Shown here piece by piece: positions 1 through 64,000 of a stretch of 64,000 nt of DNA (position 1 is its first letter; every line of letters begins with the position of its first letter). Both the position numbers and the translations under genes were made by a program. The notes under the pieces were generated by a model. That model was given only the letters and a program-made list of their open reading frames with translations, was not told where the DNA came from and made no database searches. Origin of the DNA: Gammaproteobacteria bacterium. GTDB taxonomy: Bacteria; Pseudomonadota; Gammaproteobacteria; Burkholderiales; Sulfuricellaceae. The stretch spans positions 62,001 through 126,000 of the forward strand of contig JAHJGO010000003.1 in NCBI GenBank assembly GCA_018824405.1, written 5' to 3'.

Positions 1-886
1 CGCTGCCCATCTTCTTCCACAGGAAGGCGACAGCATCCAGGCGCAGGATGTCCGCACCCTGGTTGGCCCAGAACAGGATGATGTCGATCATTTCGATCAG
101 TACTGCCGGGTTGCGGTAGTTCAGATCCCATTGATAGTTGTTGAACACCGTCATGACCCATTTGCCCATTTCTTCATCCCAGGTGAAGTTTCCGGGGGCG
201 GTGGCCGGGAATATCTCCGGCATGGTCTGCTCGAAAATGTCAGGCATCTCGCGGTCGTCGAAGACGAAGTAGTAATCCTGGTATTTCTTTTCGCCTTTGC
301 GTGCGCGCTGCGCCCATTCGTGCTCGTCCGAGGTGTGGTTGACCACCACATCGAGGGCCAGCAGCATGTCGCGCTTCTTGAGCGTGGTAGCCAGTGCTGC
401 GACATCTTCCGTGGTGCCGAAACGCGGGTCGATGCGATAGAAGTCGCGCACCGCATAGCCGCCGTCGCTGTTGTCCGGCGGACAGTCGAGCATGGGCATG
501 ACATGCAGCATGTTGACGCCCAGTTCCTGCAGGTAGGGAAGGTTTTCGCGCAAGCCTTTCAGATCCCCGGCGAAGCGGTCGCAGTACAACGCCATGCCGA
601 CCCATTTCTGGCTCAGGAACCAGTTGTAGTCTTTTTCCCGTGCCAGGTCCGATCTCCGCAGGGAGGGCGTTCGTTCGATATAGCGCAGCGCGAGTGTCTC
701 GACCAGGCTGACCATCTGTTCCTTGAAGTCGGGGCGGTCGCCATACAGCAGGTAGAACAGGGAATGAATGGCGTAAAAATTCGCACCAAGGCGGGTGTAG
801 AAATGCCGCATGCGCATTTTCCCGATCTCGGGTTTCAGTTGGACCAGAATTTCATTCAGCAGCGAGTGGGAAACTTGTTCGTACAT
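1..886 (-). CDS. ams: Amylosucrase, 5' part (runs off left edge)
   Basis: Encodes the first ~295 residues of a GH13 enzyme; the 3' end lies outside the window. Amylosucrase (EC 2.4.1.4) splits sucrose and transfers glucose to an alpha-1,4-glucan. Visible GH13 regions are DVVVNHTSDEHEWAQR and, near the cut, DILRLDAVAF, whose Asp at about residue 284 fits the catalytic nucleophile. The stretches SDGGYAVRDF and FNNYQWDLNYRNP are typical of amylosucrase rather than a general alpha-amylase. It starts 28 bp after the spp stop, as last visible gene of the fructokinase-sps-spp-ams operon, so it probably draws on sucrose made by the upstream products. The ATG at 886 is followed directly by a plausible N-terminus. 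Exact substrate use is inferred from motif and context. Confidence 0.9.
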   Translation of the reverse strand, partial: MYEQVSHSLLNEILVQLKPEIGKMRMRHFYTRLGANFYAIHSLFYLLYGDRPDFKEQMVSLVETLALRYIERTPSLRRSDLAREKDYNWFLSQKWVGMALYCDRFAGDLKGLRENLPYLQELGVNMLHVMPMLDCPPDNSDGGYAVRDFYRIDPRFGTTEDVAALATTLKKRDMLLALDVVVNHTSDEHEWAQRARKGEKKYQDYYFVFDDREMPDIFEQTMPEIFPATAPGNFTWDEEMGKWVMTVFNNYQWDLNYRNPAVLIEMIDIILFWANQGADILRLDAVAFLWKKMGS

Positions 887-914
887 TAATTATTCTCTGG
901 TTAAATCGTTCCGT

Positions 915-1745
915 TCAGACTTGTTCGCGCAGCCATGCATCAACATCTGGCTGGTAGTGTGCGATGCCCTCAAGGATGCCGGCACTGTAATTGCCATTCA
1001 TGCCGAGGTAGCTACCCCGGGCGAGGTAAAGGGCATCCTTATGAGCCATGGCTGCCGCATTCTTGACTTCGCCGTCGGCATTGGCCACCAGCACGGCGGG
1101 AATGTCGCTCAGCAGGACGTCGAGGTCGTTGCCACTGTCGCCGGCAAAGACAGTGTTGTTGTGGCCGAAGCCTTTTTGTTGCATCAGAAAGTGGATGGCA
1201 TGCAGTTTGTTGGCGCTGGCGGGCAGGATATCCAGCAAGCCGATCCTGGCCGGTTCGTCGATGCTCCAGATCAGATTCGCCCTGATATTTGCCTGCTTCA
1301 GTCGCGTTTCCATCTCTCCAATCAGGTTTTGAGCATCTGTTTCCAGCGGAATATAGAAGCTGAGTTTGTGGCGATTCTGCTTTTCCCTTTCCTGCAAGCT
1401 CAGTTCAGGAAAGCCGCTCAACAGTTTGTGCAGCTCGTCATGGCTCAGACCGCACCAGTCAGGCGCGATCTGCTCGTCCCATGCTTTCCATTGATGCCAG
1501 CCGGTCGCGTCGGTTTGGTAAATGGTTGATCCGACGTCTGCGATGGCGAAGTCCGGTTGCGGCAGGCCGAATTCTACTATGGCCTGCTTGATGAGGGCAC
1601 GATGCCGGCCTGTTACATAGGCAAGGGTGACTTTATTGTTGCTCACCAGCCGTTTGAAGCGTTCCCTGGCCAATGGCGATTCGGGCTGCGGGCCATTCGG
1701 GATCAAGGTCCGGTCGAGGTCGGTGCAGAGCAGGAAACGCTTCAT
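915..1745 (-). CDS. spp: Sucrose-6-phosphate phosphatase (HAD superfamily)
   Basis: A 276-residue HAD phosphatase that would release free sucrose from sucrose-6-phosphate. The nucleophile motif DLDRT lies at residues 9-13 and the metal-binding motif GDSGNDLDVL near residue 200, so all core HAD residues are present, unlike the HAD-like tail of the neighbouring synthase. Its start codon overlaps the sps stop by four bases (ATGA), which suggests translational coupling. Position between sps and ams, and a length close to known bacterial SPPs, support the assignment. A related role such as mannosyl- or glucosylglycerate phosphatase is possible by family but unlikely next to sps. Confidence 0.9.
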   Translation of the reverse strand: MKRFLLCTDLDRTLIPNGPQPESPLARERFKRLVSNNKVTLAYVTGRHRALIKQAIVEFGLPQPDFAIADVGSTIYQTDATGWHQWKAWDEQIAPDWCGLSHDELHKLLSGFPELSLQEREKQNRHKLSFYIPLETDAQNLIGEMETRLKQANIRANLIWSIDEPARIGLLDILPASANKLHAIHFLMQQKGFGHNNTVFAGDSGNDLDVLLSDIPAVLVANADGEVKNAAAMAHKDALYLARGSYLGMNGNYSAGILEGIAHYQPDVDAWLREQV

Positions 1746-3913
1746 GTGGCGGCTTTCTTGTTCCCATTGTCAAAGAACCTGTAATGCTCCATCGCTTCAA
1801 GGATGCCGTCGGCATTGGGTTTCTCGGAAAAAAAGACATTTTCGACGTGGGTCAGTTCTGACAGTTCTTCGAGATGTCTGTTATCCACCACAGCGCCCAG
1901 GGTGTTGCCGCGCAGCATGTCCGCATCTGCACCGGTGACGCCGGCAACCAGCGTGTTTTCCAGCGGAAAACTCAGCTGGTCGGCGCACCAGCGCAGGGCC
2001 AGCCCCTTGGAGGCCCGGATGGGCAGCACATCCAGGAATTGGCCGAAGGAAAATACGGCGTTTACCGCCTGCTCGTTGCGCAGCAAGATCTGACGGATTT
2101 CGTGGATGTCAGCCACATTCGGGTCAATGTAATAGCTGATTTTGAAAGCGCTTTGATAGTTTTTCGGCTGCATCACGAGTCCCGGTATTTCCTTGAGGAT
2201 GTCGCGCACGGCCTGCGGGTTCCACAGGTGGTTGATGTGGCGCTCCCAGACAGTGTCCTTGCTCAGGTGCGGTGCATAATGAATTTCGGTGCCCTGGCTG
2301 GAAATCAATACGTCCGGCTCGGGTATGTTGTTTTGACGTATTACCGTCAGTGCGTCGTCCAGGCGGCGCCCGGTGGCGATGCCAAAAATGGTTGATTTGC
2401 GATGCGCGTGCATTTTATGCAAAAACGCCTCAAGCGAAGCACGCTCGCCGATCAGGTTCAGGGCAAGACTGGTGAAGATCGCCCGGTTGCGGAATACACC
2501 CGCGCGCCGACTCAGATTCATTCTGGAAATCGGTTCTGTCTTTTCCACCAGAGGGCGGATTACCGATAGATATTTGCCTACGTGTGCCGGCCACGAATAA
2601 TGACGGCGCACGCCTTCTATGCCGTTCTCTGCCAGACGTGCCCATTCCCGCTTGTTCGACAAGGTCTTGAGAATAATTTCTGCCATTGCCTCCCTGTCGA
2701 GCGGATCGATCAGGTGGCCGTTCTGGCAGTTTCTGATGATGTCGATCGGCCCGCCATCCTCCGTTGCCACGATGGGCAGGCCGGAGGCCGCCGCCTCGAT
2801 CAGTGTGAGGCCGAATGGTTCGGTCAGGGCGGGGTTGACGAACACGCCTCGGGAACCGGCTGCAAGGCGATACAGCAGGGCGACTTCTTCAGACTTGTGG
2901 TGTTTCGGATAGGCGACTTTGCCGTACAGGTCATATTTGTCGATGGCCAGCAGGATTTCGTTCAGGACGGTTTTCGTCACGCTTTCCATATCCTGGATGT
3001 CGTCGCGGTTGCCTGCCACGATCACCAGATTGGCCGCCTCCTGCAATTGGGGTGATTCGCCATAGGCTTCAATCAGCGTAACGATGTTCTTTTTGGGGTC
3101 GGGGCGAGACAGCGCCAGAATGATCGGCTTTCTGGGATGAGTCAGAAAGCGCTTCAGCTGGTTTGCGATGTCACTGTCTTTTTCATTACCCTGCGGCGGA
3201 AAAAATTTCTCCATATCCGTGCCGGGCGGCACCACCCGCATGCGCTCGGGCTGGTAGAAGTCATAAAGGCCGTATTGCTGCTCGATTTCCTGCTGCGTGC
3301 TGGTGATGACGCGCTCGGCGACACCCAGCGTTGTTTCCTCCGCTTCGATGCGGCGGCTGATGTTGTAGGCTGTTTCGATCTCGCTACGCTTGATGCCGCT
3401 GGCCAGCAATTGCTTGCGCTTGGTGCGTCCCAGCGAATGGCCGGTATGCACCAGCGGAATCCCCAGTTGGTGCGAAAGCTGCGAGCCCACGTAACCGGCA
3501 TCCGCATAATGGCTGTGGATGATATCCGGCGTGCGCCCCTGGTTTTTCAGATAAGCCAGTGCGTTGTCGGAAAAGCTTTCCAGCGAGTCCCACAACATCT
3601 CCTTGGGCAGATATTTTTGCTCCCCGCACCCGATACGCACGATGTCCACTTTTTCCGACAGGGCTTCCAGGGGTTCCGCGTACTCGGGCCCGACCTGGCT
3701 GTCGATGACGCGCCGGGTCAGTAGGATGACTTTTTCGACATCGTCACGCTCGCCCAGTGCACGGGCGAGTTCCACGACGTACTTGGTCTGGCCGCCGGTG
3801 TCCGCATCTCGCCCCAATTCGAGATCGTGGCCACGGATCAGGCCGTGCACGCTGATCAGGGCGATATACAAAGGTTTGCCGGGCTCCCGGACTTGGTTCT
3901 TCATTTGCTCCAC
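1742..3913 (-). CDS. sps: Sucrose-phosphate synthase with degenerate HAD tail
   Basis: A 723-residue two-domain protein. Residues ~14-455 form a GT-B, family GT4 glycosyltransferase that makes sucrose-6-phosphate from a nucleotide-glucose and fructose-6-phosphate. The GGQTKYVVELARALG stretch (from 40) and the E-x7-E motif (E365, E373, within EPFGLTLIEAAASG) are visible. Residues ~470-715 resemble sucrose-phosphate phosphatase, but the nucleophile motif is replaced by SLALN (482-486) and the GDSGND motif by GVTGAD (658-663), so this domain should not hydrolyse phosphate. The intact phosphatase is encoded immediately downstream (spp). The gene overlaps the fructokinase end by 13 bp and spp by 4 bp, so the operon is very compact. 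A structural or regulatory role for the tail is inferred. Confidence 0.93.
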   Translation of the reverse strand: MEQMKNQVREPGKPLYIALISVHGLIRGHDLELGRDADTGGQTKYVVELARALGERDDVEKVILLTRRVIDSQVGPEYAEPLEALSEKVDIVRIGCGEQKYLPKEMLWDSLESFSDNALAYLKNQGRTPDIIHSHYADAGYVGSQLSHQLGIPLVHTGHSLGRTKRKQLLASGIKRSEIETAYNISRRIEAEETTLGVAERVITSTQQEIEQQYGLYDFYQPERMRVVPPGTDMEKFFPPQGNEKDSDIANQLKRFLTHPRKPIILALSRPDPKKNIVTLIEAYGESPQLQEAANLVIVAGNRDDIQDMESVTKTVLNEILLAIDKYDLYGKVAYPKHHKSEEVALLYRLAAGSRGVFVNPALTEPFGLTLIEAAASGLPIVATEDGGPIDIIRNCQNGHLIDPLDREAMAEIILKTLSNKREWARLAENGIEGVRRHYSWPAHVGKYLSVIRPLVEKTEPISRMNLSRRAGVFRNRAIFTSLALNLIGERASLEAFLHKMHAHRKSTIFGIATGRRLDDALTVIRQNNIPEPDVLISSQGTEIHYAPHLSKDTVWERHINHLWNPQAVRDILKEIPGLVMQPKNYQSAFKISYYIDPNVADIHEIRQILLRNEQAVNAVFSFGQFLDVLPIRASKGLALRWCADQLSFPLENTLVAGVTGADADMLRGNTLGAVVDNRHLEELSELTHVENVFFSEKPNADGILEAMEHYRFFDNGNKKAAT

Positions 3914-4851
3914 TCCTCGGTGAATGGCTGGTAAAAATCAGCATGGTCAGGAATTGCTCCGCGGATCTCGCAAATCGCAGCGGCAAATGCATTGGCCCGG
4001 TCCAGCGTTGTGGGCATCGGCCAGCCCAGCAGCGTGCCAAGGATGAAAACCGAGGCAAAACCGTCTCCGGCGCCTACTGTGTCAACCAGGGTGATGGCCC
4101 TTTTTTTCTTGCTAGTCTCGGCAATTTTGCCGTCCCGGTTGATTTGCCAGGCGCCCGCATCTCCACATGTAACCAGTACCTGTGCAAGATCGAATTGGTC
4201 CAGCAATTCCCTGACCTGATCCTGTGAATTGCTTCCTGATAATACAAGCATCTCGGCCAATATATCCACTTCTTCAATGTTCAATTTAACGATGTCAGCG
4301 TTTTGCAGGGAGAGTCGGAGCGTCTTTTCGTCATACCAGGGAGCGCGCAGGTTGATATCCAGAAATCTTGCCGCATCGGTGCTGCGCAACAGGGTTTTCA
4401 ATGCACGTTTGGAAACTTCATGCCGTTGCGCCAGGGTGCCAAAATAGACCAGCGCGGGATTGACAGAAAGCGAAGCCATGCGCACCACAGCCGGGTGTAT
4501 GAAATCGTAGGCCTGCATGGGGAGAATCTCGAAACGGTGGCTGCCATTTTCAATATGTACTTGCACCCGCCCGGTCGGATGTTTCTTGTCGAGCTGGATG
4601 CCCAGAGTTTCCATGCCATTTTCAGACATTACGTTCAGCACCTTGTCGCGCAACGCATCATTGCCCAGGCGTGTAATCATGACTGGGTTTTGCCCGAACG
4701 CCTTGAGATGGCGCGCCACGTTGAATGGCGCGCCGCCCAGGACGGTTCGGTCGGGAAAAATGTCCGCCAGGACTTCGCCAAACAGCACGATGGTGTTCTG
4801 TTGGCTGGCAGGATGCAGCGCGGATGATCCGGGAAGAGTTTGCTGTGTCAT
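3901..4851 (-). CDS. Fructokinase, PfkB family
   Basis: A 316-residue PfkB-family sugar kinase. The C-terminal signature VGAGDGFASVF holds GAGDG at 260-264 with Asp263 as the likely catalytic base, and the N-terminal substrate region LGGAPFNVARHL (38-49) resembles fructokinases. It would phosphorylate fructose, including fructose released by amylosucrase, returning fructose-6-phosphate to sucrose-phosphate synthase. It is the first gene of the sucrose operon; its 3' end overlaps sps by 13 bp. The first ~18 residues are poorly conserved in appearance, so a slightly later start cannot be excluded. Other PfkB specificities are possible, but the context favours fructose. Confidence 0.88.
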   Translation of the reverse strand: MTQQTLPGSSALHPASQQNTIVLFGEVLADIFPDRTVLGGAPFNVARHLKAFGQNPVMITRLGNDALRDKVLNVMSENGMETLGIQLDKKHPTGRVQVHIENGSHRFEILPMQAYDFIHPAVVRMASLSVNPALVYFGTLAQRHEVSKRALKTLLRSTDAARFLDINLRAPWYDEKTLRLSLQNADIVKLNIEEVDILAEMLVLSGSNSQDQVRELLDQFDLAQVLVTCGDAGAWQINRDGKIAETSKKKRAITLVDTVGAGDGFASVFILGTLLGWPMPTTLDRANAFAAAICEIRGAIPDHADFYQPFTEEWSK

Positions 4852-4936
4852 TGACTTGGGTTTTCTCTCTGTATGGCCGGCTTGCAGATGTCACAATCTT
4901 CTGCAGGGTGCCGGAAAACAAGTGGACGAGTTGATT

Positions 4937-4979
4937 TTTGCACGAATGAGCGGAGCTTTGTCATAATGATTCGTACAAA
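4937..4979. promoter_or_regulatory. Inverted repeat between fructokinase and marR-type gene
   Basis: TTTGCACGAAT at 4937-4947 and ATTCGTACAAA at 4969-4979 form an 11-bp inverted repeat with one mismatch, arms 32 bp apart centre to centre (about three helical turns). It sits in the AT-rich divergent gap between the sucrose operon and the MarR-family gene, where an operator for that regulator would be expected. No binding evidence exists beyond symmetry and position. Confidence 0.4.
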
Positions 4980-5124
4980 ATAAATTGGTATGAATATAAT
5001 TGATGTAAACTGATAAAGCAAACTTGAAACCCGAGATGTTCACCGGCCCGCCTGATGAAGAGTCCGGGCTTTCTTGCTTGAGGATTCAACCAGAAGGTGC
5101 CGGAACACGAGGGAGAGATGCAAC

Positions 5125-5610
5125 TTGAATCATCACAATGAAAAACAGCGTTCGCTTCAGGTGTTGAAAAAATTCCGGGTCATTTACGGCTCGATGCGCC
5201 AGCATTTTAGGGTGATTGAGCAGACCTGTGGTGTGACCGGGTCGCAACTGTGGGTCATGCAGGAAATTTCGCATTCATCCGGTATTGGTGTTTCGGATCT
5301 GGCGGAGCGCTTGTCTATCCATCAATCGACTTGTAGCCAGCTGGTTGAAAAACTGGTGGCTCGCAAACTGATCATCAAGGAGCGCAGCAAGGAAGATCAA
5401 CGCCGGGTTGGATTGCGTCTCACCGAAGAAGCGGGCGAATTGATCAGGAATGCGCCAGGTCCGGCTGAAGGCATGTTGCCGGAGGCATTGAACGCGCTAC
5501 CGGAAGAAACCATTCGGCTGCTCGATAGCTCCCTGGAAGAAGTGATTAAACAACTGCAAATCGATGACAATAGATTCGCCGATAAGCCTTTCTCGGATCA
5601 GTCATTATAG
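5125..5610 (+). CDS. MarR-family transcriptional regulator
   Basis: A winged-helix regulator of about 161 residues. The MarR core is visible as ISHSSGIGVSDLAERLSIH, then STCSQLVEKLVARKLI (recognition helix) and the wing RSKEDQRRVGLRLTEEG-like stretch. No early ATG is in frame. A TTG at 5125 follows GGGAGAG at a normal distance and is preferred over an earlier TTG at 5074 that lacks a ribosome binding site. The gene diverges from the sucrose operon across a gap holding an imperfect inverted repeat, so control of sucrose genes is a reasonable guess; MarR-type regulators accompany osmolyte clusters in some methylotrophs. The ligand is unknown. Confidence 0.82.
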   Translation: MNHHNEKQRSLQVLKKFRVIYGSMRQHFRVIEQTCGVTGSQLWVMQEISHSSGIGVSDLAERLSIHQSTCSQLVEKLVARKLIIKERSKEDQRRVGLRLTEEAGELIRNAPGPAEGMLPEALNALPEETIRLLDSSLEEVIKQLQIDDNRFADKPFSDQSL

Positions 5611-5632
5611 CTGGCTGAATATTTTCAGCCGG
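5611..5632. terminator. Candidate shared terminator hairpin
   Basis: Immediately after the MarR stop, GGCTGAA (5613-5619) and TTCAGCC (5624-5630) form a 7-bp stem with a 4-base loop, extendable by two outer pairs. It lies between convergent genes. There is no good T-run on either side, so intrinsic termination is uncertain. Confidence 0.35.
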
Positions 5633-5641
5633 TTTCAGGGA

Positions 5642-7285
5642 TCACTGGAACGTGATTCCTTCTTCGCCAAGGGTAAAGGTGCCGCCACTGGTTTGAGTGT
5701 TGACAAGGTGGATTTTTCCAGCAATCTCGATCTGGACGCCACTGAACACGGCTTTTTCCACCACCACCTTGGCGTCCACGGAAAGCACTAGCTCGAACTC
5801 GAATTGTTCTTTTTCTTCCTGCAGGGTTTCGATATCCAGCATCAGGGCCATTTGCGTGTTTTCTGCCTTGCTGAGCACCCCAGCCGGTGCGCGCTCCGGA
5901 TGTTTTTTTATAAAATCCAGCAGTTTGACGACTTCAATCATTGCTGTGGCTTTTGTGTCCAGATTTTGTGTCGTGCGTTTCAATTTGTCATGCAGATAGG
6001 GATTGGTGCCAACCATCACCCGGGTCTTGACGCCGGATGCCGATCCTATCGAAGCGGCCTGAACCAGCAGGGTGGCTTCGGTCAGGCCGCCAATGATGCG
6101 GCCAGTACCCGTTCCCGGTGTGCCGACCATGATCTGGTTGATGGCCGCCAGTTCACTTTGCATCACCAGATTGGCCACCAGTATGCTGTCGCCGGTTTCA
6201 ACGCTGGCATTTTCGATGAAGTGGGCCGAGCAGGAGCCATCGCAGCGTATGCGGGCAATGCCTTGTTTCTGCTTTTTGTCCGGGTGTTCATGGACCTCGC
6301 CGTGGCCGATGATGCCGCCCTTGACAATGATGTCTCCTCCCGCGTCGAGCGTGGCGGCTTCGACCGTGCCGCCGACATGGATGTCACCGGTGGCGCGAAT
6401 GCTCATGCCGACATGCACATCGCCAGTAATTTCGATGGTGCCATCGAAATCTATATTGCCGGTAGACAAGTCGACCGACTGTAGCGTAACTGTCGATTCC
6501 ACTATCATGCCGTGGCTGATTTCCACTGGTTGTCCTGAAGTCTCCGCAATCAGGAAAGCAGGGTCTTCCGGATCAACCATTGCACCTTTTAGCTGGGGGG
6601 CAAAGAGAACTTCCTTGCCGGGATTGGCCGGAATAAGCTGACCCAGCACATTTTCACCAGATTCACCCGGAGTGGGCGGGTGTTTCTGCATCAGGCGCTC
6701 ACCCTGGCGAATCGTGACAATGCCGCCCAGATCCCGGTAATCGGCGATGTCATTCTCATCGAGATGGGGGTGGCGATCCTTGACCATGGGAATCAGGCAT
6801 TGCAGGCGTCCGTCTTCGCCGTGCACGACCTCACGCCCTTGCGCGATCAGCGTTTTTTCCGCCGAACCGCTGGCCAGCAGATGGTCAATTTCTTCATCCA
6901 GAATGCCGGCAGTGATGGCCTTTTCCGACAGCGCAAGGTCAACCTGCTCCCGTGTCAAAGCTATGCCGCCGCAGGGGGGTGTTACGGTGATCCAGGCCGA
7001 CATTTTGTCGGCTGCAATTTCGATAGCCGCGCTGGCATCGCGTACTTCGCCGATTTCAAGGCTGAACGGTGCGGTGGCCGTGGCATATTGCTTGATCAGC
7101 TGAGCCATGGCTGGCTCAAAGAGAAAGAGTTGCGCAAAGCCTGCCGCAGCAATTTTTTGCTGCAGCCAGTCCACATCGATAGGCGTCAGGTTTTCAGCCG
7201 GCGTAAAGTTTGCCAGCAGCTTGCGGCTGTCTTCCGTGATTGAAAGTGATAAAGCCTGGCTTTGCGTGTCCTGTGCTTCATCCAT
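5642..7285 (-). CDS. FapA / DUF342-family protein
   Basis: A 547-residue cytoplasmic protein of the FapA (formerly DUF342) family. Residues ~90-250 look like the N-terminal FapA module. Residues ~270-400 form regular short repeats such as GTIEITGDVHVG and GDIIVKGGIIGHGEV, typical of a right-handed beta-helix. A helical, coiled-coil-like stretch follows around residues 435-490, then a short beta tail. Family members are linked to flagellar or cell-pole assembly in some gammaproteobacteria, but no biochemical activity is established. The gene stands alone here, convergent with the MarR gene and divergent from a small acidic protein gene, so context adds nothing. Confidence 0.85.
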   Translation of the reverse strand: MDEAQDTQSQALSLSITEDSRKLLANFTPAENLTPIDVDWLQQKIAAAGFAQLFLFEPAMAQLIKQYATATAPFSLEIGEVRDASAAIEIAADKMSAWITVTPPCGGIALTREQVDLALSEKAITAGILDEEIDHLLASGSAEKTLIAQGREVVHGEDGRLQCLIPMVKDRHPHLDENDIADYRDLGGIVTIRQGERLMQKHPPTPGESGENVLGQLIPANPGKEVLFAPQLKGAMVDPEDPAFLIAETSGQPVEISHGMIVESTVTLQSVDLSTGNIDFDGTIEITGDVHVGMSIRATGDIHVGGTVEAATLDAGGDIIVKGGIIGHGEVHEHPDKKQKQGIARIRCDGSCSAHFIENASVETGDSILVANLVMQSELAAINQIMVGTPGTGTGRIIGGLTEATLLVQAASIGSASGVKTRVMVGTNPYLHDKLKRTTQNLDTKATAMIEVVKLLDFIKKHPERAPAGVLSKAENTQMALMLDIETLQEEKEQFEFELVLSVDAKVVVEKAVFSGVQIEIAGKIHLVNTQTSGGTFTLGEEGITFQ

Positions 7286-7417
7286 TCGGCATTCCCCTTG
7301 TTTTCTGAAAGGGTATCAGGTTTTTATTATAGCTTCCTGCTATTTGATCCGCAGCCTTACACACCCGAGCTGAAGAAGGTAATATTTCCTTTTATCACGC
7401 AAGCACGAGAGCAGGTA

Positions 7418-7855
7418 ATGGGAATTCTGGTAAATATTGTTTGTGCAGACGAGGAAGAAGTCGAGGCCATCGGCGAGTCGCAGCATCCTGTCGTCGAGTG
7501 GAGCGGCATCGAGGCTCGAGATGTCGATACGGCAAAAATCGTAACTCTGCACTGCCTCCTGACCGGTGATGGGCTGGAGGATGCCTTTTATACTTACGAG
7601 CCGGTTTATGTGGCTGGCGATGAAGGCCCTATTGTCCTGCGGATTCCGGACGAAATCATGGAGAAGCTTGCCGGCCTCGATGAAGAGGCGATTGAGCGAG
7701 TGGGAGAGGAACTGGCTGCCACCGAGGAATTCGAGATGAGCGGCTGGCCCGCCGAAGAGGTTCAGTCCCTGGTGGAAGAGCTCTCAGAGCTGGCCCGGTT
7801 GGCCGATTCGCAGGGGCAGGCCATGTTCGTGTGGATGCACCCGCTGCTGACTTGA
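7418..7855 (+). CDS. Conserved-looking acidic small protein, function unknown
   Basis: A 145-residue protein beginning MGILVNIVCADEEEVE. It is strongly acidic with many Glu and Asp, has no signal peptide and no membrane segment, so it is probably cytoplasmic. The reading frame is open further upstream, but the ATG at 7418 has GAGAGCAGG just before it and the upstream residues look like untranslated sequence. The C-terminus ends in a hydrophobic, aromatic stretch (AMFVWMHPLL). I do not recognise the family. It is divergent from the FapA-like gene and convergent with the SRPBCC gene. Confidence 0.7.
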   Translation: MGILVNIVCADEEEVEAIGESQHPVVEWSGIEARDVDTAKIVTLHCLLTGDGLEDAFYTYEPVYVAGDEGPIVLRIPDEIMEKLAGLDEEAIERVGEELAATEEFEMSGWPAEEVQSLVEELSELARLADSQGQAMFVWMHPLLT

Positions 7856-7868
7856 GAAATTCAGCAGC

Positions 7869-8477
7869 TTATACGCGTCGCTGTGTCTTCTTCCGCATCG
7901 CCGTCATACGCTGGCTCGATTGCCGGGCGAGTTGTTCGCGCCGCACCATCTCGTCGCGCATGCCCTGAAACTGTTCGCGAACTTCGCTGCTGACCAGGCT
8001 TGTTCCGAGCAAGGGTGGAATCGATATGGATGGGATAAGGGTCGCGTTATAGTTGACCCGTGTGTTCTGACCGTCGGCTTCCAGGTAGGTGACGCTGTCC
8101 ATGCTTTTCATGCTGCCGCTGGTCCCGTGGGAAGTGACTTTCGCATAGGGAAACAGCTCCACGTTGCGCATGGACTCGAAAGGGAAGCTCCACACCCCCA
8201 GGCTGTAAGTTCCTTTCTGCGCTACCTTGAGATGGTTGCCCTTGCGTTCCATGATCTTGCTGCTGGATAGATTGGGAATAAATCCCGCCATACGGTCAAA
8301 ATCGGTCATGACTTCCCAGGCCCGTCTGGGTTTTACCGCCACCCGCATGTCCACGGTGACGTGAAGCGTGTCGCCCTCACGTTCGGTGTGCACATTAATG
8401 TCCTGCTCGGACATGATGAAAGCCTGTGCGAGGCAAGGGCTGAATGCGACAAGCAAAAGAGCCAGACGGGCGCGCAT
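7869..8477 (-). CDS. Secreted SRPBCC (START-like) protein
   Basis: A 202-residue protein with an N-terminal signal peptide (MRARLALLLVAFSPCLAQA) and an SRPBCC/polyketide-cyclase-like fold, marked by RAWEVMTDFDRMAGFIPN and later SGSMKSMDSVTYLE. The basic C-terminus (RQSSQRMTAMRKKTQRR) is probably disordered. The fold binds hydrophobic ligands in many families, but the ligand here is unknown. It lies 14 bp downstream of metG on the same strand and may be co-transcribed. A paralogue with the same AWEVMTDFD and SFPFES motifs is encoded at 58443-59081, which shows the family was duplicated in this genome. Confidence 0.82.
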   Translation of the reverse strand: MRARLALLLVAFSPCLAQAFIMSEQDINVHTEREGDTLHVTVDMRVAVKPRRAWEVMTDFDRMAGFIPNLSSSKIMERKGNHLKVAQKGTYSLGVWSFPFESMRNVELFPYAKVTSHGTSGSMKSMDSVTYLEADGQNTRVNYNATLIPSISIPPLLGTSLVSSEVREQFQGMRDEMVRREQLARQSSQRMTAMRKKTQRRV

Positions 8478-8491
8478 GATGGGTAACCGGG

Positions 8492-10612
8492 CTACTTGAC
8501 CCGCATCCCCGGCTCTGCGCCTTCGTCCGGGCTGAGGATGAATAGTCCCGGCGTGTCACCGGAAGCGGCCAGCACCATGCCTTCCGACAGGCCGAATTTC
8601 ATCTTGCGCGGGGCGAGGTTGGCAACCATCACGGTCATGCGACCGATCAGTTTCTCCGGCGCATAGGCGGACTTGATGCCGGCGAACACATTGCGGGTTT
8701 TGCCTTCGCCGATATCCAGCGTGAGTTGCAGTAGTTTGTCCGCACCTTCGACATGTTCGGCATTGACGATTCTGGCGATGCGCAGGTCGATCTTGCTGAA
8801 ATCGTCGATGGAAATGGTTTCGGCGATGGGGGCGATACTTGTGCCAGCTGGCTGGACTTCGTTGACCTGCTTTTCGGCGTGGCGCGCCTGCGAATGCGGC
8901 TCGGCGGCCGGTGCGAGTGTGGCTTTGTTGGCTTCGATCATGGCTTCCACCTGTTTTGGGTCGATCCGGGTCATGAGGTGCTCATAGGCGTTGATGGCGT
9001 CGGCAGGGTAGGTCTTGAGATCCTGCCAGCCCATTTTTCCTTCCAGATTCAGGAACTGTTCCACCTTTGCGGCGAGCTGCGGCAGTACCGGCTTGAGATA
9101 AATGGTGAGAATACGGAAAGCGTTCAGGCTTTCGCTGCATACCTGGTGCAGGCGTTTTTCCTGCTCCGGCTTCTTGGCCAGTTCCCAGGGTTTGTTCTGG
9201 TCGACGAACTGGTTCACCAGATCAGTGAGACGCATGATTTCGCGTATCGCCCGGCTGAAATCGCGCTCTGTATAGGCGCGTGCAATCATTTCTTCCGAGC
9301 CGAGCAGGATGATTTCGAGTTCCTCTTCCTCCGGTTGGCGGCGTTCTTCCTGTGCGATCAGGCGGCCTTCAAAGCGTTTGTGGATGAAGCCGGCGGCGCG
9401 GCTGGCGATGTTGACATATTTACCTACCAGGTCGCTGTTGACGCGGGCGGTGAAGTCTTCCAGGCTGAGGTCGATGTCTTCCATGCTGCCGTTGAGCTTG
9501 GCGGCGTAGTAATAGCGCAGGTATTCCGGGTTGAGGTGCTGCAGATAGCTCTCGGCGGTGATGAAAGTGCCGCGCGACTTGGACATTTTCTGACCGTTCA
9601 CGGTGAGAAAGCCGTGAGCGAAAACGCTGGTGGGCGTGCGGTGGCCGGAAAATTTCAGCGTGGCTGGCCAGAACAGGGCGTGGAAGTAGAGAATGTCCTT
9701 GCCGATGAAGTGATACAGCTCGGTGCTGGAGCCCTCTTTCCAGAATTCGTCGAACATCGTTTCTGCTGATGGCTGACCGCTGACGGCTGAAAGCTTCTGG
9801 GCCAGATTCATGAAGCTGGCCATGTAACCGATCGGCGCATCCAGCCAGACATAGAAATATTTGCCTGGCGCATCCGGTATTTCGAAGCCGAAATAGGGCG
9901 CGTCGCGCGAAATATCCCAGTTGTTCAGGCCGGACTCGAACCATTCCTGCATCTTGTTCGAAGCTTCGGCCTGCAGGTGGCCCGGCGTCTGCGTCCACTT
10001 GGTGAGGAACGCCTTGCATTTGTCGTCGCCGAGCTTGAAGAAGTAGTGCTCGGATTCCTTGCGCACCGGTTTCGCGCCGGAAACGGCAGAAACCGGGTTG
10101 ATCAGGTCAGTGGGCGAATAGGTGGCGCCGCAGACTTCGCAGGAATCGCCATACTGGTCCTGGGCATGGCACTTGGGGCATTCGCCCTTGATGAAGCGGT
10201 CCGGCAGGAACATTTCCTTTTCCGGGTCGTAGAACTGCTCGATGATTTTGGTATCGATCAGTTTGGCTTCGTCGCGCAGCTTGCGGTAAATCGACTGCGC
10301 GAGCGTCTTGTTTTCATCGGAGTTGGTCGAGTAGTAATTGTCGAATTCGATGTGAAAGCCGCTGAAATCGCTGGTGTGCTCGTTCCACACCCGGTCGATC
10401 AGCTGTTCCGGGCTGATGCCTTCTTTCTCCGCACGCAACATGATGGGCGTGCCGTGGGTGTCATCGGCACAGACATAGAAACATTGTGTGTCCGCTTGCA
10501 TTTTATGAAAGCGTACCCAGATATCGGTCTGTATGTATTCCACCAGGTGCCCGAGGTGGATGCTGCCGTTGGCATAGGGCAGGGCGGACGTGACCAGGAT
10601 TTTGCGTGTCAT
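8492..10612 (-). CDS. metG: Methionyl-tRNA synthetase
   Basis: A 706-residue class I aminoacyl-tRNA synthetase that charges tRNA-Met. In the numbering from [16 protein letters not shown], the HIGH-type motif is HLGH near residue 19, the zinc-binding cysteines are C145, C148, C158 and C161 (CPKC and CEVC), and KMSKS is at 342-346. The C-terminal ~110 residues, from [15 protein letters not shown], form the EMAP-II-like tRNA-binding and dimerisation domain of the long MetG type. The frame is open 45 bases further upstream, but the start at 10612 matches the usual MetG N-terminus. It is divergent from apbC, an arrangement common in betaproteobacteria. Confidence 0.97.
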
Positions 10613-10736
10613 GGGAAGCTCGGAACGGAAAAATGAAATTGTAACAAAGTCGGCCACGTGGATAGTAGGCGTGCCACTTTTTATTGTTTAAACTTCGCTA
10701 TTTTATCAGTAGCCCGAATTATTTTTAGGAGCAAGC

Positions 10737-11825
10737 ATGGCTGTTTCAGAACTGCAAGTGCAAACCGCGCTGAAGGAATTGATCGATCCTCATACCAAGA
10801 AGGATTACATGTCCAGCAAATCCGCCAAGAACATCAAGGTGGACGGCAATAACGTGACCGTGGACTTGGTGCTGGGCTACCCCGCCAAGGGCGTGATGGG
10901 CGACATCCAGAAGCTGGTGACGGACAAGCTGAAAACCATTTCCGGCGTGGGTGACGTGACCGTCAACATGAGCCAGAAAATCGTTTCCCACGCCGTGCAG
11001 AAAGGCGTGAAGCTGATCCCCGGCGTGAAAAACGTGATTGCAGTGGCTTCCGGCAAGGGCGGCGTGGGCAAATCCACCACCGCGGTCAACCTGGCGCTGG
11101 CGCTGGCGGCTGAAGGTGCCTCTGTAGGCATCATGGATGCGGACATTTACGGCCCATCCCAGCCCACCATGCTGGGTATCGACGGTCGCCCTGATTCCAC
11201 AGACGGGCAGAGCATGGAGCCAATGGTTGGCCACGGCATTCAGGCCATGTCCATCGGTTTTCTGGTGGACGTGGAGCAGCCCATGGTGTGGCGCGGCCCG
11301 ATGGTCACCCAGGCGCTGGAACAGTTGCTGAACGATACCAAGTGGAAAGATCTCGACTACCTGGTGGTCGACCTGCCGCCGGGCACCGGCGACATCCAGC
11401 TGACCCTGGCGCAGCGCGTGCCGGTGACCGGTGCCGTGATCGTCACCACACCGCAGGACATCGCCCTGATCGATGCGCGCAAGGGCCTGAAGATGTTCGA
11501 GAAAGTCGGCATTCCCATCCTTGGTATCGTGGAAAACATGAGCCTGCATATCTGCTCCAACTGCGGTCACGAAGAGCGCATCTTCGGCACGGGCGGCGGC
11601 GAGAAAATGTGCAAGGATTACGAAGTGGAATTCCTCGGTTCGCTGCCGCTGGATATCCGCATCCGCGAAGAAACCGATTCCGGCAATCCGACCGTGGTGG
11701 CCGAGCCTGATTCGCGCATTTCCATGATCTACCGCGATATCGCCCGCAAGGTGGCGATCCGTGTGGCAGAACAGGCGCAGGACTTCAGCGCACGTTTCCC
11801 GAGCATCGTGATTCAGAACACCTGA
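10737..11825 (+). CDS. apbC: Iron-sulfur cluster carrier ATPase ApbC/Mrp
   Basis: A 362-residue P-loop scaffold that binds and delivers 4Fe-4S clusters in the cytoplasm. An N-terminal MIP18-like (DUF59) domain spans residues ~5-90, followed by the Mrp/NBP35 ATPase with deviant Walker A GKGGVGKST at 106-114 and the cluster-binding CxxC motif within HICSNCGHEE near residue 270. The ATG at 10737 follows a good AGGAGC. A strong intrinsic terminator follows the stop, so the gene is probably monocistronic. It is divergent from metG with a 124-bp gap that should hold both promoters. Confidence 0.96.
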   Translation: MAVSELQVQTALKELIDPHTKKDYMSSKSAKNIKVDGNNVTVDLVLGYPAKGVMGDIQKLVTDKLKTISGVGDVTVNMSQKIVSHAVQKGVKLIPGVKNVIAVASGKGGVGKSTTAVNLALALAAEGASVGIMDADIYGPSQPTMLGIDGRPDSTDGQSMEPMVGHGIQAMSIGFLVDVEQPMVWRGPMVTQALEQLLNDTKWKDLDYLVVDLPPGTGDIQLTLAQRVPVTGAVIVTTPQDIALIDARKGLKMFEKVGIPILGIVENMSLHICSNCGHEERIFGTGGGEKMCKDYEVEFLGSLPLDIRIREETDSGNPTVVAEPDSRISMIYRDIARKVAIRVAEQAQDFSARFPSIVIQNT

Positions 11826-11850
11826 TCGACAAAGAGTGTCATGAAGACTA

Positions 11851-11887
11851 AAGCCGTTCCGGGTTGTTCCGGAACGGCTTTTTTTTT
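11851..11887 (+). terminator. Intrinsic terminator of apbC
   Basis: AAGCCGTTCCGG and CCGGAACGGCTT form a perfect 12-bp stem with a 6-base loop (11863-11868), followed by an uninterrupted T-run to 11887. It starts 25 bp after the apbC stop codon. Confidence 0.93.
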
Positions 11888-11936
11888 GTTCTTGGTGTTA
11901 TGATCGAACCCTGATTTTTGTCGGGCTGCGGCCGTT

Positions 11937-12896
11937 TTGACTTCATTCCTTGATCTGAGCAAATTATTGAATCGCTTGCGCCCGTACGCCGGTGTTATCG
12001 CTGTTGCCTGCGCAGGATGCGTGCTGACTTTTCTGACCGTGCGTGGCGAAATCCGGCAAAGCGAAGAACAGTTGCGCGTGCAGTTTGAATGGCGGGCGCA
12101 AAATGAAGCTGTGCGCTTCCAGCGTAGCCTGGAACGCGTGGTTGAAGCAGTGGATTCCGTCGGAGGGTACATGGGTGCGTCCGAGCATGTGGATGATGCG
12201 GAGTTTGCCCTTTTTGCCAGCGATGCTTTACACAATCATGCGGAATTCCGTGCGCTGCAATGGCTGCCGTACATTACGGCGGACAAACGGCCGGCCTTTG
12301 AGGTTGAACTGGGTCGAGTCAGGCCGGGTGCACGCATCACAGAATTTCGCGATGGGGAAATGATTACGGCCGGCATGCGTGATGAATACATCCCCATTCG
12401 TTATACAGAACCCTTCAGCGGCAATGAAGCGGTTTTCGGCTTTGATGCCGCCACGCAGCCCAGTAATCTCAAGTCGTTGGCTCTGGCCAGGGATATGGGC
12501 ACAATGTCCACCTCGGGTTTGATTTCCCTGGTGCAGGATAGCGGGCAACAGGCAGTCATTCTGTACCGTCCTGTCTATGGCCGTGGCATGCCAGTCGAAA
12601 CCGTTGATCAGCGCCGGGATGCCCTGCTCGGATTCAGTGCTGGTGTTTTGCTGATCAAGGAAGTGCTGAACTGGTCCCTGCAAGGCACGCCGCCTACCGG
12701 CCTGGATATCCACATCCTTGACCTGTCCGCCACCGGCGAGGATCAATTACTGTATCGCCACGCCTCCCGCTCGCGTAGCGCTGATGAGCGCCCGCCCACG
12801 CTTGAAGAAGTCCGTGCAGGGCAGCACAAGACGGTTAATGTCAATGTCCCGGGCCGGGAATGGCAGCTGGTTTTCAATCCGGCGCCCGCATTGTAG
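11937..12896 (+). CDS. CHASE sensor half of a split GGDEF-EAL gene
   Basis: A 319-residue open frame with one N-terminal membrane segment (around 17-33) followed by a periplasmic CHASE domain (~50-270; note VDSVGGYMG, FRALQWLPYI and AVFGFDAATQPSN). It ends at an amber TAG (12894-12896) just before the expected second membrane segment. The next codons continue in the same frame without another stop into KEFGNPPYISTLIGG and then the PAS-GGDEF-EAL part (12957-15026). A single C-to-T change of a CAG codon would explain it. The start is a TTG at 11937 with no clear ribosome binding site. Alone this piece would be a tethered periplasmic domain without output, so I read it as part of an interrupted gene. 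Confidence 0.75.
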   Translation: MTSFLDLSKLLNRLRPYAGVIAVACAGCVLTFLTVRGEIRQSEEQLRVQFEWRAQNEAVRFQRSLERVVEAVDSVGGYMGASEHVDDAEFALFASDALHNHAEFRALQWLPYITADKRPAFEVELGRVRPGARITEFRDGEMITAGMRDEYIPIRYTEPFSGNEAVFGFDAATQPSNLKSLALARDMGTMSTSGLISLVQDSGQQAVILYRPVYGRGMPVETVDQRRDALLGFSAGVLLIKEVLNWSLQGTPPTGLDIHILDLSATGEDQLLYRHASRSRSADERPPTLEEVRAGQHKTVNVNVPGREWQLVFNPAPAL

Positions 12897-12956
12897 AAAG
12901 AATTCGGCAATCCTCCCTATATTTCGACCCTGATTGGCGGTCTGCTTCTGACCGGT

Positions 12957-15026
12957 TTGTTTAGCATCTACCTGCTGCGCACTATTCAGTATGGCGCGCA
13001 GATGGATCTTGCCCAGCGCAGTTCCAGATTGGGCAGCTGGCACTTCAACGCCTTGACGCGGCGGACTGTCTGGTCGGCCCAGGAATACCGCTGTCTTGGT
13101 TTTGAGCCGGGCGGGTGTGTGCCGGGACTTGAGGCCTTTTTTGCCGCATTGCACCCTGAAGATCGCCCACTTTTTGAGGCGCAGCGCCAGGCCCTTATGG
13201 CTGGCGAGCGCAATGATATGGACCTGTTCCTGCGCGTGATTCATCCCGATGGCAGCGAGCACATTGTGCATGAGCGTGCCATGGTGACCCGCGATCCGCG
13301 CGGCAAGGTGCTGAATATCTCGGGTACGACGCAGGATGTGACCGAGCGCAAGCAGCAGGAAGAAAAGCTACGCTTGTCGGCTCGCCTGATGGATAGTTCG
13401 CAGGAGGCGATGGTCATCACCGATCCACGGGGCAAGATTCTAGATGTCAATCCGGCTTTCAGCGAGATTACCGGCTACAGGCGTGAAGAAGTCATCGGCG
13501 GCAATCCGCGCTTGTGGAAGTCCCAGCATCACGATGCCGATTTTTATCAGAGCTTGTGGGCTGCGCTTGGCGCGGATGGTTATTGGCGCGGAGAGATATG
13601 GAACCGGCGCAAGGACGGCGATGCGTTTCCGAGCTGGCAGACCATCAGCGCTGTGCACGATGACCAGGGACACACCACGCATTATGTGTCCGTATTTTCG
13701 GATATCAGCAGCCTGGTGCAGACACGTGAGCAACTCGCGTACCAGGCTTACCATGATCCTTTGACCGGTCTGCCGAACCGTCTGCTGTTCAACGACCGTC
13801 TGACTCATGCCCTGACCCGTGCTGAGCGCGATGGAGGCCAGGTGGCAGTGCTGTTTCTCGACCTCGATCGCTTCAAGCATGTCAACGACAGCCTTGGCCA
13901 TCCTGCCGGCGATGCACTGCTGCGCGCAGTTGCACAACGTTTGAGCCAGTCTGGGCGCAAGGAAGATACCGTTTCTCGCATAGGTGGCGATGAATTCATC
14001 ATGTTGATGGAGGAGCTGCGCGACCCGCAGGATGCCGCGCACCTTGCAGACAAACTTCTGCGTGTGCTGGCTGAACCCCATGTTATCCAGGGCCATGATC
14101 TCTATGTCTCCAGCAGTATCGGCATCAGCCTCTATCCGCGCGATGGAGGCAGTGCAGAAGTTCTGGTGCGCAATGCCGATACGGCGATGTATCAGGCAAA
14201 GTCTGCAGGGCGCAAGACCTATTCCTTCTACACTCAGGATCTGACAGTCAAGGCCACCGAGCGCCTGCAGATCGAATCCGACCTGCGCCGTGCTCTGGAG
14301 CAGCGTGAGCTGACTGTTTATTACCAGCCGCAGGTTGATCTTGAAAAGGGCCGCTTCATCGGCGCCGAGGCGCTGGTGCGCTGGAATCACCCCGTACTTG
14401 GCTTTCTGCCGCCGGACCGCTTCATCCCGGTTGCCGAGGATACCGGGCTGATCATCGAGCTCGGCGAGCAGGTGCTGCGCGAAGCCTGTCTCCAGGCGCG
14501 GCGCTGGCTCGAAGCGGGCATCGAACTTGAGACTGTTGGCGTGAATGTGGCCGGACCGCAGTTGCAGCGCAGCGATTTTGTCTCCACGGTACGCCGAGTG
14601 CTGGCAGAAACGGGATTGCCGGCCAAACATCTTGATCTGGAGGTGACGGAGACTTTCATCATGGAACATGCCGATGTAACCTTCGATCAGCTTCATGAAC
14701 TGCGGGCGCTTGGCGTGACCCTGTCTATCGACGATTTCGGCACCGGTTACTCTTCACTAGCCTACCTGAAACGCCTGCCCATAGACAGACTCAAGCTGGA
14801 CCGTGCCTTCATCAAGGATTTGCCGGATGACGAGGAGGATGCTGCCATTACGCGCGCGGTGGTCGCCCTGTCCGGCAGCCTGGGTCTGCGTCTTGTGGTC
14901 GAGGGGGTCGAAACTGCCGAGCAGATGGCATTCCTGAAAAATATGGGCTGTCGCGAGATACAGGGCTATTACTTCGGTCGCCCGGTGCCGGCAGCCGACT
15001 TCATCTGGCGCGCCGGGCTGGATTGA
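12957..15026 (+). CDS. PAS-PAS-GGDEF-EAL half of the split gene
   Basis: A 689-residue open frame carrying the cytoplasmic output of the protein whose sensor half ends at 12896 in the same frame. After the end of a membrane helix come two PAS/PAC domains (~15-135 and ~140-255), a GGDEF domain with intact RIGGDEF, and an EAL domain with GAEALVRW and DDFGTGYSSLAYLKRLP, so both diguanylate cyclase and c-di-GMP phosphodiesterase motifs look complete. Translation of this part alone would need internal initiation at a TTG or GTG; no convincing ribosome binding site is visible. If the upstream stop is an assembly error, the true gene is 11937-15026, about 1029 codons. Confidence 0.78.
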   Translation: MFSIYLLRTIQYGAQMDLAQRSSRLGSWHFNALTRRTVWSAQEYRCLGFEPGGCVPGLEAFFAALHPEDRPLFEAQRQALMAGERNDMDLFLRVIHPDGSEHIVHERAMVTRDPRGKVLNISGTTQDVTERKQQEEKLRLSARLMDSSQEAMVITDPRGKILDVNPAFSEITGYRREEVIGGNPRLWKSQHHDADFYQSLWAALGADGYWRGEIWNRRKDGDAFPSWQTISAVHDDQGHTTHYVSVFSDISSLVQTREQLAYQAYHDPLTGLPNRLLFNDRLTHALTRAERDGGQVAVLFLDLDRFKHVNDSLGHPAGDALLRAVAQRLSQSGRKEDTVSRIGGDEFIMLMEELRDPQDAAHLADKLLRVLAEPHVIQGHDLYVSSSIGISLYPRDGGSAEVLVRNADTAMYQAKSAGRKTYSFYTQDLTVKATERLQIESDLRRALEQRELTVYYQPQVDLEKGRFIGAEALVRWNHPVLGFLPPDRFIPVAEDTGLIIELGEQVLREACLQARRWLEAGIELETVGVNVAGPQLQRSDFVSTVRRVLAETGLPAKHLDLEVTETFIMEHADVTFDQLHELRALGVTLSIDDFGTGYSSLAYLKRLPIDRLKLDRAFIKDLPDDEEDAAITRAVVALSGSLGLRLVVEGVETAEQMAFLKNMGCREIQGYYFGRPVPAADFIWRAGLD

Positions 15027-15108
15027 TGGAGGGGCGAATTCCGGGCAGAAAAATTCCGGCTGTTAGGCTATACTTCGGCAATATTTTTTTCTGCAGGAAT
15101 TTAATTCG

Positions 15109-15675
15109 ATGAGCATCAAATCGGACAAGTGGATCCGCAGGATGGCGGAACAGACTGGCATGATAGAGCCTTTCGAGCCGGGCCAGGTACGTGAGCAGGA
15201 CGGCCGCAAGATCGTTTCCTACGGTACTTCCAGCTACGGCTACGATATTCGCTGTTCCAACGAGTTCAAGCTGTTCACCAATATCAACAGCACTATCGTC
15301 GATCCGAAAAATTTCGACCCCAATTCCTTTGTCGAGGTGAATGCCGATTACTGCATTATCCCGCCCAATTCCTTCGCCCTGGCACGCACGGTCGAGTACT
15401 TTCGCATTCCGCGCAACGTGCTTACCATCTGCCTCGGCAAATCGACTTATGCCCGCTGCGGCATCATCGTCAATGTCACGCCTTTCGAGCCAGAATGGGA
15501 AGGTTATGTGACCCTGGAGTTTTCCAACACCACGCCGCTGCCGGCGAAGATTTACGCCAACGAGGGCGTGGCCCAGGTGCTGTTCTTCGAATCCGACGAG
15601 GTGTGCGAAACCTCTTACAAGGACCGTGGCGGCAAGTACCAGGGTCAGGTTGGCGTGACCTTGCCTAAAATTTAG
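15109..15675 (+). CDS. dcd: dCTP deaminase
   Basis: A 188-residue homotrimeric enzyme of the dUTPase fold that converts dCTP to dUTP, feeding dTMP synthesis by thymidylate synthase. The family sequence is clear throughout: [46 protein letters not shown] and [18 protein letters not shown], the last containing the catalytic Glu. Length is normal. An AGGAATT precedes the ATG. The upstream split GGDEF-EAL gene is 82 bp away on the same strand; the metal-efflux group starts 20 bp downstream. Confidence 0.97.
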
Positions 15676-15695
15676 ATCAAGTTTAATATCTGCCC

Positions 15696-16097
15696 ATGAC
15701 GCCCAACCGGAACAGTTTTGTTCTTATCCTCCTGCTGACGCTGCTGCAGTGCTTTGCGCCCTTGCTGCACGCTCATACATTTGGGGTTGGTCAGGGTGGG
15801 GGAGTGCACCTATACGAAGTTTCCAAGCTGCATTCCGGTGATCAGCATGCAGCGCATACTCACGTAATTGGCGCGCATGGCGATGAATCTCCGGCTATCG
15901 GGATGGTGCAGGAGTATCGTCAGGACAGCGCGATTGTACTGTTCGACGCGGTGCAGCCGCTGCTTCTGCTGCAATCTCCGCAGATTTCTTCCCAACAAGC
16001 AAAACTCCCGCTCGATCCGATTTATGCTGCACCGCCAGGTGGCAGCAGCAGTCATTTTATTCCCTTTTCTCAAGCACCTCCTGCAGCTCAGATTTAA
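15696..16097 (+). CDS. Small His-rich secreted protein heading RND operon
   Basis: A 133-residue protein with a clear signal peptide (SFVLILLLTLLQCFAPLLHA) and a mature N-terminal half rich in histidine (HLYEVSKLHSGDQHAAHTH and HVIGAHGDE). The C-terminal half is low-complexity with Pro, Ser and Gln. I do not recognise a named family. It is 20 bp after dcd and 95 bp before the metal-efflux adaptor gene, so a periplasmic metal-binding or sensing role is inferred. A different small secreted, Cys/His-rich protein heads the second efflux operon (50318-50689). Confidence 0.72.
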   Translation: MTPNRNSFVLILLLTLLQCFAPLLHAHTFGVGQGGGVHLYEVSKLHSGDQHAAHTHVIGAHGDESPAIGMVQEYRQDSAIVLFDAVQPLLLLQSPQISSQQAKLPLDPIYAAPPGGSSSHFIPFSQAPPAAQI

Positions 16098-16192
16098 TTC
16101 CGGTTTTGAACTATGGCTCATTTGCGCAGCCATAACCTAGCTCGTTTTTGAACTGAATTTCCCCGTACGTTCGTTCCGGGGAGGGAGTCTGT

Positions 16193-17284
16193 ATGCAATT
16201 TAAGCGTTTTATTATCGCCCTGAACCTGTGCTGGGCGGGGCTGGCAGTTGCCGGCCAGGATGTGCCCATGACGGCCAAGCAATCCCAGGCACTGGGTATC
16301 GAAACTTCGCCTCTGGTTTCATCGGCCGTACTTGCGGGTAATGCACTGCCGGCCCAGGTGGTGATTCCCAATCATCAGGTCCGGGTCATCAGCGCACCTC
16401 TGCCGGGCATGGTCGAAAGCATGTCCGTGGCAGTCAATCAGGCCGTCAAGAAAGGCCAATCGCTGGCGCGTTTGCAGAGTCCGGGGCTGGCCGAATTGCA
16501 GCGCGATTTTCTGCAGGCTGCGCTGCAATCGCAACTGGCGCAAAATTCATTGAGCCGCGATGAAAAGCTGTTCAAGGACGGCATCGTGGCCGAAAGTCGC
16601 TATCTCGCGACCCGTAACAGCGCGCTGACCTCAGCCGCAGCCGCCAACGAGAAAAAACAGGCGCTTCATCTGGCGGGTATGGGCGATGCAGCAATCCAGA
16701 AACTCCAGTCCGGCCAGGCTATCGGTAGCGCGCTGGATGTCATCTCTCCTATCGACGGCGTGATTATGGAGCAGATGGTTGCTCCGGGGCAGCGCATGGA
16801 GGCGGCGGCCCCGCTGTTCAAGGTGGCCCGTCTTTCCCCGTTGTGGCTTGAAATTCAGACTCCGCTTGCCCAGGCAAGCACGTTGCAGGCAGGTGCCTCG
16901 GTGCGCGTGCCTGCATTGCAGGCCAGCGGCAAGGTGATTTCTATCGGACGGGGTGTTGCCGAGGCGAATCAGACCGTCATGGTGCGTGCCGAGATTACCG
17001 ATGGCACGGCCAATCTTCGCCCCGGGCAGTATGTCGAAGCCGTGCTTGGCATGGTCACGGGAACGAAGCAATGGAGTGTAGCCAATGGGGCTTTGATGCG
17101 GGATGGGAACCAGACTTATGTCTTTGTGCAGACACCCTCCGGCTACCGCTTGCAGCTTGTTCAAGTGTTGGCTCAGACTCCGGCCTCCGCGACCATCGGT
17201 GGTGATTTCAAGGGCGAAGAGCGGGTGGTGATCAAGGGCACGGTCGCCCTCAAGGCAGCATGGCAAGGTTTGGGGGGTGAGTGA
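16193..17284 (+). CDS. RND efflux periplasmic adaptor (CzcB/CusB type)
   Basis: A 363-residue membrane-fusion protein with signal peptide (ALNLCWAGLAVAGQ). The barrel-sandwich/lipoyl halves (VISAPLPGMVESMSVAVNQ and SPIDGVIMEQMVAPGQ) flank a short alpha-hairpin, then a beta-barrel domain follows. It should link the inner-membrane pump encoded next (start overlapping this stop as TGATG) to the outer-membrane factor at 20668-21936. The metal is not evident; the heavy-metal RND context points to divalent cations such as Zn, Co, Cd or Ni. Confidence 0.9.
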   Translation: MQFKRFIIALNLCWAGLAVAGQDVPMTAKQSQALGIETSPLVSSAVLAGNALPAQVVIPNHQVRVISAPLPGMVESMSVAVNQAVKKGQSLARLQSPGLAELQRDFLQAALQSQLAQNSLSRDEKLFKDGIVAESRYLATRNSALTSAAAANEKKQALHLAGMGDAAIQKLQSGQAIGSALDVISPIDGVIMEQMVAPGQRMEAAAPLFKVARLSPLWLEIQTPLAQASTLQAGASVRVPALQASGKVISIGRGVAEANQTVMVRAEITDGTANLRPGQYVEAVLGMVTGTKQWSVANGALMRDGNQTYVFVQTPSGYRLQLVQVLAQTPASATIGGDFKGEERVVIKGTVALKAAWQGLGGE

Positions 17285-20200
17285 TGCTCACCCGGATAAT
17301 TGAATTTTCCCTGACCCAGCGTCTGCTGGTGGTGCTCCTGACCCTGCTGCTGATCGGCGGCGGTGTCTACGCCTACAAGAACCTGCCGATCGACGCCTTC
17401 CCCGATGTTTCCTCGACCCAGGTCAAGGTGATCATCAAGGCGCCGGGCATGACGCCGGAGGAAGTCGAGGCGCGCATTGCCGCGCCGATCGAGGTGGAAC
17501 TGCTCGGTATCCCGAACAAGAAGATATTGCGCTCGGTATCGAAATACGCACTCACCGACATCACCCTGGATTTCGAGGAAGGCACCGACATCTACTGGGC
17601 GCGCAACCAGGTGGGCGAGCGTCTGGCCAATGTGATGAAAGACCTGCCAGCCAATATCAGCGGCGGTCTGGCGCCCATCACCACGCCGCTGGGCGAAATG
17701 CTGATGTTCACCATCGAAGGTGGCGATCTTTCCCTGGCGGAGCGGCGTTCGCTGCTGGACTGGGTGATTCGCCCGGCCTTGCGTACTCTCCCCGGCGTGG
17801 CGGATGTCAACGCGCTGGGCGGACTGGTGCGCAGCTTCGAGGTGGTGCCCGATAGCGCGGCGCTGCAGGCGCGCAATATCTCGCTGGAAACTTTGCAGGG
17901 AGCGCTGGAAAGCAATAACCGCAACGATGGCGCCGGGCGTCTGGGGGACGGCGAGGAAGTGCTGCTGGTGCGCGCCGAGGGTGCCATCCAGAAGCTGGAA
18001 GACGTCAGCGCCATTGTCGTCACCAGCCGTGGCGGCATGACGGTGCGCGTGGGCGATGTGGCGAAGGTGCGCATCGGGTCGCTGACCCGCTATGGCGCTG
18101 TCACCAAGGATGGCAAGGGCGAAGCGGTGGAAGGGCTGGTGCTGGGCCTGCGTGGTGCCAATGCGCAGCAGGTGGTGGACGGCGTGCGTGCCAAGCTCAA
18201 GGAACTGGCCCCGGCATTGCCCAAGGGCGTGACCACCCAGATGTTCTACGATCGCGGCAATCTGGTCGAGCGCGCTGTGGGCACCGTCACCAAGGCGCTG
18301 ATGGAAGCCATCGTGCTGGTGGTGATCCTGCTGCTGCTGTTCCTCGGCAATCTGCGTGCCGCCCTGGTGGTGGCCGCGGTGCTGCCGCTGGCGGCATTGA
18401 TTACCTTCATCCTGATGAGCCGCTTCGGCATGTCGGCCAACCTGATGAGCCTCGGTGGGCTGGCGATTGCCATCGGCATGCTGGTGGATGCGGCGGTGGT
18501 GGTGGTGGAGAACATCGTCTCCCATCTCGCTCACGACAATTCGGTTAAAAAACTGCCCTATCTGCATGTGGTCTATCGTGCCGTGCGCGAGGTCGCAGCG
18601 CCGGTGCTGTCGGGCATTCTGGTCATCATCGTGGTGTTCCTGCCCCTGCTCACGCTGCAAGGGCTGGAGGGCAAGCTGTTCATCCCGGTGGCGCTGACCA
18701 TCGTGTTTGCCCTGTCGGGTTCGCTGCTGCTGTCGCTTACCGTGATCCCGGTGCTGGCTTCATTCATGCTCAAGCAGGCCAGCCATGAAGATCCCTGGCT
18801 GGTCCGGAAGTCCCTGGCGATCTACGAGCCGGCCCTGCGCTGGGCGCTGGTCAACCAGCGCAAGGTGGTGATTGCCGCGCTGGCGGCAATGGTCGTGACG
18901 GCTGGGGTTTACACCCAGATCGGCAAGACCTTCATGCCGACCATGGACGAGGGCGACCTGATCATCGGCGTGGAAAAATTGCCTTCCATCAGCCTGGAAC
19001 AATCGGTGGCGCTGGATCTGCTCCTGCAGCAGGCCATCATGGCGCGGGTGCCGGAAGTTAAAGGGGTGGTGGCGCGGGTTGGGTCCGACGAACTCGGGCT
19101 CGATCCGATGGGCCTGAATCAGACCGATACTTTCCTGGTTCTCAAGCCACGCGAAGAATGGCGCAAGCCGGACAAGGAGTGGCTCATGGACGAACTGCGC
19201 GTGGTGCTGAAGGACTTCCCCGGCATTGCCTACAGTTTCACCCAGCCGATCGATATGCGGGTATCCGAAATGATCATCGGCGTGCGCGGCGATGTTGCGG
19301 TGAAGCTGTTTGGTCCGGATCTGGACGCGCTCAACCGCATGTCCGAGCAGATCGAAACAACGCTCAAGGGCGTGAAGGGCAGCGAAGACGTGTACCGGGT
19401 CATGAACGATGGCGTGCAGTACCTGAAAATCGAAATCGACCGGCTGGCAGCCGGACGCGTGGGGCTTTCCGTGGACAAGATCGAAAATGCCCTGCGCACC
19501 CAGCTGGAAGGCACGCAGGTGGGCACGGTGCTGGAAGGCAACCGGCGTACCCCGGTGCTGCTGCGCGGTGATGACGAGCTGCGCCTGTCGCCTGCCCGCT
19601 TTGCCGAAATCCGCCTCACGCTGGAGGATGGCCAAAGCATTCCGCTGTCTGCCGTAGCGCATCTGAAACGCGTTGGCGGCCCGGTCAAGATCGACCGCGA
19701 GAATGCCAGTCGCTATGTCGTGGTGCAGGCCAATGTGCGCGGTCGCGATCTGGTCGGCTTCGTGGAGGAGGCCAAGCAGGCAGTGGCCCAGCAGGTGAAG
19801 ATGCCAACCGGCTACAGCACGGTCTGGGGCGGCCAGTTCGAGAACCAGCAGCGCGCGGCGGCCCGCCTTACCGTGGTGGTGCCGGTGGCGCTGGGGCTGA
19901 TCTACATGCTGCTGTTTTCCACTTTCGGTTCCCTGCGGCAGGCGGCGCTGGTGTTTGCCAACATTCCGTTTGCCCTGATCGGCGGCGTGTTCGCATTGTG
20001 GCTGTCGCGTGAGTACCTTTCCGTGCCGGCTTCGGTCGGATTCATCGCCCTGCTGGGTATCGCGGTGCTCAATGGCGTGGTGATGGTGAGCTATTTCAAC
20101 CAGCTGCGTGCGCAGGGTATGGCACTGGCCGAGGTGGTGGTGGAAGGCTCCAAGCGCCGGCTGAGGCCGGTGCTGATGACCGCCGGCATCACGGCCTTCG

Positions 20201-20358
20201 GCCTGGTCCCGCTGCTGTTTGCCAGCGGGCCGGGGTCGGAGATCCAGAAACCGCTGGCCATCGTGGTGATCGGCGGGCTGGTGACCTCCACCCTGCTGAC
20301 CCTGATTCTGTTGCCGATGCTGTATCAGCGCTTCGGTTTTGACGCGGAGGACAAATAA
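17284..20358 (+). CDS. Heavy-metal RND efflux pump (CzcA/CusA family)
   Basis: A 1024-residue inner-membrane proton/metal antiporter of the HME-RND type. It begins MLTRIIEFSLTQRLL with the first membrane helix, has two large periplasmic loops and twelve predicted helices, and shows the helix-4 motif GMLVDAAVVVVENIVSH used for proton relay. The ATG at 17284 overlaps the adaptor stop by one base; an adjacent GTG at 17281 is less likely. DUF3240 and outer-membrane factor genes follow, so all parts of a tripartite pump are present. It differs clearly from the copper-type pump at 43913-47167, which argues for a different metal. Confidence 0.94.
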   Translation: MLTRIIEFSLTQRLLVVLLTLLLIGGGVYAYKNLPIDAFPDVSSTQVKVIIKAPGMTPEEVEARIAAPIEVELLGIPNKKILRSVSKYALTDITLDFEEGTDIYWARNQVGERLANVMKDLPANISGGLAPITTPLGEMLMFTIEGGDLSLAERRSLLDWVIRPALRTLPGVADVNALGGLVRSFEVVPDSAALQARNISLETLQGALESNNRNDGAGRLGDGEEVLLVRAEGAIQKLEDVSAIVVTSRGGMTVRVGDVAKVRIGSLTRYGAVTKDGKGEAVEGLVLGLRGANAQQVVDGVRAKLKELAPALPKGVTTQMFYDRGNLVERAVGTVTKALMEAIVLVVILLLLFLGNLRAALVVAAVLPLAALITFILMSRFGMSANLMSLGGLAIAIGMLVDAAVVVVENIVSHLAHDNSVKKLPYLHVVYRAVREVAAPVLSGILVIIVVFLPLLTLQGLEGKLFIPVALTIVFALSGSLLLSLTVIPVLASFMLKQASHEDPWLVRKSLAIYEPALRWALVNQRKVVIAALAAMVVTAGVYTQIGKTFMPTMDEGDLIIGVEKLPSISLEQSVALDLLLQQAIMARVPEVKGVVARVGSDELGLDPMGLNQTDTFLVLKPREEWRKPDKEWLMDELRVVLKDFPGIAYSFTQPIDMRVSEMIIGVRGDVAVKLFGPDLDALNRMSEQIETTLKGVKGSEDVYRVMNDGVQYLKIEIDRLAAGRVGLSVDKIENALRTQLEGTQVGTVLEGNRRTPVLLRGDDELRLSPARFAEIRLTLEDGQSIPLSAVAHLKRVGGPVKIDRENASRYVVVQANVRGRDLVGFVEEAKQAVAQQVKMPTGYSTVWGGQFENQQRAAARLTVVVPVALGLIYMLLFSTFGSLRQAALVFANIPFALIGGVFALWLSREYLSVPASVGFIALLGIAVLNGVVMVSYFNQLRAQGMALAEVVVEGSKRRLRPVLMTAGITAFGLVPLLFASGPGSEIQKPLAIVVIGGLVTSTLLTLILLPMLYQRFGFDAEDK

Positions 20359-20359
20359 C

Positions 20360-20671
20360 ATGAAACAGCTCGATTGTTGCCTGACCATCATTTTCCCCCG
20401 TGCTCTGGAGGAAAATCTGGTGGATAACCTCCTGACGCATCCTGACCTTGCGTCGGGTTTTACCACCAGCCATGTCGAGGGACATGGCGCTGGCGCGGCT
20501 TTTCACAGTGTGCAGGAGCAGGTGCGCGGTCGCGCCCACCGCTCGCAGATGCAGATTGTCATGAACCGGGAAGATGCGGCCACGCTGGTGGCGCATTTGA
20601 AAGCGGAACTGCCAAATCGCGAGGTGGCGTACTGGATTACGCCGGTAATGGAATTCGGGAGACTCGCATGA
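20360..20671 (+). CDS. DUF3240 family protein
   Basis: A 103-residue small cytoplasmic protein starting MKQLDCCLTIIFPRALEENL, matching the DUF3240 family that often sits inside betaproteobacterial heavy-metal RND operons. It has a ferredoxin-like/PII-like feel with HVEGHGAGAAF in the middle, but function is unknown. It begins one base after the pump stop and its own stop overlaps the outer-membrane factor start by four bases (ATGA), so expression should be coupled. Confidence 0.85.
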   Translation: MKQLDCCLTIIFPRALEENLVDNLLTHPDLASGFTTSHVEGHGAGAAFHSVQEQVRGRAHRSQMQIVMNREDAATLVAHLKAELPNREVAYWITPVMEFGRLA

Positions 20672-21936
20672 AATCAAGATGGATAGCCAGTGTAATGGCA
20701 GCCATGGTGGCGCAATCCGCCTGGGCTGCCGATTTTAAAGAGTATTCAGACCTGCCCCCGCAGGCCATGGTGCAGCAGGTGCTGCAAAGTCACCCTTCGG
20801 TCATGGCGGCCCGTTCCGGCATCAAGGCGGGCGAGGCTGCGCGCGACCGTTTGGAAGCGGGCAGTCATGAATTCAGTGTCACTGCAGGTGCGGCACGCAG
20901 GCGGGTGGTAGATAGCGGCGAACGACTGCGCGACTGGAGCGTGGGCCTCGAACGTGCTGTGCGCCTGCCACGCAAGGCCGAACTGGACAACGCGCTTGGC
21001 CAGCAGGGACTGGTGCTGACGCAGAATGCCTATGGCGATGCCATGCACGAGGCGGGACGCAGCCTGTTGTCGGGATGGTTCCTCTGGCTGCGTGAACGGG
21101 CTCAGAGCGAACAGTGGCAGCAGCAGGCGGAGGTGCTGAAGCAGCAGCATGATGTCGTGGCGCGTCGCGTCAAGGCAGGCGATGCCGCCCGGCTGGAGGA
21201 AGAGCTGGCCCAGGCCGCGATGATGCAGGCTGAAATTTCACTGCAACAGGCACGACTGCGTGCTGACAATGCCAGGGGCAATCTGTCCCGTTATTTCCCT
21301 ACGCTGGCGTTACCGGCGCAGCCGGTCGCAGTGGAGAAGAGACAGCCCCTGAGTCAGGATCTTGCCTACTGGCTGGACCTGGGGTTGGATCACAATCATG
21401 AACTGATGCTTGCCCATGCAGCGTCGAAGGTGGCCCAGCTGACAGCTCAGCGCGCCGATGCCGAGCGCGTTCCCGATCCCAGCCTGGGGTTGCACTACCT
21501 TTCCGAGCGCAACGGCAGCGAGAACGTGACCGGCTTGTATGTCACCCTGCCTCTGCCAGGCGGAGCGCGCCGCGCAGCAAGTGCCGAATCGCAAGCCCAC
21601 GCGGAAATGGCCGCCCAGCGTGAAGCGCTGGTGCAGCGCCGGATCGAGGCTGAGATCAGCGCCGCTTACAACAGCGCAAAAGCGTCTTACGCCAGTTGGC
21701 AGAGCGCCAGTGCCGCAAGCGAGCTGATACAGCGCAACGAGGCAAAAATGGCGCGCGCCTACGAACTTGGCGAGATGGGCTTGAATGACGTGCTGCTGGC
21801 CCGGCGGCAGGGCATGGAGTCACGTCTGGTCGCCACCCTGGCCCGCTTCGAGGCGGCTGAAACCTACTATCGCCTGCTGCTGGATACCCACCAGTTATGG
21901 CCACTGGGGAGTGAAGAAGGGGAGGGGCATCACTAG
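20668..21936 (+). CDS. TolC-family outer-membrane factor (CzcC type)
   Basis: A 422-residue secreted protein (signal peptide within MKSRWIASVMAAMVAQSAWA) with two long helical repeats typical of the TolC/CzcC family, expected to form the trimeric outer-membrane duct of the metal pump encoded upstream. It is the last gene of the operon and overlaps DUF3240 by four bases. Downstream lies a short palindromic-repeat fragment and then the convergent ccdB gene. No unusual features. Confidence 0.9.
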   Translation: MKSRWIASVMAAMVAQSAWAADFKEYSDLPPQAMVQQVLQSHPSVMAARSGIKAGEAARDRLEAGSHEFSVTAGAARRRVVDSGERLRDWSVGLERAVRLPRKAELDNALGQQGLVLTQNAYGDAMHEAGRSLLSGWFLWLRERAQSEQWQQQAEVLKQQHDVVARRVKAGDAARLEEELAQAAMMQAEISLQQARLRADNARGNLSRYFPTLALPAQPVAVEKRQPLSQDLAYWLDLGLDHNHELMLAHAASKVAQLTAQRADAERVPDPSLGLHYLSERNGSENVTGLYVTLPLPGGARRAASAESQAHAEMAAQREALVQRRIEAEISAAYNSAKASYASWQSASAASELIQRNEAKMARAYELGEMGLNDVLLARRQGMESRLVATLARFEAAETYYRLLLDTHQLWPLGSEEGEGHH

Positions 21937-21942
21937 TCGGCA

Positions 21943-21970
21943 CCTTCCCTGACAAGGGGGAGGGGTTGTG
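21943..21970. repeat. Fragment of a REP-like G/C-rich repeat
   Basis: CCTTCCCTGACAAGGGGGAG followed by GGGTTG resembles one half of the longer palindromic element inserted in the copper pump gene (around 45876-45912, where CCCCTGATAAGGGGAGG is followed by GGGAGGGGTTG). The match is partial and was found by eye. Confidence 0.45.
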
Positions 21971-21981
21971 GATATTCCTGC

Positions 21982-22311
21982 TTATCTCCAGGCGCGGGTT
22001 AGCAGTTCATCCAGCGCTTCGGTGATAAGGTCTCCATCCTGAGCCAGCGAGCTTAGCTTTTCACCTAATTGATCTGTGGCTACAGACACGATTTCCAGGG
22101 GATGCAGAACGACTTCCACCCCCTCGATGGTGAATACCGGGTTCATGCTCGAATCGGTCATTGCGGCAGAGTTGCCGAGTTCGGAGCGGCGTACCAGGGG
22201 GATGACCACCCGGCGGCGGTATTTGTCGAACAGTGAGGACTGAACTACCACGACATAGGGGATGGCTTCCCGCTGTCGTCCGGTATTCCGGTGCACATCG
22301 AACTGAGCCAT
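21982..22311 (-). CDS. ccdB: CcdB-family toxin
   Basis: A 109-residue toxin of the CcdB family, whose characterised members poison DNA gyrase. Family features are the N-terminus MAQFDVHRNTG, the IPYVVVVQSSLFDKY strand, the RRVVIPLVRR segment and the short C-terminal helix ending LLTRAWR. The final Trp-Arg differs from the Gly-Ile ending of F-plasmid CcdB, so toxicity is not assured. Its start immediately follows the ccdA stop with no gap, as usual for antitoxin-toxin pairs. Confidence 0.9.
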   Translation of the reverse strand: MAQFDVHRNTGRQREAIPYVVVVQSSLFDKYRRRVVIPLVRRSELGNSAAMTDSSMNPVFTIEGVEVVLHPLEIVSVATDQLGEKLSSLAQDGDLITEALDELLTRAWR

Positions 22312-22563
22312 TTACAGGGTCGAGTGTTCGTCGGCAAACGAACCATGATGCGCGTTAAAGGCATTCCATGTTTCGGCTGCGCTGTCGGCCTGGCGCGTCC
22401 TAGCTTGCCGTGCTTCATTTTGTTTTGCTACATACTCGGCAAGCAAGGATTCAACAACTGCCGAAAGATTGTTTGTCATCCCTTTTGCCTGCGTGACCAG
22501 ATCTTCGTTCAGCGTCAGATTGACTGGGCGTTTACGCGACTGATTGTTTGGTGTGGCTCTCAT
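22312..22563 (-). CDS. ccdA: CcdA-family antitoxin
   Basis: An 83-residue antitoxin. The N-terminal part (RKRPVNLTLNEDLVTQAKG) fits a ribbon-helix-helix DNA-binding domain, and the C-terminal tail (AETWNAFNAHHGSFADEHS) fits the flexible toxin-neutralising segment. It is upstream of and adjacent to ccdB on the minus strand. A GGAGG lies 6 bases before the ATG, inside a 14-bp inverted repeat that probably serves as operator. The chromosomal setting beside fba suggests an inherited or stabilising module rather than a plasmid one. Confidence 0.9.
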   Translation of the reverse strand: MRATPNNQSRKRPVNLTLNEDLVTQAKGMTNNLSAVVESLLAEYVAKQNEARQARTRQADSAAETWNAFNAHHGSFADEHSTL

Positions 22564-22569
22564 GAATTA

Positions 22570-22600
22570 CCTCCTATGCGCATGATATGCGTATAGGAGG
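22570..22600 (-). promoter_or_regulatory. Inverted repeat covering the ccdA ribosome binding site
   Basis: CCTCCTATGCGCAT (22570-22583) and ATGCGTATAGGAGG (22587-22600) form 14-bp arms with one mismatch and a 3-base spacer. The arm next to ccdA contains its GGAGG. It is a likely operator for the CcdA-CcdB complex, and if transcribed it could also fold and hide the ribosome binding site. Confidence 0.65.
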
Positions 22601-22609
22601 GATTTTGAA

Positions 22610-22654
22610 AGCCGTTGTCTTCACAGCCGTTGTCTTCACAGCCGTTGTCTTCAC
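22610..22654. repeat. Three perfect 15-bp tandem repeats
   Basis: AGCCGTTGTCTTCAC occurs three times in a row without mismatch. The last copy overlaps the final codons of the aldolase gene (stop at 22651-22653), so the other two form its 3' flank before the ccdA operator. Confidence 0.9.
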
Positions 22655-23703
22655 GCCACCGTCACATCCCGTGACAGGTACACATCCTGAATCGCATTCA
22701 GTAGCGTCACTCCATCCTCCATCGGCTTCTGGAAAGCCTTGCGCCCGGAGATCATGCCCATGCCGCCGGCGCGTTTGTTGATTACGGCGGTGCGCACTGC
22801 CTGGGCGAGGTCGTTTGCTCCGCCTGCTGCGCCGCCCGAGTTGATCATGCCGGCGCGGCCCAGGTAGCAGTTCGCCACCTGGTAGCGGGTGAGGTCGATG
22901 GGGTGTTCGCTGGTAAGTTCGCTGTAGACCTTGGGGTGGGTCTTGCCGAACTTGATTGCGGTGTAGCCGCCGTTGTTCTCGGCCTGTTTCTGCTTGATGA
23001 TGTCGGCGCCGATGGTGGCGGCGAGGTGGTTGGCCTGACCGGAGAGATCGGCGCTGGTGTGGTAGTCCACGCCGTCCTTCTTGAAAGCCGGGTTGCGCAA
23101 ATAGGCCCACAGCACCGTGGCCATGCCCAGTTCATGAGCATGCTGAAAAGCTTCCGAAATTTCCTGGATCTGGCGCCGCGATTCCTGCGATCCGTAATAT
23201 ACCATCGCGCCCACTGCCACCGCGCCCATGTCGAAGGCCTGATCGACGCTGGAGAATAACGTCTGGTCGTAGATAGTGGGGTAGGTGAGTATTTCGTTGT
23301 GGTTAATTTTGACGATGAAGGGAATCTTGTGCGCGTATTTGCGCGCCACCGAGCCGAGCACGCCGTAGGTCGAGGCGACTGCATTGGCGCCGCCCTCGAT
23401 GGCCAGCTGGATGATGTTTTCAGGATCGAAGTAGATCGGGTTGGGGGCAAATGAGGCGCCGCCGGAATGCTCCACGCCCTGATCCACCGGCAGAACGGAA
23501 AGATAGCCGCTGCCAGCAAGCCGTCCGTGGCCGAAAAGGCACTGCAGAGCGCGCATGACGCCCGGTTTTACGTCCTTGCTGGCAACCACGCGATCCACGT
23601 AATCCGGCCCCGGCAGGTGCAGCATGGAAGCAGGAATGCCGCGGCACTGGTGGTTCAGCAGGCTCTCAGCTTCGGCGCCGAGCAGGGCGGTAATATCGGT
23701 CAT
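22651..23703 (-). CDS. Class I fructose-bisphosphate aldolase
   Basis: A 350-residue Schiff-base aldolase of the DhnA/FbaB type that interconverts fructose-1,6-bisphosphate with two triose phosphates. The sequence shows [33 protein letters not shown] and the conserved [14 protein letters not shown] region; lysines in the last two stretches are candidates for the Schiff base. The Ser/Gly-rich [10 protein letters not shown] stretch fits phosphate binding. It is a lone gene, opposite to the MFS transporter. Its stop lies inside a triplicated 15-bp repeat. Confidence 0.92.
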
Positions 23704-23794
23704 GCTGTTCTCCTTCGCGTACGTTGGAAGGGGTTAAATATAGGCCCATGTCTGCTATCCTTCAAGCCAATTTGCATATTGCATGTACGGGTGG

Positions 23795-25093
23795 ATGATG
23801 AGTTTGAATAATCTGGCAGATGGTGTCCGGCCACGCGAGGTATGGGCCTGGGCGATGTACGATTTCGCCAACTCCGGCTATACCACGGTGGTCATTACCG
23901 CCATTTTCAATGCCTATTTTGTGGCGGTGGTGGCTGAAGGCGAGGACTGGGGAACGCTGGCCTGGTCGGCGGCGCTGGCGGTGTCCTATTTCCTGGTCAT
24001 GCTGACCGCCCCGGCGCTGGGCGCCTACGCCGATGCTTATGCCAGCAAGAAGCGCCTGCTGCTGGCCAGCACCATTGGCTGCGTGCTGTTTACCGCCGGG
24101 CTGGCGCTGGTGGGAAAGGGCGAACTTTATCTGGCCATTCCGCTGATCATTCTGAGTAATTTCTTTTTTGGGGTGGGGGAAAACCTGATTGCTGCTTTTC
24201 TTCCGGAACTGGCCAGGGGCGAGGCCATGGGCAAGGTTTCCGGCTGGGGCTGGAGTATCGGCTTTGTTGGCGGCCTGCTCAGTCTGGGTGCGTCGCTGGC
24301 CTATGTGACTTGGGCGGAAGGGCAGGGGCAGTCTGCAGCCCAGTTCGTGCCCGTCACCATGCTGATCACCGCCGGGCTATTTGCGCTGGCTGCGCTGCCC
24401 ACTTTTCTGATGCTCCGGGAACGCGCCGTTCCCCAGCTCCATTTGCAGGGCCGCGGGGTGGTGAACGAGGCATTCACCAGGCTCGGCGAGACGCTGCATC
24501 ATGCGCGCCGCTATCGTGATCTGGGGCATTTCCTGGTTTGCCTTGTGTTCTATCAGGCGGGCATCCAGGCAGTGATCGCGCTGGCCGCCATCTATGCCCA
24601 GCAGGCCATGCATTTCGGCACGCGCGAAACCATCATGCTGGTGCTGCTGGTGAATGTGACCGCGGCTGTGGGCGCCTTTGTGTTCGGCCAGATACAGGAC
24701 CGTCTGGGCCACATCCGCACCATTGCGCTGACACTGCTGGGCTGGATCGCCATGATCCTGATTGCCTGGAGCGCCGATACGCCGGGTCAGTTCTGGATCG
24801 CCGCCAACATCACCGGCTTGTGCCTGGGTGCCTCCCAGTCGGCCGGGCGGGCGCTGGTCGGCTATATGAGTCCGCCTGCGCGCAGTGCGGAGTTTTTCGG
24901 TTTATGGGGTCTGGCGGTCAAGTTGTCCGCCATTCTCGGCCCACTCACCTACGGGCTGGTGAGCTGGCTATCTGGCGGGGATCATCGCCTCGCCATCCTG
25001 ATGACGGGCAGCTATTTTCTAATCGGCCTGGTGCTGCTCAGGGGTGTGAATGCCGAACGCGGGCGGCATGCGGCTTTACTTGCGGAAGACTAA
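23795..25093 (+). CDS. MFS transporter, UMF1/Atg22-like
   Basis: An approximately 432-residue membrane protein with twelve predicted helices. The N-terminal motif VWAWAMYDFANSGYTTVV is characteristic of the UMF1 family, which also includes fungal Atg22. Substrate is unknown. A pair of ATG codons at 23795 and 23798 follow GGGTGG closely; an earlier ATG at 23783 lacks a ribosome binding site, so the exact start is uncertain by a few residues. The stop overlaps the stop of the convergent phosphate transporter gene by three bases. Confidence 0.85.
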   Translation: MMSLNNLADGVRPREVWAWAMYDFANSGYTTVVITAIFNAYFVAVVAEGEDWGTLAWSAALAVSYFLVMLTAPALGAYADAYASKKRLLLASTIGCVLFTAGLALVGKGELYLAIPLIILSNFFFGVGENLIAAFLPELARGEAMGKVSGWGWSIGFVGGLLSLGASLAYVTWAEGQGQSAAQFVPVTMLITAGLFALAALPTFLMLRERAVPQLHLQGRGVVNEAFTRLGETLHHARRYRDLGHFLVCLVFYQAGIQAVIALAAIYAQQAMHFGTRETIMLVLLVNVTAAVGAFVFGQIQDRLGHIRTIALTLLGWIAMILIAWSADTPGQFWIAANITGLCLGASQSAGRALVGYMSPPARSAEFFGLWGLAVKLSAILGPLTYGLVSWLSGGDHRLAILMTGSYFLIGLVLLRGVNAERGRHAALLAED

Positions 25094-26673
25094 AGCATGG
25101 CACCGCGGATTGCATAGTAAAGCAGTGCGCCGAGCAGCGCCGAGGCGGGCACGGTAATGACCCAGGCGGCAGCGATCCGCAAGAGGTGCGAACGTTTGAC
25201 CAGCTCGCCGCGATAAACCTTGCGCAAGCCCTTGCGTTCCTTGGAGGAAAATAGCTCCGGATTGGTGTGGGCCTTGGCTTCTTTATTAAGGGCTTCCAGC
25301 ATTCGGCCTTTTTCGAGGATAGGTGCCTTGTCAAAGCGCTGCAGGTACGCTTCGATGGCGGCCTGGTCGACCTCCGGGTGATGCGACAGGATGTCATCGA
25401 CCATGCGCGCGTAATTCGACTTGAGATATTCGCGCAGGAATCCGACGCCGAATATCCCGCCAACGGCGATGTGGGTTGAACTGACCGGCAGGCCGAACTG
25501 GCTGGCGATGATCACGGTGATGGTCGCCGCCAGGGCAACGCAGAAGGCGCGGGTCTGGTCCAGCTCGGTGATTTCTGTGCCCACGGTGCGGATCAGCTTG
25601 GGGCCGAACAGGGCCAGGCCGATGGAGATGCCGATCGCGCCCACCATCATGACCCAGAAAGGAATGGCCGACGAATCGCCGATGCTGGCATTGCCGTCCA
25701 GTACGTCAGCGATAGCCGCGAGCGGCCCGATAGCATTCGCCACGTCATTCGCGCCATGGGCGAAGCTCAGCAGGGCGGCCGCGAAAATAAGCGGGATGGT
25801 GAACATGCTGTTTACCCGCGCCTTGTCTGTCACTCCCGCTGCCGTCTGGATGCGGGATTGCCGATCGACACTCGGGCGCACCAGCAGGTAGACGACAAAT
25901 GCGACAGCCAGGCCTGCCAGCGCGGCAGAAATAAAATTCACTTTTATCAGCGCACGGACGCCCTTTAGCATCAGATAGGTCGTGAAAGCCCAGGCCATAA
26001 AGGCGACCAGCAAGGGTACGGTGCGCCGCGCGGCGGCCATCATTTCTCTCTGGTAAGTGACCTGGCGCTTGATCAGGTAGAGGAAGGCGGCAGCGATAAT
26101 GCCGCCCAGCAACGGGGAAATCACCCAGCTGGCGGTGATGGCGCCCATTTTTCCCCAGTTTGCGATGCCCCAGCCGCCGGCTGCAATGCCGGCACCCAGC
26201 ACGCCGCCAACGATGGAATGGGTGGTTGAGACAGGCGCGCCGACAGCCGTGGCGATGTTGAGCCAGATCGCGCCGGCCAGCAGGGCCGCCATCATCAGCC
26301 AGACGAAGGCGTCGGCACTGGCGACTGCGTCCTGGCTGATGATGCCGCCGCGTATGGTCTGCACCACATCCCCGCCCGCGATCAGCGCACCGGCAGCTTC
26401 GCAGACCGCCGCAATGATAAGGGCGCCGGTCATGGTCAGCGCACGCGAGCCGACGGCCGGACCAACGTTGTTGGCGACATCGTTGGCGCCGATGTTCATG
26501 GCCATGTAGCCACCGATCATGGCCGCCATGATCAGCAGGAAGCTGCCGCCGCCTTGTGCCCAGGTGTAGAACATGATGCCGGTGATGAAGAGCAGGGCGA
26601 TGCCAAACCGGAAACGTTCGCGTTGCCCCTTGCGCGTAGCTCGCTCGATTTTGTTGATGTCGGTGATTTTCAT
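25090..26673 (-). CDS. pit: PiT-family inorganic phosphate transporter
   Basis: A 527-residue membrane protein with the two PiT signature repeats: MNIGANDVANNVGPAVGSR in the N-terminal half and FAHGANDVANAIGPLAAI in the C-terminal half. It should import phosphate, as a metal-phosphate complex, using the proton or sodium gradient. The hydrophilic stretch at ~440-500 is a cytoplasmic extension. It is convergent with the MFS gene; upstream, 89 bp separate it from the end of the sigma-54 regulator gene on the same strand. Confidence 0.93.
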   Translation of the reverse strand: MKITDINKIERATRKGQRERFRFGIALLFITGIMFYTWAQGGGSFLLIMAAMIGGYMAMNIGANDVANNVGPAVGSRALTMTGALIIAAVCEAAGALIAGGDVVQTIRGGIISQDAVASADAFVWLMMAALLAGAIWLNIATAVGAPVSTTHSIVGGVLGAGIAAGGWGIANWGKMGAITASWVISPLLGGIIAAAFLYLIKRQVTYQREMMAAARRTVPLLVAFMAWAFTTYLMLKGVRALIKVNFISAALAGLAVAFVVYLLVRPSVDRQSRIQTAAGVTDKARVNSMFTIPLIFAAALLSFAHGANDVANAIGPLAAIADVLDGNASIGDSSAIPFWVMMVGAIGISIGLALFGPKLIRTVGTEITELDQTRAFCVALAATITVIIASQFGLPVSSTHIAVGGIFGVGFLREYLKSNYARMVDDILSHHPEVDQAAIEAYLQRFDKAPILEKGRMLEALNKEAKAHTNPELFSSKERKGLRKVYRGELVKRSHLLRIAAAWVITVPASALLGALLYYAIRGAML

Positions 26674-26762
26674 GATCGATGGTCTTGAGAATGGAAATTC
26701 ATTTGTGCCAGGGGGAAGTGTCTTGGGGAATCCTCGTGCTTGTCAAACGCAATTGCGATGCT

Positions 26763-28076
26763 TCAGTCGCTTGAACCGGCTTCTTTTAGCTTGCGGTACA
26801 GGGTGCGCTCGCTCATTCCCAGCTTGTCGGCCAGAGCTTTGCGGTCGCCACTGAAATTTTTTGCTGCCCATGCGAGGTAGCGCCTTTCCATTAGTTCGAG
26901 AGAGATCAATTCTTCAAAGGGTGGAGCTGGAGAAACCCCGCTCTTGCCGCTTTTCATGTTGCCGAGGTGGATATGCTGGGGCAGGATGGTATTGCCATCC
27001 ACCATGATCAGCGCACGCTCCAGAATGTTGCGCAATTCCCGAATATTCCCGGGAAAGTCGTGATGCATCAGGGCCGTCATGCTCTCTTCTGCGAGCGAGA
27101 TTTTCCTTCCCGGTGCCAATCGCGATAGCAGGCGCTTTACCAATGTTGGCAGATCTTCGATTCGTTCCCGTAGCGGCGGCAACTCGATGGGAAAAACATT
27201 GAGACGGAAGTAAAGGTCCTGCCGGAAGCTGCCTTCCTGAACCATTTCAGCCAAATCGCGGTGAGTGGCGGCAATCAGCCGGAAATCCGCACTCAGCGGC
27301 TCCACGCCGCCGATGCGGCGGTAGGTGCCCGCTTCCAGCAGACGCAGCAGTTTGACCTGTAGCGACAGGGGGATATCGCCCACCTCGTCGAGGAAAAGCG
27401 TGCCGCCGTGCGCTGCTTCCACCAGACCGATCTTGCGTCCGATGGCGCCGGTGAAAGCGCCTTTTTCGTAGCCGAACATCTCGCTCTCGAACAGAGTTTC
27501 TGTCAGGCCGGAGCATTCCACCGCTACGAATGGAGCTGCCGCACGCGGGCTCATGTCGTGGATGGCTTGTGCCACCAGTTCTTTTCCGGTGCCGGACTCT
27601 CCCAGCAGCAGCACCGAGCTTTCTCTTGTGGCGACTCGCTTGGCCAGTTCCAGCATGCGATTGAACGAGCGGGAGTAACCTACCAGATTGCGGTCATGGG
27701 CGCCGTCATGGGCATGACGCAGGACGTGCATGGTTTCCATGAAGTAGGTCGTTTTCCCGGTCTTATCCTTGACCGGCACCATCTCCACTTCCACATGCTC
27801 CCTTCCCGCCGAAGTATGGTGCACGTGGAGTACTCGGTTGGGTTCGCCGCTTTCCATGGCGCCTTTTAGCGGGCAGTTCTCGCCTGCCTGGTCGCAGGGC
27901 TTGTCGTAATGGTGGGAAAGCTCGTAACAGAAACGCCCGTCAATTTTCCGTTCCGTGCCGAATTCGCGCCGGTAGGCTGCATTGGCGGCGAGGATGCGAT
28001 AGTTCTCGTCCAGCAGAATTTTTGGTTCCGGGAAGCTGTCGAGTAGGGTGATCAGCTCGGAGGGGACTTTATTCAT
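26763..28076 (-). CDS. PAS-containing sigma-54 activator, Fis-type HTH
   Basis: A 437-residue enhancer-binding protein. Residues ~10-115 form a PAS domain with an unusual cysteine set (C50, C61, C68 in [15 protein letters not shown] and NCPL) that could bind a metal, cluster or haem. The AAA+ domain follows with Walker A GESGTGKE (159-166), the sigma-54-contact loop GAFTGA (206-211) and Walker B TLFLDE (226-231). The C-terminal ~40 residues are a Fis-type helix-turn-helix. There is no receiver domain, so the PAS probably senses the signal directly. The frame is open upstream, but the ATG at 28076 fits the domain start. Divergently, a consensus sigma-54 promoter lies at 28220-28235, its obvious candidate target. 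Confidence 0.92.
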
Positions 28077-28082
28077 TGTGCG

Positions 28083-28130
28083 TATGCCACATATGGCAGT
28101 TAATATTGGCATATAGTGACAAAACTGACA
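28083..28130. promoter_or_regulatory. Candidate upstream activator site for the sigma-54 activator
   Basis: TGCCA-CATA-TGGCA (28085-28098) is a perfect palindrome, and a further TGGCATA at 28107-28113 repeats its right arm in the same orientation (TATGCCA at 28083 is its inverse). Two TGACA boxes follow at 28117 and 28126. The group is about 110-135 bp upstream of the -24 element, a usual distance for enhancer-binding proteins, and only 7 bp from the activator's start codon, so autoregulation is also possible. Confidence 0.55.
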
Positions 28131-28219
28131 TTAAAAGTCCACTAGGCGTAGGATGAGTATTCTCTAATAAATATACCTAACGCAATGATATTTCAATTCT
28201 TTATTCGTCATTTTATAAC

Positions 28220-28235
28220 TGGCACGGGGATTGCT
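28220..28235 (+). promoter_or_regulatory. Sigma-54 (-24/-12) promoter
   Basis: TGGCACG at 28220-28226, four bases, then TTGCT at 28231-28235 match the sigma-54 consensus TGGCACG-N4-TTGCW at every defined position. Transcription would start near 28246. A sigma-54 activator gene lies divergently upstream. Confidence 0.85.
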
Positions 28236-28245
28236 TAGTAATAAT

Positions 28246-28351
28246 CGCTGATTAACCGGGACGCAAGTAGTGTCGGTTAAACTCCTCCCTGATGGACACA
28301 CCCCCGTCCGTCAGCCTGCCCTGTGGCGCCAAGCGCCACAGGATTTTTTTT
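28246..28351 (+). ncRNA. Predicted sigma-54-dependent small RNA, ~106 nt
   Basis: From the predicted start after the sigma-54 promoter, the transcript folds into three hairpins: TTAACCG/CGGTTAA (28252-28258 with 28274-28280), CTGATGGAC/GTCCGTCAG with one G-U pair (28289-28297 with 28306-28314), and the terminator. The stretch ACTCCTCC (28281-28288) between hairpins 1 and 2 and the ACACCCCC loop of hairpin 2 are single-stranded and pyrimidine-rich, complementary to Shine-Dalgarno sequences. No ORF is apparent. Known sigma-54 small RNAs (Qrr, GlmY, CrcZ, NrsZ) set a precedent, but the sequence matches none I recognise. Alternative: a 5' leader with an attenuator for the hydrolase at 28436. Confidence 0.65.
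28320..28351 (+). terminator. Intrinsic terminator of the predicted small RNA
   Basis: CCTGTGGCGC and GCGCCACAGG form a perfect 10-bp stem with a CAA loop, followed by A and eight T (28344-28351). It ends 84 bp before the next start codon. Confidence 0.92.
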
Positions 28352-28435
28352 GTAGTAGTCTGTCCGGCTTGATCAATCAAAGCGAAAAGGTTTTAGCTGG
28401 CAAGCCGCACAGCGGCGGCTCGCAAAATACTGATC

Positions 28436-29326
28436 ATGCCCTTTTCCGATGAAATTTTCGGCGTAGTGAATCTATTTCTGCTTCTGCTTGGGTGCGGGTT
28501 ATTCATTGCGGTTTTTCACGCCCTGATTCGCTGGAGCCTGCGTGCGCCCCGAGTGAAGGAACAATCAACACCAGAGACGGCAGGCCTGGCATTCAAGGAA
28601 ATGCGAATTTCAAGCGCCAATGGCAAACGGCTTTTCGCCTGGTTTATTCCGGCGCCAGAGCCGGGTGCAGCGCCAGCGCTGGCAGTATTGCATGGGTGGG
28701 GAGGCAATGCAGAAACGATGCTTCCGCTTGCTGCACCCTTGCATCGAGCCGGCTACGCGCTGCTGTTTTTCGATGCCCGCAGTCATGGTCAGAGCGATCT
28801 GGACACTTTTTCTTCCATGCCCCGTTTTGCCGAGGATCTCGACCATGTTGCGGGATGGCTCAAATGTCAGCCGGGCGTGGACCCGCAGCGGGTAGGGCTG
28901 GTCGGCCATTCCGTGGGGGCGGCCGCAGCCCTGCTTGCCGCCTCGCGCCGGGACGATCTGGCGGCTGTGGTCAGCATCGCCGCCTTTGCGCATCCCGAGA
29001 CGGTCATGCGCCGTTTGCTTGCCACATGGCGCGTGCCTTACATTCCTTTGGGCTGGTATATCCTGCGTTATGTTCAGCACGTGATCGGCTATCGTTTCGA
29101 TGACATCGCGCCATTCAACACCATAGGGCGCGTACGCTGCCCGGTCTTGCTAGTTCATGGCGTTGAGGATGTGACTGTACCAGTGGCTGAAGCGCAGGCA
29201 TTGCACGCTAGATGCAACCGGTCCGGCAGGCTGCTTCTGGTAAAGGGGAGTCATGATCTTTACGATGATCTGGAGCGCCAGATTGGCGAAATGATCGGTT
29301 TTCTTGATGAAGCCATGAAGACGTAA
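28436..29326 (+). CDS. Membrane-anchored alpha/beta hydrolase
   Basis: A 296-residue protein with one N-terminal membrane segment (~8-30) and an alpha/beta-hydrolase fold. The nucleophile elbow GHSVG is at 157-161 (Ser159); likely acid and base lie in HGVEDVTVP and GSHDLYDD near the C-terminus, and HGWGGN (86-91) fits the oxyanion region. Substrate is unknown; esterase or peptidase activity is possible. It is 84 bp downstream of the sigma-54 small-RNA terminator, so read-through could place it under sigma-54 control. The GST-family gene follows 29 bp later. Confidence 0.85.
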   Translation: MPFSDEIFGVVNLFLLLLGCGLFIAVFHALIRWSLRAPRVKEQSTPETAGLAFKEMRISSANGKRLFAWFIPAPEPGAAPALAVLHGWGGNAETMLPLAAPLHRAGYALLFFDARSHGQSDLDTFSSMPRFAEDLDHVAGWLKCQPGVDPQRVGLVGHSVGAAAALLAASRRDDLAAVVSIAAFAHPETVMRRLLATWRVPYIPLGWYILRYVQHVIGYRFDDIAPFNTIGRVRCPVLLVHGVEDVTVPVAEAQALHARCNRSGRLLLVKGSHDLYDDLERQIGEMIGFLDEAMKT

Positions 29327-29355
29327 GTGATTCGACTGTTTAAAGAGCCATTCCG

Positions 29356-30063
29356 ATGATTGAACTGCACCAGTTCCGGCCCTTCTGGGGCCTGCCCAAT
29401 GCCAGCCCGTTCTGCATGAAGGTGGAAACCTATCTGCGTTTTCGCGCCATCCCTTACAAGGTGGTGCCCAGCGGGCCGCGCAAGTCGCCGACCGGCAGGA
29501 TCCCCTTCATTGTGGAGGATGGCAGCAGCATTACCGACTCCGAAGCCATCATTGCTCACTTCGAGAAACGGCAACCGATGCATCTGGACGATGGTCTGAG
29601 CGAGAGCGAGCGTGCAACGGCTTTTTTCGTACGCGAACTGGTGGAGGAGCGGCTGTATTGGCAGGTCACCTACATGCGCTGGGGCGATCCGTCTGGCTGG
29701 GCGGCATTCAAGCCGGATCTGGTAAAGTTTCTTCCTCTGGGTATGCGCGGCCCGGTGCTGTTCATGCTGCGCAGGATGCTGCTACGTCAGATGGGCCAGC
29801 AGGGGCTTGTCCCTTCCGACCCGCAGGGTGCCTACGCCAGAGGGAAAAATGTGCTGGATGCATTGGCAAACCTGCTGGGCGACCAGCCATATTTTCTCGG
29901 CGCCGCGCCGCGCAGCCTGGATATGAGCCTGTATGCTTTCCTGGCCAATATTCTGGATCAGCCCCACAGCAATCCGCTCCAGGCCCACGGCAGGACACTC
30001 GCCAATCTGGTCGGCTACTGCGTGCGCATGAAGGCGCTGTGCTGGCAGGGCTGGCCTGACTGA
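29356..30063 (+). CDS. Glutathione S-transferase family protein (FAXC/metaxin-like)
   Basis: A 235-residue protein with an N-terminal thioredoxin-like half (MIELHQFRPFWGLPNASPFC, then KSPTGRIPFIVEDG and TDSEAIIAHF) and an all-helical C-terminal half ending near ALCWQGWPD. The arrangement and the FCMKVETYLR helix resemble the FAXC/metaxin-like GST branch rather than classical detoxifying GSTs. Glutathione use is not proven: the usual catalytic Ser/Cys could be Ser or Cys in NASPFC. It lies 29 bp after the hydrolase gene. Confidence 0.85.
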   Translation: MIELHQFRPFWGLPNASPFCMKVETYLRFRAIPYKVVPSGPRKSPTGRIPFIVEDGSSITDSEAIIAHFEKRQPMHLDDGLSESERATAFFVRELVEERLYWQVTYMRWGDPSGWAAFKPDLVKFLPLGMRGPVLFMLRRMLLRQMGQQGLVPSDPQGAYARGKNVLDALANLLGDQPYFLGAAPRSLDMSLYAFLANILDQPHSNPLQAHGRTLANLVGYCVRMKALCWQGWPD

Positions 30064-30113
30064 ACTTCTTGCCATAAGCGGGAATGAGTCGAACCGAAAT
30101 AATGGAGCCAAGC

Positions 30114-30536
30114 ATGATGCAGCGAAAACAGGCCGTTAAAATTCTTTTTGTGATTATCGGGCTCGGATTGATTTACTGGTTCGGCTTGCGAACCGATCCG
30201 GCGGTACAGGCCCTGAATCAGGCAATTCAGGGCAAGGGTAGCTCTGAGTTGCGAAACTATCCCTATGCGTTCAGGGTGTTGCGTCTGGATAAAGAGGTGG
30301 CGGTCATGGTCACGCCGCGCTCCCCGGAAGTGCCGGTCTATCGCATGATCGCTGCACTTTATCCAAACCTTGCGGGAAAGGCGCCAAATGATCCCGATTT
30401 CACCGCTGCGCAAAAGGAGCTGGCTCAGGTGCAGTCAGAAGCGCGCCAGATTGTGCTCGACCAGCCCGGTGTGTCCAGCGTGAAATGGGAACTGGATCGG
30501 AACTGGCTGATAGCGCATGGAATTTCACTCAATTGA
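30114..30536 (+). CDS. Small membrane-anchored protein, function unknown
   Basis: A 140-residue protein with a single N-terminal membrane segment (KILFVIIGLGLIYWFGL) followed by a soluble domain rich in Ala, Gln and Pro. The frame is open from 30084, but the ATG at 30114 follows GGAG at the best distance. I do not recognise a family. It is downstream of the hydrolase-GST pair on the same strand and 89 bp upstream of the SLAC1-type gene. Confidence 0.68.
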   Translation: MMQRKQAVKILFVIIGLGLIYWFGLRTDPAVQALNQAIQGKGSSELRNYPYAFRVLRLDKEVAVMVTPRSPEVPVYRMIAALYPNLAGKAPNDPDFTAAQKELAQVQSEARQIVLDQPGVSSVKWELDRNWLIAHGISLN

Positions 30537-30625
30537 AGCGCTGTTGATTCGGGCTTCAAACTCCCCATTTCATAACTGAAGCCGTTAATATTCAGGACTG
30601 CTCCAGAATTCATTGCGAGGCAAGC

Positions 30626-31585
30626 ATGGCAGAAGAAGATTCACGCATCCGTTTTTTTCCAATTTCATTCTTTTCCATTGTCATGGGACTGACGGGCTTT
30701 GCCATTGCGGTCCAGCGTGCTGAGGAGGTGTTTGCTCTGCCTGTGGACATGGGGCAGGGGTTCGCCTGGTTTTCTGCCGTGGTCTTTGTGCTTCTGGCTG
30801 TCGCCTATGGCATCAAGCTGCAGCGTTTCCCGCAGGAAGTCGCAAAAGAACTTAGTCATCCTATCAAACTGAGTTTTTTCCCTACCATTTCCATCAGCCT
30901 GGTCCTGCTCAGTGTCGCATTTCGCACGGAAAGCCCGATGTTTTCATTCTGGCTGTTCGTTCTTGGCGCGCCATTGCAGTTGGCTTTCACGCTGTACGTG
31001 ATGTCGCGCTGGATCAGCCATACTCATTTTGAAGTTCATCATTCCAACCCCTCGTGGTTCATTCCGGTGGTGGGAAATATTCTGGTGCCCATCGCAGCAA
31101 CAGCTCATGGCCAGAGTGAAATTGGCTGGTTTTTCTTCAGCATCGGGGTGGTGTTCTGGCTGGTATTGCTGACTATCATCGTCAACCGGGTAATTTTTCA
31201 TAACCCGCTTCCGGAAAAGCTTTTGCCCACTTTTTTCATCCTGATCGCGCCGCCGGCTGTGGGCTTTATCTCCTACGTCAAGCTGGCTGGCGGGCTGGAT
31301 GGTTTCGCCCGGGTGCTGTTCTACACGGCGCTGTTCACTGTTCTGCTGCTGGCGGCCTTGCACAGTAAATTTCGCGGCATCCGGTTTTTCCTTTCGTGGT
31401 GGGCCTACTCTTTTCCCACCGCCGCTTTTGCCATTGCCTCAATGCTGATGTTCCAGCATACCGGCATGATTTTCTTCGGGCTGCTCTCTCAGGTCATGCT
31501 GGTGCTGCTTGCCGGTATCATCACCCTGCTGCTGGTGCGGACTGTCGCGGCCATGTTCAAGGGTGAAATCTGCGTTGACGACTAG
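30626..31585 (+). CDS. SLAC1/TehA-type anion channel family protein
   Basis: A 319-residue membrane protein with about ten hydrophobic helices. The opening FPISFFSIVMGLTGFAIA and the pattern of GxxG-containing helices fit the TDT/SLAC1 family, which includes TehA and plant anion channels; members pass small anions or carry dicarboxylates. The substrate cannot be told from sequence. A GAGGCAAGC precedes the ATG. aat follows 15 bp downstream, and bpt after that, so these may share a transcript. Confidence 0.88.
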   Translation: MAEEDSRIRFFPISFFSIVMGLTGFAIAVQRAEEVFALPVDMGQGFAWFSAVVFVLLAVAYGIKLQRFPQEVAKELSHPIKLSFFPTISISLVLLSVAFRTESPMFSFWLFVLGAPLQLAFTLYVMSRWISHTHFEVHHSNPSWFIPVVGNILVPIAATAHGQSEIGWFFFSIGVVFWLVLLTIIVNRVIFHNPLPEKLLPTFFILIAPPAVGFISYVKLAGGLDGFARVLFYTALFTVLLLAALHSKFRGIRFFLSWWAYSFPTAAFAIASMLMFQHTGMIFFGLLSQVMLVLLAGIITLLLVRTVAAMFKGEICVDD

Positions 31586-31600
31586 GCGAGACAAGGCTTC

Positions 31601-32299
31601 ATGATTTCCTGGCTTTACCCCGGTGATGCTTTTCCACCGGTTACTCGGGCGCTGCAGGAGCCCAATGGCCTGCTCGCCGCCGGTGGAGCGTTGTCGCCGC
31701 AGACCCTGGTCGAAGCCTATCGCCATGGCATCTTTCCCTGGTTCAATCCCGGCGAGCCGATTCTGTGGTGGAGCCCAGATCCGCGCATGGTGCTGTTTCC
31801 CGCCGAATTGAAAGTATCACGCTCCCTGCGCAAGACCCTCAAAAATCGTGCTTTCGAGGTGCGTGTGGATACAGCTTTTCTTGCTGTGATGAAAAATTGT
31901 GCCGCACCCCGCGATGGGCAATCCGGAACCTGGATCAGTGAGGAAATGATCGCAGCCTACAGCCAGCTGCATGAAATGGGCTTGGCCCATTCTGTCGAAA
32001 CCTGGCGGGATGGCGAATTGATCGGCGGGTTGTATGGCATCGCGCTGGGAAAAATGTTCTATGGGGAATCGATGTTTTCTCACGCCTCGGATGCTTCCAA
32101 GATCGCTTTCGTTCATCTGGTGCGGCAATTGGAGTTGTGGGATTTCGGCATGATTGACTGTCAGATGAAGACCTCGCATCTGGCCAGCCTGGGGGCGCGC
32201 GAAATCCCCCGCGCAGTGTTTGTGCAGCGTCTCGGCCTGCTGATAGAATTACCCCATGTTCCAGGCCGCTGGCAATTCGACGATGACCTCCAGACGTAA
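31601..32299 (+). CDS. aat: Leucyl/phenylalanyl-tRNA-protein transferase
   Basis: A 232-residue cytoplasmic enzyme that adds Leu or Phe to proteins with N-terminal Arg or Lys, marking them for ClpAP. Family sequence is clear: [40 protein letters not shown] and [15 protein letters not shown]. Length matches E. coli Aat. It is followed 54 bp later by bpt, the second N-end-rule transferase, an arrangement common in proteobacteria. Confidence 0.96.
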
Positions 32300-32353
32300 A
32301 GACGCGAAGCGGTACCACGCCCATATTGTCAGAGTTCTTGGGCGGCGGGATTC

Positions 32354-33082
32354 ATGAGTTCCCTGAGCGATTTCCCGCTGCGCCGTCTTCAGTTTTATCT
32401 TACGGCGCCTTATCCCTGCAGCTACCTTCCCGATCGGGAGGCGCGTTCCCAGGTGGTGACACCTAATGAACTGGTGGATGACGCCGCCTACAGCCAGCTG
32501 ATCCAGGCCGGCTTTCGTCGCAGCGGGCTTTACACCTATCGTCCAGAGTGCGATCAGTGCCATGCCTGCGTGCCGGTGCGGCTGGCGGTTGATGAATTCA
32601 AGCCCGGGCGTTCGCAGCGCCGTGCCTGGGTGCGTAACCAGCATCTTAAGGCCAACATACGCGAGCTGATCTTTGAGCCGGAACACTACAAGCTGTACCG
32701 CCACTATCAGGCGAGCCGCCATCCAGGCGGCGGCATGGATCAGGATGGTGAGGAGCAGTACCGCCAGTTTCTGTTGCAAAGCGGTGTGACCACCCTGCTG
32801 GTGGAGTTTAGTGATGAGACAGCGCTGCGCATGGTCAGTCTGATGGATGTGGTGGAGAATGGCCTGTCTTCCGTTTACACATTTTTCGATCCGGAACCTG
32901 CGCAAGCCGGTTACGGCACTTACAACATCCTGTGGCAGGTGGAATTATGCCGCCGGCTGGGCTTGCCTTATCTTTATCTGGGCTACTGGATTGCCGAGAG
33001 TGGCAAAATGGCTTACAAAGCTAATTTCCAGCCTTTGCAGGGACTGGTTAGCGGAACCTGGCAATTTCTGGCGAATGACTAA
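32354..33082 (+). CDS. bpt: Aspartate/glutamate leucyltransferase (ATE family)
   Basis: A 242-residue N-end-rule transferase that places Leu on N-terminal Asp or Glu. The ATE-type N-terminal cysteine motif is visible in [15 protein letters not shown], and the GNAT-like C-terminal part shows [24 protein letters not shown] and [10 protein letters not shown]. It forms a functional pair with aat immediately upstream, so secondary and tertiary N-end substrates could both be handled. The HD-GYP gene starts 12 bp downstream. Confidence 0.95.
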
Positions 33083-33094
33083 AAGGGCCTTGGC

Positions 33095-34376
33095 ATGAGT
33101 GCACCTGAAAACACGCATTACGTTACACCGGAGCAGCTCTGTGTCGGTCTGTATGTCCATCTCGACCTGAGCTGGATGGATCACCCTTTTTCCTTCAGCA
33201 GTTTCAAGATCAAGAATGATGAGGAAGTAGAAACCATACGTCAGCTTGGTTTGTCGCGGATTCGCATCGAGCCGGGCAAAAGTGCCTGTAAACCTCTGCC
33301 TGTGGTCCCACTTGAAAAACCAGTTCTGCCCCCTGCCGTGGCCGTGGCTGAGCCCGTTGATCTCGAGATATCAAAGGATAGAAAGGAACGAATTGAGCGG
33401 CTGAATCGAATCAAGCGCGATATCGCCGAAGTTGAAAAAGAGTTTCAGCGGGCGGCCGATACGATCAGAAATTTGACTCACAATGTTTACTCGCGGCCTC
33501 TGGAAGCCCGGCAGGAAGCCGAGAAGCTGGTGGGGAAGATGGTGGAATGCATCATGTCCAAGGGCGATGTGATGATTCACGCAATGAGCGAAAAACTGGG
33601 CGAGGACATCTATTTTCATTCCCTCAACGTCACCGTGCTTTCCCTGATCCTTGCGAAGGAACTCGATATTGGAGAAGAGGAAAGCAGGCATCTTGGCATG
33701 GGTGCCGTATTCCACGATATTGGCAAGATCGAGATCCCGCCGAAGATACTTATGAAAACCGACCCGCTGACCAAGTCAGAACAGTCGTTTTTCGAGTTGC
33801 ACTGCGAATATGGTCACGACATAGCCACCAAAATCGGTTTGTCGAAACAGGCCGCCGACATTGTGATGCAGCATCACGAATACGCCGATGGCAGCGGTTA
33901 TCCGGGCAAGCTAACCGGCGATAAAATCTCCCCGCTGAGCAAAATCGTCAGCATCGTCAATGTTTACGACAATCTGTGCAATCCTCAAAGCATTAATGAT
34001 GCGTTGACGCCGCACGAAGCCTTGTCGCAAATGTTCACGGTGAAGCGAAACAAGTTCGATGCGGTGGTACTGAAGGCTTTTATCCATTGCATGGGCGTCT
34101 TCCCCCCCCGGCAGCATCGTGCAGCTGTCCAACGAGATGCTGGGCATGGTGCTCTCGGTGAATTCGGCCAGGCCGCTCAAGCCCAACGTCCTGGTATATG
34201 ATCCGGGCATTCCAAAGGATGAAGCGATGATCATCAGCCTTGAAAGTGAAACCGAACTCAATATCAGCAAGAGCATGAGGCCAGGCCAGTTGCCGCGCGA
34301 AGTGTATCAGTACCTGAATCCGCGCAAGCGTGTGACCTACTATTTTGACCCCAACAAGCAGCATGATCTTGCCTGA
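33095..34376 (+). pseudogene. HD-GYP c-di-GMP phosphodiesterase, frameshifted at a C8 run
   Basis: The gene encodes a DUF3391-like N-terminus (~5-60), a coiled linker and an HD-GYP domain with HDIG at 207-210 and HHEYADGSGYP ending near residue 270, so it probably hydrolyses c-di-GMP. At 34102-34109 eight C in a row shift the frame: as read, the protein ends at 34201 after 368 residues with an unrelated tail. With seven C the reading continues as GVFPPGSIVQLSNEMLG to the stop at 34374-34376, giving the C-terminal segment typical of this family. The catalytic domain precedes the shift, so activity may survive. Phase variation, mutation or sequencing error are all possible. It is 12 bp after bpt and overlaps the kinase gene start. 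Confidence 0.85.
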
Positions 34377-36687
34377 GGAGAGAGTCAGCCCCTCACGCCA
34401 GGATTTTGCCCTGGGCGTGTTCGACCATGATCATGAAGCAATCATGGTGGTGGACCCGCGTTCGCTCAGGGTTGTCGAGGCAAACCAGCAGGCATGCATC
34501 AGTCTGGGGTACGAACACCGGGATCTGATTCAGTTGCAGATTACCGACGTCGAGTCTTCCATACAGGACATGTTTTTCTGGGACAGTGTCCGTGCCGGGA
34601 TATGTTCTGATATCGACGATATGGAAAGCCTTTACCGGCGCAGCAATGAGCTCTTTATCCCGGTGGAAAAATCCTTGCGCCGCGTTCAGATCAAGGATCA
34701 GGATTGGCTGCTTCTCCTGTTTCGCGACATCTCGGCCAAGAGAGCTCAGGAGGAGGCGCTGGAACACTCTTCCTCGCTGATTGCGGCAACACTTGAAGCG
34801 ACGGCGGACGGTATTCTGGTGACACGGCCTGATGGCGGCATTAGTCACATGAACCAGAATTTTTCACACATGTGGAAAATTCCGCAGGATCTGCTGGTGC
34901 AGGGCGATGACCGGAAAATTCTGGATTTCATGGAGGATCAGGTGCAGGACGTGGAGCTGTACCGGCAGCGCCTGAGTAAAATCGTGGATAAAAAAGATGC
35001 CACGGAATTTGACACCATCGAGCTCAAGGACGGGCGTTTTCTGGAACGTTATCTGGTCCCGCTCATTATCAGCGGTAAATTGAGCGGGACGGTATTCAGT
35101 TTTCGCGACATTACGCAGCGCCGTCAGGCTGAGAAGGAGCTGCGTCGTGCCAAGGCCGATGCGGAGGCTGCCAGCCACGCCAAGAGCGATTTTCTGGCTG
35201 TGATGAGCCATGAGATTCGCACACCCATGAACGGCATTCTGGGTATGCTGGATCTGGCGCTGGATACCGATCTGACAATAGAACAGCGCGAATATCTGGA
35301 TATTGTCAAATCATCAGCCGAATCACTGCTGACCATCATCAACGACATCCTCGATTTTTCAAAAATCGAGGCAGGGAAACTGGTGCTGGAAACCTTGCCT
35401 TTTGATCTGTCTGTTGAACTGAATAATGCGATGCGCTTGCTGTCATTCCGGGCAGAACAGAAAGGACTGCAACTAAATCTGGATATCCATCCTGGTGTGC
35501 CCATGCATGTTCTGGGGGATTCAGGAAGGCTGCGCCAGATCATTACCAACCTGGTGGGAAATGCCATCAAGTTCACCGAACATGGTGGCATCGAAGTGAA
35601 CGTTGTTCCGAAAACCTCCGGCAGCAAGGGAGGGATGCTGCATTTTTCGGTAGCAGATAGCGGGATTGGGATTCCCCGTGGAAAGCAGGCTGCCATTTTT
35701 GAGGCCTTTACCCAGGCGGACGGCTCGATTTCGCGTAAGTTTGGCGGTACAGGGCTGGGTTTATCCATCGTGCAGCGGCTGGTCCACATGATGGACGGTA
35801 GCTTGTGGCTGGAGAGTGAAGCGGGTCAAGGCGCCACTTTTCACTTTACAGCGCATTTTGCACCTGCTCCAGCCGCGCTTGCCGAACCTGTCAGCAAACT
35901 GCCCAAGGCCGCTTCCCCGATGCAACTCGGCGGGCTGAACATCCTGCTGGTCGAGGACAATGTGATCAATCAGAAACTCGCTCAGACTCTGCTGGAGCAG
36001 GCAGGCTGCAAGGTCAGCGTTGCCGCAAACGGGATCGAGGCGATGGTCGTGCAAGCTGCTAAGCCTTTCGATCTGATCCTGATGGATATTCAGATGCCGC
36101 TCATGGGTGGCATCGAGGCGACGCAGGGTATTCGCAAACAGGAAAGCCAGAGTGGTGGGCATGTTCCGATTGTCGCCATGACGGCCAACGCCATTCAGGG
36201 TGATCGCGAACGCTGTCTCGAGGCGGGTATGGATGGCTATATCGCCAAGCCGCTGCACAAGGCTCAGATGTTCGCCACGATCATGGAAGTTTTGGGGAAA
36301 GCGCAGAATGTTTCGGTTTCTGCCGATAGCCCTGCCCAGTCCCTGGACAAATTCGATTATGCTCTGGCACTGGACGGCGCTGAGCGTGACGTGGTTGGAA
36401 TCATTGGCCAGCTTTTTGTGGAATCCTGTGGGGATTATCTGGGACAGTTGAAAACGGCTATTGCCGAAGCTCAGGTGGATCAGCTCGGACTGGTGGCGCA
36501 CACGCTCAAAGGACTGCTTGGGAATTTTGCAGCGGAACCTGCGGTCCAGCAAGCTGCCAGCCTGGAGGCCATGGCGAAGCAGTCTGACCTGGCACAGGCA
36601 TCCTTTCATCTGGGCAAGCTGGAACAGGAGGTTGCCATTTTCCTGCCTTGTCTCAAGGCCTGGCTTGCAAGAGAGACGCATGCCTGA
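34363..36687 (+). CDS. Hybrid sensor histidine kinase (PAS-PAS-HisKA-HATPase-REC-HPt)
   Basis: A 774-residue cytoplasmic kinase with no membrane segment. Two PAS domains (~10-130 and ~135-260) precede HisKA with the phospho-His in [15 protein letters not shown] (about residue 283), an HATPase domain ([14 protein letters not shown]), a receiver domain ([11 protein letters not shown], then [13 protein letters not shown]) and a C-terminal HPt with [10 protein letters not shown]. The complete internal relay suggests a further response regulator elsewhere. The ATG at 34363 overlaps the restored end of the HD-GYP gene, so the two probably form one signalling unit. Confidence 0.93.
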
Positions 36688-36722
36688 ATCGACTTCCTCT
36701 TACAATTTTAGGGTTAATTGAT

Positions 36723-37517
36723 ATGCAGCAATACCTTGATCTCATGCGCCATGTCCAGGCGCATGGCAACCAGAAGTCCGATCGTACCGGCACTGGCACG
36801 GTGAGTGTGTTTGGCTACCAGATGCGCTTCGATCTGTCGCAGGGCTTTCCGCTGGTGACCACCAAAAAATGCCATCTCAAGTCCATCATTCACGAGTTGC
36901 TGTGGTTCCTGCAGGGCAGCACCAATATCAAATATCTCAAGGCTAACGGGGTTTCGATCTGGGACGAATGGGCAGACGAGAAAGGCAACCTGGGGCCGGT
37001 CTATGGCTACCAGTGGCGTTCCTGGCCCACGCCGGATGGGCGTCACATCGATCAGATTGCCCAGGTGGTTGAGCAGATCAGGAATAATCCGGACTCGCGC
37101 CGACTGATTGTCAGCGCCTGGAATGTGGCCGATGTGGACAAGATGAAGCTGCCGCCATGCCATGCTTTTTTCCAGTTTTACGTGGCAGATGGAAAATTGT
37201 CCTGCCAGCTCTATCAGCGCAGTGCAGATATTTTCCTCGGCGTGCCATTCAATATTGCTTCCTACGCACTGCTGACCATGATGGTGGCCCAGGTGTGCGG
37301 CCTCAAACCGGGTGATTTTGTACATACGCTGGGTGACGCGCATCTCTACCTCAATCACCTGGAACAGACCCGCGAGCAGCTTTCGCGCCAGCCACGTGCG
37401 CTGCCTCGAATGAAAATCAACCTTGAGGTTAAGGACATTTTTGACTTCAAATTCGAAGACTTCAATCTCGAAGGCTATGACCCCCATCCCGCAATCAGGG
37501 CGCCGGTGGCCGTCTAG
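36723..37517 (+). CDS. thyA: Thymidylate synthase
   Basis: A 264-residue enzyme that methylates dUMP to dTMP using methylene-tetrahydrofolate. The sequence is canonical: [38 protein letters not shown], and the active-site [13 protein letters not shown] with the catalytic Cys. The frame is open upstream but ATG at 36723 gives the normal N-terminus [11 protein letters not shown]. folA lies two genes downstream, and dcd at 15109 supplies the dUMP route. Confidence 0.97.
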
Positions 37518-37577
37518 GGTTGGCAAGGGATATAAATCGGACTAGAGTCCGGCATAAAATATAACGGGAGTGTGTTG

Positions 37578-39203
37578 ATGAACTGGATTACGCATAGTAT
37601 TCGCAACAAGTTGCTGCTGATTTCCGGAGGGGGAACCGTATTGCTGCTGGCAGCGGCCCTGCTTGGTATTGGCATGTCCTGGAACAGTATTCAGCTGTTC
37701 GAACACCAGGTTGAAGCCCGGCGCGCGGATCAGAATCAGATACTTCTGGCCCAGGTGGAGTTCAAAACCCAGGTTCAGGAATGGAAAAATATCCTGTTGC
37801 GTGGCAGTGATCCGGCATCACTGGAGAAATACTGGGGCCAGTTCGAAAAACATGAAGGCAAGGTGCGTGAAGAGGTCACGGCTTTGCTGAAAACGGTAGA
37901 TGATCCGGCAGCAAAGGAGTCGCTTGGGCAATTTATGGCCGAACATCAAAAAATGGCCGAGGCTTACCGCAAAGGGCTGCAGGCCTTCAAGGATGCCAAT
38001 TCTGACAGCAAGGCCGGAGACCTGGCGGTCAAGGGGGTGGATCGCGCGCCTAGCGACCTGTTGTCCAAGGCGATTGAGCAAATCTCAGTCAGCGCTGATC
38101 AAGCCTCGACACGAGCTGCTGCGAGTGCACGCTCGGGCATGAAGTGGAGCCTGGGGATGATGGGCGTGGCCATCATTATTGCGCTGGTGACTTTTTTGTG
38201 GATGGTGCAAAAAAACATTATCACCCCTGCAAAAAACCTGGTTGAGGATTTCGAATCCATTGCCAAGGGAGATTTTTCTCATTCCATTCGCCAGTCCACT
38301 CAGGATGAAATCGGTATCGTTGCTTCTGCGGCAGAGCGTTTGCGTACGGATGTTGCGAAGATTCTGGCTGATGTGGAACAGTCGACGGTGGACTTGCACG
38401 CGGCTGCCACCCGGCTTGCTGCTTCATCCATCCAGGTTGCTTCGGGTTCCCAGCAGCAAAGCGATGCAGCGGCCACAACTGCGGCTGCGGTGGAGGAGAT
38501 GGCAGTCAGCATTGCATCGGTAGCGGAGAGTGCCGAAAACGTGAACCAGCTTTCCCGGCTGAGCCTGGAACGCACTGTAGTCGGTAATGAGAAGCTGTCG
38601 GAGCTGATTGGCGAGATCAGCGGAGTGGAGGATTCGGTGGATGAAATCGGCCGTTCCGTCACCGAGTTTGTGCATAGCACGGAAGCGATTACCAATATGA
38701 CCCGGCAGGTCAAGGATATAGCCGACCAGACCAACCTGCTGGCGCTCAACGCCGCCATTGAGGCGGCACGTGCGGGCGAGCAGGGACGAGGCTTCGCCGT
38801 GGTGGCCGACGAAGTACGCAAGCTGGCTGAAAAATCAGCGCAATCCGCCAGCCAGATCGATCAGGTGACCCTGACCCTGAGCCAGCAGGCCGCTCTGGTA
38901 GAGCAAGCAATTCAACGCGGCCATGAATCGCTAACCGCCAGTCAGGATTTTCTCGAACATGTGGCGATGGCTCTGGGCGAAGCTAATCAGTCTGTCAGTG
39001 AAGCCAGCAGTGGCGTGGACTCAATCACGCTGTCGACGAACGAACAGAAGAGCGCCAGCAATGAAATAGCCCGTAATGTCGAGTGCATCGCGCAAATGGC
39101 TGAACAGAATGGCGAGGCGGTGCAGCAGAATACCGCCGAAATCAATAACATGGAGCGCATGGCAAGCAACTTGCATGCGGCGGTAAACAGATTCAAGTTA
39201 TGA
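37578..39203 (+). CDS. Methyl-accepting chemotaxis protein
   Basis: A 541-residue chemoreceptor with two membrane segments (~12-33 and ~190-210) enclosing a mostly helical periplasmic sensor, a HAMP region beginning [19 protein letters not shown], and a cytoplasmic coiled coil with the conserved tip [20 protein letters not shown]. The ligand is unknown. ATG at 37578 follows GGGAG at a good distance. It lies between thyA and folA, and its stop overlaps the folA start by four bases (ATGA), an odd linkage of a receptor with a folate operon. No other chemotaxis gene is in the window. Confidence 0.93.
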
Positions 39204-39700
39204 GCCAGACCCAGTTCTCCATCATTGCTGCCATGGCGAGCAATCGCGTCATCGGCATCGACAATACCCTGCCATGGCGCCTGCCGGCCGATCTGGCCCA
39301 TTTCAAGGCGCTTACCCTGGGACACCACATCATCATGGGGCGCAAGACCTGGGAGTCGCTGGGGAGGCCCTTGCCGGGCCGGACTTCGGTGATTATCACG
39401 CGCGACCGGAATTTTTCTGTGCCCGATTGCGTGGTAGTGCATACTCTGACAGATGCCATGGCCGCCTGTGCGGGCGATGCAGAAGCCTTTTTTATCGGTG
39501 GTGCCGATATATACCGTCAGGCGCTTGAACTGGCAGGCCGGATGTACCTGACTGAAGTCAAAACCGAGGTGGCCGGGGATGCCTGGTTTCCTGAATTTGA
39601 CCACGCCAGATGGGTGGAATCCAGCCGCAAGCATTGCAGCGCGGATGAAAAGAATGGTTTTGATTATGATTTTGTTGTTTACGATATACATAATAAATAA
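39200..39700 (+). CDS. folA: Dihydrofolate reductase
   Basis: A 166-residue enzyme that regenerates tetrahydrofolate after thymidylate synthesis. Family motifs are [41 protein letters not shown] and [13 protein letters not shown]. The ATG is coupled to the chemoreceptor stop by a four-base overlap. thyA is 1.7 kb upstream on the same strand, so the usual thyA-folA pair is present but interrupted by the chemoreceptor gene. Confidence 0.97.
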
Positions 39701-39714
39701 AGGGTTACATTGAT

Positions 39715-40524
39715 ATGATAAAGTTGATTCTCATATTATTTCTGGCTGTTCCGTCACTTGCGCTGGCGGGCGGAAAGGCCGAGTTGACCTGGTACGGCCA
39801 TGCCGGATTCAAACTCGCCACACCTTCCGGCAAGGTGCTGCTGATCGACCCCTGGCTGACCAACCCTGCCAACAAGAACGGCAAGGAAGACCTGGCCAAA
39901 CTCGACAAGGCGGATCTGATCCTGATCACCCACGGCCACTTCGATCACGTTGGCAACAGTGCAGAAATCGCCACCAAAACCGGCGCACGGCTGGTGACGA
40001 CATTTGACCTGGGCAAGGCACTGGCGACCTATGGCGGTTATCCGGAAAAGCAGATGGGGTTCGACACCCAGGGTAATTTCGGCGGGGAGTTGAGCATGCT
40101 CGACGGTGAAGTGAAAATTGCCTTCATCCCTGCCATCCACAGTTCAACAGTGGTTGCACCGGAAGGCAGTTCAGACAAACATATTCACAACGGCGGAAAC
40201 CCAGGCGGCTTCCTGATTACGGTGAAAAATGGTCCGGCGATTTACCATACCGGCGATACGGACGTGTTTGGCGATATGGCCCTGATCAGTCGTTTTCACA
40301 AGGTTGATGTCATGCTGGCCTGCATAGGCGGACATTTCACCATGGGTCCGGAACGTGCAGCCGAGGCGGTGAAACTGGTCAAGCCGGGCATGGTCGTGCC
40401 GATGCATTTCGGCACTTTCCCGGTACTGGATGGCAAGCCGGATGCTTTTGCGGCAGCCTTGAAGAAACAGGGCGTAAAAGTCAGGTTGAAGGAAATGAAA
40501 GTCGGCGAAACGCTGGCCTTATAG
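39715..40524 (+). CDS. Secreted metal-dependent hydrolase, UPF0173/MBL fold
   Basis: A 269-residue metallo-beta-lactamase-fold protein with an N-terminal signal peptide (MIKLILILFLAVPSLALAGG). The metal-binding motif HGHFDH is at 73-78, and YHTGDTDVFGDM and PMHFGTFP supply later ligands. UPF0173 members are usually cytoplasmic, so periplasmic export is a small peculiarity. Its substrate is unknown; related proteins hydrolyse phosphodiesters or lactones. It is 14 bp after folA. Confidence 0.88.
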   Translation: MIKLILILFLAVPSLALAGGKAELTWYGHAGFKLATPSGKVLLIDPWLTNPANKNGKEDLAKLDKADLILITHGHFDHVGNSAEIATKTGARLVTTFDLGKALATYGGYPEKQMGFDTQGNFGGELSMLDGEVKIAFIPAIHSSTVVAPEGSSDKHIHNGGNPGGFLITVKNGPAIYHTGDTDVFGDMALISRFHKVDVMLACIGGHFTMGPERAAEAVKLVKPGMVVPMHFGTFPVLDGKPDAFAAALKKQGVKVRLKEMKVGETLAL

Positions 40525-40530
40525 GCTTAA

Positions 40531-40549
40531 TCTGACACGCATTGTCAGA
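40531..40549. terminator. Weak candidate terminator between convergent genes
   Basis: TCTGACA and TGTCAGA form a 7-bp stem with a 5-base loop seven bases after the UPF0173 stop, followed on the plus strand by a short T-rich stretch (ACTTTT). It would serve the convergent UPF0173 and diguanylate cyclase genes. Confidence 0.4.
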
Positions 40550-40630
40550 ATGTAACTTTTGCTATCGACCCTCAAGAGCCATTCAGCACCACGACCTCAA
40601 TCATCCGGGTACGCCATTTATGACAGTCGC

Positions 40631-42754
40631 TCAAATGTTCGAGTCATGAAACCGTATCAAATTGCGCCCTGCCTTTTTGGCTTGATACATTGCCATATCG
40701 GCTTTCTTGAGAATTTCGCTATAGCTTGCTTCATAATTGAAAAACAAGGTCACGCCAACGCTCGCTGAGCAATGATGTTCCACTGTGGCATCAGCTTTTT
40801 CATTGTGCCTGATGGTCAGTAAATAGGGTTCAGATAACGCGGCACGGATTTTTTCCGCAATGATCCCGGCTTGGGAGGTCGATTCGGCTTTATCCGTACC
40901 CAGCCCGTTAAGCATCACAATAAATTCATCGCCACCGAAACGTGCCACTGTATCCATCTCGCGCACACATTTATTAAGGCGTTCCGCTGCCTTAATTAAA
41001 AGCTGGTCACCCGCAATATGTCCATGTGTATCATTAAGGGGCTTGAAGTTATCCAGATCAAGAAGCATCAGTGCGCCATAGCAAGCACTACGCTTACTGG
41101 CAGCCATAGCCTGACTCAGGCGATCGTTGAGCAAGTGCCGGTTCGGCAGCTGGGTCAACGGATCATAGAAAGCCATGTTCTTGATCACGTCTTCCTCAGC
41201 CTTGCGAGTGGATATGTCGGTGTGTGCTCCAACGTAGTGCGTAACTGCGCCATCCTCCGATTTCACCGCAGTGATGGCCAGCCATTTGGGGTAGATTTCA
41301 CCGTTCTTTCGCCGGTCCCAGATTTCCCCATGCCAGCCCCCCGTGCGCTTGATGCTATCCCACATTGCAGCATAAAAGGCGGTATTGTGACGACCGGACT
41401 TGAACAGGCGAGGCGTCTGCCCAATAATTTCTTCAGCCATATATCCGGTGATTTCGGTGAGGGCGCGGTTGACCTGCAGAATCACACTATTGGCATCGGT
41501 GACCATCATGCCCTCCTGCGATTCAAAAGCTACGGCAGCTATGCGGAGAGACTCTTCCGCGTGTTTGCGCTTGGTGATGTCACGAGTGATGCCGACGAAG
41601 TGGGTCAACTGTCCTTGCTCATCATGCACAGGCGAGATCGTCAGCTCGTTCCAGAATGCGCTGCCGTCTTTGCGATAATGGAGAATGTCGCCGGAAAATT
41701 CCGTGCCATACTCAAAAGACATGCGTATCCGCTCGGCCTGATGTGGATCGGTAAGTGGCCCCACCAATAAGCAGTAATCCCGGCCAATGATTTCTGTGGT
41801 GCTGTAGCCAGTGATCGAGGCAAAGGCGTCATTCGCCGAGAGGATGAATTGGTCTGCTCCCCTGATGACCACGCCTTGAGAGACCGCTTTCAGGGCCGCA
41901 TCGCTAACTCGAAGCTGCTCCTGGTCATGCTTGATTGATGTGATGTCAGTCACCAATCCAAACACACCCTGAACCTGGCCATCCACTTTGTGCGGAATGT
42001 ATTGAGCCAAAACGTGCAGAACATTACCATCTGGCTTGGGTAATGTGCCTTCAAACGACTGGGGTTCACCACGCAACGCAGAGCGAATATAGGGTTCTCG
42101 AATCCGAAACAGTTCATCGCCCACCAGATCTTGAATCCGGATGCCCTGCATTTCTGCCTCCGAGCGTCCAAGTAATTTGGTGTATTCTTTGCTTGCAAAG
42201 GTGTAACGAAGCTCCGGTGTCCAGTGCCCCAACAGGGCGGGAATATGATCGGCCAGTGCCTTTACGAAATCATTGCTCTCCCGTTGCCCCGTCTCGGCTT
42301 GCTTGCGCTCAGTAATGTCTTCAGCAACTCCGGCGATCCAGCGAATATTCCCTGTTACATCACAGAGGGTAAAGGTGTGTGCTTTTATCCACCGTTCGGA
42401 GCCGTCAGGTCGGTGTATTCGATACTCCGGGAAGGCGATATCAGACGTGTCTCCGCTGCTGATTGCGCTCATCGCAGCAATGACCTGTTCGCGGTCTGCA
42501 TCAACTACGGAATCCAGCCAATCAAGTGGCCTGGCATAGAGGCTATCGCAGGAACGGCCCCAGATTTCCACATACCCTGGGCTGATATAGATAATCTCTT
42601 GCCAATCTGTGGAAGCGATCCAGAAGACTTCCCGGAGGTGTTCCGTCAACTGTTGGAAAAGGCTTGCCATCTCCTCCTGTGTAAAATCCGTTCCCTTTCT
42701 CTTTGGGATGTTTGGCGTAATCAAAAGGTGTGGGGTCTTTTGGGTGATATTCAT
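40631..42754 (-). CDS. Multi-PAS diguanylate cyclase
   Basis: A roughly 707-residue soluble sensor protein with four consecutive PAS/PAC domains (each ending in stretches such as WIAGVAEDITERKQAE, FVGITRDITKRKHAEE and YVGAHTDISTRKAEE) and a C-terminal GGDEF domain with intact RFGGDEFIVML, so it should make c-di-GMP. There is no EAL domain and no membrane segment. The frame is open up to 42877; I prefer the ATG at 42754, preceded by GAAGAAATT, but ATG at 42826 is possible. It is convergent with the UPF0173 gene. Confidence 0.88.
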   Translation of the reverse strand: MNITQKTPHLLITPNIPKRKGTDFTQEEMASLFQQLTEHLREVFWIASTDWQEIIYISPGYVEIWGRSCDSLYARPLDWLDSVVDADREQVIAAMSAISSGDTSDIAFPEYRIHRPDGSERWIKAHTFTLCDVTGNIRWIAGVAEDITERKQAETGQRESNDFVKALADHIPALLGHWTPELRYTFASKEYTKLLGRSEAEMQGIRIQDLVGDELFRIREPYIRSALRGEPQSFEGTLPKPDGNVLHVLAQYIPHKVDGQVQGVFGLVTDITSIKHDQEQLRVSDAALKAVSQGVVIRGADQFILSANDAFASITGYSTTEIIGRDYCLLVGPLTDPHQAERIRMSFEYGTEFSGDILHYRKDGSAFWNELTISPVHDEQGQLTHFVGITRDITKRKHAEESLRIAAVAFESQEGMMVTDANSVILQVNRALTEITGYMAEEIIGQTPRLFKSGRHNTAFYAAMWDSIKRTGGWHGEIWDRRKNGEIYPKWLAITAVKSEDGAVTHYVGAHTDISTRKAEEDVIKNMAFYDPLTQLPNRHLLNDRLSQAMAASKRSACYGALMLLDLDNFKPLNDTHGHIAGDQLLIKAAERLNKCVREMDTVARFGGDEFIVMLNGLGTDKAESTSQAGIIAEKIRAALSEPYLLTIRHNEKADATVEHHCSASVGVTLFFNYEASYSEILKKADMAMYQAKKAGRNLIRFHDSNI

Positions 42755-42985
42755 AATTTCTTCGAAAAAATTTATGAACTCGACCTTACGCCCATTTTGA
42801 CCATTTTCAATCGGGGATTCCCCCATTTTTGCCAGTAGGGTTATTGCTACAACTGAATCCCAATGGCCGCATGTCATATCTTGCCGCCACTAGCCGGTGG
42901 ATTGAGAAAGGCGGAAACTGGCACATTGCGGCCTTAATCCCGGTTTTAACCAACTCTGATAACGCCTGTCAGATGCTTTTGCATG

Positions 42986-43028
42986 CAAAACAAAACGGGG
43001 AGCGATATTCGCTCCCCGTTTTGTTTTG
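42986..43028 (-). terminator. Very strong terminator hairpin of the copper-efflux operon
   Basis: A perfect 20-bp inverted repeat (42986-43005 with 43009-43028, loop TAT): arms consist of CAAAACAAAAC and GGGGAGCGA. It lies 14 bp after the DUF302 stop and can end transcription in both directions because the arms carry T-rich ends. A 14-bp perfect palindrome TTTTGCATGCAAAA (42977-42990) overlaps its left edge. Confidence 0.85.
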
Positions 43029-43042
43029 ATCTTGCTTGAATC

Positions 43043-43432
43043 TTAACTTTTCAGCGCATCGCGTACCCGCTCCAGGCGTCCGCGCACTTCCTTGGCCAGT
43101 TCTTCGATGCCGGGCTTCTCCACCAGTTTCAGCACGGCGGATGGGTCCATGAATGCCACGGTGATCGATCCATTTTCTTCTTCGCGTACCACCACGTTGC
43201 AGGGCAGCAGCAGGCCGATATCCGGGTCGGCAGTGATGGCCTGATGTGCCAGCGGGGGATTGCAGGCTCCCAGGATGCGGTAGGGGCGGCCATCGATGTT
43301 GAGTTTGGCCTTCATGGTGGCCTTCACGTCGATGTCCGTGAGAACGCCAAATCCTTCAGTTTTCAGTGCCTCGGTCACTTTGCTTACGGCATCGTCGAAT
43401 GAGCCTGATACTTGTGTGCTGAATCCGTACAT
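43043..43432 (-). CDS. DUF302 domain protein
   Basis: A 129-residue cytoplasmic protein matching DUF302: [36 protein letters not shown] and [22 protein letters not shown] are typical. The fold is known from structural work but the function is not; members are frequent near cytochromes, sulfur and metal genes. It is the last gene of the copper-type efflux operon, 41 bp after the cytochrome gene, and is followed by a very strong terminator. Confidence 0.9.
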
Positions 43433-43473
43433 GAGAGTCTCCGGGTAAATTAGAAAAGACTAATAATACAAAA

Positions 43474-43911
43474 TTATTGAGTGCCGTGCTCGGTTTTTGT
43501 CTGCCAGTCCAGATAGACCTGGTCCGACCACAGCGAGGTAATCCAGACTGCCACGGCGCTGATTTCATGCTCGCTCAGCTTGCCTTGCCAGGCTGGCATG
43601 TTGCCGCGTCCGTCCGGGCTGCCGAGCCTGATGAACTGTTGAATCTGAGTGCTCGATAGACGCCACGTGCGACCATTGCCGTCGAGCGGAGGGGGCGGGA
43701 GTTTTCCATCCGGGCCAGGCTGTTGCCAGCCCGTCTTCCCTTCCCCTTTGTAGCCATGGCATGTGGCGCAATGGGAGTTGTAAATTAGCTCACCCATTGC
43801 CAGTGTTTTTTCATCGTAGTGGCGGGTTTTTTTGTCCTCGCGGCCCTGTGGGTGGTCGCTACATGCAGAAAGCAGCAGCGCGCTCAGCAGAGCGATGGAT
43901 TTGATGTTCAC
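43474..43911 (-). CDS. Lipoprotein class I cytochrome c
   Basis: A 145-residue exported haem protein. The signal peptide ends in a lipobox (LLLSAC, Cys17), so it is probably membrane-anchored in the periplasm. One haem-binding motif CATCH is at 48-52, and a likely Met axial ligand lies in GNMPAWQGKLS, a pattern of the SoxX/cytochrome c551-like group. It begins one base after the pump gene stop and so belongs to the copper-type efflux operon; a redox role for copper is inferred only. Confidence 0.9.
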   Translation of the reverse strand: MNIKSIALLSALLLSACSDHPQGREDKKTRHYDEKTLAMGELIYNSHCATCHGYKGEGKTGWQQPGPDGKLPPPPLDGNGRTWRLSSTQIQQFIRLGSPDGRGNMPAWQGKLSEHEISAVAVWITSLWSDQVYLDWQTKTEHGTQ

Positions 43912-43912
43912 G

Positions 43913-46900
43913 TTACTTCCTTCCGAAAAGAGTCCATTCCTTGATCAGGGCATATAAAGCAGGGATGACGATCAGCGTCAGTATGGTCGATGAGATCATG
44001 CCGCCCACCATGGGCGCTGCGATACGGCTCATCACCTCGGAGCCGGTGCCGCTGCTCCACATGATGGGCAAGAGGCCGGCCATGATGGCCACTACGGTCA
44101 TCATCTTGGGGCGTACCCGCTCGACCGCGCCTTCCATCACCGCTGCATAGAGGTCAGCCGAAGCAAGTTGCCTGCCTTCGGCTTCCCTTTGGTTTTTAAG
44201 TTTGCTGAGCGCCTGGTCGAGGTAGATCAGCATCACCACCCCTGTTTCGGCCGCCACCCCGGCCAGGGCGATGAAGCCGACCGCCACCGCCACGGAAACG
44301 TTATAGTTCAGCGCCCACATCAGCCACACGCCTCCGACCAGCGCAAACGGCACGGACAGCATGACGATCAGGGTCTCGGTTAAACGGCGGAAATTGAGAT
44401 AGAGCAGGGTGAAGATGATCGCCAGCGTGACCGGGATGACGACTTTCATCTTTTCCTTGGCGCGTTGCATGTATTCGAACTGGCCGCTCCAGGTCGCGTA
44501 GTAGCCGGGCGGGAACTTCACCTTGTCGCGCACCGCCTGCTGTGCCTCGGCCACATAGCTGCCGATGTCGCGGTTGCGGATGTCGACGTAGATATAAGCG
44601 GAGAGCAGGGCGTTTTCTGTGCGGATGGAAGGGGCGCCTTTCACGATTTTGACCGTGGCCAGTTGCCCCAGCGGGATCATGGCGGGCGGCCCGCCCATGC
44701 CCGTGTTTACAGGCACCAGGATCTGCGTGGCGATCTGCTGTGGCGTGCTGCGCAGTTCGCGTGGATAACGCACGCTGACGCCGAAACGCTCTCTGCCTTC
44801 GACCGTGGTGGTGACGGTTTCGCCGCCCAGTGCGGATGAGATGATTTCCTGAAAATCGCCTACCGCCAGTCCATAGCGGGCCAACTGGCTGCGATCCGGC
44901 TCGATGTCGAGATACAGGCCGCCGGTCAGGCGCTCGGCATAGGCGCTGGTGGTGCCCGGTATGACCTTGACCACGCTTTCGATTTCCTTGGCCAGTTTTT
45001 CCATCTCGCCCAGATTCTTGCCGAAGACCTTGATCCCGATGGGCGTGCGGATGCCGGTTGAGAGCATGTCGATGCGGGCCTTGATGGGCATGGTCCAGGA
45101 ATTGGAAATGCCGGGTATCTGCAGGGCTGCATCGAGTTCCGCAATCAGCTTGTCGATGGTCATGCCGGGCCGCCATTCATCTTCCGGTTTGAGATTGATG
45201 ACGGTTTCGAACATTTCCAGCGGGGCCGGGTCGGTGGCGGTGTTGGCGCGACCGGCCTTGCCATAGACCGATGCGACTTCAGGAAAGCCCTTGATGATCT
45301 TGTTCTGGGTTTGCAGGGTCTCGGCGGCTTTGGTCACCGACATGCCAGGCAGGCCGGTCGGCATGTAGAACAGGGTGCCTTCATTGAGCGTGGGCATGAA
45401 TTCGCTGCCCAGCTTCGTGGCCGGATACAGGCTGATGCCCAGAACGGCAACGGCCAGCATAATGGTCAATTTTTTCCACTGCATCACCCAGGCAATAACG
45501 GGCCGATACAGCCAGATCAGAAAGCGGTTTACCGGGTTTTTCTGCTCGGGCATGATCTTGCCGCGCACGAAAATCATCATCAGCACCGGCACCAGCGTGA
45601 CAGACAGCAGCGCGGCACCGGCCATGGCAAAGGTCTTGGTGAAGGCGAGCGGCGAGAACAGGCGGCCTTCCTGCGCCTCCAGCGTGAATACCGGCAGGAA
45701 TGAGACGGTGATAATCAGGAGCGAAAAGAACAGTGCCGGGCCGACTTCCTTGCAGGCATCGATGATGGCGTTGGCGCGGGCCTCGAACCCTAACCCCTCC
45801 CCATCCCTCCCCTTGTGCGAGCATCCGCTGTGCGGATTGCCTGCTTGCCCCTTATCAGGGGAGGGGGCTCCAGCTCCTCCCCTGATAAGGGGAGGCCGGG
45901 AGGGGTTGCCTTCCAGCCGCTCCAGATGCTTGTGCGCGTTCTCGATCATGACAATGGCTGCGTCCACCATCGCGCCGATGGCAATGGCGATGCCGCCCAG
46001 ACTCATGATGTTGGAGTTCATGCCCAGGAGGCGCATGGCGATGAAGGCGATCAGCACCCCGACCGGCAGCATGATGATGGCGACCAGCGCGCTGCGCACG
46101 TGCAGCAGGAAAACCACGCATACCAAAGCGACAATGAGGCTTTCCTCCAGCAGCGTGGTCTTGAGGTTGGCGATGGCGCGTTCGATCAGGTCGGAGCGGT
46201 CGTAGACCGTTTCGATCGTCACACCTTCCGGCAGCCCGCTGGATACTTCGGCGATCTTGCGCTTGATGTTGTGGATGACTTCCAGTGCATTCTGGCCGAA
46301 ACGCGCCATGGCGATGCCGGATACCACTTCGCCTTCGCCGTTGAGTTCGGACAACCCGCGCCGTTCGTCCGGGCCGAGTTCCACACGGGCCACATCGCGC
46401 AGCAGAACGGGAATGCCGCTCTCGCTCTTGATGACCAGCATCTCGAGGTCTTTCTGGCCGCGCAGGTAGCCCTTGCCGCGCACCATGAATTCAGTTTCGG
46501 CCATTTCAATGACGCGTCCGCCCACATCGCGGTTGGAATCGCGGATGACCTTGCTGACTTCGGTGATGTGCACGCCGTAAGCCTGCAGTTTGCGCGGATC
46601 GACAACCACCTGGTACTGCTGGACGAAGCCGCCGATGCTGGCCACTTCTGCCACGCCCGGCGCCTTGCTGAGCTGATAGCGCAGATACCAGTCCTGCAGG
46701 GTGCGCAACTCGGCCAGGGTGCGGTTTTTGCCCAGCACCGCATACTGGTAAACCCATCCCACGCCGGTCGCATCCGGGCCGAGCCTTGGGGTAACGCCTT
46801 GCGGCAGGCTGCCGGAAAGCGAGGTGAGATATTCCAGCACCCGCGAGCGTGCCCAGTAGATGTCGGTGCCGTCCTCGAAAATGACGTAGACAAAGGACGC

Positions 46901-47167
46901 GCCAAAGAACGAGAAACCGCGCACTACCTTGGACTTCGGCACCGAGAGCATGGCCGTGGTGAGCGGATAGGTGACCTGGTCCTCCACGACTTGCGGTGCC
47001 TGACCTGAATACTCGGTATACAGGATGACCTGCACGTCGGACAGGTCGGGCAGGGCGTCCAGAGGTGTCTTGAGGACAGCGTAGATTCCGCCGCCGATAA
47101 TGGCCGCGGTGGCCAGCAGCACCAGAAAGATATTCCGCGCCGACCATTCGATGATGCGATTGAGCAT
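43913..47167 (-). CDS. cusA: Copper/silver-type RND efflux pump (CusA family) with insert
   Basis: A 1084-residue inner-membrane HME-RND pump starting MLNRIIEWSARNIFLV with the family pattern GAMVDAAIVMIENAHKHLE in helix 4. Compared with ordinary CusA (~1045 residues) it has an extra ~44 residues (about 419-462) between that helix and DACKEVGPALFFSLL, translated from a palindromic repeat (see 45782-45913). The insert contains Pro-, Gly-rich sequence in a cytoplasmic loop and may be tolerated. The gene sits in a full cus-like operon (small secreted protein, CusF-like, TolC, CusB, CusA, cytochrome, DUF302). Copper/silver specificity is inferred from CusF and the adaptor. Confidence 0.92.
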   Translation of the reverse strand: MLNRIIEWSARNIFLVLLATAAIIGGGIYAVLKTPLDALPDLSDVQVILYTEYSGQAPQVVEDQVTYPLTTAMLSVPKSKVVRGFSFFGASFVYVIFEDGTDIYWARSRVLEYLTSLSGSLPQGVTPRLGPDATGVGWVYQYAVLGKNRTLAELRTLQDWYLRYQLSKAPGVAEVASIGGFVQQYQVVVDPRKLQAYGVHITEVSKVIRDSNRDVGGRVIEMAETEFMVRGKGYLRGQKDLEMLVIKSESGIPVLLRDVARVELGPDERRGLSELNGEGEVVSGIAMARFGQNALEVIHNIKRKIAEVSSGLPEGVTIETVYDRSDLIERAIANLKTTLLEESLIVALVCVVFLLHVRSALVAIIMLPVGVLIAFIAMRLLGMNSNIMSLGGIAIAIGAMVDAAIVMIENAHKHLERLEGNPSRPPLIRGGAGAPSPDKGQAGNPHSGCSHKGRDGEGLGFEARANAIIDACKEVGPALFFSLLIITVSFLPVFTLEAQEGRLFSPLAFTKTFAMAGAALLSVTLVPVLMMIFVRGKIMPEQKNPVNRFLIWLYRPVIAWVMQWKKLTIMLAVAVLGISLYPATKLGSEFMPTLNEGTLFYMPTGLPGMSVTKAAETLQTQNKIIKGFPEVASVYGKAGRANTATDPAPLEMFETVINLKPEDEWRPGMTIDKLIAELDAALQIPGISNSWTMPIKARIDMLSTGIRTPIGIKVFGKNLGEMEKLAKEIESVVKVIPGTTSAYAERLTGGLYLDIEPDRSQLARYGLAVGDFQEIISSALGGETVTTTVEGRERFGVSVRYPRELRSTPQQIATQILVPVNTGMGGPPAMIPLGQLATVKIVKGAPSIRTENALLSAYIYVDIRNRDIGSYVAEAQQAVRDKVKFPPGYYATWSGQFEYMQRAKEKMKVVIPVTLAIIFTLLYLNFRRLTETLIVMLSVPFALVGGVWLMWALNYNVSVAVAVGFIALAGVAAETGVVMLIYLDQALSKLKNQREAEGRQLASADLYAAVMEGAVERVRPKMMTVVAIMAGLLPIMWSSGTGSEVMSRIAAPMVGGMISSTILTLIVIPALYALIKEWTLFGRK
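45782..45913. repeat. REP-like palindromic element inserted in the pump gene
   Basis: An in-frame segment of about 132 bp, C-rich on the left and G-rich on the right. Its core has 17-bp perfect arms CCCCTTATCAGGGGAGG (45848-45864) and CCTCCCCTGATAAGGGG (45876-45892). Outer parts (AACCCCTCCCC near 45789 and GGGAGGGGTT near 45898-45907) are also inverted. The length is a multiple of three with no stop in the pump frame. A related fragment is at 21943-21970. Confidence 0.8.
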
Positions 47168-47168
47168 A

Positions 47169-48602
47169 TTAGTGCTCCTTGCTGGCAGTATCGGCAGTCG
47201 CTTCGGGCTGGGACTGCTTGCTCACCAGGCTGCTGAAAGCGGCCTTGAGATTACTCTCAGAGTCGATCAGGAAATTGGCCGAGACCACGACTTTTTCGCC
47301 TTCACCCAAACCCTCCAGCACTTCTACATGATCACTGCTCTGGCTGCCGAGCTTGACGTCGCGCGGCTCGAAGCGGCCTTCGGCCAGTTCCACCAGCACG
47401 CTCTGGCGTTTGCCGCCGTAGATGACGGCGGAAGTGGGAATGGTCAGCACCTTGCCTTTGCTCGGTACGCTCAGTTCGATGTCGGCATACATGGCGGGCT
47501 TGAGCAGCATGCCGGGATTGTCCATTTCCAGGCGGACCGGCACGGTGCGCGTCTGGGCATTCAGGGTGGGGTAGACGTAGGTCAGCCTGGCCTCGAACTC
47601 CTTGCCGGGATAGGCGTTGAAACGGACCCTGGCCATCTGCCCCGATCTGACCATGGCCATGTCCTGCTCGAAGACGTCCGCCAGAACCCACACTGAAGAA
47701 AGATCGGCAATCTGGTAAAGCACGTCGCCCGGCATGAAGCGCATGCCTTGCACGGCTTTTTTCTCCATGATGATGCCGCTGGCCGGCGAGCGGTAGGTGA
47801 GGGTATGGCGTGCTTCCGGGTTCTGGCTAAGGGCTTTCAGTTGCTCAGCCGAGATGTCCCAGTTCTTCATGCGCGCCAGGCTGGCATCGGCGAGTTGCTT
47901 CATGCCCGACTTCGCCTCCGGGCTGGCGTTGGCCAGGGCTTGCTGACCCTGGAGGGCGATGGCGTATTCTCTCTGGGTGGAAACCAGTTCCGGGCTGTAT
48001 ACCTCGAGCAGGGGCTGACCGCGTTTCACCTGGGCGCCCGTGGTATTGACGTGCAGGCGCTCGATCCAGCCTTCGAATTTGGGCGAGATGGTGTAGGTCA
48101 TGCGCTCATTGGCTTCGACCCGGCCGACGGCATGGACCATTCGGGACAATTCGCGCAGCGTCGCAGCCTCGGTGCGCACCCCCAGTTTCTGGATTTTATA
48201 GGTGCTGATTTTCACCTGTCCGGCTGTGCCAGGGTTGCCGCTTTCTTCATCCTCGTACACCGGGATGTAGTCCATCCCCATTTCGTCTTTTTTGGGGGCG
48301 GCAGAAGTATCGGGCTGGCCCATCGGGTTACGGTAGTAGAGAATCTTGCGTTCTTTCTTGGTTGGCTCCACTTCATCCTCGTAGACCGGAATGTAGTCCA
48401 TGCCCATCTCATCCTTCTTGGGAACGGGCGAAGTATCGGGCTGCCCCATCGGATTGCGGTAATAGAGAACCTTGCGCTCCATCTTGACGGTATCTGGGGT
48501 GACAGAGGTTGTGCCGGTTTGTTTCATGCCCAGCCAGTAGCCTGCCCCAAGCGCAATGCTGGTCACGAGTGCCAGCAGCACAATGATTGTTCTGGTTTTC
48601 AT
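47169..48602 (-). CDS. cusB: RND adaptor CusB-like with duplicated metal-binding-like motif
   Basis: A 477-residue periplasmic adaptor with one N-terminal membrane/signal segment (~5-26). Residues 42-118 contain two copies, 41 residues apart, of a YYRNPMGQPDTS...DEMGMDYIPVYEDE unit, a variant of the heavy-metal-binding domain found at the N-terminus of CusB-type proteins; Met-rich DEMGMDY could bind copper or silver. The usual membrane-fusion modules follow (beta-barrel and barrel-sandwich, e.g. YRSPASGIIMEKKAVQG). It overlaps the TolC-type gene by four bases and ends one base before cusA. Confidence 0.92.
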   Translation of the reverse strand: MKTRTIIVLLALVTSIALGAGYWLGMKQTGTTSVTPDTVKMERKVLYYRNPMGQPDTSPVPKKDEMGMDYIPVYEDEVEPTKKERKILYYRNPMGQPDTSAAPKKDEMGMDYIPVYEDEESGNPGTAGQVKISTYKIQKLGVRTEAATLRELSRMVHAVGRVEANERMTYTISPKFEGWIERLHVNTTGAQVKRGQPLLEVYSPELVSTQREYAIALQGQQALANASPEAKSGMKQLADASLARMKNWDISAEQLKALSQNPEARHTLTYRSPASGIIMEKKAVQGMRFMPGDVLYQIADLSSVWVLADVFEQDMAMVRSGQMARVRFNAYPGKEFEARLTYVYPTLNAQTRTVPVRLEMDNPGMLLKPAMYADIELSVPSKGKVLTIPTSAVIYGGKRQSVLVELAEGRFEPRDVKLGSQSSDHVEVLEGLGEGEKVVVSANFLIDSESNLKAAFSSLVSKQSQPEATADTASKEH

Positions 48603-49876
48603 AAATCTTCTCCCAACAGGCGTTCGATTTCGGCCAGGCGTTTTTGAGCTTCGCCCTGGGCCTTGAGTGCGTCCAGCCTGGCTTTGAGCATCAGGCGCTG
48701 GGCGTCCAGCAGGGTGGCGAAATTCACCTTGCCGTTTTCATATCCGGCCAGCGCGGCCTTGAAGCTCAGTTCTGCCTGCGGCAGCTGGCTGTTTTGTGCG
48801 AGATTCTCGATCCGGCGTGTGGCATCCAGCTCGGAAAGGTTTTCCGCCAGATCGGCAAGAAGCTGGTTCCGGGTGGCATCCCTGCGAGATTCGGCTGCTG
48901 CCAGCATGAACTGTGCCTCGCGCTCCTGTGAGCGGCGGCTGGACTGCTGCAACGGAATGTTGAACTCGACCATCATGCCCCACGCATCCACGCGATTGCC
49001 GGTTTGCAGCGGTGAAAGGCCGAGATTGAAATCCGGGTAGCGATTGCGGTAAACCAGTTCGCGGTTTTTCGTGGCAGCGTTGACGCGCGCCGCCTCGGTA
49101 GACAGTTGCGGATTACGGGCGTGCAGCTTGTCCTCTAGCGAGCTCTGGTCCTGTTTCAAGATGGCTGGAAGAGTACGTAGCATGACCGGGGCAGCCAGGG
49201 GTGCGGTGGCGGGACGGTAGAGCAGGGCATTCAGCCTGACCTTGCTGTGATGGACAGCATTTTCCAGTTCCACCAGGTCACTGCGAATCCCGGTCTGTTC
49301 GAGCTGCGCACGGATGACGTCCTGTTGCGGGACGAGGCCGCTGGCATAGCGCGCCTGGGCGATTTTTTCCAGGCTCTGTGTCAGGTCGAGCAATTCACGG
49401 GTCAGGATTTCAGCGCGGGAAAAGACATAATACTGGGCGTAGCTGGTCTTGATGCGTGCTGCCAGATCTTCCCAGCTTGTGTTGATGCGGCCCTGTGCCT
49501 GTTGCGCTTCGGCTTCGGCAAGCTCGCGCCTGAGGTCGCGTTTGCCCCAGAACGGCACTGCCTGAATCAGTGTGTATTTAGTGCTGCCAGCCGTGCCCGG
49601 CAGCAGATTGACGCTGGAAGCCGTTCCCTGCCGGGTGATGTCCTGTAGCTCGGTACGCAGCATGGGGTCCGGCAAGGCACCGGCGGAATTAATCCGTTCA
49701 GATGCAGCCTGTGCTTCATGCCGCATGGCAGCGAGCTCGGGATTAACGTCGCGGGCCAGCTTCAGCAGGCTTTCCACATTGGCGCCCGGCAAGGGTTCTG
49801 CAACTGCCGGCAATGCGAACAGCAGGGCGAGCAAAGCCGCTGTTACCGGCGTGATGATACGGCGTTTGGGTTTCAT
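48599..49876 (-). CDS. TolC-family outer-membrane factor (CusC type)
   Basis: A 425-residue exported protein with signal peptide (VTAALLALLFALPAVA) and two TolC-like helical repeats. It should form the outer-membrane channel for the CusBA-like pump encoded downstream. The stop overlaps the adaptor start by four bases. Sequence similarity by eye to the outer-membrane factor of the first operon (20668-21936) is weak, as expected for a different subfamily. Confidence 0.9.
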   Translation of the reverse strand: MKPKRRIITPVTAALLALLFALPAVAEPLPGANVESLLKLARDVNPELAAMRHEAQAASERINSAGALPDPMLRTELQDITRQGTASSVNLLPGTAGSTKYTLIQAVPFWGKRDLRRELAEAEAQQAQGRINTSWEDLAARIKTSYAQYYVFSRAEILTRELLDLTQSLEKIAQARYASGLVPQQDVIRAQLEQTGIRSDLVELENAVHHSKVRLNALLYRPATAPLAAPVMLRTLPAILKQDQSSLEDKLHARNPQLSTEAARVNAATKNRELVYRNRYPDFNLGLSPLQTGNRVDAWGMMVEFNIPLQQSSRRSQEREAQFMLAAAESRRDATRNQLLADLAENLSELDATRRIENLAQNSQLPQAELSFKAALAGYENGKVNFATLLDAQRLMLKARLDALKAQGEAQKRLAEIERLLGEDL

Positions 49877-49934
49877 GGCCGTGGTTCTCCAGGAATGGAA
49901 CCGCAGACAGCACCAGGCTGCCCGCGTGCCAGGT

Positions 49935-50234
49935 TTACTTGACAGCTTCGATGTGGGAAATCACATAGCCGACCTTGGGGTCCTTGGTGAGGCCAAAGGA
50001 AATGACCTGTCCGGGTTTTGCCTCGGACAGGATTTTCCGGTCGGCGACCTTGATGTCCATGGTCATGGCGGGCCATTTGAGAGCAGGAATCGCTTCGTGG
50101 GAAATATTCAGCGACCCGGTATCGTTGTTGATTTTGTTGACCGTGCCCTTGCCGTTGGCCACATCTGCAGCGTGCAGGGAGAAGGCCGCCAGCATGGCGA
50201 AGGCGGCGATGAAGGCGTTCAGCGCTTTTTTCAT
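49935..50234 (-). CDS. CusF-like periplasmic copper-binding protein
   Basis: A 99-residue exported protein (signal peptide MKKALNAFIAAFAMLAAFSLHAA) with the small CusF barrel. The metal site is recognisable in HEAIPALKWPAMTMDIKV: a His, a Trp that can cap Cu(I) or Ag(I), and two Met. It would hand the metal to the CusCBA-like pump. The frame is open to 50267, but ATG at 50234 gives a normal signal peptide. It is 58 bp upstream of the TolC-type gene. Confidence 0.92.
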   Translation of the reverse strand: MKKALNAFIAAFAMLAAFSLHAADVANGKGTVNKINNDTGSLNISHEAIPALKWPAMTMDIKVADRKILSEAKPGQVISFGLTKDPKVGYVISHIEAVK

Positions 50235-50317
50235 GATATGTTTTCCTTGATGAGATGCGTCATCCATGCAAATGGCACAGGGCGCAATTGCATGGTTTCA
50301 GTTTGAAACGGAAAGAC

Positions 50318-50689
50318 TCAGGAAAAAAATGCGAGGGGGGGGCGTTGCAGTTGCTCAGGGAAGAGCGGGGAGAAGGCTGTTTTTAAGGGGTGTTGAAATA
50401 ATTTGCTGCTCTCCGTGCCAAGCGCAAGCGGAAGCATGATCAGCGCGGGCTGGGCGATCAGATGGCAGGAGAAGCAGTTGTCGCAGGCCGTGCCACTGTC
50501 GACCATGGTATCTTCATGCTGTACGGAGGCTTTCTGCCCGTGGCATGCTTCATGTTCGCCCGCAGCCATCTGTATCGAGGCATCTTCATGCTGGTGCAGG
50601 CAAAAGGACATAGCCTCGCTGGCATAGCCCTGCAAGGGCAGCCACACGAGCATGAAAGCAAGCAGCAGTCGGGTGAAGAAAATTTTCAT
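50318..50689 (-). CDS. Small secreted Cys/His-rich protein heading copper operon
   Basis: A 123-residue protein with signal peptide (FFTRLLLAFMLVWLPLQGYA). The mature N-terminal half is crowded with potential ligands: FCLHQHED, GEHEACHGQ, VQHED and CDNCFSCH. No named family is recognised; CopL- and DUF2946-like leader proteins of copper operons look similar in style. It is the first gene of the cus-like operon, so copper binding or sensing is inferred. CFSCH resembles a CxxCH haem motif, but a haem role seems unlikely in so short a Cys/His cluster. Confidence 0.72.
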   Translation of the reverse strand: MKIFFTRLLLAFMLVWLPLQGYASEAMSFCLHQHEDASIQMAAGEHEACHGQKASVQHEDTMVDSGTACDNCFSCHLIAQPALIMLPLALGTESSKLFQHPLKTAFSPLFPEQLQRPPLAFFS

Positions 50690-50721
50690 GAATCTGGGTA
50701 AGTCATGATGGAATGGTTCTC

Positions 50722-50750
50722 AATATACTTGTGACATGCCTGCAGCGCAA
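50722..50750 (-). promoter_or_regulatory. Candidate sigma-70 promoter of the copper operon
   Basis: On the minus strand, TTGCGC (50745-50750) and TATATT (50722-50727) are separated by 17 bp, 33 bp upstream of the first operon gene. No CueR- or CusR-type box was evident by eye. Confidence 0.4.
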
Positions 50751-50842
50751 CAAGTTCGACGATGTATGTCTGCACCTGCTTGACATGCATGATACGTACG
50801 GCACAATGTTCTGGAAAAGCCTGCAGGCAGCGAAAGGAATCC

Positions 50843-52294
50843 ATGTTTGAAAAGCTGAAATCCATCTTCAATACGCAGCCATCCGAACCGGTCAGCGTCG
50901 AAGAAAAACCTGTTGTGCAGGAGCCTTTGCCTGAACTGCTTCCCGACGAGGGCAAACCAGATGCTTCGCCCTATGACGCAAAACGGGTGGACACGGGCGA
51001 GGCTGCCGCGCAGGAGGTGGTTACCAGTCTGCTCGATATTGAAACCAACGGACAACGCAATGACGCGGTGGCGCTACGGCTACGCTTCCTGCGGCGCGAA
51101 CCGGTGCTGGATCGCTCAGAGCACCTGATCGGCTATGAACTGGCGTTGCGCAACCGGCACTCTCTGGCCGAAATAAAACCGGACGATACCGTGTTGTTGA
51201 TGCATGACCAGATGCTCATCAAGAGCATTCTGGATCTGGGTGCTGAGCGCCTGCTGCAGGGCAAGATGGCCTTCATCAATATTTCTCCGGTTTTTCTCGA
51301 TCACCCGCTACTGGAAAGATTGCCAGGTAAAAACGTGGTGCTTGTCCTGCAGCCGCAGGAAGAATTTGCTGAGCAGATTCTGGCACGTTGTCGTCAGCTA
51401 AAGGAGCGTGGCTTCAAATTTGCCGTGGATAACCCGCGCAATCGGCCCGAATATTTGCCTTGGTGCCAGATTGCCGATTACGTGCGATTCGATATCTCCC
51501 AAACTGATGCGCTTGAATTGAGCAAAGAGATCGTCGCTATCCTGAAAGTGTCAGTACGCCCGCTTATTGCTGTCGGTGTGAATTCGGAAGAACATCTGGA
51601 GGCCTGCCGCAAACTGGCATTCAACTATTTCGAGGGATATTACTTCACCAGGCCCCAACTCACAGCCCCTCATCGTCTGGACAATCATCGTCTCAAGGTG
51701 ATCGAACTGCTTAATCTGGTGCGCAGTCACGCAGAGATCAAGGAACTCGAGGCGAGCGTCAAGCGCGATGCGGCCATAACCTTCAAGATACTGCGCTACA
51801 TCAATTCGCCGGTGAACGGCTTTCGGCAGGAAATCCGTTCCATTGCTCATGCCATGACGCTGCTGGGTTACGACCAGCTCTATCGCTGGCTGACGCTGCT
51901 GCTGTTTACCAGCGAAAAAGCTGATCCCCGTAGCCAGGTGCTGCTTAAAAATGCGCTGGTACGGGCTCGAATGGTGGAATTGCTGGGCAAGGAAAAGATT
52001 TCCAGTGCGGAACAGGATGGCTTGTTCCTGGTGGGGATTCTTTCGCTGCTGGAAGCGCTGTTGAATATTCCAATGGAAAAAGCACTGGAAGGCTTTCACC
52101 TTCCGCAACAGGTCTCGCTGGCATTGCTGAAAGGAGAGGGCATATACGCACCCTATCTCGATCTGGCCATCGCATGCGAAGAATTCGAGCAGGAGCAGAT
52201 CGAGTTGCTGGCGGCAGTCTGCGGCCTGGATGCAGCCAAGGTCAATGCCGCGCATGTGGACGCGTTGGTGTGGGCTGAAGACATTGAAAATTAA
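50843..52294 (+). CDS. EAL-HDOD (YuxH-type) signalling protein, EAL degenerate
   Basis: A 483-residue cytoplasmic protein. After a variable ~75-residue N-terminus, residues ~80-270 resemble an EAL domain, but the catalytic DDFG motif is replaced by VDNPRN and the EAL motif reads GYELALR, so c-di-GMP hydrolysis is unlikely; it may bind the nucleotide or only partners. Residues ~275-470 form an HDOD domain (ELEASVKRDAAITFKILRYI). ATG at 50843 is chosen; the frame is open upstream. A weak promoter with TTGACA at 50780 precedes it. It stands alone between the copper operon and the TetR operon. Confidence 0.87.
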   Translation: MFEKLKSIFNTQPSEPVSVEEKPVVQEPLPELLPDEGKPDASPYDAKRVDTGEAAAQEVVTSLLDIETNGQRNDAVALRLRFLRREPVLDRSEHLIGYELALRNRHSLAEIKPDDTVLLMHDQMLIKSILDLGAERLLQGKMAFINISPVFLDHPLLERLPGKNVVLVLQPQEEFAEQILARCRQLKERGFKFAVDNPRNRPEYLPWCQIADYVRFDISQTDALELSKEIVAILKVSVRPLIAVGVNSEEHLEACRKLAFNYFEGYYFTRPQLTAPHRLDNHRLKVIELLNLVRSHAEIKELEASVKRDAAITFKILRYINSPVNGFRQEIRSIAHAMTLLGYDQLYRWLTLLLFTSEKADPRSQVLLKNALVRARMVELLGKEKISSAEQDGLFLVGILSLLEALLNIPMEKALEGFHLPQQVSLALLKGEGIYAPYLDLAIACEEFEQEQIELLAAVCGLDAAKVNAAHVDALVWAEDIEN

Positions 52295-52309
52295 GTGCGT
52301 CGAAGTGAT

Positions 52310-52353
52310 TTGACGTGCGTTTTAAGTTTGGATAAGATAGTAATCAATTACTA
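52310..52353 (+). promoter_or_regulatory. TetR operon promoter with overlapping operator
   Basis: -35 TTGACG (52310-52315), 17 bp, -10 TAAGAT (52333-52338). A perfect palindrome TAGTAAT-CA-ATTACTA (52338-52353) starts in the -10 box and covers the likely start of transcription, as expected for an autorepressing TetR protein. The regulator's ATG is at 52368. Confidence 0.7.
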
Positions 52354-52367
52354 CCTTCGGATTTTTC

Positions 52368-52976
52368 ATGCAAGTCATCTCGAAACACCTGCCTGCGGGT
52401 GAGCGCCGGATTGTTACCGTTGAAACGGTGGTGGAACTGGCCGCAGAGCAGAACCCCAGCGACATTACCACCGCAGCCATCGCCAAGAAAATGAACCTTA
52501 CCCAGGGCGCCTTGTTTCGTCATTTCCCCAGCAAGGATGCTATCTGGCAGGCGGTTATGGAGTGGGTGGCCGAGCAGCTGATGGCACGCGTTGACCAGGC
52601 CGCGGAGCCGGCTGCAAGTCCATTGGCTGCATTGGAGGCCGTATTCATGGCGCATATCGAATTCGTGTCAGCGCATCCCGGCGTGCCGCGTATGCTGTTT
52701 GGCGAATTGCAGCGTCCTGCGGATTCTCTGCCCAAGCGTGTGGCACGCACCCTGATCTGTCGATATGCCGAGCGCCTGTCGAGCCTGATCGAAGCCGGCA
52801 AAACGTGTGGCGAAATTGATAAGAAAGTGAATGTGGATGCTGCCTCCACGCTGTTCATAGGCATGATCCAGGGACTGGTCATGCAATCAATGCTGGAGGG
52901 AAACACCAAGCATATGCTGGCAGAAGCACCAAACGTATTTACAATCTATCGCCGAGGTATTGAGGTAGCACGATGA
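52368..52976 (+). CDS. TetR/AcrR-family regulator
   Basis: A 202-residue repressor with an N-terminal helix-turn-helix (DITTAAIAKKMNLTQGALFRH) and a helical ligand-binding domain. It is the first gene of an operon with a HlyD-type adaptor, ABC permease and ATPase (52973-56062), overlapping the adaptor start by four bases. The palindrome at 52338-52353 is a likely operator, so the exporter is probably induced by a ligand of this protein. The ligand is unknown. Confidence 0.92.
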   Translation: MQVISKHLPAGERRIVTVETVVELAAEQNPSDITTAAIAKKMNLTQGALFRHFPSKDAIWQAVMEWVAEQLMARVDQAAEPAASPLAALEAVFMAHIEFVSAHPGVPRMLFGELQRPADSLPKRVARTLICRYAERLSSLIEAGKTCGEIDKKVNVDAASTLFIGMIQGLVMQSMLEGNTKHMLAEAPNVFTIYRRGIEVAR

Positions 52977-54160
52977 AAAGTTTATTAGCCAACCGGCGCA
53001 AGATTTCCCTGATTGTTTTCCTCGTTCTGCTGGTAACCCTTTTCGGCTATGTCGCCCTGCGCTCAGGGCCGTTGGCACCTGTTCCCGTCACGGTGCAGAG
53101 CGTACAGCAGGAATCCATATCGCCATCGCTGTTCGGAGTCGGCACGGTCGAGGCACGCTACGCCTACATGATCGGTCCGACAGTCTCCGGGCGCGTCAGG
53201 CAGGTCAGCGTGCAGGTGGGCGATCGGGTTCAGGCTGGCCAGATCGTGGCCGAAATGGACCCGGTGGATCTCGATGAGCGTGTAAGTTCGCAGCAAGCAG
53301 CGCTTGCCCGTGCCCAGGCTGCCGTGCTCGCATCCGAAGCCCAGGTGCGGGACACGACAGCGCGCAAGGCCTATGCCGAGGCCCAGGTGCGACGTTATGA
53401 ACAATTATTGCTGAAGCGTTTTGTCAGTAATGAGGCGGTCGAAGCCAAACGCCAGGAGCGCCTTGTGACTGAAGCCGCCTTCGCCTCTGCCGGCGCCAAC
53501 CGGGATGCAGCCCGGCAGGATATTGCGCGCATCCGCGCCGACCGGGATGGCATGATCCAGCAACGCGCCAACCTGCGCCTGCTAGCACCGGTGAGTGGCC
53601 TGGTGGTGGCGCGCAATGCCGAATCAGGCACCACCGTGGTAGCTGGGCAGGCAGTGGTGGAGGTGATCGATCCTGCAAGCCTGTGGGTCAATGTACGCTT
53701 TGATCAGTTGCGTGCATCCGGCCTGCGCGCTGCGCTGCCCGCTACCATCGTGCTGCGTTCACAGGCTCAGCAAAAAATGGCGGGCCGGGTGGAGCGAGTG
53801 GAGCCTCGCGCAGATGCAGTGACCGAAGAAGCCCTGGCCAAGGTGGTTTTCGATAACACACCTGAAACGCTCCCGCCAATTGGCGAACTGGCAGAAGTCA
53901 CGGTGGCACAGCCCGAATTGCCCGCAACTCCGGTGGTGCCGAATGCCGCGCTCAAACATCAGAATGGAAAAACCGGTGTCTGGCTGGTGGAAAATGATGG
54001 ACTCCGTTTTGTGACTGTACAGACGGGTGCCTCTGATCTCGATGGCCGGGTGCAGATCACGCAGGGACTCAAGGCCGGAGATCGCGTCGTGGTGTACAGC
54101 AAGCGCGACATTAATGCAGAGAGCCGCATCAAGATTGTCGATCATCTGGTTGCGCCATGA
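52973..54160 (+). CDS. HlyD-family periplasmic adaptor of ABC exporter
   Basis: A 395-residue membrane-fusion protein with one N-terminal membrane segment (SLIVFLVLLVTLFGYVAL). Barrel-sandwich halves (YMIGPTVSGRVRQVSVQVGD and LLAPVSGLVVARNAESGTT) enclose a long coiled-coil hairpin rich in Ala, Arg and Gln, and a beta-barrel follows. It is coupled by four-base overlaps to tetR upstream and the permease downstream. The set resembles DevBCA-like or MacAB-like exporters; the outer-membrane partner is not encoded here. Confidence 0.9.
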   Translation: MKSLLANRRKISLIVFLVLLVTLFGYVALRSGPLAPVPVTVQSVQQESISPSLFGVGTVEARYAYMIGPTVSGRVRQVSVQVGDRVQAGQIVAEMDPVDLDERVSSQQAALARAQAAVLASEAQVRDTTARKAYAEAQVRRYEQLLLKRFVSNEAVEAKRQERLVTEAAFASAGANRDAARQDIARIRADRDGMIQQRANLRLLAPVSGLVVARNAESGTTVVAGQAVVEVIDPASLWVNVRFDQLRASGLRAALPATIVLRSQAQQKMAGRVERVEPRADAVTEEALAKVVFDNTPETLPPIGELAEVTVAQPELPATPVVPNAALKHQNGKTGVWLVENDGLRFVTVQTGASDLDGRVQITQGLKAGDRVVVYSKRDINAESRIKIVDHLVAP

Positions 54161-55350
54161 TCAGCCTGGCAGGGCGCGACATCCTGCATGCCTGGGGCAA
54201 ATTTGTGTTTACCGGCGTTGGGCTTGGATTGCTGATCGGAGTGACGCTTACCATGGCCGGGGTATATCGCGGCATGGTGGATGATGCCAAGGTGTTGCTT
54301 GGCAACAGTGGCGCGGATCTGTGGGTGGTGCAAAAGGATACCCTCGGCCCCTATGCCGAGCCGTCGAGCATTTACGACGATGTCTATCGCGGCATTCTCG
54401 GCATGCCCGGCGTGGAGCGTGCGGCCAATGTGACCTATCTCACCATGCAGGTGCGTTTGGGTGAGCGCGATGTCCGTGCCATGGCCGTCGGCATTGTTCC
54501 GGGCGGGCCGGGCGAGCCGGGCTACCTTGTTGCCGGGCGCCAGATTACCCGCGGACACTACGAGGCCGTAGCTGATATGGCATCAGGATTCAAACTCGGC
54601 GATCGCATCCAGATTCGCCGCAATCATTACACCGTGGTCGGCCTGACGCGGCGCATGGTGTCCTCGAGCGGCGACCCGATGGTATTCATCCCACTCAGAG
54701 ACGCGCAGGAAGCCCAGTTCCTGAAGGACAACGATGTCATCGTCCAGCAACGCCGCCGTACGGCAGCCAACCCGGCATTCAACCGTCCCGGCGTGCCTGG
54801 CCTGCTGGACGCGGTGATCGCCTCGCAAAGCAACAATTCCTTCGTTAACGCGGTGCTGGTACAGACCAAGCCCGGCCATTCGGCAGAAGAGGTGGCCGAG
54901 CCCATCCGCCGCTGGAAACGTTTGCAGGTCTACACGCGTGTGCAGATGGAAGAAATTCTGGTAGCCAAGCTCATTGCCACCTCATCCAAGCAGATCGGCA
55001 TGTTCCTGGTTATTCTCGCTATCGTCAGCGCGGCCATCGTGGCTTTCATCATTTACACCCTGACCCTGGGGAAGATTCGCGAAATCGCGGTGCTGAAATT
55101 GATCGGCACACGCAATCGCACCATCGCCGGCATGATCTTGCAACAGGCACTGGGTCTCGGCTTCATCGGCTTTGTTGTGGGCAAGATTTCTGCCACTCTC
55201 TGGGCACCGCTATTTCCAAAATATGTCCTGCTTGAACCCGGCGATGCGGCACGTGGCTTTGCCGCGGTGCTGATTATCTGCGCGCTGGCAAGCGTGCTGG
55301 CGATTCGTGCGGCACTCAAGGTTGATCCAGCGGAGGCGATCGGTGGCTGA
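54157..55350 (+). CDS. ABC exporter permease, FtsX/MacB-like
   Basis: A 397-residue membrane protein with a first helix near residues 18-38, a large extracytoplasmic domain (~45-275) and three C-terminal helices, the layout of FtsX/MacB/DevC permeases. C-terminal motifs IREIAVLKLIGTRNRTI and ASVLAIRAALKVDPAEAI are typical. Type VII ABC systems of this kind drive periplasmic mechanics rather than transport through the membrane. It overlaps the adaptor gene by four and the ATPase gene by eight bases. Confidence 0.9.
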   Translation: MISLAGRDILHAWGKFVFTGVGLGLLIGVTLTMAGVYRGMVDDAKVLLGNSGADLWVVQKDTLGPYAEPSSIYDDVYRGILGMPGVERAANVTYLTMQVRLGERDVRAMAVGIVPGGPGEPGYLVAGRQITRGHYEAVADMASGFKLGDRIQIRRNHYTVVGLTRRMVSSSGDPMVFIPLRDAQEAQFLKDNDVIVQQRRRTAANPAFNRPGVPGLLDAVIASQSNNSFVNAVLVQTKPGHSAEEVAEPIRRWKRLQVYTRVQMEEILVAKLIATSSKQIGMFLVILAIVSAAIVAFIIYTLTLGKIREIAVLKLIGTRNRTIAGMILQQALGLGFIGFVVGKISATLWAPLFPKYVLLEPGDAARGFAAVLIICALASVLAIRAALKVDPAEAIGG

Positions 55351-56062
55351 CAGGCTTAACAACGGCATCCATATCGAGGGGCTGACGAAGCGCTATGGCG
55401 CGGGCGATACAGCTGTCGACGCCCTCCGTGGTGTGGATATGCAGGTTGCACCCGGCGAGGTGGTGGGGCTGGTGGGGCCGTCCGGCTCCGGCAAGACGAC
55501 TTTGCTCAAGTGCCTGGGTGCGGTGATCGAGCCCAGTAGCGGGAGCATGAAGCTGGGCAATGATGTTATTTACAAGGATGGCTGGAAGATCAAGGATTTG
55601 CGCGCTTTGCGCCGCGACAATATCGGCTTCGTGTTTCAGGCGCCGTATCTGATCCCTTTCCTCGATGTGACCGACAATGTCGCCCTGTTGCCCATGCTGG
55701 CCGGGCGCCCCAATGCAGAATCGCGCCAGCGCGCGCTCGAGCTGCTCGAAGCGCTGGATGTCGCGCATCGCGCCAAGGCCATGCCGTCGCAGCTCTCCGG
55801 GGGCGAGCAGCAGCGTGTTGCCATCGCCCGCGCACTGGTCAACCGCCCCCCTGTCATCCTTGCCGACGAACCCACCGCCCCGCTCGACAGCGAACGTGCG
55901 CTGGCCGTGATCCGCATCCTCAATAAGATGGCACAGCAATATCAAACCGCCATCATCGTCGTCACGCACGACGAGAAGATCATCCCGACCTTCCGGCGCA
56001 TTTACCACATCCGCGATGGGCGTACGCATGAAGAGGCCGGCGAAGGGCGGACATTCGAATGA
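55343..56062 (+). CDS. ABC exporter ATP-binding protein, MacB/LolD-like
   Basis: A 239-residue ATPase. Walker A GPSGSGKT is at 45-52, the signature [15 protein letters not shown] near residue 150, and Walker [15 protein letters not shown] (Pro in place of the usual Asn of TANLD). It partners the FtsX-like permease encoded just upstream. The preferred start is GTG at 55343, overlapping the permease stop; the frame is open further upstream inside the permease gene. Confidence 0.92.
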
Positions 56063-56096
56063 ATTTTATCGATTTGAAATCTGGAAAATTGAACCC

Positions 56097-56555
56097 GTGA
56101 AAATGTCCTCTGCAGCAGTGTCAGCCCTTGTCGCTGCAATCGTCTTGAGCTCAGCAAGCTGTCGCGCTTTTGCAGAGAACCGTGCTCCAGCGGCAGAGCC
56201 CCTTGTGCTTCAGAAAGTCATGAAAGACCTGGGCAAGCACATGCAGACCATCACCGATGGGATTTCCCGTGAAGACTGGGCTCTGGTCGAGAAAACAGCC
56301 CCCTTGATTGGCGAACATCCTCAGCCTCCCATTATGGAGAAAACACGCATCATCGGCTTCATGGGCAGCAAAATGGGGAAATTCAAGGCCTATGATGGAG
56401 AAACCCATGAAGCTGCGCATGCGCTGGCTCAAGCAGCAAAAAATGGGGATGGGCGGGCGGTCATTAATGCCTTTCAGGCGCTCCAGACCAGCTGTTACAA
56501 CTGTCATCAGGAGTTTCGCAAACCCTTTGTAAAACATTTTTACGGTACCCAGTAA
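56097..56555 (+). CDS. Periplasmic cytochrome c, c'-like four-helix type
   Basis: A 152-residue exported protein with signal peptide (SALVAAIVLSSASCRAFA) and a single haem motif CYNCH (133-137) very near the C-terminus, the hallmark of cytochrome c'/c556-type four-helix bundles. The helices contain HMQTITDGISREDW and GETHEAAHALAQAA. Start is GTG at 56097 or ATG at 56103. It lies 34 bp after the ABC ATPase gene and may belong to that operon, which would be unusual for an exporter. No electron partner is visible. Confidence 0.82.
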   Translation: MKMSSAAVSALVAAIVLSSASCRAFAENRAPAAEPLVLQKVMKDLGKHMQTITDGISREDWALVEKTAPLIGEHPQPPIMEKTRIIGFMGSKMGKFKAYDGETHEAAHALAQAAKNGDGRAVINAFQALQTSCYNCHQEFRKPFVKHFYGTQ

Positions 56556-56647
56556 TTAAACGCGCTATTCTGTCCAACATTGCTCAAGGCTCTGAATCAG
56601 ATCTGGGCGTGTTTATGCCGATAGGCAAACCAATTGGGGGTGGTGCT

Positions 56648-56881
56648 GTGAAAAGAAGTATTGGTAAAAAAATAGCATTTGGTTTTTCTGTGCTGTCTTT
56701 TGTGGGTTCAATTGCTACGATGGTGCTGTTTGCCTTTGTTTACCCCGTACGTGGTGGTTCCGACCCGGTGGTGGCAAGCCTGCTAGCCATCATCTTCTTC
56801 CTCGCCAGTTGCGGCGTGGTGCTGTTTTACATCGGCCAGCCGCCGCGTTATGAATTGCAGCCCTGGGAACCTGAGAAGTAA
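56648..56881 (+). CDS. Small two-helix membrane protein, function unknown
   Basis: A 77-residue protein with two hydrophobic segments (IAFGFSVLSFVGSIATMVLF and ASLLAIIFFLASCGVVLFYI) separated by a short loop, ending in a hydrophilic tail. A GTG at 56648 follows a G-rich sequence; an in-frame ATG at 56609 is possible. I do not recognise the family. It is isolated between the cytochrome gene and tRNA-Ser. Confidence 0.6.
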   Translation: MKRSIGKKIAFGFSVLSFVGSIATMVLFAFVYPVRGGSDPVVASLLAIIFFLASCGVVLFYIGQPPRYELQPWEPEK

Positions 56882-57084
56882 AACAATCCGGGTTGGCGCG
56901 CAAAATTCGGTTGGTGCCAGGCTTTTGATGTTGCCCCCGGACTTTTCTACTTTGTTGAGCATTCCTTCCGAAGCTTAAGGAATATTTGAACAAGTGTTCA
57001 CTATAATTGCGAGATTGCTTCGTCACTTCATTTTTCGCAATGATTGCTTAATCAGCGCATTCTCTGAGTGCCTGAAGGTAAGGC

Positions 57085-57113
57085 TGGACGAAAACCGGGT
57101 TCACCCCTATAAT
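57085..57113 (+). promoter_or_regulatory. tRNA-Ser promoter
   Basis: TGGACG (57085-57090) and TATAAT (57108-57113) are spaced by 17 bp; transcription would start around 57119, ten bases before the mature tRNA. Confidence 0.65.
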
Positions 57114-57128
57114 TGCCGCCTTCCATCA

Positions 57129-57219
57129 GGAGAGGTGGATGAGTGGTTTAAGTCGCACGCCTGGAAAGCGTGTTTAGGATAATATCCTAACGCGGGTTCG
57201 AATCCCGCCCTCTCCGCCA
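57129..57219 (+). tRNA. tRNA-Ser (anticodon GGA)
   Basis: A 91-nt type II tRNA. The acceptor stem GGAGAGG pairs with CCTCTCC, the anticodon stem CACGC/GCGTG encloses the loop CTGGAAA with anticodon GGA at 57163-57165, a long variable arm (TAGGATAATATCCTA) is present, the T-arm CGGGTTCGAATCCCG is standard and CCA is encoded (57217-57219). An integrase remnant pointing at its 3' end indicates former use as an attachment site. Confidence 0.96.
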
Positions 57220-57273
57220 ATAACTTATTGATTTTATTGAATTACTAAAATCAATCGTGCCGTAAAATTGGCG

Positions 57274-57402
57274 CTAATTAGTCCTGTTTCGGCAACTTAT
57301 TTTGCTGAACATTTCAACGGCTTTACCGCCTGCATTTGGTGTTGCTTCAGCTATCCATCTGCCGTAAACCCTGAAAATCATCGCAGTATCAGAGTGGCCC
57401 AT
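57274..57402 (-). pseudogene. C-terminal remnant of a phage-type tyrosine integrase
   Basis: Reading the minus strand from 57402 gives MGHSDTAMIFRVYGRWI followed by AEATPNAGGKAVEMFS and a stop at 57274-57276. GHSD...I..VYGRWI is the terminal part of phage and island tyrosine recombinases, containing the second catalytic His region and the catalytic Tyr (in VYGRW). Everything N-terminal is missing. It points toward the 3' end of tRNA-Ser, 55 bp away, the usual arrangement for an element integrated in a tRNA gene. Confidence 0.75.
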
Positions 57403-57452
57403 CTGCTAGCCTGCACATTGTTGACGGTGATCTTCAGATAGGACTTGGCCAT
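57378..57452 (-). pseudogene. Truncated first codons of a lost cassette gene
   Basis: An ATG at 57452, preceded by GAGGAAACG, opens a frame reading MAKSYLKITVNNVQASR, which then runs into the integrase remnant in another frame and stops at 57378-57380 after 24 codons. It starts about 97 bp downstream (minus strand) of the R' end of the attC, where the next integron cassette would begin, so it looks like the surviving head of a deleted cassette gene. Confidence 0.5.
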
Positions 57453-57548
57453 ACTCGTTTCCTCGGCTCAAATGCGAGGCCTGTGGTAGCAGAGCCTCGA
57501 TTCGTTGAAGTATTCGTTCCTCAATCGCCGTGTGCAGAACTCCGTTAG

Positions 57549-57620
57549 GCCCAACGTTTTAACTCAGCGGTCGGCAAAAAGCGCAGCTTTTTGACGGTCC
57601 GCCGGAATGATTTGTTGGGC
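57549..57620 (-). other. Integron-type attC site
   Basis: On the minus strand the 72-bp site begins with GCCCAAC (57614-57620), matching R'' RYYYAAC, and ends with GTTGGGC (57549-57555), matching R' GTTRRRY. Between them lie imperfectly complementary L boxes (CCGGCGGACC and CCGACCGCTGAG) and a central hairpin AAAAAGC-TGC-GCTTTTT. It follows the stop of the small membrane-protein ORF by 26 bp on that strand, exactly the cassette layout. The next bases, GCCTAAC, again match an R''-like box. Confidence 0.8.
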
Positions 57621-57646
57621 GACATTCGCGGCTGCCCCCGCACTGC

Positions 57647-58003
57647 CTAGTTGAGCCTGACTTCACGCCCCCGATTCCACGGCATGTGCTTAAGCACGAG
57701 CGCTATACTGCAACGCCCGAAGAAGGTCACCATGATTGTTCCCAACAGAAGGATTATGTAGATGAATAACCGCACCTCGGGCCACAATCCAAAGAGCGTA
57801 AAGGCAAAATAGACAACCCGGATCTGGGTCGGAAATGCGGTCAGATTTTTCTCTTGCACTAGAAAGAAAATAACCTGCACCGCGCTAATACCCATCACTA
57901 TGAAATAGCCTGGAATCCAGCCCGCGATAGCCGCAACAATGAAAGCCAGCGTTACCGCCCAAAACCACCAACGAATGTCTGTTGCGCTAATCTTTAGTTC
58001 CAT
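57647..58003 (-). CDS. Integron cassette gene: four-helix membrane protein
   Basis: A 118-residue protein with about four hydrophobic segments (VTLAFIVAAIAGWIPGYF, GISAVQVIFFLVQ, VVYFAFTLFGLWP and FIYIILLLGTIMVTFF) and a basic C-terminal tail (MPWNRGREVRLN). Such small membrane proteins are common in integron cassettes; function is unknown. GGGAGG precedes the ATG. It is flanked on the minus strand by a partial attC upstream and a complete attC downstream, and lies between tRNA-Ser and the SRPBCC gene. Confidence 0.78.
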   Translation of the reverse strand: MELKISATDIRWWFWAVTLAFIVAAIAGWIPGYFIVMGISAVQVIFFLVQEKNLTAFPTQIRVVYFAFTLFGLWPEVRLFIYIILLLGTIMVTFFGRCSIALVLKHMPWNRGREVRLN

Positions 58004-58048
58004 GATGCCTCCCGAGTACAGTTATTGAAGTGTGACTAGGTTTTTGTT

Positions 58049-58105
58049 GCCCAACGTTCAAGCTCAGCCGACCACGTAAGCGGGCGAAGCCCGCTGTAGT
58101 GGGTC
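58049..58105 (-). other. Partial attC site upstream of the cassette gene
   Basis: On the minus strand, GTCGGCTGAGCTTGAAC followed by GTTGGGC (ending at 58049) matches the L'-R' half of an attC, nearly the same as the same half of the complete site (CGCTGAGTTAAAACGTTGGGC). A preceding imperfect hairpin (CCACTACAGCGGGC with GCCCGCTTACGTGG) could be the attC centre. The expected R''-L'' half further upstream is not recognisable, so the site seems truncated. Confidence 0.6.
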
Positions 58106-58442
58106 ATATCCAGTCTGTATCGTCATCCTGACTCGCCTCGAGTTTGAACTCCGGTAAAAGTTTTTAACAAAACCGATGGCGCTTTGCTTGTTCGAACAAC
58201 AAATGAAGAAACTGGTCTAAAAAGGACCGGTGCTCAAAACTGCCTCCCTGAATTTGAACCAGGAAAGTACCGGCACAAACAGCCGCAAATGTGCAAAATT
58301 CCGAAGGGCGCCATTCCACGTGATAGCGGGCGATATTGCTGCGAAAATGCCATCATCGAGCACCGCTAACATACTCACAATGTCGATTCGCGTACGCAAT
58401 CGGTCGAAGCGATCCCGCGAATAGCTTGAAGAGGAGCGCAAG
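58106..58442. other. Intergenic stretch without recognised content
   Basis: No credible gene, RNA or terminator was found. Short open frames (e.g. 58230-58424) have poor codon character and no ribosome binding site. It probably holds the right boundary of the accessory insert and the promoter of the following SRPBCC gene. Confidence 0.55.
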
Positions 58443-59081
58443 ATGGGCGAATCTCACAATAATCTGCTGCGCCTCACGCCGATTTTTGTCCTGATCTGTC
58501 TGCTTGCGATATTTGGCCCGGTGGTGCTTGGTGCCGAGCATAAGGTGGCTGTTAGTGTTGAGAAAAGTGGCGAGGCTTTTATCGTGGATGCGACAGTGGA
58601 TGTTGGAGTTTCTCAGGAAATTGCCTGGGAGGTCATGACTGATTTTGACCACATGACATCCATTCTGGAAAATCTGACAGCGAGCAAGATCATTTCGTGT
58701 CATGGAAATATATGGATTATCCAGCAGGAGGGCATCGCAAGATATGGTCTGCTGTCGTTTCCCTTCGAATCGAAGCGTGAAGTTCGTCTGGAGCCAATGA
58801 AACGCATTCAGGCGAGAACCCTCTCCGGCACGATGAAGCGGATGGACGACGAAGCGACGATAATCTCTGTGGGCCAGGGTGTGCAGATAAATTACCATGT
58901 TGAGATCGTGGTGGACTCACTATTGCTCCGCTTGTTCGGCCTGCCTTTTTTTCGCTATGAAGTCGAGAAACAGTTCCAGGATATGGCCAAGGAAATGACG
59001 CGACGTCGTGCGAACTTCGAGTCATTCGGAAAGCAGAAGCAGATGGCGCGTCAGGATTGCCAGCATGAAATGGGAACGTAG
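58443..59081 (+). CDS. SRPBCC (START-like) protein, paralogue of 7869-8477
   Basis: A 212-residue protein with an N-terminal hydrophobic segment (IFVLICLLAIFGPVVLG) acting as signal or anchor and an SRPBCC domain. Shared landmarks with the protein at 7869-8477 are AWEVMTDFDHM, NLTASKI, LSFPFES, LSGTMKRMD and a final KQFQDMAKEM helix. GAGGAG precedes the ATG. A DUF3616-type gene follows on the same strand. Ligand and role are unknown; export of a lipid- or polyketide-binding protein is plausible. Confidence 0.82.
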   Translation: MGESHNNLLRLTPIFVLICLLAIFGPVVLGAEHKVAVSVEKSGEAFIVDATVDVGVSQEIAWEVMTDFDHMTSILENLTASKIISCHGNIWIIQQEGIARYGLLSFPFESKREVRLEPMKRIQARTLSGTMKRMDDEATIISVGQGVQINYHVEIVVDSLLLRLFGLPFFRYEVEKQFQDMAKEMTRRRANFESFGKQKQMARQDCQHEMGT

Positions 59082-59248
59082 TTGCTGAATTTGGTGCTGC
59101 GATTGCCATTGGCACGCCCAGCCTGGACCCGTTGCTGCCGTTTGATTTTCCTGAAAGCTGCTGTTCGGAATTGCCTGATGAAACCGGGACGATTTATTCT
59201 GCGGATATCCGGATATCCAAAATGTTTGCCGCAGGAGACAATGACGAG

Positions 59249-60166
59249 ATGACACTTGGAAGTATTCTTATGTTTCTGGCCCTGAATGGCATTTACGAAC
59301 CTTCCGCCATCCAGCAGCTTGCGGACGGACGTTTCCTTGTTGTCGAGGATGAAAAGCAGCATCCATTCAATCTGGTTACGATCCGCCTCGATGGGGGCGT
59401 TAGCAGCACTCCGCTGAGTCCGGGGGCGATGGAAGCCGGCGTCTTGAAACTGGATGATCTTGAAGGGCTTGCTTCCGATCGGTCGGGGTATATTTACGCC
59501 ATCACCTCGCATTCGCGCGATGGCGACGGCGATGAGAAGAAGGCTCGTAACAGACTGGTCAGGTTCCGCATCGAAGGCGGCCGCGTGGTTGCGCCAGTGT
59601 TGGCCGGAGGGCTGAAGTCTGCCTTGGTGGCGGCGCATCCGCTGCTGGCTTCCGCCGCCGAAATCCGGGACGTCAAGAGCAACGGCGGACTCAATATCGA
59701 GGCTCTGGAGATCAGTCCCGACCAGCAGCGTCTCTTGATTGGCTTTCGCAGTCCCTTGATCGACAAACGGGCCATCATCGCTTATGTTGAGAACCCCTCA
59801 GCTATCTTCGAAACAGGCGAACCGCCCCGTATCTCGGCTATCCTGGAAAAGCTGGATCTCGACGGGAACGGGATTCGCGGCATGGCCTACTTTCCATCTC
59901 TCGACGGCTATCTTGTTATCAGCGGCCCGGTCGCACGCGAGCGGGTTCAGTTCCAGCTCTGGTTCTGGAGTGGTCGGAGAGGTGATCCGGCACGACGTGT
60001 CAGCGTTCCCGGCTTGCAAGGCTTCGAGCATGCCGAAGGGATCAGCACCGCCGTAATAGATGGCCAGCAGCGAATCATTATCGTCAGCGATGACGGTGAC
60101 AGGAAAGAAGGGCGCTTCGCCCGCTTTCTGCTGCTTGACCCCGAGCAGCTTCAGATTGCGCCATGA
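59249..60166 (+). CDS. DUF3616-like protein (beta-propeller type)
   Basis: About 305 residues with repeated propeller-like strands: NGIYEPSAIQQLADGRFLVV, LDDLEGLASDRSGYIYAITS, GLNIEALEISPDQQRLLIGF and FEHAEGISTAVIDGQQRIII, the pattern of DUF3616/esterase-like phytase folds. The frame is open upstream to a TTG at 59132, but ATG at 59249 follows GCAGGAGA at a workable distance. No clear signal peptide begins at that ATG, although LGSILMFLALNG is mildly hydrophobic. Substrate unknown. It follows the SRPBCC gene and precedes the esterase gene by 14 bp. Confidence 0.7.
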   Translation: MTLGSILMFLALNGIYEPSAIQQLADGRFLVVEDEKQHPFNLVTIRLDGGVSSTPLSPGAMEAGVLKLDDLEGLASDRSGYIYAITSHSRDGDGDEKKARNRLVRFRIEGGRVVAPVLAGGLKSALVAAHPLLASAAEIRDVKSNGGLNIEALEISPDQQRLLIGFRSPLIDKRAIIAYVENPSAIFETGEPPRISAILEKLDLDGNGIRGMAYFPSLDGYLVISGPVARERVQFQLWFWSGRRGDPARRVSVPGLQGFEHAEGISTAVIDGQQRIIIVSDDGDRKEGRFARFLLLDPEQLQIAP

Positions 60167-60180
60167 TCCGTTTCTGAAAA

Positions 60181-60873
60181 ATGCACATTCATTTCAAAAT
60201 GTACTTGCCACCGGGCATATCGGCCTGCCTCAGCCAATCAGGTGCTTATTCGATTCGACACTTATTTGTACTGATAGCCGCCATCGCCCTTGTTGCAGCC
60301 TGTGGCAAAGTCGAAGAGGAAGTGCTTCTGCCAGGCAGCAGAGTGCTGGCGTTAGGAGACAGTCTTACCGCGGGGGTTGGCGTGACGCCTGACGAGGCGT
60401 GGCCCAGTTTGCTGGCGAACCGGACGGGGTGGGTTGTTATCAATGGCGGTGTAAGTGGCGATACAAGCGGTGCTGCATTGCAGCGTTTGCCGGAACTTCT
60501 TGAGGAACACAAGCCTGTTCTTGTTTTGGTGACACTGGGAGGAAACGACATGCTGCGCCACCTTCCCCAACAAGAAACCATCGCCAATCTGGGTCAGATA
60601 CTTGCCCAGATAAAGGTACACGAGGCGAAGCCGGTTCTGCTGGCGACGCCGAAACCGAGTGTTGCGGGTGCTGTTCTGCGAAATCTGTCAGCGGCTGATT
60701 TCTACCGGGAAGTGGCTGATGAACACCAGGTTCAACTGATTGAAGACGCTGTCGCCGAAGTTCTTTCCGACCCGCAAATGAAAGGCGATCCCCTGCACCC
60801 AAATGCCAGGGGTCACGTACTATTGGCTGAAAAACTTATCGATTCCATGAAATCAATTGGATATGTTCGCTAG
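60181..60873 (+). CDS. SGNH/GDSL esterase, lipoprotein (TesA-like)
   Basis: A 230-residue arylesterase-type hydrolase. Catalytic blocks are all visible: LALGDSLTAG (Ser), the oxyanion Gly in INGGVSGDT, TLGGNDML (Asn) and DPLHPNARGH (Asp and His). The N-terminus has a signal segment ending in a lipobox (LVAAC, Cys41), so the enzyme is probably periplasmic and lipid-anchored. It would hydrolyse aryl or acyl esters. Its stop overlaps the stop of the convergent DUF928 gene. Confidence 0.9.
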   Translation: MHIHFKMYLPPGISACLSQSGAYSIRHLFVLIAAIALVAACGKVEEEVLLPGSRVLALGDSLTAGVGVTPDEAWPSLLANRTGWVVINGGVSGDTSGAALQRLPELLEEHKPVLVLVTLGGNDMLRHLPQQETIANLGQILAQIKVHEAKPVLLATPKPSVAGAVLRNLSAADFYREVADEHQVQLIEDAVAEVLSDPQMKGDPLHPNARGHVLLAEKLIDSMKSIGYVR

Positions 60874-61571
60874 GGCTGTATTTTATCGAAGCTTGCTGGC
60901 TCGTTCAGTTCGGCCTGTTCCAGCAAAGCAGCACGCTGCTGACGCAGGGTCATATCCCTGGGATTGGCATCGATCGATTCTGAAATCGAGGTGATGGCGT
61001 CATACCAGATGCCTTCCTCGGCATAGATGAAAGGGATGCTCTGTTTGTCGGCCCTGGACAGTTTTTCCTGCAGTGCCGGGGAGGGGGCGTTTCGCTGAAT
61101 GGTTCCGCTTGCGATAATGTCGTTGGAGCGGTGCAGCGGGTCCGCCACCAGTCCCACGAACCAGCGGTATTCGACGCCGGGCTTGAGCTTGATGCCGAGG
61201 TCTTTCAGGCGCAGGCACTGGATACCCGCCTGGATTGGTGTTTCAAGTTGCTTTTCCAGCAGCGGCTGGATCGACTGGTCGTTGATGACTGTGATTTCCA
61301 GCCGGGTTGCTACCGGCTTGGACAGGTACCAGTACAGGTTGGGTTGTTCCTGGGTGGTGTAACCGGTATGGTCTGGCGCGAGTACTGCTATCCGAGGTGC
61401 ACCGGCGCTGTCGGCGCCGCGGCTGCCACCTCCCACGCGGCTGGCCGGTGCGCCGCGCAGGGGCGGTTTGTAGGTGGGGGTGGAGGTTGTGGCATCGGCT
61501 GCCACCGAAGCCGGGATCTGCAAGCCAAGAAGGAGGGCCAGGGCCCATGCGGAAAATTGCTTGATACTCAC
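60870..61571 (-). CDS. DUF928 secreted protein
   Basis: A 233-residue exported protein (signal peptide FSAWALALLLGLQIPASVAA) with the DUF928 pattern: APDHTGYTTQEQPNLYWYL, then a beta-rich domain and PGVEYRWFVGLV, ending in helices. DUF928 proteins accompany CHAT-domain and CHASE2 genes in cyanobacteria and some proteobacteria; function is unknown. It is the last gene of the CHAT-cyclase operon and overlaps the cyclase gene by four bases. Confidence 0.85.
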   Translation of the reverse strand: MSIKQFSAWALALLLGLQIPASVAADATTSTPTYKPPLRGAPASRVGGGSRGADSAGAPRIAVLAPDHTGYTTQEQPNLYWYLSKPVATRLEITVINDQSIQPLLEKQLETPIQAGIQCLRLKDLGIKLKPGVEYRWFVGLVADPLHRSNDIIASGTIQRNAPSPALQEKLSRADKQSIPFIYAEEGIWYDAITSISESIDANPRDMTLRQQRAALLEQAELNEPASFDKIQP

Positions 61572-63502
61572 GATATTTCTCCTTGCTTCAGACGATCGAT
61601 GACTTGATAAACAGTAACCATCTTATCTTTGCCCCTCAGGGCAACTTCGCCAACCGCCTCTGTGTGGTAGCGGCCTCCGAGCAAGCCGAGAGTGGGTTCC
61701 CCGATCAGGATGCGGCAGGGTCTGCCTGCAGCAGCGGGGGCGGTAAAGTCCTTATTATAACTTTCCAGACGCGAAGCGACATTCACGCTGTCGCCGATGA
61801 CAGTGTATTCCAGCCTGTCGCTCCCGCCCAGGCTGCCGGCAACCAGTGGCCCGGTGAAAATGCCGATGCGTACGCTGATCGGGGCAAGGCCGCGCGCGAC
61901 CCAGAGCGTATTGAGGTGCTTGATTTCCTGTTCCATGGCGAGTGCGCACTCTATTGCATTGACCGCATCGGCAGCAATTTCTGGCTCGACATGGTGGGCT
62001 ATGGGTGCGCCAAAAAGCACCATGATTGCATCTCCGATGTACTTGTTGATCACGCCATGATGGCGTGAAACAACGCTGGCCATGGCCTCCATGTATTCAT
62101 CGAGCCATTCCATCAGTTGTTGGGGAGGGAGCTTTTCGGAAATGGCGGTGAAGCCATGGATATCCGAAAACAGCACGGTGGCGGTAATTTGCTGCGGCTT
62201 GGGACGATTCCCCTGCAGGAACTGGTCGCGTTGTTCCCACAGGGTTTGGGCGACATCACCGGAGACATGGCGGGAAAAAATTTGCATCAGCATTGCGCGC
62301 TGTCTTTTTTCCTGGTTCGACATGTAGGAGGCGGTGGACATGGCGGTGAGCAAAAAACCCAGCAGCGGCGGCACAACAGGGATCCACCAGGCTTGCAGGA
62401 AGGCGAGGTAGCAAACCGATCCAAGCAGGGAGATGCCGAGCAGCGAGGACAGGAGAAAAGTTCTTAAAGCCCGCGCCATAAAACCGACCAGGCCACCCAG
62501 CAGACACCACAGCCAGGTCCATGCGTATTCCTGGTTCTCGCGCAGCACCTTGATGGGCGCCTGGTCGGTGAGTGCGAAGCGAAGCAACTGGCTGATCATG
62601 TGGCCGAAAAGCTCCACGCCATAAATGCGTTGATCAATCTTCATGCCCTGGCTGAACGGGGTAAAAAAATAGTCGTTGATGCTTTTTGCCGTGGTGCCGA
62701 CAATGACGATCTTGTCCTTGAAGTCTTCTGGCTTTGCCCTGCCATCCAGCAATTCGCTGATGGAAACCGTTTTAAAATGTGCCGGCATTCCGACGTAATC
62801 CAGCAGGAACTGGTAGCCAGCCGCATCTGCATTCACATATCCGCCATCGTTCTTTTCAAAGGGCGGCACAGTGGTGCGTGACAGACGCAGATATTCGGGG
62901 TGCCGGGGGTCGGCCTGCAGGCCGATTCCTGTCGGCTTGAGATAGCGCAGGGCGAGCAACAGGGGGAAGGAATAAGCGACATTCTGCCCGTCGTCCAGAA
63001 ATAGCAGTCCGCGCCTGACAATGCCGCCGGGGTCGTCAATGAGGTCGTTGAAGCCCACTTGATCGCTGCCCTGGAGCGCCTTGGGCGGACCGATCGGGAG
63101 TGCGCCGGCGTCCGCATACTTGGTGACCCAGAAAATGTCAGGGTTATTCTGCAGGACTTGGGTCAGGCGCTCGCTTCCCGGCGGCACTGGAATGTCGCGG
63201 TACTTGTCGACGCCGATCACCCTGCTGCCATAAGCATCCAGTCGCTCAAGGATTTGTGCCAGCACATCGTCGGAAAGCGGGTATCCCCAGCGTTTCAGGT
63301 CTTCCTCAGTCTCCACCACCAGCAAAATGCGCGTGTCGATTGGAGCGGCGGGGCGCAGCCTGAGGTTCAGGTCATAGGCCATGAGTTCCAGCGGCTGGAA
63401 ATTGCCCGTGGCTCGCAGGCCCAACAGCAAGAGAAATACCAGATTACCCAGGAGCAGACACACAACGATGGGCGAACGCAGCCTGCCGAGTAGATCGAGC
63501 AT
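61568..63502 (-). CDS. CHASE2-domain adenylate cyclase
   Basis: A 644-residue membrane protein: one helix (~12-30), an extracytoplasmic CHASE2 sensor (~35-310), three membrane helices (~328-395) and a class III cyclase domain (~435-620). Metal-binding Asp are D447 (LFSDIHGFT) and D491 (NKYIGDAIMVLFG); Lys487 and the EYTVIGDSVN stretch fit adenylate rather than guanylate specificity. It should make cAMP in response to a periplasmic signal. The start directly follows the CHAT gene stop, and the stop overlaps DUF928 by four bases, so the three are one operon. Confidence 0.92.
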   Translation of the reverse strand: MLDLLGRLRSPIVVCLLLGNLVFLLLLGLRATGNFQPLELMAYDLNLRLRPAAPIDTRILLVVETEEDLKRWGYPLSDDVLAQILERLDAYGSRVIGVDKYRDIPVPPGSERLTQVLQNNPDIFWVTKYADAGALPIGPPKALQGSDQVGFNDLIDDPGGIVRRGLLFLDDGQNVAYSFPLLLALRYLKPTGIGLQADPRHPEYLRLSRTTVPPFEKNDGGYVNADAAGYQFLLDYVGMPAHFKTVSISELLDGRAKPEDFKDKIVIVGTTAKSINDYFFTPFSQGMKIDQRIYGVELFGHMISQLLRFALTDQAPIKVLRENQEYAWTWLWCLLGGLVGFMARALRTFLLSSLLGISLLGSVCYLAFLQAWWIPVVPPLLGFLLTAMSTASYMSNQEKRQRAMLMQIFSRHVSGDVAQTLWEQRDQFLQGNRPKPQQITATVLFSDIHGFTAISEKLPPQQLMEWLDEYMEAMASVVSRHHGVINKYIGDAIMVLFGAPIAHHVEPEIAADAVNAIECALAMEQEIKHLNTLWVARGLAPISVRIGIFTGPLVAGSLGGSDRLEYTVIGDSVNVASRLESYNKDFTAPAAAGRPCRILIGEPTLGLLGGRYHTEAVGEVALRGKDKMVTVYQVIDRLKQGEIS

Positions 63503-64000
63503 TTAGAGCCAGTTGCCGATCAGCAGGAAGGGTGACCAATAACTGGGGTGCCTGAAGCGTTTGTCGGTTAGCAGTTTGAGCTGGGCATTTTGCAGTGCGT
63601 TGGCCTTGGTCATGCCGGGTTCATGGAGTTGCTGGTAGAACTCGGATACCAGCATGGATGCGGACTGATCGTTGATGAACCACAGCGAAGCCAAAGCACT
63701 GCGAGCGCCCGCCTTGACCGCCACCCCGGCCAACCCAAGCGCCGCTCGATCATCGCCTGCAGCGGTCTGGCAGGCGCTCAGGGTCAGCAGCGAGATGGGC
63801 TGATCGCGATAACGGCTGGGCGAGATCAGTTTTTCCAGGTTGTCCATGGTGAGTTTTCCATCATAGGCGAGCAGGAAACTTTCCCTCACATCGCTCTGAA
63901 ATTGGCCATGAGAAGCGATATGCACCACGCTGTAAGGCGTCTGATCGAGTTCTTGCTCAATATTGTCGACCACGTAATCCTGGTCCTTCAGGGTTTTGTT
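63503..64000 (-). CDS. CHAT-domain protein, C-terminal part (runs off right edge)
   Basis: The last 165 residues of a CHAT (caspase HetF-associated, TPR) protein; the N-terminus, probably TPR repeats, is outside the window. The catalytic dyad of this caspase-like family is visible: His in YSVVHIASHGQF and Cys in LLTLSACQTAAGD. The ending KLLTDKRFRHPSYWSPFLLIG is typical of CHAT C-termini. It is upstream of, and directly adjacent to, the CHASE2 cyclase gene. A protease role is inferred from intact residues. Confidence 0.9.
   Translation of the reverse strand, partial: NKTLKDQDYVVDNIEQELDQTPYSVVHIASHGQFQSDVRESFLLAYDGKLTMDNLEKLISPSRYRDQPISLLTLSACQTAAGDDRAALGLAGVAVKAGARSALASLWFINDQSASMLVSEFYQQLHEPGMTKANALQNAQLKLLTDKRFRHPSYWSPFLLIGNWL

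Follow-up and report, generated by a model that had tools for sequence, protein, structure and literature searches.

The window analysed here, a 64-kb stretch of DNA (G000:C19:62001-126000) from a genome of 3.03 Mb, contains a sigma-54 (-24/-12) promoter, TGGCACGGGGATTGCT, at 28220-28235 on the plus strand, which was recognised by pattern match and is kept in relatives. On the same strand it is followed by a predicted small RNA of ~105 nt (28246-28350), delineated by its fold, by covariance models R1 and R2 and by covariation; its ends are predictions, with the 5' end placed 12 nt past the -12 element and the 3' end within the U tract. The RNA is composed, all on the plus strand, of hairpin 1 (28252-28280), which is variable in sequence but keeps its pairing, a single-stranded linker, ACUCCUCC (28281-28288), hairpin 2 (28289-28314) with the C-rich loop ACACCCCC, and hairpin 3, which together with the U tract forms an intrinsic terminator (28320-28351), as judged from its stem and its conservation. 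Counts of C-rich motifs mark the linker and the loop as two candidate anti-Shine-Dalgarno seeds. Divergently, on the minus strand, lies the gene for a one-component, FisR-like sigma-54 activator (26763-28076), and an alpha/beta hydrolase gene is found downstream of the RNA (28436-29326). Elsewhere in the window, a tRNA gene at 57129-57216 is the only above-threshold Rfam match.

The site TGGCACGGGGATTGCT is the sole match to TGGCAYN5TTGCW in the window, and at least one such match arose in 23 of 100 shuffles of the window used as a control. Taken by itself, the promoter match is weak evidence. The genome encodes rpoN (PF04552, E 6.1e-67). Folding of the region 28240-28355 yields three hairpins with an energy of -46.4 kcal/mol (z -4.89), a stability that none of 200 shuffles equalled. 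The terminator has a 10-pair stem (28320-28342) followed by a T run, and the stem of hairpin 3 is also well conserved in sequence. No Rfam family matches the RNA at its gathering score, and a search at E 10 likewise gave none. The absence of an ORF asserted in the preliminary description holds in the sense that coding is unlikely: three short frames start within the RNA and all extend beyond the terminator, the start codon of the sole ATG frame (28292; 26 codons) is not kept in three aligned relatives, and the RNA length varies across these relatives (103-106 nt) by differences that are not multiples of three. Together with the comparisons below, these features make it very probable that 28246-28350 is a sigma-54-driven RNA.

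Conservation and covariation of the RNA in relatives

A blastn search of 61 genomes matched four, the window's own and three of the same genus; because blastn reached no further than these, covariance models were built. Among 22 genomes sampled from the family, five further members of the genus have orthologues of the activator (77-87% over the N-terminus), and all six Sulfuricellaceae loci, window included, combine the promoter with an RNA laid out in the same way. In two of these relatives, G005 and G006, hairpins 1 and 3 differ largely in sequence and retain their pairing. In genome G002 the covariance model found no RNA and the activator match is distant only; genome G007 gave no blastn match, and its activators are all more distant (51% and 38%).

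Model R1, made from four RNAs of one genus with the promoter excluded, was searched against 399 genomes of the order. Its matches outside the family at E 1.4e-5 or better are five loci, spread over four genomes and all in the Gallionellaceae; a sigma-54-type site lies upstream of all five, four with TGG and one with TAG. Twenty weaker loci (L077-L095 and L097; E <=0.1) were judged to be terminators or chance matches. The consensus site is present in none; a loose TGG-N8-10-TGC occurs within 90 bases upstream in four of the 20.

Model R2 was built from 11 sequences, including the five strong R1 loci and again without the promoter, and was run on 150 Gallionellaceae genomes at E <=0.01. It gave 22 matches in 20 genomes, from which 21 loci in 19 genomes were accepted. 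All accepted loci score at least 58.9 bits and have a sigma-54-type site 15-29 nt ahead of the model start (21/21, with a promoter pattern that was widened after the TAG variant had been seen in L072). Sixteen of the 21 were absent from the R2 training set, and each of these has the promoter site. The weakest Gallionellaceae match (L118, in G545; E 0.006, 29.6 bits) lacks the promoter and was not accepted. In the order sample, R2 matched 11 of 398 genomes, and the matches in G183 and G341 were judged false since the promoter site is absent. The R2 matches without a site (L118, L078 and L080) were set aside at 29-33 bits, versus at least 58.9 for the accepted loci. In the class sample, the single genome matched out of 369 was the window's own. 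No convincing copy was found in other families among the 398 order and 369 class genomes sampled, a result that may miss rarer or diverged copies because the large searches used strict filters and sampled genomes. The families with the RNA are the Sulfuricellaceae (Sulfuricella and Sulfurimicrobium) and the Gallionellaceae (Sideroxydans, Sideroxyarcus and Gallionella).

The structure was assessed on an alignment of 27 copies (A6) fitted to the model structure, for which reason its absolute figures lean towards that structure. In A6, 91.4% of cells are paired and 19 of 28 base pairs have changed on both sides, giving 102 such cells; on none of five measures did any of 500 shuffles reach the observed values, and a control in which the partners were slid by 1-3 columns paired 33.6-38.6% of cells, as opposed to 91.4%. 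In hairpin 1, every counted pair (10/10) shows change on both sides. An 11-sequence alignment (A4) behaves like A6. For the first four sequences (A1), pair counts were no better than in shuffles, 246 to 377 of 500 of which reached the observed value, and a MAFFT alignment (A2) was dropped because hairpin 2 of G005 and G006 was misaligned.

These comparisons bear out most of what the preliminary description had put forward. The sigma-54 promoter proposed there corresponds to the site at 28220-28235, and a sigma-54-type site is present at all 21 accepted Gallionellaceae copies and all six Sulfuricellaceae loci; the compact three-hairpin RNA with its terminator is supported by the fold, the 10-pair stem, the T run and covariation. 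Conservation in related genomes, named there as a test, is seen as promoter plus hairpins in six Sulfuricellaceae and 19 Gallionellaceae genomes. Of the checks suggested, the Infernal/Rfam search returned no Rfam family and our own models recovered copies with the promoter, and the search for compensatory changes found strong covariation over the 27 copies. We also considered that a chance promoter match might stand beside an ordinary terminator with no small RNA at all. Such a promoter match alone is not rare, and the weak model matches in other families do resemble terminators or chance; however, the covariation, the promoter at independently found copies and the segregation with the activator described below largely refute this reading by comparison, leaving it hardly credible.

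The next gene downstream is not constant. It is the hydrolase in the window and, as seen by eye, in three relatives, a NifX-like gene in G005 and aat in G006 (by eye), and in Gallionellaceae YfhL ferredoxin and CcoG are among the next genes. Two genomes, G171 and G468, carry second RNA copies distant from the activator; that of G171 (L072 / L099:5038-5139) follows an rplQ-like gene and has a promoter of the variant form TAGCAC, with no activator in the 10 kb read there. The varying downstream gene and the second copies in two genomes make a self-contained small RNA likely. One might instead regard the RNA as the 5' leader of a downstream operon, with hairpin 3 as an attenuator allowing partial read-through under sigma-54 control. 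The next gene is co-oriented in the window, G005 and G006, a sigma-70 consensus scan (a type of scan that misses promoters) lists nothing between the terminator and the hydrolase, and read-through is conceivable because next to FisR paralogues, too, sigma-54 promoters precede hydrolase- or NifX-like genes. Yet the RNA stays while the downstream gene changes, a difference between relatives that disfavours a leader function, 98.9% of the cells of the terminator stem remain paired across the 27 copies, and the second copies are located elsewhere. We therefore consider a leader improbable and retain the self-contained small RNA. Two observations on neighbouring genes may be added. In G005, a look-alike of the window hydrolase, next to a FisR paralogue, is preceded by a sigma-54 promoter (L021). 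A small ORF in the window at 30084-30536 (WFGLRTDP...) has look-alikes, seen by eye, near the FisR paralogues L012 and L023 and also near the RNA copies L104, L106 and L110; the one tested (L104:1963-2379) matched no Pfam family.

The divergent activator and its association with the RNA

The activator has the domain order PAS_4, sigma-54 AAA+ (Sigma54_activat) and Fis-type HTH (HTH_8) in Pfam, a set common to many other sigma-54 activators, with cysteines at positions 50, 61 and 68. In a scan of the named genomes, the best 80 of 130 PAS-domain relatives were kept. Within these best 80 of 130, the RNA is present at all 19 of the closest activator loci (at least 69% identity; 59.9-105.2 bits) versus none of the remaining 61 (at most 58% identity) at E 0.01, counts in which relatives are not independent events and which include genomes already used and RNAs in the model. 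In the Gallionellaceae sample, a close activator orthologue occurs in 16 genomes and the RNA in 16 of these 16, and a divergent activator adjoins 16 of the 21 accepted RNA loci. Three genomes (G462, G474 and G509) have the RNA and no activator match at E 1e-40. The RNA, the promoter and the upstream repeat are kept at L107, L116 and L117, in three genomes that show no close activator orthologue.

Upstream of the promoter, by 135 bp, lies an inverted repeat, TGCCACATATGGCA (28085-28098), that recurs upstream of the RNA in relatives and is a candidate activator-binding (enhancer) site; a second, weaker inverted repeat, TTGGCATATAGTGACAA (28106-28122), was picked by eye and is partly conserved. 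The pattern TGYCAN4TGGCR, at 9 or more of its 10 defined bases, is found in all 22 activator-RNA intergenic regions versus 0.18 of 22 on average when the bases were shuffled, a count that shows recurrence and is not an independent test since the pattern was derived from the same regions. Exact matches to the upstream repeat occur at three places in the window's own genome, one being the RNA locus. A one-mismatch scan of this genome as a guide to a regulon was discarded as too unspecific (92 matches versus 46 for the backwards control).

By comparison, then, the RNA structure, promoter, terminator, upstream repeat and association with the activator are conserved. The circuit of activator and small RNA that had been suggested for the locus gains from the segregation with the activator orthologue (19/19 versus 0/61), and the best reading remains a small RNA that depends on sigma-54 and is encoded next to its likely activator, a reading to which covariation, promoter, upstream repeat and segregation all contribute.

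The candidate signal

Cys50, Cys61 and Cys68 are invariant in 44 of 44 PAS domains, from 22 orthologues and 22 paralogues. The Cupriavidus FisR cysteines, which we take to be C53, C64 and C71, would have an 11/7 spacing equal to that of the activator here. The activator is predicted to be of the FisR (persulfide-sensing) type, a point that was missed in the earlier reading of this DNA and that points to a signal. FisR is described, in passages of three sources, as a sigma-54 activator divergent from the sqr/pdo operon (PMC7315123; PMC12170894; PMC9239190). According to passages of one of them, FisR activates this sigma-54 operon, cysteines of the regulatory domain matter in Cupriavidus FisR, and A. 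baumannii FisR responds to sulfide despite missing these cysteines (PMC7315123), so that the link between cysteines and sulfur sensing is not a strict one.

The 3-kb flanks of the paralogues contain listed marker-like genes at 46 of 61 loci: CydA-like at 28, dioxygenase-like at 12, NifX-like at 11, BLH-SQR-like at 10, SQR-like at four and PhsA-like at two. Names of the SQR-, dioxygenase-, CydA- and PhsA-like genes denote best NCBIfam matches below curated cut-offs. NifX-like genes, which are no sulfur marker, also occur at 8 of 19 orthologue loci; with these excluded, CydA-, dioxygenase-, SQR- or PhsA-like genes adjoin 40 of 61 paralogue versus 0 of 19 orthologue loci. The CydA-like count suggests bd oxidase as a common FisR output, and the FisR-type paralogues at L141, L143, L158 and L167 are divergent from cytochrome bd oxidase-like genes. 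The window's own genome has a second FisR-type activator (L024; G000:C24 near 212322), with a sigma-54 promoter and an SQR-like gene in divergent orientation to it; the best NCBIfam match of that gene is SQR_III, below cut-off. On a Cupriavidus metallidurans megaplasmid, a FisR-like gene is present and no sqr/pdo was recognised by eye among the ORFs listed.

The activator being FisR-like, we take reactive sulfur as the most plausible signal for it and, on homology, as the likely one. The circuit may be right and the activator nonetheless be driven by something else, such as oxygen, nitric oxide, another thiol oxidant or a metal; the sulfur signal comes from homology and neighbours alone, and the sulfide response of A. 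baumannii FisR without the Cupriavidus cysteines, as given in passages of PMC7315123, also leaves room for this. Against it stand the three invariant cysteines and the sulfide-linked genes adjoining relatives of the activator, and we judge a different signal possible but rather unlikely. With reactive sulfur as the presumed signal, a FisR-family sensor would here have switched from governing a sulfide-detoxification operon, its usual output, to governing a small RNA, giving the Sulfuricellaceae and Gallionellaceae their own sulfur-stress RNA that reshapes translation as persulfides rise; we see the case for this proposal as evenly balanced.

Putative mode of action and known systems

Of the 27 copies, 23 have CUCC or CCUC in the aligned linker, 22 have CUCC or CCCC in the loop of hairpin 2, and 20 have a C-rich motif in both. 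Computed unpaired probabilities are 0.70-1.0 for the loop motifs and more variable, 0.26-1.0, for the linker motifs. Two copies, L076 and L115, have the motif in neither aligned linker nor loop and contain CCUCCC within the part aligned as hairpin 1. In LhrC of Listeria, as described in passages of PMC4132741, the ribosome-binding site is covered by CUCCC motifs that lie in loops and in a single-stranded stretch; this action makes a similar one plausible here, and by analogy an anti-Shine-Dalgarno role of the linker and loop motifs is plausible. LhrC and other UCCC small RNAs differ in being Gram-positive and two-component induced; the RNA described here has candidate seeds only and no Rfam match. 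The genome contains hfq.

A target search with GGGAGGAG-N3-12-ATG in four genomes gave 36 matches, 30 of which were read, and yielded no convincing shared target; with this one crude pattern, the only similar pair shares 41% over 66 residues. On balance, we lean slightly towards pairing of the RNA in trans with ribosome-binding sites. If the RNA instead bound a protein as a decoy, as CrcZ does for Hfq, and not mRNAs, the conservation of hairpins 2 and 3 in sequence, beyond pairing, would be in keeping. However, the GGA of hairpin 2 is paired with UCC, unlike the usual CsrA sites, and the one or two motifs per RNA would seem few for titration; a decoy is quite improbable. A CsrA sponge was also set aside.

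In the mechanism that we infer, 28246-28350 would encode a small RNA belonging to a new family, self-contained and ended by its terminator, which sigma-54 RNA polymerase would transcribe once the divergent activator is switched on. The activator would bind the inverted repeats located ~100-135 bp upstream of the promoter (at two loci, 240 and 309 bp) and act as a FisR-like sensor whose three PAS cysteines probably react with sulfane sulfur (persulfide or polysulfide). The RNA would then probably act in trans, its C-rich linker and loop pairing with ribosome-binding regions of mRNAs and lowering translation, at times of reactive-sulfur exposure and perhaps with Hfq. As a whole, this explanation, namely a new small RNA family, sigma-54, a FisR-like sensor and probable trans action, is in our view the probable one. 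The RNA family, covariance-supported and absent from Rfam, could enter Rfam. In a full-text search, with sources available as abstracts and passages, we recognised, among the papers listed, no description of a small RNA under a reactive-sulfur sensor, and the circuit, if true, would be the first of its kind as far as that search reaches. Its hosts are chemolithotrophs living on reduced sulfur and iron, and sensor and RNA are encoded side by side, which makes the circuit testable in a simple reporter.

Among known sigma-54 small RNAs, Qrr and GlmY/GlmZ have sigma-54 promoters, as does the RNA here, and are activated by LuxO and GlrR; the RNA here matches no Rfam family. Rhodobacter CcsR and SorX/SorY are C-rich stress RNAs. 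SorY, the best sub-threshold Rfam match, reaches 16.4 of the 111 bits needed and SorX 11.7 of 46.6, and the RNA is a member of neither; no Rfam family was matched, and any resemblance to alphaproteobacterial RNAs is no more than analogy. NrsZ and CrcZ of Pseudomonas are, in passages of PMC8395346, RpoN-dependent small RNAs adjoining the activator genes ntrC and cbrB, as is predicted of the RNA here and its activator. They need two-component response regulators, measure ~226 and 407 nt and follow nitrogen or carbon signals. They are set apart by these descriptions and by the absence of any Rfam family match here; relative to them, the present circuit, if true, would extend the sigma-54 small RNAs to one driven by a one-component activator. 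In Pseudomonas stutzeri, NfiS is sigma-54-dependent and NfiR NtrC-dependent according to passages of PMC6606865, and their link to nitrogen fixation sets them apart by description. FisR of Cupriavidus pinatubonensis and A. baumannii, on passages of PMC7315123, shares with the activator here N-terminal regulatory, AAA+ and DNA-binding domains, a likeness drawn from descriptions; the published outputs considered are protein operons (sqr, pdo), in contrast to the small RNA here. The A. baumannii FisR is also encoded divergently from its own sigma-54 operon (PMC7315123), the same arrangement as at this locus.
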